Positions 1 to 64,000 of a stretch of DNA of 64,000 bases are shown here, piece after piece. Origin of the DNA: Mesostigma viride (taxonomy: Eukaryota > Streptophyta > Mesostigmatophyceae > Mesostigmatales > Mesostigmataceae); contig RPFO01000938.1 of NCBI GenBank assembly GCA_009746045.1, forward strand, positions 846,262-910,261, read 5' to 3'. The position numbers and the translations under genes are program-made. The notes under the pieces were generated by a model, which worked only from the letters and a program-made list of their open reading frames with translations, searched no databases and was not told where the DNA came from. How positions within the stretch are numbered: the first letter of the stretch is position 1; each line of letters opens with the position of its first letter.

Positions 1-3000
1 ATCTTTGCGTTGCTGGCATGTCTTGTGCACTGAACACACGCCCCGCTTATGCCCACAATTCCATCCTACGGCCGTGTTTTATGTTGCTGTGATATCACTG
101 CAGTGTATCATGAAACAGCTCGGAAGAAGCCGCTCTGGCAAGCATGAAGAGCTGTCCACACGCCACCCCTTGTACCGGCCGTGGCTGCGCATGCGCTAGA
201 GACAAGTCGCTAGCACACAAGCACACAAACACTCACGCACACAAACACTCAGGCACACAAGTACACAAACACTCAAGCACACAAGCACACAAGCACACAA
301 GCACACAAGCACACAAGCACACAAGCACACAAGCACACAAGCACACAAGCACACAAGCACACAAGCACACAAGCACACAAGCACACAAGCACACAAGCAC
401 ACAAGCACACAAGCACACAAGCACACAAGCACACAAGCACACAAGCACACAAGCACACAAGCACACAAGCACACAAGCACACGACCAGACACACGTGCAC
501 ATGCACACACACATACGCAAACACATGCACACGCGCACACATGCACACACATGCACACACATGCACACACATGCACACACATGCACACACATGCACACAC
601 ATGCACACACATGCACACACATCCACACCTGGATGATGGCCACCAGGGGGCAGATGACGAGCGTGGCGGGCACCCTGAGGTACCCGTCGCTTGCGCCGGC
701 ACCCGACACAGCACCACCATTGTGACCACAGGCCGAGGGAGGCACGGCTGATGAGCCCCCTGCCCCAGCCGATGACGATGACGGTGATGATGCTGAGGAA
801 GCCCCTGGCGCTGATGCTGATGCCGCCTCTCCCGACGACGGCCCTGCCTTGGAAGCCCCCTGCATTGGGTCGTAGTCGTGCGGCGCCGCGCGCACCTCCT
901 CATTGTTGTACTTGGGGCCGTCGGTAACGCAGGGGGAGGGCGCAGGGGAGGGGGCAGGTGGCAGCGCGCAATTGGATGTTGGTGGACCGGCCTTGGCTTT
1001 CCCTTTCCCAGCCTTGGGACCGGAGGAGCCGGGTGTCCTGTTGGAGGCCGTGACAGTTGCCGGTGTCCCAATGGCCGCTGCACCGTTGATGAGTGCACCA
1101 TCGGTCGCTGCCCCATGGACGGCGGAGCCGTTGGTCGATCCTCCATTGGTCACTGTAGATGACCCATTGGTCACTGTGGAGTTAGACGGCGTTCCCACAT
1201 TGGTGGAGGCGACCTTGGACGGAGTATGGACGGACAGGGGGCTCTGGCCAGGTGTCCTCTTGGCGGCGAGTGTTGGAGTGCGCAGGAGCGCGGGGGAGGC
1301 TGCGGGGGAGACCGCTCCTTCGATGGTGATGACCTCGGTAGTGGCAGCAGCGAGCGCGAGCTGCTTCTGGCGCGCCCGGCTTGTCACGATGAGCGCAATG
1401 GCCTGATGGGGCAGTGGTGGAGTGGGTGGGCACATGGGGTGGGGGTGGGGGTGGGGCATTGGTGGGGTGGGTGGGCACATGGGGTGGAGGGTGGGGGGTG
1501 GGGCATTGGTGGGGTGGGCGGGCGCATCAAGGGGTTAGGGGTGAGGGTGGGGGGTGGGGGCTGGGGCATAGGTGGGTTGGGCGGGCACATCAAGGGGTGT
1601 TGGGGGGAGGGCCCATGGGGGGGGTTAAGTTAGCGGGATGACAGGGCCGAAATCATGTCACCATTCCGTGACGATTATGCATGGCAAGGTATTTGGTACT
1701 ACACTACGCATAACACGACTACGTGTAGTACCAGCTACACGACTACAACGACTCGGCAGTGGCATGCTGCTGATGTTCCACGTGACCACATTCATGGTAC
1801 TACTGTAGCGACGACAAGAAGGATGTTAATGCTGATAACAGATTAAAAATCTGATAACATATACCAACCTGACACTGCTATTGAATGCACGTCATGAAAC
1901 ATTGGTCCAAGGCCCGTCTTGCTCACGCCCTGTCGCAGGTTTATTTTGCTTATCCTTGTGGCCAGCGTGCATGGGCGCACATTCGTGCCCGTGGATCGCC
2001 CATGTGCTTTAATCTTTGTGGCCGGCGCAGCAATCCAATCGGCCACGCACGCGCACGTGCATGGTCTGCTCATCCGGCTCACCTGGATCGTCTTGCCCTG
2101 TCCCGCGCCAACGGTAGAATCGACCAGGAGCCGCCGCCAGGGTGGACGCGCCGACGAGAAGTTCCCGCGCAAGTCCATCGGGGGCCATGTCCATGCGAGA
2201 GGAGCATGAGACACGTGTGCAACACGCGAGGAGCACGGAGACAGGGAGCACCCCGACAGTGAGCACGGAGGACCGAGTGAGGACAAGTGGCAAGTGAGGG
2301 CAAGTGGCAAGTGAGGACACAAGCGGAAGAGAGGACAAGGGGGGCCGGCGCAACAATCCCTCATCTGGGCACCTCAACTATCCACACATCTATGAACCAT
2401 GCCCATCTCATCGGCCAGGACGCCTGCGCTCGCCCAACAATTCACCCCCCAGCGATTCCCCCCGAATGCGCATCACCTAGCAACACCGATTCTGGCGCGG
2501 TGTCCATTCTGGCGACGCACCATGCCCATCTCGTCGGCCAAGATGCCCCCCTTGAGCGGGCTGGCCTCCTGCGCCAAGCTCCACGCCAGCCATTGCTGCG
2601 TGGGGGACCAGGAAACACCACACGAGGAAACACGCCAGACCGCTGGTCGTGATTGTTAGCTATCACCAGCATTAGCGTCAAAGTCCCCTGCAAACGCATA
2701 TCCCCTCTCAATAGTATCTACCGTATCGAAGGGCCGCCGTTGCCAAGCCGGCATGGACATGCGCCAACATGGAAATGCCGCAGAATCGCAACGAGGCCAA
2801 TACTAGAGCACTGCCACTACTATGAGGCCAATACTAGAGCACTGCCACTACTATGAGGTCAATACTAGAGCACTGCCACATATTACATTATATATATATA
2901 ATATGAGCATTGGCACGTGTCACAGACGCACCGGAGATTGACCCGTGTCAGAGGTGCATCAGAGAATGAGGATGGGCCCGTGTAAAAGATGCATCAGGTA

Positions 3001-5583
3001 ATGAAGATTGACCCATGCCATCGATGCATCAGAGATTCCAAGTAGGCGACGCCTTGCAGCCAACCCCGCATAAGCCGAACAAAGCAAGAGACGAACACAA
3101 AGAGCATTTCCATAAAAATACAGATGTCCATTTCAAATGCAATTGCCCAATACAAAGATGTCCAAAACACGGATATGTAGCATGGCCAAGGATATAACAA
3201 TAAAACTCAAAAGTGAAAAAGATGAGCCCGGGTGGGCCGCCATGCGGTGGGTGACCGGTCCACACTCCACCCCCAAACTTGCCAGGGGCTGGCTGCTCGG
3301 ATTACAGACAGCATACAGATATCCATGAGATAAACCATAAGATGCCAACATGCCCATGAGACAGGACACCCGATTTCCCCCTGATGATCCTCCTCCCTTT
3401 TTATTTTTATGCCATCCTTTAAGACTGATGGGAGGGGGACAGAGGAGGCATCGACAAGAAACTTCCATTGGGTGCACTCCTTCAAACAAAAAAAACTAAT
3501 ATTGCACGGGAAAGAGGTCCATCAATAGCCTGCCTTTTGACAGAGCTGCAGGTGCATCAACAGCCTGCCTTTTGACAGAGCAGCAGGTGCATAAAAAAGC
3601 CTGCCTTTTGGAAGGGCAGCAGGTGCATCAACAGCCTGCCTTTTGGAAGGGCAGCGGGTCCATGAAGGCCCTACCTTTTGGAAGGGCAGCAGGTCCATTA
3701 ACAGCTCCGGCGGAGGATCGCTGCGTCACCGCGTGGCACACAACCACCGCAAGCAGCAAAACGAAGCCAATCGATCGAATCTGATGTCAGGATCAAGGAG
3801 CAGCTAGCGCAACAAGAAACGCTGGCGGATGACAATGGATGCGTGAATAATACAGTTCGATGCATGCACCGCATGAAATGATGTCATCATGTGTGTATCC
3901 ACGATGCCGCGGCGCATGTCGTGAAACCGCGGGCACGTAATGCGAGCCTCATCAATCAAACAAGAGCGCCCACCGAGCATTAAACAAGAGCACCAAAACT
4001 GAGCATTAAACAAGAGCACCAAACCGCATGAAAAAAGAGCACCAAAGCCGAGCATGAAAAAAGAGCACCAAAACTGAGCAATAAATAAGAGCACCAAACC
4101 GAGCATTAAACAAGAGCACCAAACCTGAGAATTAAACAAGAGCACCAAAACTAAGCATGAAACAAGAGCACCAAAACTGAGCATTAAAAAACTGGCACCA
4201 AAACCGAGCATTAAAAAGGAGCACCAAATCCGACCATGAAAAAAGAGGACCCAAACCGAGCAATAAATAAGAGCACCAAAACTGAGCATTAAACAGAAGC
4301 ACAAAAACTGAGCATCAAATAAGAGCACCAAAACCAAGCATGAAATAAGAGCACCACGATGGAGCATTAAACAGGAGCATGAGCGTAGTGTGAATGCGCG
4401 GTCTGAGACAAGTCCACGGGATGCAAGGAACTCCGCGGTGCGAGGGACGCCAACCTCGCTGCAGAGAAGAGGCTGGGCAGGGGGATAGGGGTAGAGGTGG
4501 GGAAGGAGGTGGGGAAGGGGGATAGGGGCAGAGGTGGGGAAGGAGGTGGGGAAGGGGGATAGGGGCAGAGGTGGGGAAGGAGGTGGGGAAGGGGGATAGG
4601 GGCAGAGGTGGGGAAGGAGGTGGGGAAGGGGGATAGGGGCAGAGGTGGGGAAGGAGGTGGGGAAGGGGGATAGGGGCAGAGGTGGGGAAGGAGGTGGGGA
4701 AGGGGGATAGTTGAAGTCCCGAAAGAACTGACTGACGGAGCGCGGGAGGGGCACAATGCGGGCGGTCAAACACACGGGATATATCCCCCATGAGCGGTAC
4801 ATCCCCCATGAGCGGTATAATCCCACCAGGAAGAAAAAACATTGATTACGAAACACGTTTCTCCCGAAGCAGGCCTGGTCAGTGAAAAAAATCGTCCATG
4901 CGCTTGCGACAGGACAAAAAGCGACACGAAGAGGCAGAATCTGCTGGGCGAGCATGGGTTACAAAAGCCGTGCATTTACCATTTCGGCATGCTGATGTGT
5001 CTTCGAACCAAGTCCTCCGTGTCAATCTCTTCCTCCGAATCCGACTCATCCGAATCCGGACCGCTCACCAAGGCCTCCTCATCCCCCTCCCGCTCCCCGT
5101 CCAGTGCCATACTGCCCCCATCTCCCACCACAACCTTGCCCTTTGCGCCAGCTTGCTTCTTGGGCGTCTTCTTGGCTGGTCCAGCGGTTTTCTCGGGCTT
5201 GGCGCTCGCCTTGCGGGCCCGTGGCTTGGGCGCAGGCTCCGGCTCAAAATCACTGATGTCTTCCTCTTCGCTGCTGCTGATCTCGATCGTATCCGCTTTG
5301 GGAACGTATTCGGGATCATCCGAGCCGTCCTCGACGTCGCTGTTGGCCTGGCTTTGCGTATTGCGTGCCGCGCTGGAAGCTCTGGGAGCCCGGGCGCGTG
5401 ATCCCGCCGCCGAGCCCGCTGCTCCACCACGCTTGTCGGTAGCGGCCGCGGTGTTCCGCGCCCGGGTTTTCGGTGGCGGCTCAAAGTCGGTGTCGTCGTC
5501 GACGATCTCCTCGATTACAACGCCTTGTGGTAAAGGCGCTGGACAAAAACGAGTAACGCGCAACAAAGAAGACGACACGCCAT
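1..5583 (-). CDS. RAD16: RAD16-like SNF2-family helicase, partial (3' end lies off the left edge)
   Basis: Four exon pieces on the minus strand read as the start of a RAD16-type SNF2 ATPase (nucleotide-excision repair and chromatin remodelling in the family). (1) An acidic, Lys/Ala-rich N-terminal exon, about 5523-4980, rich in Ser-Asp-Glu runs. (2) 2595-2521, 25 codons ending ILADEMGM, the motif just before Walker A. (3) 2097-2083, a 15-nt exon encoding GKTIQ. (4) 1402-629, 258 codons, opening AIALIVTSRAR and closing TLVICPLVAIIQ (motif Ia). Exons 2, 3 and 4 join in phase 0 and give a continuous helicase motif I, and every junction has GT/AG. The exon holding the LLPFQ-type segment between exons 1 and 2 was not found; exon 1 ends in phase 2, so at least one exon is missing from this model. 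The true start codon is unresolved. Linking exon 1 to the rest is an inference from order, strand and the acidic N-termini of RAD16 proteins. Helicase motifs II-VI would lie beyond base 1. Confidence 0.75.
253..621. repeat. Two tandem arrays (8-bp ACACAAGC class; 10-bp ATGCACACAC class) in a RAD16-like intron
   Basis: From about 253 to 482 an 8-bp unit (acacaagc) repeats almost perfectly. From about 539 to 621 a 10-bp unit (atgcacacac) repeats about 8 times. The second array begins immediately intronic of the donor at 628-627 and resembles the donor-side sequence (gtgtggatgtgtgtgcatg on the minus strand). Long apparent ORFs across it are repeat artefacts. Confidence 0.9.
629..1402 (-). CDS. 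RAD16: RAD16-like exon: helicase motif I tail to motif Ia with a large Ala/Ser/Gly-rich insertion
   Basis: The acceptor reads cccatcag before GCC ATT GCG, and the donor reads CAG before gtgtgg at 628-627. The first residues (AIALIVTSRAR) continue Walker A and the last (TLVICPLVAIIQ) are the motif Ia strand. In plant RAD16-type proteins these two are about 20-30 residues apart; here they are separated by about 225 residues rich in Ala, Ser, Thr, Gly and Pro. The segment stays open throughout and I found no phase-compatible GT-AG pair that removes it cleanly. It is therefore either a real low-complexity insertion in the ATPase core or a retained stop-free intron. Confidence 0.7.
1403..1615. repeat. 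G-rich degenerate tandem repeat next to the acceptor of the RAD16-like exon
   Basis: Units of about 35-50 bp (ggggcattggtggggtgggt followed by gggcacat and G-runs) repeat 4-5 times, starting directly at the acceptor of the 1402 exon. The acceptor-proximal sequence (tggggcagtggtggagtggg) is itself a variant of the unit. The G-runs are candidate G-quadruplex sequence. Confidence 0.75.
2083..2097 (-). CDS. RAD16: 15-nt microexon encoding GKTIQ (Walker A of the RAD16-like helicase)
   Basis: On the minus strand the sequence reads gggacag, then GGC AAG ACG ATC CAG, then gtgagcc. The five codons are exactly the ATP-binding residues missing between ADEMGM (exon ending at 2521) and AIALIV (exon starting at 1402), all in phase 0. 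Both flanking dinucleotides are canonical. Confidence 0.8.
2521..2595 (-). CDS. RAD16: RAD16-like exon ending ILADEMGM
   Basis: Acceptor ccccacgcag is followed by CAA TGG CTG GCG; the donor is ATG before gtgcgtcg. The encoded peptide (QWLAW...QEASPLKGGILADEMGM) matches the conserved segment before Walker A in RAD16 proteins (general form: WxxxQE...GGILADEMGMGKTIQ). A degenerate copy of its last 27 bases lies about 120 bp downstream in the intron (2398-2425). Confidence 0.8.
2794..2880. repeat. About 30-bp tandem repeat, 3 copies
   Basis: The unit aatactagagcactgccac with following tactatgagg occurs three times, then AT-rich tatatatata. It lies in the presumed intron of the RAD16-like gene. 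Confidence 0.75.
3520..3710. repeat. About 35-bp tandem repeat, about 6 degenerate copies
   Basis: Units containing ccttttggaagggcagcagg and tgcatcaacagcctg repeat with small changes. No coding signal was recognised here. Confidence 0.7.
3960..4380. repeat. About 25-bp tandem repeat (GAGCACCAAAACTGAGCATT class)
   Basis: Roughly 16-17 diverged copies of a unit with core gagcaccaaaactgagcatt and variable A-runs. The long minus-strand reading frame across it is a repeat artefact. Confidence 0.85.
4476..4709. repeat. 36-bp G-rich tandem repeat, about 6 copies
   Basis: The unit ggggataggggcagaggtgg plus ggaaggaggtggggaa repeats with near identity. Confidence 0.9.
4980..5523 (-). CDS. Acidic N-terminal exon, probably of the RAD16-like gene
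   Basis: This is an open frame of about 180 codons with alternating acidic clusters (VIEEIVDDDTDFEP, EISSSEEEDISDFEPEPA, DSDESDSEEEIDTED) and Lys/Ala/Pro-rich stretches that could act as nuclear localisation signals. It ends at AAATG before gtaaatgc (donor). A possible acceptor (accacaag) lies at 5525-5524; the open frame continues to 5578 but has no ATG in frame, so the first exon is uncertain. Such low-complexity acidic regions are typical of chromatin proteins but are not diagnostic by themselves. Confidence 0.45.
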
Positions 5584-5595
5584 GACACCGCCGTG

Positions 5596-5602
5596 TTATA
5601 TA
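5596..5602 (-). promoter_or_regulatory. TATA-like box upstream of the acidic exon
   Basis: TATATAA on the minus strand lies about 15-20 bp before an ATG at 5583-5581 and about 75 bp before the acidic exon frame. It could be the core promoter of the RAD16-like gene. The ATG at 5583 is out of frame with the acidic exon unless a very short intron intervenes, so this is only suggestive. Confidence 0.25.
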
Positions 5603-6603
5603 TCCAACGTCGTCGTCTCCGGTTTCGTGCTGCCGTTTGCCATCGCTGACAACAGCGACTACGACATCTCAGCCTACATATAAATCTCATAGGAAATTAA
5701 CCACCAGGACTTCTTAGAGAATTACGTATGACTCACCTGACTCCTGAGGCATAGACTATTAAGTGCAAGTCCTTGTTACTAAACACACTGCATACTTAGC
5801 CAGACGCAATGGCCCGGAATCGGCGGCAGGGTGCTAGGTTACTGTGTAACGGGCATGAAAGCAAAGAAAACTTGGAAGACATCTAAAAATACATAACATC
5901 TTCTGAGCAATTTAGAATTCACTATTATTTTCGTCGTGGAATGCCACGGCGATTAGTGCAAGCGCACTCAACTTCCTGCAAGCAATTTCAACAGCGCTTA
6001 CCATTAGGACCCCTTGCGCGAGCACGGGTTGTGCGAGCCGTGTCCCCCATTGCGCTAGATAAAATTCCGTTGCAACGTAGTCAACCTAGTCCATTTTAGA
6101 GTCAAAAGGCCTTGTGCATTCGCTCCATGGCGGCTCTTTTCTTCCGACCCTGGTAGATTCCCGCACGCAACGATAGGCGTAGTTGAAAGCTCGTCACCCC
6201 TCGCCATCTCAACGCGAACGGAGCCGTGCGACGTGGATGGCCTTGCTCGCCTGGGCAGGTTTCCCGCGGCGACACATCCCGCGGGAGATCTCCCGCGGAA
6301 ACATCGCTATCTTCACGGCACGAATGAACGCCGTACATTCGGGTGTGAGTGACCGCAACGGACGCTTGAGTTTAGAGAGTTCAAATTATCCAAAATATTT
6401 TTTAAAATTTATTATTCGTCTCTACTACATGCAAAGTAAACCTGACCGACGGGCGCAGGCGATTGATGTGGGGAGGGGACTCAGGGGAGGGGGGGGGGGA
6501 AGTCAGTACATACGTACATACACCGATGTTTGAAGTCCACGTCATCCACGTGGTGAAAAAATCATGCCATGTAGTGAGCAGCCCAATGCTGCATGCCGAT
6601 GTT

Positions 6604-6890
6604 TATCAAGGAGACAACCAGAGCAGGCCAGAAATCGGGAGCATCGGGACCATGGTAACTCGAGCCTGCCGTTATCTATCCGCGTTTTCGAGTCGTTCAG
6701 GATGGTGAATATGAATGAAGATGGAAATGTGTAGCCCTGTTCCTTGAAATTATGGCTGTCTTACGTGAAGAGCGACTAGATGAGCTAGACGGTGGGGCCG
6801 GAAACAGCTTGCTTGATCAGGGCGTGTGTTTCGAGCCTGACTGGCCGGGAGTGTCTAGTGGTGAGCACCATTGCTGCGATCGCTCCTCCA
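6604..6890 (+). repeat. Dispersed repeat R1, long form (SINE-like)
   Basis: It begins tatcaaggagacaacc, continues with ggccagaaatcgggag and actcgagcctgccgttatc, then the gtcgttcagg region, and extends through a second conserved block (gagcgactagatgagctaga to tgtctagtggtgagcacc). The same order recurs at 28988-29280 and 49607-49885, and the short first part recurs at five or more further sites. A small frame in the second block (LDGGAGNS...) is shared between copies but is probably not a gene. Confidence 0.75.
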
Positions 6891-8621
6891 CCATTTACGA
6901 GGAAATACCCGCACATGGAAAACCATTTAAAAGGTATAGCTAGTCAGTCATTACGTTCGCCATTCCATGTTTCCAAGAACTGCGCACGGTGCAAAGGCAA
7001 AAAAACGGAGGACACTTCCAAATGTGCGGCGTGAACCAAACGCCCACGTATGCCAGAAAACATCATGTTACTGTAGCGACGCGACGGTGTGGACAACGAA
7101 TCCACTGCCAAGCTCGATATTGCCGCAAAGGAGATCTGGCATCACAGGGTTCAGATGTTTATCATTATATTTTGGAGGAGAAACGGCATTCCAGAAGACG
7201 ATCTAAGGACAACAAGATACAAGTGGAGGCGGTGTGGAGAAGCTGGCTTCCGCTTATACCCGCATCGCCGGATCCCTTAACTGAATAGACACATTAGTTA
7301 TAATGAGATTGCTATTGCAGGCAGCTATCCAGGGCAGTTGATACGCGCTCCGCTATGGGGCTGTCCTGATTATATCCTAATAATGCATGGGTATGCATGT
7401 GGCATGTCAGTGTCTAGAACTGAATATCTGAACTTGCTCTGGCAGGGAGCCTATTCCACCACTTGGATGAGTCCACCTTGTTCCCCGTGCACTCGTACCT
7501 TTTGGAGCTTTAGGCCTACATTAAATTGGAGCATATCTCCGTTGGGAGCACATGTAGCACATATCCCTGAGAAGGGGCATATGGCTTTTAATACATTCTG
7601 GGCTACTTCCTGCAAGGGTAGGGTGTAAACTACACATGCACTGGTTGCACAAAGGGCACCTCAGTGCACCACTACGTACTTTAGGCCTAGCAGATGCACA
7701 ACTCCAGCACGGCTTGATTGAGCACTGAGCTTCCTATGGAAATAGTCTAGCTGCATGTATATATAGATCGATCAGCATATGTCAGTCTCAGGCCTCAGCG
7801 GAGACATGGTTGTCTAGGTCGGTGGCATGCAGGGGAAGGTAGGCTAGTGCCGTGTGAGATCCACTTTGCACACAAATTTGTGCAGATCTAATGCATGCAA
7901 ATCAGGCCTCTTTGCATGAGCTTGCCATACATAGACACGCATGCACCAGCGTCCATCAATTAGAATTAGAATTGCAAATAATTTTGCCGTTATATAATTG
8001 ATCCCATATACATGCCATGCAAAATTGCAATTGCAAAGAAAATCATCTATAAATAACTTATTCCAAATGCGCTTGAATATCCATGCATGCCATGAATACA
8101 GTAACATGCCATATGCATGGCCACCCTGCTGTACTTACTAGTACCTACCGACCTCTTTCGAGTGCTTGGCCCTATTGGAAGGGTACAGTTGCGGTGATCG
8201 AGGTAGGCGCATGCTCATGATAACACCCGTTTGGCCATCATTCTGCAACAGTTCGCCGAAACTCGTCTGCCCATCATAAGAATTCTGGTTTCAAGTTGCG
8301 TCCATGTTCCTCAGTGGCCAAACAAGAAACTAATTAAGTACCTATGGCTAGCAGACAATCAGCGCCCACATAGCGGCTGGCAATAGATGTGTATAATCCT
8401 CAGGAGGTATCTGCAGGAGTCAGAAACCCTTTGAGTATCCCGATCCGCCGCATTTTTTGCAATAGACGAGACCTGAATATTGACACGTAAAAACGAAAAC
8501 CAAAAAATGGGCCGGGCGGGAGTGGGGGTCGGAAGAGGGGGAGAGGAGAGAATCAGAGCACGTGGCAGGAATCCAAATATACAGAAATGAACCAGTGGCG
8601 GAGATGGCTTTGGAGCGGAGG

Positions 8622-8623
8622 AA

Positions 8624-8655
<32 letters not shown>

Positions 8656-8656
8656 C
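8622..8656. repeat. G homopolymer, about 34 bases
   Basis: An almost uninterrupted G-run, unusually long for a chromosome. Copy number in assemblies at such tracts is often unreliable. Confidence 0.85.
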
Positions 8657-8938
8657 GGTTGGCGGCGGCGGTGATGGTGGTGGGCTGGGCGAAGCAATCC
8701 TAGTTAAAGAAACAGTCCGAAAGTAGTGGGCATGTATGTCCTTCCGGCCCGGCCCAGCCTTGCACATTCCAGACAAGAGATTGCACGGAAGCAACAATCC
8801 CCCTATCCTGCACCCTAGAGTCCGATTTGCTGGGAGCAGTTCTACCGGCGCTGTCGACCAAAACAAATCATTCAAAACACAATTAATCGATCATGCGCCC
8901 CCCCGCAGTTGACAGAGAACTTAACCGTTACAGTAGAT

Positions 8939-9005
8939 ATATCAAGGAGACAACCGGCGCAGGCCAGAAATCGGGAGAATCCGGACCATCGTAGCTCGAG
9001 CCTAT
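8939..9005 (+). repeat. Dispersed repeat R1, 3'-truncated copy
   Basis: It runs from atatcaaggagacaacc through ggccagaaatcgggagaa to tagctcgagcct and then diverges from the family. Confidence 0.75.
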
Positions 9006-11539
9006 AATTACTTCTACTTGAATGTAAAATAATGGAAATAGTAGTGGTACTACTAATAATGTTACTGGAAAGCAGGCCGTATACTAGAGAACTGCCATAA
9101 TTGAACCGACCAGCATTCCATGGGCGAGGCCTGTTTCAATTACTCACAACGGAGTCTCACGACTGATTTCTAGCGTGTTGGACATGATTTCAGGCTGACA
9201 TGCATGGCTTTAGCTAGGAAACAATATGTAGGGCTTCAGACCTCACAGGATTTGATTTCGCACCAACCACAATGTCACCTTGGGTAGGGGTAGCCTGATT
9301 CACTTGCGTCTGTCACAAGTTGGATGCTGCCAGCTCACCGACCCACTAATCACATGTTAGTGCAGCCGCTTGGTATGCCCCAGGATCAATCACGTCATCA
9401 CTGCCTCCATTTGGGTGCCAGGGAGCATGATCGGATGGGCTGGGTCGTGCCTGCTATCTACACTTGATATGGGATGAATGTTACAGTGCCCTTAGTCATT
9501 GATATGGGATGGATGTTGCAGTGCCCTCAGCCATGGATAGGGGATGAACATGTTCTGCACAAACTCATGCCCAAGGTCGCGCCCACAACCCACCTGAGCC
9601 TTGGCACACACGGCACTTCTTTTTTATCCCTTTGTCATCGACACTGGAGAGGCCCTGGTCGCAGAATACGCACTTGACCCCGCCTGAGGACATGATTCAA
9701 GGTGAGGCATGTGGCGGGCGATCCAACGGCAGACAGAAACAACTTTTATTCGCAACGGTGGCTGCATCACCGTGATCTAGATCACGGGAGCAGGCAGATC
9801 TTGCATCCTTTTTTCATCCTTTTCTTTATTCTTAGCTGCGCCCATGACCAGAGTCGGTGCCTGCATTACTATGAGCCGACCTGCAAATTACTGCAAGCTA
9901 CATCATGTTCCAAAGACTACTATATCTAGAACATCCCTGCTGCAGAATGTCTATGGCTAAAGGGCGTGCTGACTATCTGTTAGAAAACTGTAAGTAGGAT
10001 CTTAAAGTGAGTGTGCCAGCTCGGCTGCAGCTCGGCTGCAGTGTGCCAGCTCGGCTTACAGTGAGTGTGCCAGCTCGGCTGCAGAGGCTGACTTAATCGA
10101 TCTTCAAGGGGACCTTGAAGGGGACCTTGAGAACGGGTGTTGTCCAGCGCCAACAGTGCAGCAAGGAATGTAATATGACTTCTCTTTCAAAATTAACACT
10201 CCCCAGGCTATTCCAGACAAGCACACAACTTGGCAAGCAGGAGGGTAGCAAGGGGGAAGAGGGGGGGGGGGGGGTGGGGGGGAAGATAAGCAGCATCTGG
10301 GTAAGGATGGTTTGGTGTCCATGAGCGACAGTCCAAACAAGCCATAAAAACTTATTTTTTAATTTTTATTTTTTATGGCTATTTCTGTCCCCGGGTCTCT
10401 GAACCCAGGCATGTCCTCAAGAACATGTACTCACAAGGTCGGGTGAGATTCTCACTTGCCGCACTGCTTACACAAGGTGGGGTGAGATTCTCACTTGCCG
10501 CACTGCTTACAACGCTATCGGAAGGCAACCCCTTTTGGGGGACCTTTGGGACCCTAACGCATACTACGACGTATGAAACCTTCTGGGATAAAAAAGAGAA
10601 GGGGGAGCGTCCTTTTGTGTCCAAGAGGGGGGGGGGGGGGGGGGGGCACAACATGAACATGCGCGCTCACCGTTTCCCCCGCACGCACTACAAGGCTCTG
10701 GGTTACCCTGCACCGGCCAACCACACATGGAGGGCCAACCACACATGAACCGCGAGGGGTGACCGGCGCGTAAGGGGAGTAGTGATCGAAAATGGTAGAT
10801 GTAAAACACAGGCAGGCACTTGTGATAAGTGCTACAGGCCGCATGTGAATAGAAAAGGCCTCTCGAGTCCCTACTCCCTAGCGGAATTCAGGGACTTGTG
10901 CGAATGGTAGTAAAACAGCATGCACTTGCGGGGCCCCTGGCTGTCTGGACAACGCCCAATTTCCCATGGGCGCACACGCGAGCATCGCACGTGCATGCAA
11001 GCAAATGCATTACTCGCGTGGGTGTACGCAAACGCGCTGGGTGCCTGAAGCAGGCAGGCTCTCATGTGCCCCCAAAGTCCTGGATGCTTGGGGTTGATTT
11101 CTGGCCACATTACAAATCAGCTGAAAATTGTTGGATCGCCATAATAGTGGAATCACTATAACAGTTGGACCAACTCCCTGGATGGCCCCACCACGCATGG
11201 CCCAGCCCAGCATCTACAAGCAGAGATCTGCCAGCCACTTGTCACAATATCGGGCATTCGGAGCGGCCAGCACACATACGGAAGGCACCGGAGTATTCTG
11301 CTAACCTCACCGTGTCACGTGAGGGATGCGTGATAAACGCCAGCAACTAGACTGAAACAAGGGGTGAATACCTGGCAACAGACAAGCAAGTCCAAGTTTG
11401 GCCTAGTAGTCCCACTAAACAACCTTGTGCAGACTCCGTCTGCTAGCGCACACAGATAAGGAATCGGGCCTAGTGCCACCAGCATGGTGGGCCAAGCCAA
11501 GCACGCATGGATCGTCAGCCATGTGTGGAATGCACTCAC

Positions 11540-12449
11540 CTTGGTGCCCAGGTAAATGGACACCCCCGCCGCAGCAGCACCGAGTAATAGTACGACAGCA
11601 GTCTGCAAAGCACACCAGGCACAACAGCTTAAATGGCTGATCTTAGATGCAGTAGGAGGTGACCCTGAGGGTCTCATGCACATAATACCCACAGACGCTC
11701 TATCAAATGAAGACTGTGTAAAATTTTTGACGCAACACTGAGGCCATGCAAAGATAAGCAACCAACATCGAAACATAATAACACCACTTGGCATGGAAGA
11801 AACAAGGAGCTTAAACTGCTATGCATGAACTGGCCATGTTGTATACGCACTGAGTGGTAACGCGTCCATTTCGGACACTCGGAAATGGCGGGCATCTAAT
11901 CAACATAACAGAAATGCATCTGTACATTCCATGTCATATCTGATTTATGCTCCTTTCCCGGCCGTACAAAGCATGGACAGAAGAAACATTAGAGAAGGTG
12001 AAAGAAATTCCGGAAATCCTCAACTTCTACAGAGCAGCCGACGTTGAATTTCAGCAGGCCATTCGCTCGAAACCATGGGTAAATAAAAATAGAAAACAAA
12101 CGTGGGTATATAATCATATAAAACGTACCTGATAGGGAGAGTCGCCTGGCGACAGGAAAGCCAAATGTGGCAGGAGATAAGAATTCACTGGGGTAAGCAG
12201 CATAATGGTGTTTCTTCGAAAGGCGCAGGCCGTATGGGAACTGCAGCGACGGCTCGGATGCCCAGTCAACATGCCGTGCGACTTTTTTGCCCTTCCGCCA
12301 GCAACAGGTTGAGTCGGGACCCTCTGCTCTACTAGCAACAACGCCGAAGTTTTAGCGTTGGAACGTGCGTTAATGCAACCGGTCATGCAGTCAGGAATTC
12401 TGGTGCGGCATCCCGGGAAACTTAACGCTTGAAGCACTTGAGACGTCAT
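11540..12449 (-). CDS. Tentative two-exon fragment of an organelle-type membrane protein
   Basis: Exon A (12449-12129) is 107 codons starting MTSQVLQALSFPGC. It is rich in Ser, Arg, Ala and Thr with few acidic residues, like an organellar transit peptide, and ends at CCCTATCAG before gtacgttt. Exon B (11602-11540) is 21 codons (TAVVLLLGAAAAGVSIYLGT class), a strong single membrane helix, with acceptor tgctttgcag and donor AAG before gtgagtgc. Both join in phase 0. No family was recognised and no terminal exon was identified to the left. A plus-strand open stretch at 11962-12079 lies inside the proposed intron and competes with this model. Confidence 0.35.
11962..12079 (+). other. Possible plus-strand exon, amphipathic helix-like peptide, unrecognised
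   Basis: The frame reads RPYKAWTEETLEKVKEIPEI and continues with a FYRAADVEFQQAIRSKPW tail, then meets a gtaaat donor-like site. The residue composition looks protein-like (charged helix with regular hydrophobics), unlike the surrounding sequence. No phase-matched partner exon was found. Confidence 0.25.
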
Positions 12450-13450
12450 TTTAATTGTCGGTCGATGTTTCCGAAAACACGCGCGTATCACCTTTTCGTG
12501 CAAGCGCTGCCTACATCGACAATATTTCAAGAACACTCGAACACTACTACCCCCTATAAATTAAGCACTTGACCTTGACTTGACCGAAATAACTGGGCTG
12601 CCATCGCATGCCATGCACTTCTGCTTTACGTGCGCGCAATTTATCCTGTGTCTCGCTACAGTGAGATTGGCCCAGATGCAAAATACACGGAGGCAGTGTA
12701 CACGTGGCTGGCGGCCCAGCTGACATGTATCAGCCCTCTTTGTGGATACATGCCGTCCCGGGCGTTCGCAGGAGAAAATGACAAAACACTACATCAGCCG
12801 GCATCAGTGGCATGGCGGCCTCGTGCGGCGAGCCGACGACGTGCTCACAACCCACAACCTCACAGGCACTAGAGACACATACATTACATCCTGGGCGTTG
12901 TAAATGGACAGTTACCTTTTTTTAGCACTCAGGGGCAGGGCTGGGCTGTCAATATTTTATTCGCTACCATGAATTACTGCATAGGTTGTCAAGAGCTGAA
13001 GGTGGTGTCTATGCCGGTCGAGCTTTTATATCCAGCCACGGCCGAAAATGCCGCAACCGTAACGGCAAAGAAATAGACGGCAAGGCTTGTGGGCGGGATG
13101 TGTTTTCAGGTTTACTACTGCTCCCAAGTAAGTGCTTCTTATTTCCCGGGATAAGACGACGGGGTAATTTCTATACTGCGTGTTGGTACGCTGAGTAAGC
13201 TGTGCGCATGTTGGTACGCCGAGTAAGCTGTGCTCTCTTGTTTCTGCTGTGCTTTCTTTCTTTCTTTCTTTCTTCCTGGTTTGTTTGTTTGTTTGTTTAG
13301 CGGCGTACGTCAACTGTCGTGCAACAGCGTTTCTGACCGGCCGTCTTCTTTCTGCCCATCTTTTGACGCGCGGTTGATATGCGCAGGGATGCCAGAGGTC
13401 TGACTATCCTAATCACAAGGCGTTCTGCACGCTACTAGCAAACATGCAGC
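12450..13450. other. Intergenic stretch with no supported gene
   Basis: Nothing recognisable beyond short TTTC and TTTG microsatellites at about 13250-13298. Confidence 0.5.
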
Positions 13451-13464
13451 CTTAGCCACCCGAA

Positions 13465-15325
13465 GAGCCTTTTGATTTGAGGGACGCCGCGGCCCGGGAT
13501 CTCGTCAAAGCCGCCGCTCGAGAACTCGACACACGATTTGCGACTACCAGCGACGGCAGTTCGCGCGAAAACGCAGCCTCGCTGGCATTCGACGCCACAG
13601 ATGACCACAAGCCAGACGGTTTGGCTTTTGCGGAGCTCCTCCAGCAATCCACCATGGGCGCTGCGGAAGAGCGCGTGCTAGACAAGGCGGGCGCCTGCGC
13701 CATGTTCGTGGACGCGCTGGACCGCGTGCTCTCTGCATGGCCTTAGCCGCCTTCCCCTGCTCCCCCTGTGTACTAGCATTCGCAGGATATCTTCTACCAG
13801 TCAAAGGAACCGTAGTGCCCTTGTCAAGGCAGCAAGCGGTATCGAGAGCCTGACCCAGGTGTTGACATCCGCGACCGAGTAGCGCGCATGGCGCCGCATC
13901 GAGGTGGCCAATATGTGTCTCTCCCAGCTCATGTACGAGGCCCCCTTGCGCGACAAATTTCTTGTCACTGGGACGGACACCGCCGTCCAGCGGAGCATCG
14001 AGGCGGCCGCCATGCAGCTGTACGTCCCGAGGGCGCGTATGCGGGTCTGTCCGGTTGCGGCGCGCTGCATATACTTGTCAAGCAGGCCGCGGATGAGACA
14101 AAGCTGCGCGGCCGCCTAAGTATGGAATCATTTAGTTAGACGGGTCCGATTGAGCACACTGTGGCATGCCTCTGGCAAGAAGGAGAAAGGGGGACTCTGC
14201 CCTTTCTTCCTGTTGTGCACACACAGGGATTAAAAGCACTCCGGTGCTCCGTCACTCCTTAAGGAGCTAGCACGTGTTTAATTAATTAACGGATCCTTCC
14301 ATGGATCGATCTTCCCCGCGCTCCACGTGTGCCTCCAGCGCGCGGTGCAAAGGGGCGACTCGATATAGCACACCTGTTTCAGAACGTGTTCATGGTCACA
14401 GACCCGCCATTCAGCCGGACGAGAACCGGTGCGTCATGGCCAGTGCGAGCCGCGTGTGCCAGAATTTGGTGCCAGCGTGTGCGTGGGCGGTCTCGCCCGA
14501 GTATCTGCACGAGGGGCGCAAGTTGCGCCCCTTGTGGGCGATCGCATGCAACTGGTGGCCGCGTGTGGAGCCGTCGGGAGGGCTCCTGGCCAACGGAGTT
14601 CATCCGATCGATCCGCTTCCACAGACGGTCACCTTGACCCGGCTTGCCGGCGCGTGCCCCCACGTGTGCGGGATGTTCCAAGTCGCGACCGCGAAGGGGT
14701 ACCCCTGGTGCAGACCCGGGCGTGCTATGCGATGACCGAGCTAGCTGGCAAAGGACGATGACAACCGCCGCTTCTTTGTGGACCAGGGGATGGTGGAGTC
14801 AGCGCTGGACACGCTGGCGCAGACTATGCGAGGGCCACGACCGGACGCAGATCTCCACCTGCAGGTGTGTTTGTTGATCATGCAGCTGCTCAAGGATGAG
14901 GAGGGCATGGGGCGGGCCAGGTCCGTTCCCAACAAGGACGCCACATGTCGCCTGTTTGTGGACGCACTTCGTTTTCTCCTGGAGCAAGCCGAGTTGGGTG
15001 ATACCTCAGGGGGGTGCACACGGAGCCCTTGGCCGCCATCGTGCGTAACTGGGTCACGGTGATGCATGCACACCCGGCCTTGCGGAAACGGTTTTGGCCG
15101 CGGGGGCGAAAGACGTGCTGATGAAAGGGGCTGCGGTGGCAGAGGTGATGGGAGATGCCAGAGCCGCCGAATTTATCCGGTCTGCGAAGAAGGATCTTAC
15201 GAAGCTAGTTGAAAAGTACGTGTCACGTAAGGCCGTTCAGGGTCCAGGCAAGCATGTCGAGCTCATGCGTCTCGTGTTGCCCGGACGTGAAATGCCCATG
15301 GCCACAATTAGCCTTGCTCAATGAC
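13465..15325 (+). pseudogene. Decayed ARM-like helical-repeat gene interrupted by a repeat insertion
   Basis: Protein-like, GC-rich segments follow one another on the plus strand in shifting frames. 13477-13746 ends KAGACAMFVDALDRVLSAW. 13807-14000 reads ALVKAASGIESLTQVLTSATE, then an in-frame TAG, then IEVANMCLSQLMYEAPLRDK. 14770-15090 reads DLHLQVCLLIMQLLKDEE and DATCRLFVDALRFLLEQ, then shifts frame into AAIVRNWVTVMHAHPALRKR. 15094-15324 ends with AEFIRSAKKDLTKLVEKYV. The recurring (D/N)K-x2-x-C-x2-FVDAL motif and alternating hydrophobic helices suggest ARM/HEAT-type repeats; the exact family was not identified. Several frameshifts, one internal stop and a dispersed repeat at 14146-14290 argue for a pseudogene. 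Unrecognised small introns remain a weaker alternative. Confidence 0.5.
14146..14290 (+). repeat. Dispersed repeat R3 inserted in the ARM-like pseudogene
   Basis: It contains tggcatgcctctggcaagaa, ggagaaagggggactctgcc, cacacacagggattaaaagc, a gtgctccgtcactc block and a terminal taattaattaa. Its first half recurs at 45295-45352 and its second half at 49168-49250. Confidence 0.7.
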
Positions 15326-15987
15326 ATGATTGCTGGCCATAGTGCTGGCCATGCATGTGCTTTTGTCGTTGGCATAATGCTTGAGTACGTGAACGGCCAG
15401 AAGCAGCTAGGTGTTTATTTGCACATTACGGGGGTCACAGTGGGGCTAGGTAGCTACGCATGTCCGACCACGATGGGCCGGGGCATGCACCAATTAAGGA
15501 GTATCAAAGAGAGAACCAAGAGTATAGCTATATGCGAGGGGGGCAGCACACACAACAATCAATCTACTGCATGCATGCATATGTGCACACGTACTACAAA
15601 TAAAGAGTAAGGGCCTGATCGGGACAGTATTATTGTAGTATATGGTTTTCTTAGTTTTTGATATACCGAGTTTGAGTTTTATATTCCGAGCTTACAAGGT
15701 ACATGCATCATCTGGAGGGATCCAGCCAGTGCTCAGGCGGGATATTGAATGGAGGTCAGATTGACAGTCCGGCAACATACAACCTATGATCCCCACACGT
15801 GTCAATTCGTGCAATGCATGCCTTTCCTCGAGCTCAGTTATATACAAGGTTTTCTCTCGATAAATAAGCGTGTGGCCGCTGAGTATATATAGCTCGCTAA
15901 CTGGAAATTATAGCTAATAGCACTGAGCTATGGGGAGCTGGCATGCCCTGTCCTTAAGTTCTTGCAAATGTTCCAAGCAACTATTCA
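15326..15987. other. Short intergenic region
   Basis: AT-richer sequence between the pseudogene and the 3' end of the BRCT-ePHD gene. No feature was recognised. Confidence 0.5.
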
Positions 15988-18900
15988 CTATGAGTCCTGG
16001 GGTGTGGCTACTGGCGTGTTTGCCGGCCTGGCAGACGCATGCACCTGCTCTTCCCCCGTAGCTGGTTGCGTGGGTGCCTGCCCCACGGACGCTTGTGCTG
16101 GAGCACTGTCCTCAGTGGGCCATTGCGATGGGGAGGTTTCCGAGGGGGGTTGTGCATGAGCATGGCCCAGGTGATCGGGGCAGAAGATGATCCATTCGTC
16201 CTGCCGAGCAGCCAAGCACATGAATTCGTTTATAGTGGGCAAGTGCTACGCGTCAACTCAGTGTTCAGGGATCCAGAGGCAACCACAGAGTAATGCACAA
16301 GATGAAGGAATCGATGAAAAGTCCGGATACCGTCTGAGACGCGATCCAGAGAGTCTGTAGGATTCGCTGTTGACAGGAGACAGGCTTCGATACAGAGTTC
16401 CGACAGGATACAGAGGATTGGAGGATGAACACGTGAGCAGAGTGATAGAATTAGAATGGATGGTCACATTAGGCAGAGATGATGCAAGGATGTATGAGTG
16501 ATGCAAGGATGTCAGCTTACCCTGTGGGCCCCAGGCCTGCCCCTCAGCGAGCCTTGTTGACAACATACGGACTAGTGCTACCTGGGGCATTGCCACACCT
16601 GTACAAATTAGGCACCCCGTCTCATTTTGGACCTACTGTCTAAATTGAGCACATGGTAGCAATGTCTGACAGCAAAACCACGGGAGTGGCCTCACCTGCA
16701 CAAAGTGGCAACCGGCCGCCACCGCGCACCCGTAGTGGTAGTTCTGCTTGCACTCCTTGTTGGGCAGCATGCACCCCAGGGTGGCCCCTTTCTCCCGGCA
16801 GCGGCTGCAGGCCTGCTCCCACCCAGGCCAGCAGAGGGTAGCCCAAATGTTGCATGCGGCAGAAGGTAAACAGAAGAAGAAGGATAGGCCAACGGAAGAG
16901 AAAAGTATGCGCAGGCAGCAGACGCATCGTTAGGGCTAGGAAATCAGTAGAGAGGAGACACAAATATCTGTTACCCAGGGAATTGAGCATGAAATGAAAA
17001 AAAATGGGACCACTAGACCCATTCTTAGGCCACTAGACGTGCCAGCCACATTAGCCCCATCTCGCCAGTCAACCCTATCAACCCAGTCCGCCCTGTTAAC
17101 CTGGTCACCGAAACTTGTTTTGTCAGGTTCTTTCATCCATGCCACTCTTGGATGTTTTCATGATGTCCCAGTCTCCCCAATAGTCCACTCGGAAAGTAAT
17201 AACTGATGCTGCTCGCTTGTAGTTATGCCGCCATATGCAGCAACCGATGTAGGTCATTGGTGGCCCTCCCACCTGCCACCAACGATGTGCGGGTTTGAGT
17301 GCCATCACACTGGTAACTAGCGGCCTTATACAGGACTGATGGGGGTCCCGCTTGATGGCCAAGCCATGGTCAACCTCCACAGCAAGCGAAGAGTGCTTTG
17401 CTTCTCTTACGCGTGTTCCATGCTACCTAGCCGGCCCCGCTGGATCAATAAAAGGGAGGTGTGCCTAGTTAAGTAATGGGAAATATGGACGATATCGTGT
17501 TTCCAGGAGCATAGCTAGGGGGCACATTTCTAGTGCCATCAACAAAGTAACTAGTTATCAAGCCAGGGGGAGCCAAAGGGCAGAAGCACCAGCCCACCCA
17601 AAAGCTGCCCCGTGCAGCAGAGCTCGAGGTTCCACAACACTCAGTCATGCAGGCACGCACGTACGCATGAACCCACCGTCATATGACGTATGGAGGAATG
17701 GACACATGCCCACACCCGCACGCACCTTCTTGGCACGGCCCCGCACCTCCTCCAGCACCACGCACACTACACACTATACACTGCACACTACACACTATAC
17801 ACTGCACACTCTACACTATACACTCTACACTCTACACTATCCACTATACATTATACACTATACACTATACACTATACACTATACACTATACACACTACAC
17901 ATTATACACTATACACTATACACTATACACTATACACTATACACTATACACTATACACTATACACTATACACTATACACTATACACTATACACTATACAC
18001 TATACACTATACACTATACACTATACACTATACACTATACACTATACACTATACACTATACACCATACACTATACACTATACACTATACACTACACACTA
18101 TACACTACGCCCACACGCACCATCTTGGCGCCTCGCCGCACCTCCTCCAGCACCTTCTCCAGCCGGTGGTTGGCCGGGTTGAGGTACACGCGGGGGCACC
18201 AGATGGCGCAGTTCTCGTGCACGAAGAACTCGCGCAGCTTCTTGCCGGCGCCTGGCAGGGTGGTGCGGGAGTCGTGGCATGGGCAGACGGAGTCGGGGAG
18301 AAGAGATTACGAGGACGAAAAAAAAAGCGAGGCCGAGATTTGGCCATCCGTAAAGGCCCGATCGTTGATACAGCAGTAGGCGAGAGAGAGAGAGAGGACA
18401 ACGAGGCATTCCCCAGCATGGCTCAAGGTGCCTATGGCCAAAGCTAGGCACTCGGTTTAAGGACATTTGGAGTCACAAATCAAATACTAGAAAGGCTAGA
18501 TGAGCAGAGCAGGTGCAACCGGCACAACGGGCAAGCAAGGAGACGCGGGCTTGGCAGGCTGCATAGACAAGCAGCGGGATACGCAAAGCATTCCATCACA
18601 TGGCAGGTTATGCCTGGCAGGAACCCAAGGTGTTACAGGTTAATTACTCGATTCCACTCACGTCTCCCACCCGCAAAGGGGCCGTAGATCTCCCCCTCCA
18701 CACCCATCTGGTCACCAATCTTGTGGCACAGCGCGCACGGCTTCTGCTGGCGCGCCGCTCGCTCCTCCCGCGTCTCCTCCTCATCCTCCTCTTCCTCCTC
18801 AATGTCGTCAGCGCTATTTCCTTGGCTCCCTGCTCCTTCTGGCGCCATCCCAAAAGGCCCCTGCTCATGAAATAGGCCGGGGCCGTTGCCGCAGGTTCAA

Positions 18901-21900
18901 GGTGCGTGGAGGGAAACCAAGAGGACATTGGGGGGGGGGGGCATGGCAGCATGGATCAGGGCATGTGGCAGGTGACGCATGTGGCCACGTGTATCAACTG
19001 AGAATCATGTGCACACTTACTACATGGGTCCACACTACATGGGGCACCGGTATCAAAACAGCGGGCCATGGAAGAAACGGGCATGAAGTGTGAGCATGCT
19101 CAGAAGAAGACAACAGCCAAACACCCTTTGGGGCATCTCTGGCGTGGCATATAGCTTTTGACGCAGCTGCAGTCATAAACATAAAAAGATGTATGTGTAC
19201 AAACTAAGACTGAGTGAAAACCAGTGACTTCAGAACCTGCATTCATTTTAGTCAACCAGATGCAGCTTCTGAAGTCGCCCAGTCTGCACCTATCCATGAG
19301 ACTCTGAACCAGTATAAAATAGCTGGCAATACGAGACTCTAACTCTAATACAAAGTAGCAGGTGCAGCAGCCACACGCAGAGACACGTAGACTTGGAAAA
19401 CAGGCACGCACCTGCCGCATCCTTCCCCGTCTTCTTTTGCTTGGGTGGCTGCGCCCCCCCCGCTCGTGGCCCCCCCTGGGGCCACGTGTCACCGTCGTGT
19501 TGGCCCCAGCTTTACTCTCTGGTGGCCACGGGCATGATGGGGCGAGCGCAAGCGTGCCGACGTTGGGGATGGGAGGAAGACATCTGAGGAACAAGTGAAT
19601 GATGGCCAGGCCAGCTACACCAACCACGGCCAGCAGAACGCCCCTCACAACACCCGCAACCGCCACAACCCCCAAGGGTACAGAATTGACCGCCCAGAAG
19701 GGGCAAGCCCTCATCCCACCTTCAATCATTAGATAAGGCAGCGCACAGCTCTTGATATCCCCGCCACATATCATGCCATACCCGCGTGGCCCAGCTACCA
19801 CGCCAGCTCACCGCAGCTGATGTCACAGCTACACAGAGAGTCCCTGGTACGGCAAGCGCTTTTGTATGGTGATGCTTAAGCTGTTGAAGCTTGAATAATA
19901 GCAAAGAAAGCCACCGCTTTCTTATATTACTATATTGTTATTATATGTCATGCGATTGAAACTATGGAATCCGGACCATTCTGGCCATGGGACGCCCTCG
20001 CAACCCCAGAGAGAAAGCTCGTGCGCTGCTGTAGCTACCCAAAGACTCATGTCATGGACTGGCTCAGACCTAAACACTCCACAAGGAAACTGGAAGTAGC
20101 CAGTTCTACCATAAAGGGCAAACAATGAAATGTCTCTACTGCCTCCCAGCTCTGCACGGGGCACGTCATTAATCCAGATGGCCCGTCAGATCCCAAAGTG
20201 GAACCCCCCGTGCAAGGACCAGGCCATCAGTTCACGAACGACAAGAGCCACCCGCCAGGCAACATTTTCACACTGGGCCTACATGAAGGACTCCTCGTCC
20301 CAATGCAGGCAAACAACCATCCGTGCAAATACCCGATTTACTTCGCAAACATGAGGCGTTGCGTATTCCGATGTAACAATGAACCTAGCACTCCATACTC
20401 AGCCTACTCTTATGCATACTCAGCCTACTCTTATGCATACTCAGCCTACTCTTATGCATACTCAGCCTACTCTAATGCATGCTCAGCCTACTCTTATGCA
20501 TACTCAGCCTAAACTTATGCATACTCAGCCTTCTCTTATGCATACTCAGCCTACTCTTATGCATACTCAGCCTACTCTTATGCATACTCAGCCTACTCTT
20601 ATGCATACTCAGCCTACTCCTATGCATACTCGCTTATGCATACTCAGCCTACTCTTATGCATACTCAGCCTTCTCTTATGCATACTCAGCCTACTCTTAT
20701 GCATACTCAGCCTACTCTTATGCATACTCAGCCTACTCTTATGCATCACCGATGACTCACCTTTGTGCGAGCGTCCATCGCCACATGATCCACCCCCATC
20801 ATCCCCAGTGGCCACCAAATCCATTTCCTCCCACTCCTCTCCTTCCTGCTCTTCCTCTTCCTCCGCCTCTTCTTCCTCTTCCTCCTCCTCATTATCACTG
20901 TCCTCGCCCTCATCCCCCGTCGCCCCCTCGCTGAACGAGTACTCTGATCTGCTCGCATCCGTGTCCTCGTCTGAGCTAGCCCACAGCTTCCTGCCAGCGA
21001 CCCCATCACCCGAGACCCCGCCGCCTGCCTTATGCCGGCCGCCACCTGCGTTGCTGCCATCGTGGCAGCGGGCAGCGTCCTGGTCCCTGTGCCCTCTGGC
21101 TCGGACATCATTGCCATCAAGGCCGGCATTGCCGCCGGCCCCTGGGTCCCTGGCAGCCTGCGTTGCTGCGTCCCCATCAAGCGGGCCGGCGATGGCGTAG
21201 GCGTCCAAGGGGAGATGCCTCCACTCACGCACGCAGTCCTGGGTGGGCGGGCGGGCGGGCGGGCGGGCGGGCGGGCGGGCGGGCGGGCGGGCGGGCGGGC
21301 GGGCGGGCGGGGGCGGCGGGCGGCGGGCGGGCGGGCGGGCGGGCGGGCGGGCGGGCGGGCGGGCGGGCGGGCGGGCGGGCGGGCGGGCGGGCGGGCGGGC
21401 GGGCGGGCGGCGGGCGGGCGGGCGGGCGGGCGGGCGGGCGGGCGGGCGGGCGGGCGGGCGGGCGGGCGGGTGGGTGGGTTGGGGGGGCCAGGTGCATAGG
21501 CAACAGGGGTAAACAGAGGCATTTGACATGGGTGCATCGGAAAAGGAGCACGAAGCGGTCATCCCACTAATTAGGCAACTACCAGAGTGAGTTACTTGAA
21601 AACGGTATTGTGAGATGTGTGATCACCTGAGACGTGGCAAACCGAGACAGACAAGGCATAGCTCTCCTCCGACCACACAAAGACTTAAGGCTCAAGGACT
21701 TTTGTGGTAATACCACAGCTTCAGATACACCACAGCTTCAGATATACCACAGCATCAATATGCCACAGCTTGAGAAAAAAAAAGAAGAGAAAAGACAAGA
21801 CTCCGTTCTTCTGGCAGATGCATGCCAGAATCCAAGCTTCTTCCGTGGCACATGCCATACCTCCAGCCACTGGGAGGACACCACAGGGATGCCCCACTGG

Positions 21901-24900
21901 CACGCCTTCTTGATCTTCGTCAGCAGCGAGCTGTGCTGGGATGGGGAGAGCTCCAGGGTGCTGGACAGGATGTCATGCGTACGTGTGTGTGTGTGTCGGA
22001 TGTCGGAGAGCAGTGGGGGGCAAAGAGGGGAGCCACAGAGCAAAGGTCGTGCACCATCCAAGTTACCAAGTTGAAACTTGTATGCATATTTGTATGCATA
22101 TGGTTGCTGGCCCCACACAGGTGGTAGCAGGCCCCACTGGCATGTATGCCACCGTGCATATAAGCGACGTGGCTAGACAGCACATGGCTGTTCCTGGCCA
22201 AATGGAGGAGGCATAAGAAGGGAGTCCTCATGCGGCATACGGCAAGGATGCAGGTTGTGGCAGGACGATGATTTAGATTACAAAGTTTAGGATTGTAGTG
22301 TGAAGTTTACAGACCAAGAGCGAACAAGCATGATAACCTGTACAATTCATGACCACAGGTACCCCCCCCCCCCCCCCCCCCCCCCCGCGCCTGGCCTGCG
22401 CCCCCCCCCCCCCCTTCCCCCCCCTTCCATGGAAGCAACACGCGTTAGCAGAAAAGCCCTTGCGGCGCTAATATAGATAGGTGTTTCTGCAACTACGGTA
22501 CCATCGAGCCGCCGCTCACCTGTCCCACATATTCCCCGGAGCTCCCTGGCTGCCCGACTCTGACGGCCGACTCTGCACCGGCCCGACCAGCAACACGGCT
22601 GTGTGCTCGCGCCACAGGTGCAGGTGCACCCTGGCGTCCATGCCCGCCGCGCCGCCTCCCTTGCTCGTGCTCGCAGCCACCTGGCACCCTGCCGCGCGCA
22701 TCAAGTCCCCCACGTAGGCACGCTCCTCGCCACGCACGCCTGCCAGGGACATCATCTGGCCTTTCAAGGGATTTGCACAAGAAACCAATCACGCAAGTTA
22801 TCAATTCGATTTCTACGGGAGACACCCTGGAGGATGGTTGTCCTGCCCGAAAGAGTTTTTCGGGGAGGGGGGGGGGGGGGGGTCATCGCCGAGCACATGG
22901 TTGCTCTTGCGGCCTAGCATGCTGGCCCACTAAGGATTGGTGGTCACCATCGCCTGCACATGTTTCATACCTTGACTGCTAACCATGGTCTACATGCAGC
23001 GTGCTTATCAGTTCAATATTATATCCGCTGTTAGTTTATGTGCTCCGTTCCTATCACCCATAATCCTTTTACTGTTACTCTATGCAGCGAGCTTATCAGT
23101 TCAATATTATATCCCTTATTAGTTTATGTACTCCGTTCCTATCACCCATAATCCTTTTACTATTTCTTATGTGCTCCATTCCTATCACCCGTGCCCCTTT
23201 ATTGTTCTGCGCTTCAATTACTAACTCTTGCCTCAGTCTGACCACCCTATCCCTCTCACTTTCAGCGCGACTATAATAGACCACCTGTCCTCCAAATGGA
23301 CACGACATGCAGCTACGTGGTGCAGGATGCAGCCGTATAAACTACAGTATTATACTAATAGATATAATTCTAGTAGTTACTGGAATAGCAGAAACAGCCA
23401 ACGATGACATGATTCCCAAGGCTTCGCAACGCAACCCACTTGACAGGGGGGTGGATTGTGAAACTGTTGTGCGCTCCTGCCCGGGCAGGGTCACGTAGAC
23501 TAGCCGCCATGCTCAAGGTCTCGTGCCTTTCTAAACCCCATGGACCAGCCACCAAAGTGTGTACACCAGTGGTTGTCCATCGGATGCGAGGAATCGCAGG
23601 CGGCAGGACACTGACGAGGGTGCATACAGGGGGAGGATCCATACTGGCCCCATACTGACCCCATACTGACCCATACTGACCCCATACTGACCCCATAATG
23701 ACCCATACTGACCCCATACTGACCCCATACTGACCCCATACTGACCCCATACTGACCCCATACTGACCCCATACTGACCCCATACTGACCCATACTGGCC
23801 CAATACTAACCCATAATGACCCATACTGACCCCATACTGACCCCATACTGACCCCATACTGACCCCATACTGACCCCATACTGACCCATACTGGCCCAAT
23901 ACTAACCCATAATGACCCATACTGACCCCATACTGACCCCATACTGACCCCATACTGACCCCATTAAATTAAATTAAATTATAACATGCCTCCGTTGGGA
24001 GATCATGTAGCACATTTCCTTGATGGACGGTGGAGTGGAGAGAGCCGCGTAATCTAACTAACCTAACGCTAATCTACCTAGTCTACTGACCCCATACTGA
24101 CCCCATACTGGCCCAATACTAACCCATAATGACCCATACTGACCCCATACTGACCCCATACTGGCCCAATACTGACCCATAATGACCCATACACAACAGA
24201 GAGGGGGGGGCAGATGGTGGCACCCATACCTTGCCTACCAGTCCCTGGATGCCGTGATGTCCTCGGAGCGGTGCGAAGAGCGCTCTCTCGGAGCTGCACT
24301 CATCCGCACTCAACGCAGAGAGATGCCCCCCACCACCACCACGCAGCGAGATGTGCAGGCAAGGCCCCACAACGCGGGTGCCAGAAGATATGCACACGTG
24401 AGGCCCCCAAAAGATATGCACACGTGAGGCTCATGCCGCGTGTGCCAGCAGATGGGCAAACATGTGCCCCACACCGCGGGTGCCCGCAGGGGATTGATAC
24501 CAGGGGAACCTCAGTTTCCCAGAAATAAATAGTAGAATGCAGGAAGCACCTCCCTCACAGAATTGAAAGGATTCACGTTGCAGTCCTGCCAAAGAACAGA
24601 CAGCGCGTACAAGGATGTGGGGAATAAAATACACCCCACATAGAACAGCCTATCCCGTGACTCCCCAACGGAGGCACCTCAACACGATCGCTCCTGCTCA
24701 GGCATTCGGTCAGACGGGCACATCCTCCAAAGCAGGTGCCAGTAAGCAACGGGCAGGACGATGACGGTTCACACTCACAAATCACTCGTGCAGATCACAC
24801 TCCCGAAACATGCGTGCAGATCACGTGTGCCGGTCCCACACAACGCTGCTTGACGGGATACCTGTGACACGGATCTTCACAACCTCACTCCTCGGTCCCG

Positions 24901-26246
24901 TGCGGGGTGTCCTATGGATACCCTTATAGATACTTATGATTGGTTAATAAATAGCCTATCTGTCCCCATCGGAACACATGTGCTGCGGCTCCTCGCGCGA
25001 TCCAGCCGGTGCAGGCCGTCCGATACAGCTATACGACTTCTTCAGGCTATACTGCCTCATGTAGTATTACAACACTACTGCTATCATTTATTGGTAGGTC
25101 TTGTTATCGGTACGGGCAATGCAGAGCATGGGCGACCGAGGCAGGGACGCGGGGACCCAACGCAGTGTTTGCAGGAGCCAGGCACATAGTCTCGTCCCGG
25201 CTCACTACATGTGGGGTTAAAAGAGGTAAGTGCAGCTTGTGGGGCCCAGGTGTAGCTTGCCACTGCTCTATTATGGTGTAGGGGGGTAGTGGAGCCCTCT
25301 AGTGTGGCAAACAAGAGTGATGGGGCGGCAGGCTTATGTCTGCCAAGGGTGATTAGGCAGGTCCATGAGAGCAGTGCATCGCTTTGGCAGAGAGAAGTGC
25401 CTCCCTTTAATTGTTCGTCACGTGTAAGAGTTGAGAATAAGCACGTGTAAGAGTTGAGAATAAGCAATCATCATCCATCATCAGTGGTGGGAATATGCAT
25501 CCCTCATGAGAGCTGAGCACAAGCATTCATCAGCAATGGTGGGCATAATCTCTAGGGCTGGTCATAAGCCGCCATCAACAGGGGTGGGCCTTGTCTCTGA
25601 GTAATGACTGACCAGCAGCCAGCAGCGTAGGGATGGGTTTTCTCCCTAAGCAACTTTTTTGCGCCAGACCACTGGGCTACTGCCTCTCCCTAGCATGGCG
25701 TCTGCTCTGAACCTGCCAAGGTGGTAACAAACGATCTACAAAGCATCCATTTGATATAATCTGCGCAGCAACTTCCATTGGACTTACGGGCAACACACGC
25801 GACGCTCTTTCCAGCAACGGTACAGCCAATACGGGGTCACTTTTTTCTGCATGCCTCACCCCAGAGCAGAGAAACAGGCGGAATGGGAACCAGGGTAAGA
25901 AATTGCATGGAAATGAGCACCGTGGCAAGAGGCTCAGCAACATCAAATCCCTTTCTAGCGTTAGATGAGCGATTCGAGGCAAAAATCAAAGGTGAAAAAG
26001 ACCCGCGCCCCCCTATCTCCTCCCTCGGCGCATTACCTTGAGATGATCAGAGCTGCGCTCATGCTCGAATTGGCAAAGCAAGTGGGTTGCGGGGTTTCCC
26101 TCATCCGAGTCAGGAACAGCGACTCGGGCGCCGAGAGCTAGCAAAATGTCTCTATAATTTGATGCATCTTCCATTGCCAGATCATCGGATAGGACGAAAA
26201 CCTCGTGGTTTAGAACTGTCGCAACAACACTTGTGCTGGCGACCAT
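15988..26246 (-). CDS. BRCT-BRCT-acidic linker-extended PHD (ePHD) nuclear protein
   Basis: Ten exons fit on the minus strand. 26246-26037 (start [12 protein letters not shown]1 N-half with [20 protein letters not shown] and ATHLLCQFE). 25760-25713 ([16 protein letters not shown], probable BRCT1 C-half). 22760-22520 and 21960-21861 (BRCT2: [33 protein letters not shown]). 21238-20761 ([14 protein letters not shown], then a long Glu/Asp run). 19518-19412 (basic linker, SKRRRGR). 18860-18662 (KPCALC...GPFAGG). 18251-18121 ([18 protein letters not shown]). 16812-16696 ([13 protein letters not shown]...[11 protein letters not shown]). 16245-15988 (WIIFCPDHL, stop TAG). From exon 3 onwards every junction agrees in phase. 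At least one exon between 25713 and 22760 is missing. The Cys/His series is a complete ePHD of the VHENCA...KGATLGC...YHYGCA...CPDH type. BRCT plus ePHD combinations occur in plant DNA-damage proteins (BRCA1/BARD1 homologues and, as I recall, Arabidopsis At4g02110). Chromatin or repair function is an inference. Confidence 0.8.
17723..17762 (-). other. Echo of the 3' end and donor of the ePHD exon
   Basis: On the minus strand this reads GTGCTGGAGGAGGTGCGGGG, then CCGTGCCAAGAAG before gtgcgtgcgg. The true exon end at 18121 reads GTGCTGGAGGAGGTGCGGCG, then AGGCGCCAAGATG before gtgcgtgtgg. The two copies flank the 7-bp satellite at 17763-18108. It could be a decoy or an alternative mini-exon. Confidence 0.65.
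17763..18108. repeat. 7-bp satellite (ACTATAC)n inside an ePHD-gene intron
   Basis: About 45 copies of the heptamer with a few variants (actgcac, actctac). It is bounded on both sides by copies of the same exon end and donor. Long YTIHYTL-type frames across it are artefacts. Confidence 0.95.
20389..20746. repeat. 21-bp tandem repeat (CATACTCAGCCTACTCTTATG)n, about 16 copies
   Basis: The 20-base core atactcagcctactcttatg repeats with very few changes. One partial unit near 20628 breaks the register. It lies just inside the donor of the acidic exon. Confidence 0.95.
20761..21238 (-). CDS. BRCT-ePHD gene: exon carrying the BRCT2 end and acidic linker
   Basis: The acceptor cgcccacccag is followed by GAC TGC GTG, continuing ...QWLE from the previous exon into WLEDCV, the classic end of a BRCT domain. 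After [12 protein letters not shown] the exon becomes Gly/Asp-rich and then a near-continuous run of about 25 Glu. The donor is CACAAAG before gtgagtca. The (GGGC)n array touches its acceptor side, and a 21-bp repeat starts about 15 nt past its donor. Confidence 0.75.
21241..21477. repeat. (GGGC)n microsatellite touching the acceptor of the acidic exon
   Basis: Nearly pure gggc repeats for about 235 bp, with two short interruptions. On the coding strand the array ends gcccacccag and the exon follows at once, so the repeat supplies the tract before the acceptor. Confidence 0.95.
22355..22430. repeat. C-rich homopolymer tracts
   Basis: Two runs of C (about 25 and 14 bases) separated by a short GC-rich spacer, within the intron upstream of the BRCT2 second half. 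Confidence 0.85.
23640..24192. repeat. CATACTGACCC-type tandem repeat in two blocks
   Basis: Units of 10-11 bp (catactgaccc, with cataatgaccc and catactggccc variants) form a higher-order pattern in 23640-23961. After an interruption (23962-24083, including aaattaaattaaatta and a ctccgttgggag...atgtagcac fragment) they resume at 24084-24192. The array is in the long intron of the BRCT-ePHD gene. Confidence 0.9.
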
Positions 26247-27189
26247 CCCGAGTAACGCTATTCGTGATGCTCACGTGGAAAAGTGTTTATCTGCCTCGAT
26301 CTCGTTACTGTGTATAGGGAAGAAATCGTCGGCATGGCCATGCGCTCAGTACTTTGCTAAATCGCAGCGCTATCACTCACTTTCCTGGTGCGGCCCTTGT
26401 AGTCATCCCAGCTCCAATATCCGCTTCAAGCAAGTACGCCACACTAGTTGACGAGTGGGTAAGTCACATAAAATTCATGGGGAAATGCTCGGAAATATTG
26501 CATTTCGTGCTATGGCTTCATTCCATCTGGCCAATGCGGAGCTGCGACAGTTGTTATTAGCCATCGTCTTCGCACTCGATTACCTAGTACAAAAGTGCCC
26601 ATCGCCACTCATTCGCCAGCGATGTAAGACTTAATGGAGAAAGGAGACCGAGTGAGGAGTTAAAGAAAGGGCGCGTAAATCAAAGTGGACAAGTGGCATG
26701 CTCGCCAAGAGCCGTACACAGGCTGTATACGGTATCGCGGGAAACTTGCAAGGTTGAAGCCCGTCCGGCCCGTCGCCCGCACGACGGCGCTTCGCGGTCT
26801 TTTCGAGGCGGGGATGTCGGCCAACAGCTCGGCCAACCACCGGAACCCCGGACTCGGTCCCCACCCGGGGGCGCGTTTGAGAGCCGAGCTGCTCACTTGC
26901 GTGCCAAGCCGACCAGATGATGCGGGCCAAGATTGTTTTCATTAGGACCGTGCTTTGCCTGGCCGCCACATCTGCCGAGACCGGCTACTCAGTAGTCATC
27001 TGGCGTTCACGGCGGCCGGCTCCAGTTTCAAGACTCCGAGATGAACATCAGAGATCGAGATCTCTAGTCATGTCTGTTCAGTTGGCTCGGCCGCCAGCAT
27101 GTTCATGCCTGCCGCTGTGAGTGCTAGACCAATTGTAGCTTGAGCCAATGATTTGACTTCCAAGGGGCCGGGGAGGCTGGTGCCCAACT
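26247..27189. other. Intergenic region upstream of the BRCT-ePHD gene
   Basis: GC-rich and open in several frames at 26660-26945, but nothing was recognised. It should hold the promoter of the BRCT-ePHD gene; no clear core element was seen. Confidence 0.4.
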
Positions 27190-27935
27190 ATTGCCCATCA
27201 TGATATCGTGTAGGCGTGGCTTGACTGCCTCGCAATCGATCGGGCCCGAGTGGTGGCCGGGGGCTCGAGGTCAGCCAGAAGACAGAGGCCCTGGCGGTTG
27301 GGCTCACTCAGCCAGGAGCCGCTCGACCTCTTTCTCCTTGATGGCTCGCGCGTTCAATATAGGGACCGCGTCAAGTTCAGCTAGTGCTGGGTAGCTTACT
27401 CCCCGGCTGCGAAGCCGATCAATGTGGACCACCGTATCTCCCTCGCCTTGTACGCTTTACGTCAATACACTAGTTAGAGCCCTGTGGTGCAAGCCCTTGG
27501 GCACTCAAGCTAGAGAAACAGGACCTGTTGAAGGTCCTTCATTGTTCTCCATGTTCTCACGTACGGGGCCGCTTGAGACGTGGACTCTCACCGCCGACCT
27601 TGCCAACAAGCTAGCTGGATGGCGCAGTCACCAACATGCTGCGGTCAACTTTCCGTGTGGGATACGCTGCTCACGTCCGCAGTGAGGACCTGTACCTCGG
27701 CATGCCTGCCATGCCACACATCACCGACCAGCACCATTAAGCAGCGGCGCCTGCAGCTAGTACGGCACTTAGCTTGCACCAACCAAGTAGAACAAGATTG
27801 ACTATGTACAACAAGAAGCGGTGGCAAACGATTGTCCAAGCTCACACGCCAGCCCCTGCGGGCAAGCCCTCCCCGGCCCCCCCCCCCAGGAGGAAGGACC
27901 CCCCCCCAGGAGGAAGGGGCGCCTTGCTGAGTAGA
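27190..27935 (+). mobile_element. Degenerate LINE relic (3' half of the RT ORF)
   Basis: Nucleotide similarity to the full element at 48200-48680 is obvious: cttgactgcct near the start, acagaggccctggcggttgg in the middle, and tgctgcggtcaactttccgt downstream. Frames are broken repeatedly. The end (caacaagaagcggtggcaaa to aggaaggggc) instead matches the second LINE subfamily seen at 44400-44500, so the relic is mosaic. Confidence 0.75.
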
Positions 27936-28107
27936 GTAGTTAGGAATTTCTAGATTAGCTTAGAGTTAGCTTAGTTTGGTTTCGCGGCTTCGCCCGTGGA
28001 CCTCCATCCATCCAGCAAGGGAATACGTGCTACATGATCTCCGCACGGAGTCATGAACATTGTATAATTTAATTAATTTAACCAGGTACAAGACACCGCA
28101 CGTGATC

Positions 28108-28660
28108 AGAAGGTACTAGACACCTCACATGGCCCCTCCGCAGGGCTGCAACCAGCTCAGCCTAGCAGGCACCTCCTCACGTGGGCTGGGCCCAGCAATG
28201 CTAGACGCCGCAAGGCCCGCACTTTCAAAGAACATCTAGTAGAGGACATGGGGGGCCTAGGCCTCTCCGTGATTTGGAACAAGATGATGGACAAGGCCAA
28301 GTGGGCTCATGTCATAGAGGATAACGACCCCCCTGCAGTGAGGAAGCCGCGTGTTTGCAGAGTACGCGGGAAGCATGCTATAGACAAGACGGACCCCTAG
28401 GGTCGAGGGCTCAAAAGAAATAGAATAAGATTGTTTTGTAGATAGATTAGACCGGTAGGATTGCGTGTACCCATCCATCCGTCCGTCCGTCCGTCCGTCC
28501 GTCCGTCCGTCCGTCCGTCCGTCCGTCCGTCCGTCCGTCCGTCCGTCCGTCCGTCCGTCCGTCCGTCCGTCCGTCCGTCCGTCCGTCCGTCCGTCCGTCC
28601 GTCCGTCCGTCCGTCCGTCCGTCCGTCCGTCCGTCCGTCCATCCATCCATCCATGCATCC
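28108..28660 (+). mobile_element. LINE 3'-end fragment with an expanded (CCGT)n tail
   Basis: 28108-28400 matches 48705-48977 of the full LINE (gacctcacatggccc, gaggacatggggggcctagg). It is followed by the conserved agattagaccggtagga 3' UTR and then a (ccgt)n microsatellite from about 28471 to 28640, closing with catccatccatc. Other copies have only a few catc units at the same place, so the tail microsatellite has expanded here. Confidence 0.85.
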
Positions 28661-28865
28661 ATCCATCGGGGTTCCCCACGCCGCCCCGTGTGTGCCTGAT
28701 CGGGATGCATGACCCATCATGGTGGTGCAGGTGCACTTTGTGCACCCAGAGCAGGTGCTAGTTTACCGGTTGTAGCCCAGACTGTATCTAAAACCCATAG
28801 ATGCCCCTTTCTCAGTGCTATGTGTTACATATGCTCCCCACGGAGCTATGTTGTTAATTAATTAA

Positions 28866-28930
28866 TTAATCCATCGGGGTTAATGCTCCGTGACTCCCCA
28901 ACGGGAGCACGAGCTTGATTAATTAATTGA
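28866..28930 (+). repeat. LINE 3' terminal block (GGGGTTAATGCTCCGTGACTCC type)
   Basis: It contains catcggggttaatgctccgt, gactccccaacgggagcacg and flanking ttaattaatt. The same block ends the LINE copies at about 29877-29940, 49100-49168 and 54950-55012. Internal TGCTCC/GGAGCA arms could form a hairpin. Confidence 0.7.
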
Positions 28931-28987
28931 TCATGATATCGATGTCCCCATCGGAAGAATTACAACGATCATGGTAAAATTGTATAC

Positions 28988-29280
28988 CAAGGAGACATTG
29001 ACCAGTGCAGGCCAGAATTAATCGGGAGAATCCGGACCATGGTAGCTCGAGCCTGCCGTTATCTTGTCCGCGTGTTCGAGTCGTTCAGGATGATGAAGAT
29101 GAATGGTGATGGAAATGTGTAGCCTTGTGCATTGAAATTATGGCTGGCTTACGTGTAGAGCGACTAGATGACCTAGACGGTGGGGCCGGAAACAGCATGC
29201 TTGATCAGTGCGTGTGTTTCGAGCCTAACTGGCCGGGAGTGTCTAGTGGTGAGTACCATTGCCGCGATCGCTCTCCCGTG
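28988..29280 (+). repeat. Dispersed repeat R1, long form
   Basis: It carries both conserved blocks of the 6604-6890 copy. GTTCGAGTC at 29074-29082 fits a Pol III B-box pattern, which would suit a SINE. No clear A-box was found. Confidence 0.7.
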
Positions 29281-29347
29281 ATGCACATATGCACGAATGC
29301 ATTGCGTTGGATCGCCATGCGTCCAGGCATAGTCGTCTCACTTCGAA

Positions 29348-29409
29348 GAGACAACTACCCTAGTCCTTCCACGACGTTGGATCGCCATGCGTCCATGAAT
29401 AGTTGTCTC
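29348..29409. mobile_element. 62-bp MITE-like foldback element
   Basis: It starts GAGACAACTA and ends TAGTTGTCTC, a perfect 10-bp terminal inverted repeat. The interior has gttggatcgccatgcgtcca. A second copy is at 49458-49516 and a partial copy precedes this one (about 29308-29344). It is too short to encode a transposase. Confidence 0.55.
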
Positions 29410-29619
29410 ACTTAGAGAAAAAGAACAAAGATATAAGCAACGCTGGTTGTCTCCTTGATATAAGCAACAGTCACTGGATGTCAAGCCTTGGATGGACAGT
29501 GCTCACGAGATGAGGGGTGCATGAAACTTTCAACCTGGCACTTGCCTCAGTAAACTAAGTGAGACAAACATGCCTGACATGATTCCTTTGCGGATATTCT
29601 AGGCAATCCCTGTCCCTTC

Positions 29620-29940
29620 TCAGGCGCGTAGAGGACATGGGGGGCCTAGGCCTCTCCGTGATTTGGAAAAAGATTATGGACAAGGCCAAGTGGGCCCAGG
29701 TTATAGAGGACAACGAGCCCCCCCCCCCCGTGGGGAAGCGCCCGCGTGTGCAAAAATACGGGAAGCACGCCGGACAGGTCCCCTAGGGTGGAGTTGCTGT
29801 TGTAGTTGAGATGTTTGTAGATAGCTGTTGTAGATAGATTAGACCGGTAGGACTGTTTGCACCCATCCATCCATCCATCGGGGTTAATGCTCCATGACTC
29901 CCCAACGGGAGCACGAGTCTAATTAATTAATTAATTAATT
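29620..29940 (+). mobile_element. LINE 3'-end fragment
   Basis: It matches the last about 160 bp of the LINE C-terminal frame (gaggacatggggggcctagg onward), then agattagaccggtagga, catccatccatc and the terminal block with aattaattaatt. Confidence 0.85.
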
Positions 29941-31417
29941 CTCAGGCGCAAAACCAGAAGCCTTAGCATGGTATGCCATGCCTCGCATGGGAGGCGAAAC
30001 TGTATCGGGAAAAACAACACATACATGCCATTTGCGCAAAACACTAACAGAAATTGCGAGAGGAAATTCTGCTTGCAATGCCGAGCTCATTTGAACGTGA
30101 TTTCAAAGCAGAGTGCCATAATCAGAGTCACAGAACCTAGACAGGACTCCTAGACAGGACTTGTTGACTTTATGCAACATATGATAAGGTTCGGCGGATG
30201 TGTCGACACCAGACCGACCCTGACAGGGCGCTTGCAACTTGGGCGACCACACAGGGACAACGACCCTCATGACCCGAAGGGATGTCCACTGATTCTAACG
30301 CACGGAGACAGAAGGCATGTCCGTTCATGAACGACGCAAGTATGACGGCAAGTGCGCCCGTCGACAACGTTTGCGCCTCGATGGAAACTGTGTTCTGACC
30401 GCATTGGTGTTATGACAACAATTGCGATGATCTCCCAGAAAGTGCTCAGCGGACTGTGTGACGGATGACCGACGACGACGACCGAGGACCGAGGACCGAG
30501 GACCGAGGACCGAGGACCGAGGACCGAGGACCGAGGACCGAGGACCGAGGACCGAGGACCGAGGACCGAGGACCGAGGACCGAGGACCGAGGACCGAGGA
30601 CCGAGGACCGAGGACCGAGGACCGAGGACCGAGGACCGAGGACCGAGGACCGACGACTGACGTGACCAGCCAGCCATGACTAGATTGAAGGCTGGGGGAT
30701 GAGCGTTATCATTACAGTGACCAGACACAGACGCAGGTTTGGGGGTACATTATCAAAGAGACAACCAGCGCAGCTATATCCTATGTGTATGAGCCGTGGC
30801 AAGTCACTACAAGCCTGACCATCACGTCAGGTCCCAGTAAAACACTTCAACGAATTCTATGAAAGACTTCCACAACGCAGGCACAGTATAAAAGACAAAT
30901 GTCAGCTACTAGTCGAAAAGACAAGCACCAGCTACTAGTCGAAAAGACAAGTATCAGCCACTAGTGTGGAAAAGGCAAAGCTCAGCTGCTTGTGCATCAT
31001 GACACGACAACGCAAGCTTCGCAACACAAGACGCACACTAGGTTGATTCTGTTTGGAAAGGGCAACAAGACAGGCGAACACCCGCTTGCAAGCAGGTTAT
31101 TTTTACCGCAGTAGTGTGAGCACACATTAGATGTCAACTTGTATGCATGAGCAGAGCAGGTTGGTTCGAAGGACAGCGGCTGATCAAGCCAAACTGCATC
31201 GCATACTGGCGGATCTGTTGGCCCAACGTTCCAAACACCACAAGTGGCACATGTTGCCACACATTCAGTGTTTCTAGTAACCTCTTTCAGTCCAAACCCT
31301 CGCCCAGCATCCCATACACTTGGCCAACATGCCACACACGTGCCCAACCTTCCATACAAATGCCACACAACACACATGCATGCGATACATTCCATCCATT
31401 TGCCCCACTTGCCATAT
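29941..31417. other. Intergenic region containing a heptamer satellite
   Basis: No gene was recognised. It holds a 7-bp (ccgagga)n array at about 30478-30652 (about 25 copies), a short R1 fragment at 30739-30765, and three degenerate copies of a motif around gctactagtcgaaaagacaa at 30900-30990. Confidence 0.6.
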
Positions 31418-34400
31418 CTATGACGTCGCGGCCGGTTTGGCATCTGCAGCCGCCCCACCGGTGGCACCGCCCGCGTCAGCGCCACGTGGCACTCCGCAGC
31501 TGCGCTTGTTGCACGCCTGGCGGTAGGGGTAGTTGAGGTTGCCGCACGCTTTGCACGTCCAGCTGCCCTCGGGCGCGGCCGCTGGTGGGACAAGAACGCA
31601 TGTGGTGGGGGACAAGAAGGCATGTGGTGGGGGACAAGAACGCATGTGGTGGGGAACAAGAACGCATGTGGTGGTGGGGGACAAGAACGAACGTGACAAG
31701 GGAACAAGGACGGACACAACAAGGGCCAAAATGAACAATTTTTTAGGCACTTTCTTAAAGGCTCCGTCGAAAAGATTTCTTTGAAATCTGTTTCCAGCCA
31801 CTACGGTTACGCTGTAAGGGCCAAGGTAACAAGAGGCAGAGCTGAAAGTCAATTCTGTAATAGAACCAGAACGTCCATTCTGAGTGAGGCAGGGACCACA
31901 ACCCAGCAGCAAGGAGGGGCATGCGGTTGACACTTGACTCACGCTTGGGCGGTGCGGCAGCCACAGGCGCGATGCCGGTGGTGAAGTTGAGGATGGGGAG
32001 CGTGCCGTTGAAGCCACCGGGCACCGCCTGATGCCAGCGACGGATGCAAGCAGGAAATTACCGCGATTGGGCGATGGATGGGTGAGTAAATAACTGTTAG
32101 TTAATGAATAGCTGGTCCATCATCATTGGGCACACAGGAAGCCATAGGCCTGGTGTCGTCCAATAAATGACCGAATATGTGATACGGTGGGGTAAATGAG
32201 ACTATAAAAACGACAGAGAACAACATGCCTGGCAATGAGATGCGTGACGGATGAAATTGATACGTATGCGATGTGTATGCGTCACGCCACCAACACGTGC
32301 AAGCACCTCTGGCTATGTGGAAGATAGCGGACAGGCAGGTCAAGGTGTTCGCTCCCCGAAACTACCAAAGGCCGCGCCTTGACCATGAACTCCTAGGCCA
32401 GGACGACGTCATTAGGGCATGCATGCCACGCGTACCGCCAGGGAAGGAGGACTATGCTAACTGCAGGTAATTCTGAGGCATGCTTACAGAGGCAGGCGGG
32501 TATGGATTACCAGCATTTGTACGGGTGCCCCTTTTTTCTGCCCTTTATTGTATCAGTACAGGCATGGAGTGACCCTGGTCAGCACTGGTTCCGGTCGTAC
32601 CGCCACCTGCTACGCTCCCTGTTAGGTGACGGCAGTAGTGCAGTGCCGCGAGCCGACCCTAACGCATTCCAGCCTGGGCGTAGCATATGCTCGCCACCAG
32701 CGCACATGTGCCATGATGACCACCGGTACCGGATGCCAGCCCTACTCGTGCTCACCAGCGTGGGCGTCGCGGGCTTGTCTTGCCCGCAGCTGCGCATGTT
32801 GCACTTGGTGCGGTAGGAGTAGTTGCGGTTGCCACAGCTCGGGCAGATCCAGTCGTTCAGGCTCAGGCCGGATAATGGCGCCGCGCCGGCTGCACGTAGC
32901 CAGTAAAGAGAAGGGAGTTGAAACAAAAAGGCCAAAAAAAAAAAAAAAACGCCCGGGGACAGAAGTTAGCAGCTAGGACTTCCGAATTCTAATTAGCAGC
33001 TGGAGAAATCAGCAGCACCAGCAACTGCGTGACCTACCCCACCAGAATTCCGGATCAGGAAGGCACTCTGTGGCAATCTAGGGCTCGAGAATGGAATCCC
33101 ACAGCTGACCTCGGCAATAAGGCTGCTTCGGCGCAACCCCTGGATGGAGGGGTCGGATAGCAAAGTCCCAAACTCTGGGTATCGGGGGCTGCCGCCTTTC
33201 GGAGTCCAGTTCTGATAATGAAGGGACTTTCTGGTTCTAGTACCATGAATGGACTTTCTGGTTCTAGTATAATGAATAGACTTTTGGTTCTAGTACCATG
33301 CATTTTCTGGTTCCAGTACCATGCATTGACTTTCTGGTTCGAATATCACAAACGGGCACCAGGGAGGCCGACACCCACACAACCTTATCCCAAACACCCA
33401 GCCGTCCGTGAGCTCTGGTTCCCCAACCTCCCCAAGGGGCACATGGGGGTCTGGGCCTAATTTTTTCTTTCTTGGCCTACGATTTTTATGGCCTGTGGCA
33501 TCTGGTCCGCGTGAGTGCACGCCTACACTTGCACCCAGAACAACACTAACAACACTAAATAAGTGAATCAGATAAAACTTAGATCAGAAAAACAGCACTT
33601 GCCCTTGGGAAATTTGCATCCCCCCCTCGTAGTGCAGTTGCCTACGTTGGCAAGCAATAAAAAAAAGAGGACAGGGACCAAACAACAGGTCACATCAGCA
33701 AGTAGCCACCCGTCCCTCTATTCACGCACAAGCAGGGAATAGCAGCCTGCCGCTACCTCTTGGCATGGCGATTGCGTTTAGGGGTTAGTTCCAGTTGTAT
33801 GCAACCGTCCCTTCGCATACGGCCACCTTCTCGGACAAGCAATCAAGTGCAGCACGACAAGCACTAGAAGGTGGCCGCACACGCCCACCTGTGTATTGCA
33901 TGGCAACCACGTTGGGATGACACTCCTATCAAGTGAGACAACGATCCTTTACACCCAACCTCCTCGGCTACCGACAAAAAGGCACCGACCTCTATGCGTG
34001 TGGGCATCCTCTGGTACAGATAACAGATACTAGTCCGTCAGGTACTAAATATAAGTAGTAGCATGCGCCCACCTCTCCGCTTGCGGTCATCTTCTGAGAA
34101 GAACATCGGAGGCGCCATGCCGTATTCATAAGCACCCAGGGGAAGTACGGGGGCAGCAGCCAGGGGGCCCCCGTACCCCATGATTGTTGGGATCCCCCCA
34201 GGGGCCCCATACGGCGCTGGTGCCGAGAGGGGGGCCATACCGCCCCCCCCGTAGGCCGCCAATATTCCCAGCTCAGGCGCACCGTAGGGTACTTGGTATG
34301 GCATCTGGGGCATGATGGGTTTGGGTCCCTGCATCACACAAAAGGTGCATAACCCGCCCCCCGCGTGTTAGAAGGCTCAAAGGAGCAAGGGTGAAAGAAG

Positions 34401-34689
34401 AGGCAGGGATTAGGGAGGGCACCGACTGCCAGAAGCATTTTATGCACTGCCCACCAATTCAAGAAAGTCCATCCGAACAACGTAAATTTAGCAGAGAGAG
34501 GGACCGGCTGATACAATCCCGTTAGTGATGACTATGCCATCACAGCAGCGCGGCCAGAGCACGTACGGTCGGCTTTGGAGCTCCACACTTGCGCATGTTG
34601 CAGGTGTTACGGCTCGCATAATTGCTATTCCCGCAGCTAGGGCAGATCCAGTCCTGCAGCCCGCCTGCGTCACGCCGGGCTCGCTTCAT
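31418..34689 (-). CDS. Triple RanBP2/NZF-type zinc-finger protein (plant At1g67325-like), complete
   Basis: Five exons agree in phase throughout: 34689-34567 (start MKRARRDAGG, finger 1 DWICPSCGNSNY...CNMRKC), 34328-34073 (Pro/Gly/Ala/Met-rich linker), 32889-32756 (finger 2 DWICPSCGNRNYSYRTKCNM), 32027-31943 (linker, FNGTLPILNFTT), 31581-31418 (finger 3 GSWTCKACGNLNYPYRQACN, stop TAG). Total 762 nt, 253 residues. An in-frame TGA upstream of the ATG supports the start. Each finger has W-x-C-x2-C-x10-C-x4-C, a zinc ribbon that in this family binds single-stranded RNA or ubiquitin. The order of finger, low-complexity linker, finger, linker and PEGSW-type finger matches the Arabidopsis family; RNA binding is inferred from that. 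It is transcribed divergently from menB. Confidence 0.9.
31585..31690. repeat. About 22-bp tandem repeat derived from an acceptor region
   Basis: Four to five units of the type gacaagaacgcatgtggtgg lie directly upstream (in gene sense) of the acceptor at 31582. On the coding strand each unit reads ttcttgtcccccaccaca, while the true acceptor reads ttcttgtcccaccag. Confidence 0.75.
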
Positions 34690-35902
34690 GTCCTGTTCGT
34701 CGTGAATAACAGGAGCACGGCAGAAGGGGTGTCAGGGAAACAACGACTGAACCCTGGGCACTACAACGGAAAGGGGACATGGAACGCGGGTTGCGAAGTA
34801 TCACACACCTGCATGTTGTGATTCCGTTAGAACTTCGGTTACAGGAGTTTATTATTCTACCGACACACGGGATACTGCCATTAACCTAGTGAGTAAGCAA
34901 GAAATCGAACAAAGCCATTCTCCTTTGATCTTAGCGGCGTGCCTTCATCCGTAACCTCAACCAGAATGAAGCTCGTACTAACTTCCCAACAATAGTCTGG
35001 AAGATATCTAAGCATATTAAAAACCTTGTCACCTTACATCGTAAATGGGTTTTTTCCTTTATTGTTCTTTGTTGTCACCCCTCGGCCCTCTTGCGCGGTG
35101 TTGACGAAAACTCCACGAAAGTACCTAGTTGCTGTGTTGCACCCTGGTTGCGCCAGGGTTGAGCGCAGAAAATTGGACTGCTTGACTGTACATGCTGTAC
35201 AGTAGGAGCTTGGTACAGTAGGAGTGCCAATTACTCCCCTGTGCCATGCCATCCAAAAGCTAGGTCGGCTCAGGGTCCCTTAAGTAAACACGTTAACCTG
35301 CGTGGGATCCAAATGCTTCAGTCAGCAGCCAGTACTGTACTGTAGAAGTGTGGGAAATTCCACCTGCCTACTGTATCTTACGTTGTGTCGCAAACTTTGC
35401 CGCAGACCCGCAGTGACTGACGCGATTACTGCCGCCTGAGTATCTGTAGTTGAAATAGGCTCCATGAGTTGCCCGTGTAACTGCGCTCGTTTTCCACCAC
35501 AATAGCCGAATATTGCTGAGATAGCTGTCAGCTGTGGGCTAGTTCAGGTACGTAGTGGAGGACAACGTCATCCCGCATCCGAGTTAGCGTCCTAATCGAA
35601 GTGGTGTCGTGCTATATCCACGAGGGAAGTAAAAAGTGGATGCTTAAACAGGATCTTTACCCACATGCCCAATGACAACCCATTAGAAGTCCAGTGGCTT
35701 CCGTGGTCTAGTAAGGCTCCGTTTTAGCCACTGACATCTTGACACCCTAGGCTTAGCAGGGATTAATTACTGGCTATATTTGGAATAAACGTACACCTAT
35801 TTACCTGGAAAAAGTGGATGCTTAGAAACGGCCTCGCACATTAAAAAGCTGCTCTCAGTACCAGGTAATAATACATTCAAGCTCTTCCATTTTGCGGAAA
35901 AA
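34690..35902. promoter_or_regulatory. Divergent intergenic region between the RanBP2-type gene and menB
   Basis: About 1.2 kb separates two complete, oppositely transcribed genes, so both promoters should lie here. I see no clear TATA box. A small palindromic motif (tgtacatgctgtaca) lies near 35188-35202, followed by gtacagtagg direct repeats. Confidence 0.4.
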
Positions 35903-43293
<7,391 letters not shown>

Positions 43294-44029
43294 ACAAGTT
43301 TGTCGGTGAAAATCTTCCAGCTGCACTGCAGGTCGGCCTTCCAATGGCTGTCAGTAATTGCTTTGTTAGCGGCTCCCCCTAGGCATCCCAAGGTAGTCAC
43401 CCGCAGGCCTACTTCTAAAGTCAGTGGAACAGCAAGTATCCATGGATCCTGGTATGGGGAAGATTGACGACCATTATCGCAGGTTTTCTTTCTGAGCCCA
43501 GTTAATGCCTAGGATGCAGCTGCTGTGTCAAGGAACAGCTATGAATCTGGACCCCCTTGGCCATACATCGGGCATGGTGCAAGTGCATGATGGAGACAGA
43601 GAAAGCTCTAGCCGGTGCAGGCTAGCCATGAGCAGGATACGTCTGTTGCGTGCTGAACCATTCCGTTAGTACTGCACGTGCCTTCGCGAGGGCATGCAGG
43701 AATGCGGGTAATTTGTACAAGATGCAGGCGACGTGTGACGAGACACAGTTGATGCATTGTGGGACATCCCACGCGCTGCCTTGGCAGGCGAGATGTGGGA
43801 TGCGGATCTGCAGTCATCATTTCGTTATTTCCGCATTGCTGTACCATGGCGTCACTATATGATAATTTGATTGCTCCCTGGCAGTAGGGCGCATGCATGC
43901 ATGAGATTTGTTACAATGCCTTCATCTGGACACACGTTCAGATTAATTAGATCATGGCATAAAAGTGGCAGTTGTTATGGTATACGCTAGCCATGGCGCG
44001 TTCGGACAATCACACCCAAACTGGCAGCT
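43294..44029. other. Downstream region of menB
   Basis: No gene was recognised. It probably holds the menB 3' UTR and poly(A) site. Confidence 0.5.
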
Positions 44030-44510
44030 AGGCTCAACGGCACGGTTTACAGGATGCTCCGACAGGTCCTTAACGTAGGGTTTTCCGAGCGTCCGTCATC
44101 AGAGTCTTTGTATCATGGCATGCCTCGTATTTCGGACGAGATTAGGCAGCGTAGGATAGCATTTGTAGGACACCTTGCTCGCACCAGCCAGGTCGACACC
44201 GCCCTTGGTCTGGCCGGCCCCCAGCGGCTTGGCCAGCCAGGGCGACACATTCTGATCGACCTGGCCTGGCCCCAAGGGCATTCCCAAAAGGGTAGGGAAA
44301 CCTGTCACGAACTACATCCAGATGTTGCTGGACAACCTACTGGTCCCAGCCCAGTTTGAGCACCGCATCCACTCTCTCTCCCGTCTTTGGACTGCCATGC
44401 AGGACAAGACGCGGTGGCAGAAGATTGTCAAGGCGCACACGCCCGACCCTGTGGGCAAGCCCCCTCCCCACAAGCGGAGGAGGCGTTTTGATGAGTAGTG
44501 TAGTTAGGAT
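44030..44510 (+). mobile_element. LINE fragment, second subfamily (RT C-terminal region)
   Basis: The translated pieces LYHGMPRISDEIRQRRIAFVG and HLARTSQVDT correspond to MPYITSTIKQRRLQLVG and HLARTNQVDT of the full LINE at 48630-48710, but the sequence is clearly diverged. It ends with DKTRWQKIVKAHTPDPVGK and a Lys/Arg tail before a stop near 44500. A frame break occurs near 44290. Confidence 0.75.
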
Positions 44511-44689
44511 CGATTTTCTAGACTAGATAGCTTAGAGTTAGGATAGTTCGATTACGCGGCTTCCTCTGGACACCCCACCCATCCATCATGGAATATGTGC
44601 TACATGATAATTAATTAATCTCCCAACGGAGGCATGTTATAATTTAATCGCGCGTTAGCTCAGGCCTGGCTGACAGCTAGTGGCAACTT

Positions 44690-44905
44690 GACCCCAGTGA
44701 CTATCGGGGCCGGTGTCTGCCTCCAGAGCGCCACGCAGGAGTTTTTCATGCGCGTGATGCTGCACAGACTCCGCGCTGCGCTGGACCCACACCTGGGTGA
44801 GTCACAGATGGGTTTCCGTATGACGTGGCCGTAACACTGCCATGGCTGTGTTTGTCGCGCGCCGGTTGGTGAAGGAGGTGCGCCGCATGCATGTGGGAGG
44901 CACTT
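44690..44905 (+). mobile_element. LINE fragment, second subfamily (RT core)
   Basis: The frame GVCLQSATQEFFMRVMLHRL followed by RAALDPHLGESQMGFR aligns with GVCIQSAPLKLL...LNRL and HLSETQHGFR of the full LINE. It is broken directly afterwards and resumes in another frame with AVFVARRLVKEV. Confidence 0.7.
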
Positions 44906-45093
44906 TGGGCCATCCTAGCTCTGGATCGCGTGCCACCAGCATTTATAGCCGAGCTACAATACCTAGTAACGTGCCCACTAACGCACGATACACAACCAGC
45001 CATAGCCTTAGCTTAGCCTTTGTACAGCCATGCTACGTCCTGGCTATGTTCAGATTACTTGCCCACGCTCCTTGTTATGATATGAGTGAGTAT

Positions 45094-45186
45094 ATTATCA
45101 AGGAGACAACCAGCGCAGGCCAGAAATCGGGAGAATCCGGACCATGGTAGCTCGAGCCTGCCGTTATCTTGTCCGCGTGTTCGAGT
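45094..45186 (+). repeat. Dispersed repeat R1, short form
   Basis: It runs from tatcaaggagacaacc to cttgtccgcgtgttcgag and lies just 5' of the LINE, next to R3-like sequence at 45295-45352. Confidence 0.75.
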
Positions 45187-45785
45187 ATTATGCCTTGACG
45201 CATGGCGATCCATTCATGACGCCATGGAATATGCTCACATATGGGTCTAGCTCATTGCACCCACAGAACTTGCCGGATCATCGTCTATCGTGTCCGATTG
45301 CTGCTGTGGCATGCCTCTGGCATGAAGGAGAAAGGGGGTGTATGCCCTTTCTTCGTCTACGCACGTCCCGGGTATGGATGGCGCCCGGTAAGGGCACACC
45401 CTCGCGGCCTCGCGGTACAATAGGCTTTGGGCACAGCCTTTATAAACAAGCCCCTTTCCATCCTCATGTCGCACCGTGCGAGCATGATCAGGATGCAAGG
45501 TCGCCAGGCACGCCACGGTCAACCTTCCCGCCAATTTACCAGCCTTACACGCCTCCTAGCCCGCCTCGAGCGGGATGAGGCCCAGTCGACACGCCGGCGA
45601 CCCCAGCCAGGACGGAGACGACGCATATGATCCGTCCTGAAAGAAAGCCTCCATGCGTTGACAAGCACTGATTAACCCCACTCGCCACCCTCCCCCTCCC
45701 CCCCCCCCACCCCACCCCACCCCCACCTCCAGCACTACCCTTCTCCACCCCCACCCCCACCCCCACCCCCCCGCTAATAGGGCAA

Positions 45786-46797
45786 CGGCCCATTCTTGGT
45801 ATTGCAAGTTTTAACGTGCGCACCCTCCCTGCAGATCCTTCTACGAGCGGCGGCACCCCAGCACGCCAACGCGTCGACGAGCTGATCGCCCTGTGCGCCG
45901 ACAACAAGATCGCTGTTCTTGGAGTCCAGGAGCACCGACGCACCGTTGACCCTCAGCACGCGGTCAACGGTCTGCTGGTCGACGACCTGCGTGCAGGCTG
46001 GCGGTTCCACTATGGTGGCGGCGACGCGCCGGGCCAAGGTGGTGTGGGCCTCTTGTGCTCGCCGGCAGCATCAGAGCAGCTCCAGTCCATCGTGCTGCGG
46101 TCCCCGCGTGTGCTAGTGGCCACTTTTTCAGCCACTGAGGGCCATTCACACCACACGCTAACCGTTATCGTGGGATATGCACCACATGCGGGTCGAGCTC
46201 AGGCGGAACGTCAGGCCTTCTTCGACGCCCTCAAGGAGGAGGAGGCCAACATCCCAGCTCGGCACTTCCTGGTTATGCTGCTCGACGCCAACGCCACGCT
46301 GCCAGTTGGCACTGGGGGCGCTCAGTATTCCCCACCAACACGACAGCCAACGGTAACACGCCTTTATTTGCGAATCTGCTGGCAGAATCTGCGCTGGTTG
46401 CATGCAATGCTTCTTTCGCACGCCCCGCTGAGCAGCTGGCCACCTTTTTTGGGCCGTCGGATCGGGTGGTGTGCCTTGATTATGTCTGCGTACGTCGGGC
46501 TCAGCGCCCCTCAGTTGTCGATGCTCGCGTCCTGCAAGATTCTGTCAGCACGGTGGAATCTGATCATCGTCTCGTGCTCGCTCGCATCAGATTGCGGTTT
46601 CCTGGGGTGAAACCGTCGCGACAGCTGGCACCTCAGCCAGATCTGAAAGTGCTCCGGATTGTGCTGAAGGATGCCGACAAGATGTCAGCAGCAGAGCAGG
46701 CCGCTATGTCGCACAGGGATGATTTCCTGGCCGTATTCGACGCCGGGGGCAGCCGACAGCAGTTACACGCCATTCCGCCGCCGGGGGATATTCAGTG
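45786..46797 (+). pseudogene. LINE endonuclease (exonuclease-endonuclease-phosphatase fold) domain, frameshifted
   Basis: The motifs of an APE-type nuclease occur in order: IASFNVRTL (metal-site Asn), VLGVQEHRR (catalytic Glu), GGVGLLCSP, VIVGYAPHAG, LLDANA (Asp/Asn pair), LDYVCVRR and VESDHRLVLARI (the terminal SDH motif). The reading frame changes once between LLDANA and LDYVC, near 46325. In a live element this domain nicks target DNA to prime reverse transcription. Confidence 0.8.
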
Positions 46798-48184
46798 ATC
46801 CTCCGTGGTGTCGCCGCCAAGTATCGCCTGGCTGCCCGCACCCTCCCCACCTTGCCTCCGCGTCGGCAGCTTGCTGTCCACCGTCACGCACCGACAGTGG
46901 TCGCCGCCAGGCAGATGCTCCGCCGCAACAGAGATCCGATCGCCAAACCTGGGCTGCAAGCAGCTCTGAGGGCCGCCTACGAGCAGGCTGAGAAGGCAGA
47001 TGCTCAGCAGATGGTCAAGGACCTGCGCAGCTGCCAGCAGAAGCACGACGGCAAGGGGGCCTGGTTCTGGTACAAGCGCCTCGGGCACCCGGACGGCCTC
47101 GGCCGGCCCCACCGCCACGACGTCCCCGGCGCCCCAGCCAAGCGGCTTCGTACCTGGGCCACGGCCACGGCCGAGGTCGTGGGGACAGCTGCGCCGCCCC
47201 CACCCCTGCTCCCAGCCGCCGCCGCCCGCGGCCGCCCTGGCCGGCCCCGCTGGGCCCCCTGCCCCGCCTAGGTCAGCGGCGGACTACCTAGTCCCCCCGC
47301 TGGTCGGCCCACTTGGCGACCCGTCTGACATGCCTCCTTTCACCTCTCGCGAGGTCACGGAGGCGGTCCAGCGCCTGCGTTATGACGCAGCCACCGGCTC
47401 TGACAAGATTCCGGCCGCAGTTGTAAAACTAGCAGCCGAATTCGAGGACACAGGTGTTATGCTGCTCTTCCGGGACATCTGCAACCGCCTTCTGCTGTCG
47501 TCGCAACCACCTCCAGCGGCCTGGCAACACAGTTTTCGCACGATGCTGTACAAGAACAAGGGGTCGCCTGCCGACCCCGGCAACTACAGAGGGGTGTGCA
47601 TTCAAAGTGCCCCCCTCAAGCTTCTTATTATGCGGCTCATCCTGAACCGCCTGCGCACGGCCCTGGACGGTCACCTCAGCGAGACTCAGCACGGCTTTCG
47701 CTCAGGTCGCAACACAGTACAGGCGCTCTTCGCTACTCGCCGACTGGTGGAGGAACTGCAACGCCTTCAGCCTGGTGAGTCCCCTTTGCACCTTGTGCTG
47801 GTGGACTTCATCAAAGCCTTCGATTCGGTTTTCTGGCCTGCGCTTTGGGACATCCTCGAGTTGTTCCGGATTCCCCGCCCCCTGATTGCTGTCATCCGCA
47901 ACCTGTATGAAGGGTCCACCACTTCGGTGCGCACTTCTTACGGGACCACGCCCCCATGCCCTTTACAGAAGGGTGTGTGGCAGGGCTGCGTGCTGTCGCC
48001 CTACCTGTTCATTATTGTTGTCGAATACGTAATGATTCAGGCGCGCAAGCGATTTGCCCGCATCGTGGGCAGGGAACCAGGAGTGCAGGTTGCTAACAAA
48101 TTCTGGCATGGCGGTGCGGACACGGAGATTCGGCTAGCAGACATCATTTACGCAGACGACACCACCCTCTTTCGAGGACACTGA
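46795..48184 (+). pseudogene. LINE reverse transcriptase domain, frameshifted
   Basis: A linker (LRAAYEQAEKADAQQMVKDL) leads, after a frame change near 47200, to the RT: ATGSDKIPAAVVK, NYRGVCIQSAPLK, TQHGFRSGRNTVQ, LVDFIKAFDSVFW (catalytic motif A), LQKGVWQGCVLSPYLF (motif B) and IIYADDTTLF (motif C, YADD). The catalytic Asp residues are present, but the frame ends directly after motif C at 48184. Confidence 0.85.
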
Positions 48185-48979
48185 GCACGTGCAGACATGG
48201 CTTGACTGCCTGGCTCTCGAGGCCCGTGCAGTGGGGCTTGAGGTCAGCAAGAAGACAGAGGCCCTGGCGGTTGGGCTCACCAACTCACCGCCGCCCCTCT
48301 ATCTCCTAGACGGCTCTCGAGTCCCGTATCGGGACCGCGTTAAGCTGCTGGGCAGCCTGCTCCCCAGCTGCGAGGTTGATGTGGACCATCGCATCTCCCT
48401 CGCCTGGCACGCTTTACGTCAGTACCGGGCCCTGTGGCGCAAGCCCCTGGGCAAGATCGAGAAACAGGACCTGTTCAAGGTCCTCGTCCTTCCTGTTCTC
48501 ACGTATGGCGCCGAGACGTGGACCCTCACCGCCGACCTGGCCCGCAAGCTGGACGGCGCGGTCACTAGCATGCTGCGTTCCATTTTCAGAGTAGGATATG
48601 CTGCTCATGTCCGCAATGAGGACCTTTACCAGGGCATGCCCTATATCACCAGCACCATTAAGCAACGCCGCCTGCAGCTTGTAGGGCACCTAGCTCGCAC
48701 CAACCAGGTAGACACCTCACGTGGCCCCCCCGCAGGACTGCGACCAGCCCAGCCTGGCCGGCACCTCCTGACGTGGGCTGGGCCTAGTGATGTTAGACGC
48801 CGCAAGGCCCGCACCTTCAAGGAACAGCTAGTAGAGGACATGGGGGGCCTCGGCCTCTCCGTGATTTGGAAGAAGATGATGGACAAGGGCAAGTGGGCCC
48901 AGGTCATAGAGGACAATGAGCCCCCCCCAGTGGGGAAGCGCCCGCGTGTGCAGTCCCGCGGGAGGCACGCCAGATAGCT
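48185..48979 (+). pseudogene. LINE RT thumb and C-terminal domain
   Basis: It continues the RT one frame away from motif C: EHVQTWLDCLALEARAVGLE, KTEALAVGL, YRDRVKLLGSLL, VLVLPVLTYGAETWTLT, IKQRRLQLVGHLARTNQVDT, and a terminal GLGLSVIWKKMMDKGKWAQV before a basic tail and TAG. It is the region most often kept in the truncated copies in this window. Confidence 0.85.
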
Positions 48980-49167
48980 CCCCCTCGGGCAGCGTGCGGC
49001 TGCCTAGACAGATGTTGTAGATAGAATGCTGTTAGGTAGATGTAGTATGTAGCCAATATAGATAGATTAGACCGGTAGGAATGTTGCACCCATCCATCCA
49101 TCCATCGGGGTTAATGCTCCGTGACTCCCCAACGGGAGCACGAGTCTAATTAATTAATTAATTAATT

Positions 49168-49250
49168 CCTGCTGTGCACACACAGGGATTAAAAGCACTT
49201 CGGTGCTCCGTGACTCGGACCCAACGGGAGAACGAGTTAAATTAATTAAT
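49168..49250 (+). repeat. Dispersed repeat R3 (second half) next to the LINE end
   Basis: It shares ctgtgcacacacagggatta, aaaagcactt, gtgctccgtgactc and ttaattaatt with 14205-14290. Confidence 0.7.
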
Positions 49251-49457
49251 TTCTTTATTATTTTCCCCTTTTTCCATTTTAATTTATATTTTCTCACTTT
49301 TTCTTTTAACCATTCGTGTGTGTGCGTTCTCTTTTTCCTTCTTAGTTTTGTTTTTTTTCTATATTAAACCTTTCTGGTTTGTTACCATCTGTCTCCCTCC
49401 ATGCAGGTCTTCCTACAGATATCCACGTGGCTCCCGCGGTCTTCGTGTCTTTCCTCT

Positions 49458-49516
49458 CAGACAACTACCTTAGTCGTTCGACATTGGATCGCCATGCGTC
49501 CAGGAATAGTTGTCTC
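49458..49516. mobile_element. MITE-like foldback element, second copy
   Basis: AGACAACTA near the start and TAGTTGTCT near the end form the terminal inverted repeat. The interior ttggatcgccatgcgtccag matches the 29348 copy. Confidence 0.5.
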
Positions 49517-49606
49517 ACTGAATATGTGGCATGCTAGTGGCAACTGGAATAAAACAAATTATGTTTAACATTTGTCAACTTCAATCCCACTTACTGTACC
49601 GGCCAT

Positions 49607-49885
49607 ATGAGACAACTAGCGCAGGCAAAAAATCTGGAGAATCCGGACCATGGTAGCTCGAGCCTGCCGTTATTTTTTCCGCATTTTCAGTCGTTCAGGA
49701 TGATGAATATGAATGGAGATGGACATGTGTAGCCTTGTTCAGTGAAATTATGGCTGGCTTACGCTAAGAGCGACTAGATTACCTGGACGACCGGTGGGGC
49801 CGGAAACAGCTTGCTTGATCAGGGCGTGTGTTTCGAGCCTAACTGGCCTGGAGTGTGTAGTGGTGAGTACCATTCCTGCGATCGC
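49607..49885 (+). repeat. Dispersed repeat R1, long form
   Basis: It has both conserved blocks, with a few indels (for example loss of the TTCGAG core in the B-box-like region). Confidence 0.7.
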
Positions 49886-51621
49886 ACTTACGATACGTTC
49901 ATTACGAGTAAGTTAGAGTGAGCTCCCAACCACCAATCCCAGGTACAATTGATAAGCATTACGGTGAAAACCGTCATGCTCATCTACCACATGATCAAAA
50001 ACCACGCTTCTGCGATAGCACTTGACTTCTCAACAGTACCTACTTGGCCAGAACAAGTGGTGCCAGCTATTACCTGGCCACTGCCCGGTTACTGCAACCA
50101 TATTTCGCGTGCGTCCAGCTGGCGATTGCACATGCGATCGCACATGACGCACAGTTTATTCTGCACATAAGGTTGTCTATGACGACAAGAAGCAACTTAT
50201 GCAATCCATTACGTATCTACAAGGTCCGAAAACGTCCTTCTCATTATCATCAGTACGAGGTTCGCGAATGGTTCACGAGCCAGCCGGGCCGGCACTAGCA
50301 TGCTGCAACGAATTTCTATGCGTGCGTTCAGCAGGCCCCAAAAAACAGCGACTAAATTTAGCGCCCCTTGATCTTGCAAATCAATCAGACAACCAGCGCA
50401 GGCCTAAAATATGGAGAATCCGGACCATTGTAGCTCGAGCCTGCCGAGATCTTATCCGCGTTTTCGAGTCGTTCAGGGTGATGGATTGCATATGACTAGC
50501 AAAATCCAAGAGAAGACAAGGTTGTGAGGCTATAGAAGTATATCCTTGCGATCCTTCATCCTGATACGACGCAAGTGCACATGTTCGTGCGCTGGTTAAA
50601 TAAAATAGAGAAAATAATGGTCCGGCGCGCGGCTATCAGGCCACGACAATTTACAGCATTCTAGTTTACCCGCTGAATGGAGGGGCGATGATTTTAGAAC
50701 AAGAATTGCAAATGCAGCCTGGATGCAGAACCTACTTCCTCAGTGGCAGCTGATGCTACTTCCCTCGCGTCATTTTGGGCTGTGAGCACCGTGCTGTAAT
50801 AGACCAGTAAACGAGAATGCAGAAATGTTGTCCAGAGAACGCCTAATATAAAGCTTGAGTAAAAACTAAAAAGCAGCAAGACGTGCAGCAAGCCAGCTCC
50901 ACTCAACTCTACTCAACTCATCACACGAACCTCCGTAGTCCGTTCACCGCACACGGCGGCCCAGGGAAGCTGGCCAAGGAGTCCAGGACCTGGGATGATG
51001 GCAGACCCGGCCGGGATGATGTCGTCCAATAGGTACAGTACAGTACTGTACAACAACAACAAGAACTGTACAGTAGTCCATGGTCCATGCTGTTCCTGAC
51101 GCGCGCAGGGATCTGTCATCTGCTCCATGGACCGTCTTCTGCTGCCGGCCATATTCATGATGCCCAGAATATGCCCATTTTGGCCGTCCAGATCCTGATT
51201 TTGGCAAAGCCAGTCCTGATTTTTGGCACCTTGTCGAGGAACCTACTTGGCCATTGGTTACTAGCAGCTCCAACACAGTATCGAAGCGGCCAATCGTCAA
51301 ATTTATTGCCAAGCCCTGGCCAAGCTAGTACAAGTGTGTAGCTGGAGGTAGCTGGTCGCGAAAAGCCGTTGCTTGGGCGAAGGCTTCGCTGTGTCATGGC
51401 CCTTTCAATGCCTGGAAAGGGCCCGCCAGAAGAGACTTGGCAAATTGGCCTTTGGAGCTCGTGCATTCATGGCCTCTGCTTAATTAAGTGCCACGCGGTA
51501 TTACCTGCTGAACTTCAGTGTGGACAAATTTTCGCGATCGGTGGCATCTAAAGACGGATTTTCAAATGTGAAATGAGGGTGGGAGGTGTATAGGCCCAAT
51601 TTCTAGTTTCATTTGAGCACG
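49886..51621. other. Intergenic region before the small membrane-protein gene
   Basis: No gene is supported. It holds another R1 copy at 50385-50482 and a GTACAGTAC-type palindromic cluster at about 51034-51075. Confidence 0.5.
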
Positions 51622-53402
51622 ATGGCGGCATCACAAGAAGGAAGGATAGCTGGTATTGTCATTGGTAGTTTTTTCTTTGTAGTATTTTGGTCAATATTGG
51701 GATGGATTCTTTACAAAAAGCACATGAAACCCGCACCTTGCCCAAATTGCTCCAACGCGAGCGTCCGAGTTGGTACTAATATGCCGCAGGAGATGACTTT
51801 GCTTAAAGGAGACCCGAATTGCGTCAAATGCAAGGGTAGCGGCTGGGTAACCTACCGGAAACATCTGCCCCTGTGGGTTTGGATTGTTGGCTTACCAGGC
51901 GCTTTTATCCGGCACGAACTCAAGTAAGTGTGACTTTTTCCTCAAATTGGTTCCCCGACGCTTGGCAGATGTGCATTTGCGTCAGAAACATTCGACTTGC
52001 GTGGGCACTGCTCGAGACATTGTGCTCATCATACGGCCATGGCACCATAATTTGGATACACGAGTTTAGCGGGTTGATGGATTTTGAGCCGGCCTCAATC
52101 ATGTGATGGACTTCACGACGTCTTGGTATTCCGCCGATAAGTGCAGGTCGTTAATTCCGGAAAGTTATTTTTAGGGCGCGCCTATATCATCCTTCGGAGC
52201 TTTGGAACTGTGGCTTTACGTTATCCGTCTTTGTCCTTGTAGGCATTGCATGCGTCTTGTTTGGCCGAGCAATGAACCCGTTGAAGCCGAGTCTTTCCAG
52301 GGTTTTCCACTTTTTTTTTTGCTGCCTCAAAGGTTCCTGTGGACGTCAGGGTGGGACACCCTTGGGCGCATCAACCCTGTTCACTCTCTAGATTTATTTA
52401 AATCCACTATAGGGCAGGTCTATGTTATCAGAATGTCCAGTGTTTGTATGCATCCTATGGGCCACATTCGTGCCGTGCCATCTCTGTTTGTATAGGACGC
52501 CTGTAATTTCTCGACCATTGCTGTATTGCACATGTATGTGTTTCTCCTGTCAGTCAATTGTCCCCAGCTGCAGGGCCCTGCTGATCTATGTAAGTTGAGC
52601 AGTAACGATATATAAGTGTATTTGTTTCCCGTAGAGGCACAAGCCACAAGGGTGAGGGGCGGCGTGTAGCCGCATCTTGGCATCGCCTCACATGGCTTCG
52701 CAACGCAAGCCCTGACACAGATCAACTCGGGACACCATCGGTTAAAGGCACGTTTGGTGGAAGGCACTTCAGCTTATGTTCATTTTCAGGTAACAATTAC
52801 ATTTTCTGTGCAAGGGCAGATGCTACACGTATGACTCTTGGTGGGCTTTCTTTGCCGGGCGTTCTGTCAAGGTGAAACGACCAAAACGGTAATTGTATGT
52901 GTGCTTGTGTGTTGCGCCTGGGCTCTGCACTTGATGTGTACTCTCACCCTCAAGTCTACGTGCTCTCATGTGCATTCTGTGTACTCTCACCCACAAATCT
53001 ATGTACGCGCAATCTCAACACATGCCTGCAGCCACCCCTGGTTGTCTCCTTGACATCCCTGCAGCCACCCCAGCCAACCCAGTGCTCACCCCCCGCTCGA
53101 CCACGGGCCCCCCCCCTCCCACTCCAACCCCCACCTCATATCCCCCGGCCCCCCTTCCCCCGTTCAGGGACCTGCACCCGGTGCCCAAACCGGCGGAGGA
53201 CTCGAACCTGATCCACAAGTACCGGCAAGCAGAAGAGGGTGCGCTGGCGGAAGCCAAGTCCCCACTGGGTGGGCCCAAGTCGCCCAGCGCCGTTACGGTT
53301 GCAAGCGGTGTCGTGGCGAGTGAAACCAAGTCTCCCCGGGCTGTGTCACAGCCTAGCGCGAACGGGGCCACGGGGGGCACGGGCGCCGACAACAAAGTAT
53401 AA
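51622..53402 (+). CDS. Small membrane protein with a CxxC-pair domain, complete, two exons
   Basis: Exon 1 (51622-51923, 302 nt) begins MAASQEGR. A strong membrane helix follows at residues about 9-30 (IAGIVIGSFFFVVFWSILGW), then KKHMKPAPCPNCSNASVRVG and DPNCVKCKGSGWV, two CxxC pairs about 31 residues apart, as in small zinc ribbons or DnaJ-type cysteine repeats, then a second hydrophobic patch (LPLWVWIVGLPGAFI). The donor is CTCAA before gtaagtg. Exon 2 (53168-53402, 235 nt), after acceptor ccgttcag, completes the codon (phase 2 to 1): DLHPVPKPAEDSNLIHKYRQ, then a Ser/Pro/Ala-rich tail and TAA. Total 178 residues. I do not recognise the family. Likely a single-pass or hairpin membrane protein with a metal-binding loop; function unknown. 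Confidence 0.75.
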
Positions 53403-54740
53403 GATGGGCATCAGCGGTTGTACATTGATGAGAGGAGGCTACGGTTGTCTCTGTGTCGAGGGAGTTGTTGGTACCAATGCAGGGATGGTCACGACGGCGG
53501 ACATGCAATGGCATGGGGACACCCACCGGTGGGGGGATGCGGCATCGGGGGTCCCTGCGGCATGAGTGGGAGTGTGGGAACCCCTGCAGGGCGATTGTTT
53601 ATATTTAACTTGGGAGGCATGGCGGGATTCGGCGCCAGGCTGATGTCATCGTGTGCCAGCGGGTGCCCACGCACACCCTTGCAGCAAGGTGCTGACATGG
53701 GAGCCATCAGGGAACTGTGTACCGGGCGGCTGCGTGGGCCTGTGGCTGGCTAAATATGGGCTGGCTGGAAAGGGAAGGAATGGCTCTGGGATGGGCTAAG
53801 GGGAGAGACAGGGTCCGCCTGTGATCCTGGCCTACGGGTACCTTCCTTGCTTGTATTAAAATAGGTAGCAATCGTGTGTGGGATGGCATACGCCAACGGG
53901 TTAACCTGTGTGTTAGTGATTGGGGGGTCGGGGGGGAGGGTTAGGCTGCAAACAGGGTGCTTCAGGTGGCCAGCGTGGTGGTGTGTGCTCGTCCAGAAAA
54001 ATCCCTGGATGCAGCTGTCGACCGGCCACGCAAGTCCTTGGGGTTCGTTATGGTAGACCCTCCAAAACCTTACCAGCTTGTAACTGGGCTGCATGCAATT
54101 GGCATTGCTTGGTGCCATTCGAGGCCGGCATTTCTTGTACCGGCTCATTGTATTGACGGGACTACTGGCAGGGAGGGTTCCTGACAAGGGACATTCACGC
54201 GCCTCCATCGGGAGGGTCACGTCCAAGGGACACTGTGCTGCGTGTTTCCAATGACTTCGAATGGATGGTTGCAGGCGGTGTGGCCTCTGTGCTTTGCGCG
54301 CGAGTTTTTTCAGCGCGATTGTCAATTTTATATTTTGCAACACGTATCAAGTTGCAGTATTAGCCCGTTTGTGTTGCTGTTGTGGGTCGATGCGCAGCCC
54401 TAGGTGCAGTAACCCAGAAAGGCTTACAGGGCTATAGTAGAGGGATGTAGGAAAGGGGAAAGTTTACATTTGCTGCATGGGCTGATTTGGTTGGCATTTG
54501 GAATTAGAGCTGGCAATGATGGTGCTTTGTTGCTGCCATGTAGGCTGCTGCTGGAGGACACATGCATTGTATTTCCAGCCTGTTGCGTATTGTAAACTAA
54601 TGCGTTTGATGAAAAGACCATGTTTTCTAAAAAATATATCTGAATGTATATTTGATATCAGACTGCTACAGATCACCCCAAGGCCAGACTAAGCAATCAT
54701 ACTCTTCCCACACGTGGACGGCATGCTAGACAAGACCCCC
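53403..54740. other. Intergenic 3' region with no supported gene
   Basis: G-rich near 53400-53560, then AT-richer. Open frames at 53750-54343 lack recognisable features. Confidence 0.5.
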
Positions 54741-55012
54741 AGGGTCGCGGGCACCATAGATCTATGGTAGGACTGTTTTGTAGATAGCATATCCTGAACG
54801 ACTCGAAAACGCGGACAAGATAACTGCAGGCTCGAGCTACCATGGCCGGTCCGGATTCTCCCGATTTCTGGCCTGGGCTGGTTGTCTCCTTGATAGCTTG
54901 TAGATAGCCGGTAGGATTGCGTGCATGTACCCCCCCATCCATACATACATCGGGGTTAATGCATGCTCCGTGCATGACTCCCCAACGGGAGCACGAATTT
55001 AATTAATTAATC
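54741..55012. repeat. Composite of a reversed R1 copy inside a LINE 3' UTR
   Basis: 54741-54785 resembles the LINE 3' UTR (gtaggactgttttgtagata). It is interrupted by R1 in reverse orientation (54787-54896, ending gtctccttgata) and resumes with gtagatagccggtaggattg and the LINE terminal block to 55012. R1 therefore appears to have inserted into an existing LINE tail. Confidence 0.7.
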
Positions 55013-55084
55013 ATACACTTGTTCCATCCATGTTCGCTTACTGGTACCCGCGTGCGCATGCCGCAGTCTAAATTCATTAGGAAC

Positions 55085-55690
55085 ATAACTCCGTTGGGAG
55101 TATCAAGGAGACAACCAGCGCAGGCCAGAAATCGGGAGAATATGTAGCACATATCCCAGACTCTGCCGGGACATATGCAACCGCCTTCTGCTGTCGTCGC
55201 AACCACCTCCAGCAGCCTGGCAACACAGTTTTCGCACGATGCTGTACAAGAACAAGGGGTCGCCAGCCGACCCCGGCAACTACAGAGGGGTGTGCATTCA
55301 AAGCGCCCCCCTCAAGCTTCTTATGCGGCTCATCCTGAACCGCCTGCGCACGGCCCTGGACGGTCACCTCAGCGAGACTCAGCACGGCTTCCGTTCAGGT
55401 CGCAACACAGTACAGGCGCTCTTCGCTACTCGCCGACTGGTGGAGGAACTGCAACGCCTTCAGCCTGGTGAGTCCCCTTTGCACCTTGTGCTGGTGGACT
55501 TCATCAAAACCTTCGATTCGGTTTTCTGGCCTGCGCTTTGGGACATCCTCGAGCTGTTCCGGATCCCCCGCCCCCTTATTGCTGTCATCCGCAACCTGCA
55601 TGTATGAAGGGTCCACCACTTCGGTGCGCACTTCTTACGGGACCACGCCCCCATGCCCTTTACAGAAGGGTGTGTGGCAGGGCTGCATAA
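55085..55690 (+). mobile_element. Truncated LINE copy (RT fragment), nearly identical to the full element
   Basis: 55163-55690 matches 47472-47993 almost base for base, with few substitutions, a 3-bp difference in the CTTCTTAT(TAT)GCGG region and a small insertion near 55602 that breaks the frame before motif B. It is preceded by a partial R1 (55100-55140) that itself interrupts a ctccgttgggag/atgtagcacatatcc repeat. High similarity implies a recent shared source. Confidence 0.85.
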
Positions 55691-55811
55691 GTAAGTACTT
55701 GCGTGTCATGCGCAAAGGCATGCCACGGAGTACTATGCTAATCTCATTAGAAAAATAATTACACAAAAGTTTAAACAAATATCGTCTGCATCATCCCCCA
55801 ACCGTTAAGCA

Positions 55812-56230
55812 CTAGATGGGGATGTAATCCTCATCCGAGCTGTCCTCTACTGTAATGGCAGACGAGGCGGTAGTGTAGCGGCTATCCTCAGGACCAATAA
55901 CCTCCACCTGCGGACTTCTACCCTGGCTAGCAACGGGCCGCGGGGCCCGTGGGGAGAAAACAGGAGCATACCCCTCGGGAAGGTGCTTATCGCAGATGGC
56001 AGCCCATTTCTCCTTGTCAATCATGCGGGCGCGGAGTACGGATAGTCCCAGAAGCCCTGCATCTTCAAGCAGCGTTGTGTCACATAGGTCCGGGTCGCGC
56101 CGCGCCGGTGCCCGGCGCGCGCAAGTTTGCCAGTGGGTTGCGATGGGACAAGGGGACCCTGCCATAGGAGGACGTGTCTACCTGGTTGGCCCGTCTTAAG
56201 CCCCCCGGCAGGGCCCACATCGGTATTCAA
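55812..56230 (-). mobile_element. Diverged LINE 3' relic
   Basis: Minus-strand frames contain LKTGQPGRHVLLWQGP and GLLGLSVLRARMIDKEKWAA, parallel to LRPAQPGRHLLTWAGP and GLGLSVIWKKMMDKGKWAQ of the full LINE, followed by a longer acidic tail ending DEDYIPI. It represents a third, more distant lineage. One frame break lies near 56150. Confidence 0.7.
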
Positions 56231-56628
56231 CCCAAATGCAATCTTGAACAAGGATCCCGTGGTACCGTGAAACATGCTTACTGCTGGCAACATTGGCAGG
56301 TTTTCCTGGAATGGCCAATTTATGCTTCCGTCAAGGCCACATGGCTCAAGATAGCTGTGAAATAGCGGACACTTCGAATGTTTCAGAGCTCCTGTACGAT
56401 CTTGAGAGCACCAACCCAGGCCTGAAAGTCCCGTGCGAGGAGGGCTGGCCGTGCCAATAAGAGCGACTGATGGCCAGTAGACCTTAAATGGCCTGAGCAA
56501 ATGCCACGTGTCTCCTCTCCAGTACCCCTTAACCCCCCCATGCCATCCACACGCTCCAGACCTTTCCCTCTTCCCACCCACCCACCCACCCAGCCACCCA
56601 CCCACAACCACCAGCTGGCGCTCTAGAC

Positions 56629-59600
56629 TTACTCTACCAGCAGCTTGCGGCACATCGGGCAGCAGGGCGACACGGCCAGCCACATCTCGGCACAGCCGCG
56701 ATGCATGCGGTGGCGGCACGGGTGGAGCGCGATAATCTGGAGCGGGTCCTGTGTGGCGCCATCAACCCCCCCCAACCCCCCCCCTCCTGCCACCCCGCCA
56801 TTGGCTTCCCCCGGGTCATCGCTCGCCCTGGCTCCGGCATCACCGCCAGGCTCTGCTGCTTCCGATGTCATGCCACTTGTCACGCCACCTGCCACCGCCA
56901 GGTTGCTGCCAACATTGCCCGGCAAGCCGCCGTGTCCACCATCTAATATCCTTCCTCCCACCTTGCAGCCACTCTCCCCCGAAGCTTCGACGGCTCCCCC
57001 AGTACCTGCCCCGCACCGCTTCGCCCCACAACAGCCATGATGCACACCACGTGGTTGCGCCAGGCTTTTCGCACAGGAAGAAGCTCCATACGGTTGAGAC
57101 TCGGCCTTGTCCGTGCCACCGCCAGCTGTCGCATCCACAGGCGATGGCGGCACGTATGCCTGCCCCTCCTGGCCCGTCCCTGCAACACCCTGGCTGGCGG
57201 CCCCGCCGGCGCTCGCGTGTCCCACCCCGCGCAAGCGCGCAAGGCAGATGGGGCACTCTTCACCGGGGGCCACCGTGTCTTCAGAGATAGGCACAAGCAG
57301 CTGTTGCAGGGGTGCAGGAAAAGGGAATGGGGTTAGGGGGGTGGCGGGGGGGGGGGGGGGGGGCAGGGGAGAAAGGGGAGAAAGGGGGGGGAGGGAGGAG
57401 GGTTCACGGAGGGCCATGGGCGACAGCACGTGGGAGTTGTGGCATGATTGGGAGGATATAGATAGAACACTGTCTCACCAGTAGATACGAGCGAACCCTG
57501 AACCCTAAACCCTAAACCCTAAACCCTAAACCCTAAACACTGTCTCACCAGTGGATGCAAGGCGACACGAAAGCGAGCGTGATGGATGTGAAAAATGCGC
57601 GTGCGAGGGATCAGGAATCAGGATAGGGAGGCATCAGGTCCCGTTGCTAACTAATTGTGTCAGGAATCAGGACTGAGGACATAACGGGGCCAAGCGCGCC
57701 AAAAGGCACGAAAAGGATGGGACGGGCAGAAGGAAGGCTGATAAGTATCGACTGCATCCTCCATGCATCCGCACTATGTACTCAGAGCGTATTCACACCG
57801 TATCATTATACTGCGTATTCACACCGTATCATTATACTGCGTATTCACACTGTGTCATTATACTGCGTATTCACACCGTATCATTATACTGCGTATTCAC
57901 ACTGTGTCATTATACTGCGTATTCACACTGTATCATTATACTGCGTAGTCACACTGTGTCATTATACTGCGTATTCACACCGTATCATTATACTGCGTAT
58001 TCACACTGTACACCCACACGGAAGCGTGAGGCGCTTCCAGGCCCACTAGCAGGAACACACACACGGGGCAGGCATCATGGTTGTCTGGTACCACAGTGTT
58101 TGAGGCTTAGGGGGGTCAAGGCCTAGGATTGAAGGTTTATTATGAATTGATTCCCCGTACCCCTTTCCCACAAGGTACGCCCTGACTTATCTTTTGTTCT
58201 TTTTGAGCACTAGTCGTTCTTCCCTCTCCATTCATGCTGTACTTACTTCACATGCACAGACCACGGTGGCGGAACGTGGACGTGCCGCTGACGAGAAGAA
58301 AGTATGGCGCCGCATGGCAACCCCTCCACCAAGTGGGTGTGCAGGCATTCCAACCCTACAATTTCCACTTTCCACCCGTCACTGCCCATACAACTGCACC
58401 TCTTCAGTACCCACCCGCGAGACGTCCAGGGACCCCCCCTCGTGAAACTGCCGCAGCGACGCGCGGAACGTGCGCCGCAGCATCGCGCTGCCGTGGTCCA
58501 TCAGCGCCATGAGAGCCCGGTAGACGGTGGAGGGGCCGCCCACGCCAGGCACGGTCGCCAGGTTGGCCCGCACGCGCACGTAGGGCCGCGTGCGGGTCGT
58601 CCCGGCCCACCCGCGCACCTGGGTGGTGCCGCGCTCCAGCAGGAGCGACAGGAGCGCGTCCTGTGCGTATCCGCGGCCTGGGTGGTCGGATTCCAATTAG
58701 GGGCATCGGGGTTGTGTATAGTGGGGTAGGCAGGGTGGGGTGAGAGCGGGAGGAAGGAAGAAGGGCAGGGAGGGACGGGGGATGGCGGGTAGGGAAGGGT
58801 ATTGGGGGTGCATGGGTGGGTGGGTGGGCCTGAAAACACAAGTGGGGAGCGGTTATTACCTTTTCACTCACATTTAACCCATCCTTAATTCCCTCCCCCG
58901 CCTCTCTCACTCACACTCAGTGCCAGTGCGCCCCAACGCTATCTTCGCAAGGCCATAGTTTGGGGGACCTTTTGCGCCATAAACGGTGATCTTTGGCCTT
59001 TGGATTGCGTCCGTATGCCTGATTATTTCACCTGGGGCTTGCGTAAGAAATAGGTTTGGGGAAAGGGCAGGGGGGGGGGGGGGGGGAAGAAAAAACAGCG
59101 ACCCAGGCGCCGGTTGTAAACGTTAAGGGTGCCTGCCTTCCTTCTCTTGCACTCACACTTGGCCCTGCCCCCACTGCCTCCTTCCCCCCCCCCTTTCATC
59201 CCTGCCCCCACTGCCTCCTCCCGACCGCCTGTTCTTCACACTCGGCGCAGCCCCCTTTCCCCTTCCTCGGATACTCACACTCGGCACTGCCCCCTTTCCC
59301 CTTCCGTCGGATACTCATACTTGGCACTGCCCCCTTTCCCCTTCCTCGGGTACTCACACTCGGCGCTGCCCCCTTTCCCCTTCCGTCGGATACTCACACT
59401 CGGCGCTGCCCCCTTTCCCCTTCCGTCGGATACTCACACTAGGCGCTGCCCCCTTTCCCCTTCCGTCGGATACTCACACTTGGCACTGCCCCCTTTCCCC
59501 TTCCTCGGATACTCACACTCGGCGCTGCCCCCTTTCCCCTTCCTCGGATACTCACACTCGGTGCTGCCCCCTTTCCCCTTCCTCGGATACTCACACTCGG

Positions 59601-62600
59601 CGCTGCCCCCTTTCCCCTTCCTCGGATACTCACACTCGGCACTGCCCCCTTTCCCCTTCCTCGGATACTCACACTCGGCGCTGCCCCCTTTCCCCTTCCT
59701 CGGATACTCACACTCGGCGCTGCCCCCTTTCCCCTTCCTCGGATACTCACACTCGGCACTGCCCCCTTTCCCCTTCCGTCGGATACTCACACTCGGCGCT
59801 GCCCCCTTTCCCCTTCCTCGGATACTCACACTCGGCGCTGCCCCCTTTCCCCTTCCTCGGATACTCACACTCGGCGCTGCCCCCTTTCCCCTTCCTCGGA
59901 TACTCACACTCGGCACTGCCCCCTTTCCCCTTCCGTCGGATACTCACACTCGGCACTGCCCCCTTTCCCCTTCCGTCGGATACTCACACTCGGCGCTGCC
60001 CCCTTTCCCCTTCCGTCGGATACTCACACTCGGCACTGCCCCCTTTCCCCTTCCTCGGATACTCACACTCGGCACTGCCCCCTTTCCCCTTCCGTCGGAT
60101 ACTCACACTCGGCGCTGCCCCCTTTCCCCTTCCGTCGGATACTCACACTCGGCGCTGCCCCCTTTCCCCTTCGTCGGATACTCACACTCGGCACTGCCCC
60201 CTTTCCCCTTCCGTCGGATACTCACACTCGGCACTGCCCCCTTTCCCCTTCCGTCGGATACTCACACTCGGCACTGCCGTCCGTCAGTGCATCCACCAGC
60301 CCCGGCAGCACGCCCGCCTCCAGCAGCGGTGCATGCGCGGCGGGCGCGATTGCAAGGTTGCGGATGAGAGCAACCACCACCTCCCTGCAAGCCATGCTGT
60401 TCGTCTCGGCCAGCAGGCCGGCCAGCAGCGGGGCCCCGTCTGGGATGCGGTGCAGGGATTGGGGGATGGGGATTAAGGGGGTGGGGGCAGGGGCGTAGGG
60501 GGGGTGGGGGAGGTGGCGGGACGATGCACATGGCTGGCGAGCAGGCCTTTGTGAGAAGCGGCCAGCAGGTCAAAAGACTTGCTCTGTCTGGGTAGGTGGT
60601 GAGGAGGAGTACTGGATACCCCTGGAACAAAACAAGCAAGGACGATGGCGTAAGTAAGTAGCAGTGAGTACGTACGTAAGGGTTCAAGGATGATGCAGCA
60701 AGTACCGGGCGCCAGTTGTCGAAGAGAAGGAGACAAACCAACTAACGGGGACAAACAACAGGGTGCTGCGAGGGAGGGTGCGGCGCCTAGTGTTGGCCAG
60801 TGGAAGGAAACGAACATATCCAACAGCTTAAGAGGACCCGTGCGGGGCACCTGCGTGCCGGCGGCAAGTCGTCAAAGGGAACAAAGCTACATGGGATCTA
60901 AACTTCGATGCAATGACCACCAGCCTTATAGCCTGATCGCATAGACTTGAGCTTTTAGGCTTCACACCAGGCGGCGCGTAACGGCGCCCAGTGAGAAACT
61001 AAAAGGAAAACACATCGGAATGCTCATCTGGATTCGTGCCAAGGACCCGCGTACCGGCAGCCAGTATTTGTTCCTGTGCGCGTGGCAGCAGCGCCATCTG
61101 CGTGAGTGCCGCCACCCGCTCCTCCTCCGTGGCGGCCGCGGTGACGGACGCCATCATGTCACCCACAAGCTCCGCCATGGAGGGCTGGCCCGCAAGCCCG
61201 CACGTACAAACTGGTGGTATGTGGTGGCAGGCAAAGAGGGATTACAAAAGGGCAGGCAAGAGGGCAGGCAAGAGGGCAGGCAAGAGGGCAGGCAAGAGGG
61301 CAGGCAAGAGGGCAGGCAAGGGGTGGGGGTTAGGGGGGTGGAGGCAGTAAGCTGGCTACTGTAGAGGTCGCAGGTGGAAAACAAACGCCATGTCTCTATT
61401 TTGGTTCCAGGTCAGTCCAGTGTGTGTCAAGTCACCCCCACCACTGGGTGCCGCTGCTGGCCGACGCAACCGGGGTGATTCAAGATCCATTAGATCTAAA
61501 TATCAAGATTGCAAGGTATGGTATCATGTCACGGTCAGCACACAGCTCCCAGTTTGGTGGTGGTATATTTGCCCGCGGTGTCATTGCTGGATAAAGCTTT
61601 GCCGGTGTTGCTTACTGGGACGAGGTGGCGGACGAAATGGAATGCCACATCTCCGTGTGCGTTCCGATTGCGTCAATGTACCCCCACCAGCCACCACGGG
61701 TTGGCTGTCCCACGCCACTGCAGGGAAGTCAAGATCGCAACATGACCCTAAATCTTGTGATTGCTAAAACTCGCGATTGTGAGGTATGATCGTGAGTACG
61801 AGGTGCAATGTAGCCTGCCAAGTGCGCGCCCGCCAGTGTGAGAGAGGCAGCGTGACCGGACAAGTACATCGCGATTCTGACGATTCTGACGCAATTCTAA
61901 GGTGACGAGATTCTACGCCCAAGCAAGCAGACCCCATGGTGGGGTCACCCTTGTGGCACGTAGGGGTGACGTTGTTGGCCCTCTGGTCGATATCCTCGTT
62001 GACAACAGTAACAAACAAGAGGGGCCACCCTTGTGGAACGTATTTCTAAGGCAAGATAAGGTAAGTGATTACAGTTCTAAATTAATTTCCAAGGCAGTTC
62101 TAAAGTAATTCCCGTTGCTCAAGGTCCTGCGTGTAGATCAAGACCCACATGCCCATAGGGACAGCCAACGGACGGACAAAGCCTAGTTGGCGGGGCCTTT
62201 CCATGGAAGGCAGTTGGGGACATCGTTCATCTGCTTCACCTGTAGGACGTTACGTGCCACAACGCCAGTACGAAGCCTGGTTGCGTTCAACTGCATAGGT
62301 GCATACTAGCCAGCTCAGCCCAACGTGACAGCACGGTATGTTCAGGGCCTGGTCAACTCGGTGACTTATAGAGCTGTACAGGACCAGATGGCGTTTGCAT
62401 CGTGGTTTATGAGGTGCAACATCGGCAGATTACGGACCAGGCATTTGTTGCTTGCCTGGCCAGGACTGTAAAGACCTGGGGGGGTGCGTCTATATCGCCA
62501 CATTATTGCGTCTATATCGCCTTCATTCGCTTAAGAAGGATGCAACCGGGCATGCTCGCTGAGGGATCTGCGGGGGCAAGGGAGGCGGCAGGCAATCTAG

Positions 62601-62976
62601 CTCCCCAGACGACGAAGGAGGGACATCGCGGAAAAAACGGGAAGCAGGCCAGCAGCATGACTTGCGGTGATCGGATAATTTGGGATCCTAAGGGACAAAC
62701 TATGGCTGAAAAACCACGGGCGGTTCCAACATAAAAGCTTATGTGGATCCATCACCGCCCGCCGCGAAAGTGGAAACTCTACTTACATCGAACGCAGCGC
62801 GTAAATGCGGAGATCTGCCTCTTCCGATGAGGCAATTCTCCTAAACTTGTGCTTGCGGAACACCCAGCGCTTACAAGCGGCTTGTCTTCCATGCTTCGAA
62901 TCCCTTTCGATAGCTCCCGGTGGGCGCCGGGGCCCCAACGCGCGGTAGAGGCCCTTGAGCCAGACACAAATTGCAA
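56629..62976 (-). CDS. ARM-like repeat protein with a C-terminal RING-H2 finger (putative E3 ubiquitin ligase)
   Basis: Phase-compatible exons: 61210-61055 (MAELVGDMMASVTAAATEEE, MALLPRAQEQILAA), 60439-60266 (GAPLLAGLLAETNSMACREV, VVALIRNLAIAPAAHAPLLE, AGVLPGLVDALTDG), 58677-58415 (GYAQDALLSLLLERGTTQV, PSTVYRALMALMDHGSAMLR), and 57300-56629 (RING-H2 and stop TAA). The helical pieces resemble ARM repeats. The RING ligands are ECPIC ... HPCRHRMHRGCAEMW ... CPMC. Inside the last exon a stop-free GT-AG segment (57225-56749, 477 nt) lies between the first Cys pair and the rest; removing it gives normal RING spacing (16 residues). A possible first exon at 62976-62787 (start MQFVSGS, donor TTCGAT before gtaagt) has the right phase for 61210, but intermediate exons may exist. 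RING-H2 proteins usually recruit E2 enzymes; substrate unknown. Confidence 0.7.
57466..57552. repeat. Interstitial telomeric tract flanked by 17-bp direct repeats
   Basis: aacactgtctcaccagt at 57466-57482 and again at 57536-57552 bracket a 53-bp insert that contains about 5-6 ccctaaa units (57495-57538). The array is in telomere orientation CCCTAAA, the green-lineage telomere type. Confidence 0.85.
57785..58010. repeat. 26-bp tandem repeat (RING-gene intron)
   Basis: About 8-9 units of cgtattcacaccgtatcatt with atactg, alternating accgtatc and actgtgtc variants. Confidence 0.9.
59236..60275. repeat. 39-40-bp tandem array of a splice-donor unit, about 26 copies (RING-gene intron)
   Basis: On the coding strand each unit contains GGCAGTGCCGAGT followed by GTGAGTATCC and a ggaaggggaaaggg segment. 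The exon at 60266 ends with exactly GGCAGTGCCGAGT before gtgagtatcc, so the exon-intron junction is the first unit of the array. Copies vary at a few positions (gcactg/gcgctg; cctcgg/ccgtcgg). Confidence 0.95.
61235..61325. repeat. 11-bp tandem repeat (GGCAGGCAAGA)n
   Basis: About 7 units, just upstream (gene sense) of the acceptor for the 61210 exon. Confidence 0.9.
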
Positions 62977-62986
62977 CGGAAGGCAC

Positions 62987-64000
62987 CGCTACGTTACGCC
63001 AATAACGCCATGCTAGCTTCCATGTCCACCCAGACGATCGCTGTGGTTGTTGCAGCCTTCAGCGGGATAAAGCTGCACCGAGTTCGTCGTTTCCTAATGT
63101 TCTGGTCACGTCAGAGAACGCTGATGGTGGCCATGCGGGGATAGTCGGGGAAAAATTAGTAGAGAGTTAAAAAAAACACTGGGTACATTTTACCTGTAAT
63201 GTACCCAGTGTTTACCTATATGTACCCAGTGTTTACCTTACCGGGTTAAGGGTACATTTTCAGCTTGCCGGATACCAAAATTTGGCAAGAATCTTCTGTA
63301 AACTGAAGGGCAAGGAAGTGCTTGTGTATTCAGACAAATCGAAACTGTTGGCATGCGCGGGGAGCCGGGCACTGAACCGAGCATGCTATCAAATTCCATT
63401 ATACTGACACGTGTAGAAACTTTAGAGCGCCAACGCCAGGGAATCTTACGCGAAATATATGTCAATCTGGAAAATACTGATTCTAACTGATCCTTAATCG
63501 CGACCCCGTATGAGCCTATCACAGGGCGTTTTCCACAGAATATTTGCATCGAGCGCCTAACGCTCTACCAGAAAGCGCGGGACTTCAGTCACATGCGAGG
63601 CCCGCCTGCTAGACCGAGACGTCGCGCAAGTATGGCCACGACAACTCTACGATGGCCATGGAGTTTTTGGTTTATCAACGTTGTCGGGCGGACTACGCGC
63701 GCCCGAAGCTCAACTCACAGCAGTGTAACGCGTCAATAATTTCCGCGTCATTCTACGCTGCATTCCGTTACCTTGCTATAGCTATAACTTAGCGGCTCGT
63801 GAACTTATGCAGAATTGACGTGGGCAATTCAAGTTTATGCCATAGACGATAACCAGAATTGTGGGTATGCACACCCAAACATCTCCCTAACGTAATACGG
63901 CAATGGCAGCGAACATACACTGCGCGTAGTTGTGGTGGAGAACCAATTGATCGCGGATTCCTTGCCTGGCCATGCGTGCCGCTTGCATTTCAGCTGCTGT
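62987..64000. other. Right-end region with no supported gene
   Basis: No gene was recognised. It holds a perfect 16-bp inverted repeat (63174-63189 with 63198-63213) and a direct repeat of atgtacccagtgtttacct. Confidence 0.5.

What the first reader, a model, noticed from the sequence alone, without database searches (positions are those of the whole stretch)
58678..60275. An intron made of about 26 copies of its own splice donor
The exon ending at 60266 has the junction GGCAGTGCCGAGT then GTGAGTATCC, and the first kilobase of the intron is a 39-40-bp tandem array in which every unit carries that same junction. Each unit is a ready donor site in the same context. The true donor is either the first of many equivalent sites or is chosen by position. 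If distal donors were used, the exon would gain multiples of a Gly/Lys-rich repeat peptide.
Basis: seen in the sequence. Interest (0 to 1): 0.88.

Follow-up and report, generated by a model that had tools for sequence, protein, structure and literature searches.

The report
Splice donor duplicated into minisatellite array
A short stretch spanning the end of one exon and the start of the next intron has been copied 26 times in a row, giving the intron many spare cut sites that are probably ignored in favour of the first; the same seems to have happened in several other genes of this genome, as was reported earlier for a few genes of the lancelet.

Summary
Confirmed: the intron at 60265-58678 (minus strand) opens with 26 units of 39/40 bp (array 59236-60278, 96% matches), the first holding the last 13 exonic bases plus the donor. 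Host gene: armadillo repeats plus RING-H2. Of 27 donor positions spliced in silico, only the first keeps frame without a stop; the second shifts frame, the other 25 all read a TGA. So the 'Gly/Lys repeat peptide' is wrong for this allele; a pure 39-bp chain would encode it.

It matches the 'mirages' of amphioxus (PMC3087553): minisatellite duplication of an exon-intron boundary. New here is recurrence in this 440-Mb, probably plant-lineage genome: two consensus-donor triplet patterns gave 15 arrays; one reversed control gave 1. I judge 8 of 15, by eye and not blind, to start at a coding exon end. For five of these the next exon was found, and homology runs over the junction when the first donor is used: strong for SPINDLY, LRR and a cation channel, weak for HSPBP1-like and cation-efflux-like. 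First-donor use fits exon definition (PMC9225289). RNA is untested.

The parts
59236..60278 (-). Minisatellite of 26.4 units of 39/40 bp; unit = 13 bases like the exon end + donor GTGAGTATCC + purine-rich stretch
   Evidence: TRF; unit listing; 25 GTGAGT in the array
60266..60278 (-). Exonic part of the first unit (GGCAGTGCCGAGT), the coding end of exon B
   Evidence: 13 of 13 bases identical to the next unit
58678..60265 (-). Intron, 1588 nt, GTGAGTATCC...ACCACCCAG, phase 1
61055..61178 (-). Exon A (first ATG found; the true 5' end may lie further upstream)
   Evidence: frame and splice sites
60266..60439 (-). Exon B, armadillo repeats
   Evidence: PDB armadillo/catenin hits
58415..58677 (-). 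Exon C, begins with the rest of an armadillo-like repeat
   Evidence: 5 of 28 PDB hits extend over residue 99/100 (for example 4rv1, 13-110, whole-sequence E 6.4e-07), but none of those 5 has a single stretch that passes 0.001; the best hit (3ifq) stops at residue 99
56629..57300 (-). Exon D, split RING-H2 finger and TAA stop
   Evidence: zf-RING_2 29.5 bits against cut-off 27.3; exon ends
59151..59185 (-). Decayed outlying copy of the unit inside the intron
   Evidence: local alignment score 36, best of 300 shuffles 25

Best explanation
A 39-40 bp segment spanning the exon B / intron boundary of an armadillo-RING-H2 gene was tandemly duplicated and then expanded by ordinary minisatellite turnover to about 26 copies (a 'mirage'). 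The spliceosome most likely keeps using the first, exon-proximal donor, because exon B is recognised as a unit between its own acceptor and the nearest donor (exon definition; flanking introns 615 and 1588 nt). The other copies are carried silently in the intron. Any slip to a distal donor gives a frameshift (donor 2) or a premature stop (the others). SHOWN: array, unit, reading frames, the in-frame RING, and the same architecture in other genes of this genome. INFERRED: use of donor 1 in RNA, exon definition as the reason, expansion by slippage or unequal exchange.
For: Array and junction. Of 27 donor positions only the first keeps frame and avoids the stop. The in-frame RING needs that frame; armadillo hits over the junction: 5 of 28. 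Recurrence: two consensus-donor triplet patterns gave 15 arrays by my grouping (10, 5); 8 of the 15 start at what I read as a coding exon end: L026, L027, L028, L030, L032, L033, L043, L044. For 5 of those 8 the next exon was found, and homology runs over the junction with the first donor: SPINDLY L043/L046 (101 residues without gap, 4e-42; junction), LRR L028/L036 (LRR_8 59.5 bits), cation channel L044/L047 (Ion_trans 37.3 bits; sodium-channel chain without a gap at the junction), HSPBP1-like L027/L035, cation-efflux-like L033/L038. Introns of these five: 1008-1548 nt. In the channel gene the first donor is GTAAGG, with GTAAGT copies behind it, and the first is the one the protein match needs, so position and not strength seems to decide there.
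Against: No transcript was available. In the window gene the armadillo match over the junction is only moderate: none of the 5 crossing PDB hits has a stretch passing 0.001 alone, the best hit ends exactly at the junction, and Pfam Arm scores 17.6 bits with exon C and 16.0 without it, cut-off 20.6. The HSPBP1-like case (E 0.0073-0.0087; no Pfam hit) and the cation-efflux case (16.2 bits, cut-off 26.6; a SUR7 model scores the same) are weak. For the five other genes I searched only the first-donor protein; distal donors were tested for frame and stops alone. The choice of 8 of 15 was by eye and not blind; in L030 and L044 the first donor lies before the array as TRF draws it (96 and 22 nt before the first consensus copy). 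One control array was found, and the reversed GTAAGT pattern gave 15 matches that I could not list. In L026 the 30-nt units are open in frame, so distal use is possible; in L044 1 of 3 distal donors is in frame. Selection for working genes would favour arrays whose first donor works, so the uniformity is partly expected.
Confidence: 0.8

Rival explanations
1. Regulated use of distal donors: the array is a switch that yields truncated, RING-less armadillo proteins (113 aa) or NMD targets, tuned by copy number.
For: 25 GTGAGT copies; every position from the third on gives the same stop; 52 G-runs of 3 or more in the array, a kind of element that in other systems affects donor choice (recalled, no call).
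Against: No sign of constraint on the donor: private variants hit the donor octamer in 2 units (24 and 25), one of them destroying the GT. The same architecture in unrelated genes suggests a mutational by-product.
Confidence: 0.1
2. Intron born from, or being split by, tandem duplication: a Rogers-type intron or a stwintron in the making, with units acting as both donor and acceptor.
For: Such cases are described in fission yeasts, potato, a vertebrate gene and as a model for amphioxus (PMC4974935, PMC3087553, passages read) and in Lipomyces stwintrons with duplicated donors (PMC7138796, passages read). L025 has units GTGAGT...TTTTGTCCCGCAG with both kinds of site in each unit.
Against: In the window array AGGT is absent (0) and no YTNAY branch-like motif occurs (0); the intron has its own acceptor 558 nt beyond the array.
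Confidence: 0.05
3. Assembly artefact: copy number inflated from a short true array.
For: Tandem arrays are error-prone; no reads were available.
Against: 10 unit types in an irregular order, with private variants lying more towards the far end (Mann-Whitney p 0.046); similar arrays on other contigs.
Confidence: 0.05

Closest known systems
'Mirages' of amphioxus (Adh3, globin BflGb6/BflGb9, TnC, PGBD5); PMC3087553 and PMC3902484, passages read
   Same: Minisatellite-like tandem duplication of a real exon-intron boundary, many copies carrying splice signals; the passages say that regular splicing is not disturbed.
   Different: A different kingdom (probably plant lineage, inferred); 26 copies of 39/40 bp here against 6 and 3 copies of 150-160 bp in the two BflGb6 haplotypes (10-72 bp units in Adh3); found here in several unrelated genes of one genome by pattern search; no RT-PCR here.
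Internal tandem repeats at exon-intron boundaries of human segmental-duplication genes (PMC2812944, passages read)
   Same: Tandem repeats at a boundary changing gene structure.
   Different: There they can form novel introns and alternative transcripts; here the coding product is most likely unchanged.
[quoted passage not shown]
   Same: Tandem duplication that copies splice signals, also in a plant (potato).
   Different: No AGGT in the window unit; the intron does not end in the array.
[D] stwintrons of Lipomyces (PMC7138796, passages read)
   Same: Donor element duplicated.
   Different: There a 4-7 nt duplication with an internal acceptor and branch point; no branch-like motif in the window array.

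Membership tests
Mirage (boundary minisatellite) | Tandem direct repeats of minisatellite size | tested here: met
   26.4 x 39 bp
Mirage (boundary minisatellite) | Unit spans a real exon-intron boundary | tested here: met
   13 exonic + 26/27 intronic bases; that the boundary is real rests on frame, RING and armadillo homology, not on RNA
Mirage (boundary minisatellite) | Normal splicing in transcripts | not testable with these tools
   No RNA data; homology over the junction is indirect and moderate
Mirage (boundary minisatellite) | Copy number unstable between haplotypes | not testable with these tools
   One assembly only; a DNA search found this locus alone
Rogers-type intron gain | AGGT in the duplicated unit | tested here: not met
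   0 AGGT in the array
[D] stwintron | Internal acceptor with branch point behind the duplicated donor | tested here: not met
   CAG in units, but 0 YTNAY in the array
Introner (dispersed intron-making element) | Same sequence at many loci | tested here: not met
   A 291-base query with about 3 units gave 10 matches, all at this locus (the tool skips very common words)

The most novel reading that the evidence does not exclude
In this genome true splice donors are frequent seeds of minisatellite expansion (of the order of 1% of CAGGTGAGT donors; 0.7% by very rough arithmetic), and the spliceosome reliably picks the upstream-most of up to about 26 equal, or even stronger, donors: a genome-wide natural series for testing cross-exon (exon-definition) donor choice outside animals.
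Probability: 0.4. Interest if true: 0.7.

Novelty: new member of a known kind. Interest (0 to 1): 0.5.

Why it matters
Boundary minisatellites are described in lancelets. My descriptive paper searches listed no donor array of this kind in algae or plants, though the library holds only open-licence papers and the one search for the word 'mirage' also required 'amphioxus', so absence elsewhere is not shown. Finding them in unrelated genes of a probable plant-lineage genome suggests a general by-product of minisatellite turnover. They also form a natural competition test with 3 to 26 near-identical donors: the cross-exon proximity rule predicts the first, the classical cross-intron rule the last (both as told in PMC9225289, passages read).

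Tried and rejected
Paralogue or second copy: no match elsewhere at E 0.001. Rfam: 0 matches at gathering scores. Are donor-bearing arrays over-represented among all arrays of the 194-kb sample (window plus 13 stretches, 7 of them on the window's own contig, part of the letters withheld as N)? 3 of 56 arrays carry GTRAGT, 1.87 expected from shuffled units, P 0.29: no. Are CAGGTGAGT arrays over-represented against the reversed word? 10 arrays against 1; single words 2583 against 1831; suggestive only. GTGAGT x3 was swamped by GTGA microsatellites (75,691 matches, reversed control 76,018). Of the 15 arrays fetched, L024, L031 and L041 show no exon at the edge to my eye, and L025, L029, L040 and L042 are undecided (the L025 and L029 peptides had no Pfam match; that of L042 was too short to scan; L024, L031, L040 and L041 were not scanned). 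Two other GTGAGT arrays (L011 4154-4449; window 10006-10084) show no clear exon end by eye. Pherophorin family PF12499: nothing, and nothing in the controls, so uninformative. PF00504 and the TGAATGGAC control did not complete. Downstream exons of L026, L030 and L032 were not found, but that filter also missed the true LRR and SPINDLY acceptors, which I found by motif, so this is weak. I did not find, or look for, arrays with spacings outside 29-58 bp or with other donor words.
Full report
WHAT IS THERE. On the minus strand of the window lies a gene whose exons I place at 61178-61055, 60439-60266, 58677-58415 and 57300-56629. Introns are 615, 1588 and 1114 nt, all GT-AG, and the phases fit. 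The 410-residue product has armadillo repeats (28 PDB sequences at 0.001, best 5.7e-08) and a split RING-H2 finger at the end (zf-RING_2, 29.5 bits, cut-off 27.3). The first ATG may not be the true start. The 1588-nt intron opens with a minisatellite at 59236-60278: 26.4 copies, 39/40 bp, 96% matches. The first unit includes the last 13 coding bases of exon B, identical to the next unit. GTGAGT stands 25 times in the array; unit 25 has lost it. A decayed copy lies at 59185-59151.

WHICH DONOR. I spliced each of 27 donor positions (two of them, 25 and 27, damaged) to 58677. Donor 1 gives the open protein. Donor 2 (+40 nt) shifts the frame. Positions 3-27 all include one TGA, 41 nt into the intron, and end after 113 residues. 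Five of the 28 PDB hits run over residue 99/100, the junction, among them 4rv1 (13-110, no gap at the junction in the printed alignments); none of the five has a single stretch that passes 0.001, and the best hit, plakoglobin, ends at 99. Pfam Arm gives 17.6 bits with exon C and 16.0 without, both below 20.6. The in-frame RING of exon D is the firmer sign that the frame is kept. That RNA uses donor 1 is inferred.

IS IT SELECTED? The 26 units fall into 10 types. Two of the six units with a private change have it in the donor octamer, so there is no sign that the spare donors are guarded. Private changes lie towards the far end (mean unit 19.0 against 11.85, p 0.046), as if newer units lay near the exon; this is a weak test.

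IS IT ALONE? The genome (G000, 439.9 Mb, 2243 contigs, unnamed) is rich in minisatellites: 56 distinct arrays of 12-150 bp period and at least 2.8 copies in the 194-kb sample. A strict pattern, three CAGGTGAGT 29-58 bp apart, gave 37 matches, which I group into 10 arrays; CAGGTAAGT gave 34 matches in 5 arrays. The reversed word TGAGTGGAC gave 8 matches in 1 array; the reversed GTAAGT word gave 15 matches, not listed. I fetched all 15 donor arrays. By eye, not blind, 8 of 15 begin at a coding exon end: L026, L027, L028, L030, L032, L033, L043, L044. In L030 and L044 the first donor stands 96 and 22 nt before the first consensus copy, outside the array as TRF draws it, so there the first copies would be decayed. 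Support for the exon before the junction: LRR for L028 (LRR_8 25.3 bits, cut-off 27; LRR_1 20.8, cut-off 20.6) and WW for L032 (26.2 bits, cut-off 26.9), both; SPINDLY for L043 (4e-23); Ion_trans for L044 (27.3 bits, cut-off 25); armadillo for L027 (2.2e-04, no stretch passing alone); weak for L030 (NEPRO_N, 13 bits, E 0.083); none for L026, and nothing specific for L033. Four of 15 are undecided (L025, L029, L040, L042), three of 15 show nothing to my eye (L024, L031, L041).

FIRST DONOR IN FIVE MORE GENES. I fetched the downstream side of these 8 and found the next exon in 5. L043/L046: SPINDLY, 101 residues aligned without a gap to residues 519-619, E 4e-42; the junction is ...RPAPVQ|VTWIGYPN..., 17-bp units, 21.6 copies, intron 1076 nt. 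L028/L036: LRR_8 59.5 bits, best stretch 44-101 spanning the junction at 53/54, intron 1008 nt; its acceptor is duplicated too, 84 bp upstream. L044/L047: channel S5-pore, Ion_trans 37.3 bits; a sodium-channel chain aligns without a gap at the junction; the first donor GTAAGG has GTAAGT copies behind it; intron 1261 nt. L027/L035: HSPBP1 chains 5-70 over the junction at 45, E 0.0073-0.0087, and a designed armadillo protein at 4.7e-06; no Pfam hit; intron 1362 nt. L033/L038: Cation_efflux 38-86 over the junction at 59, 16.2 bits, below the cut-off 26.6, with an equal SUR7 score; intron 1548 nt. I did not search distal-donor versions of these proteins; I tested their frames. Distal donors in frame and before a stop: L026 2 of 2, L044 1 of 3, and 0 of 8, 2, 17, 2, 2, 6, 18 and 25 in L027, L028, L030, L032, L033, L042, L043 and the window (one search used a wrong phase for L044, corrected).

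HOW IT WORKS. Best reading: random tandem duplication at the boundary, then slippage or unequal exchange; the first donor is kept because the exon is recognised as a unit. PMC9225289 (passages read) reports that with long introns (over 250 nt) and donors of near equal strength the upstream donor, near across the exon, is preferred, and with short introns the downstream one. All six introns that hold the arrays and were measured exceed 1 kb; the upstream intron was measured only in the window gene (615 nt). Selection for working genes would give the same picture, so the data fit exon definition and do not prove it.

RATE. CAGGTGAGT occurs 2583 times, the reversed word 1831 times. Taking the difference, less about 70 array copies, as true donors, five arrays with this exact first donor at an exon end (L026, L027, L028, L032, L033) would be about 0.7%. 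This is very rough. In the 194-kb sample donor words in arrays are not above chance (3 of 56, 1.87 expected), so no mechanism aimed at donors is needed.

WHAT IS KNOWN. [quoted passage not shown] PMC2812944, PMC4974935 and PMC7138796 (passages) cover tandem repeats at boundaries, intron gain (also in potato and fission yeasts) and duplicated donors. My descriptive searches listed no donor array of this kind in algae or plants; the search for 'mirage' required 'amphioxus' and cannot show absence elsewhere; the library holds only open-licence papers. Lineage: SPINDLY as best hit and a TTTAGGG-type repeat (57494-57538) suggest the plant lineage; this is inference.

VERDICT. It is a mirage, a known kind, in a new and probably distant genome where it recurs.

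Noticed in passing
57787-58010: Second minisatellite (26 bp x 8.6) in the next intron of the same gene; its unit shares AGTGTGA-TA with the donor array unit; not at an exon edge of my gene model.
   Followed up: partly
57494-57538: Short AACCCTA (TTTAGGG-type, telomere-like) array inside the last intron.
   Followed up: no
55089-55607 (+): Open frame that looks by eye like a piece of a non-LTR retrotransposon reverse transcriptase.
   Followed up: no
L025 680-980: 37-bp units, 8.2 copies, GTGAGT...TTTTGTGTTTTGTCCCGCAG: donor-like and pyrimidine-rich acceptor-like sequence in most units.
   Followed up: partly
L036, reverse strand about 600 and 684: Duplicated 3' splice junction 84 bp apart in the same intron whose donor is tandemly repeated (L028).
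   Followed up: partly
L026 (reverse strand) 540-645: 30-bp donor units open in frame (VSAFLNKQRQ), so distal donors would add in-frame peptide repeats there.
   Followed up: partly
L021 1-10000; L011 5826 to L012 7039: Very long satellites: a 29-bp unit filling a whole 10-kb stretch, and a 45-bp unit over about 11 kb near the window.
   Followed up: no
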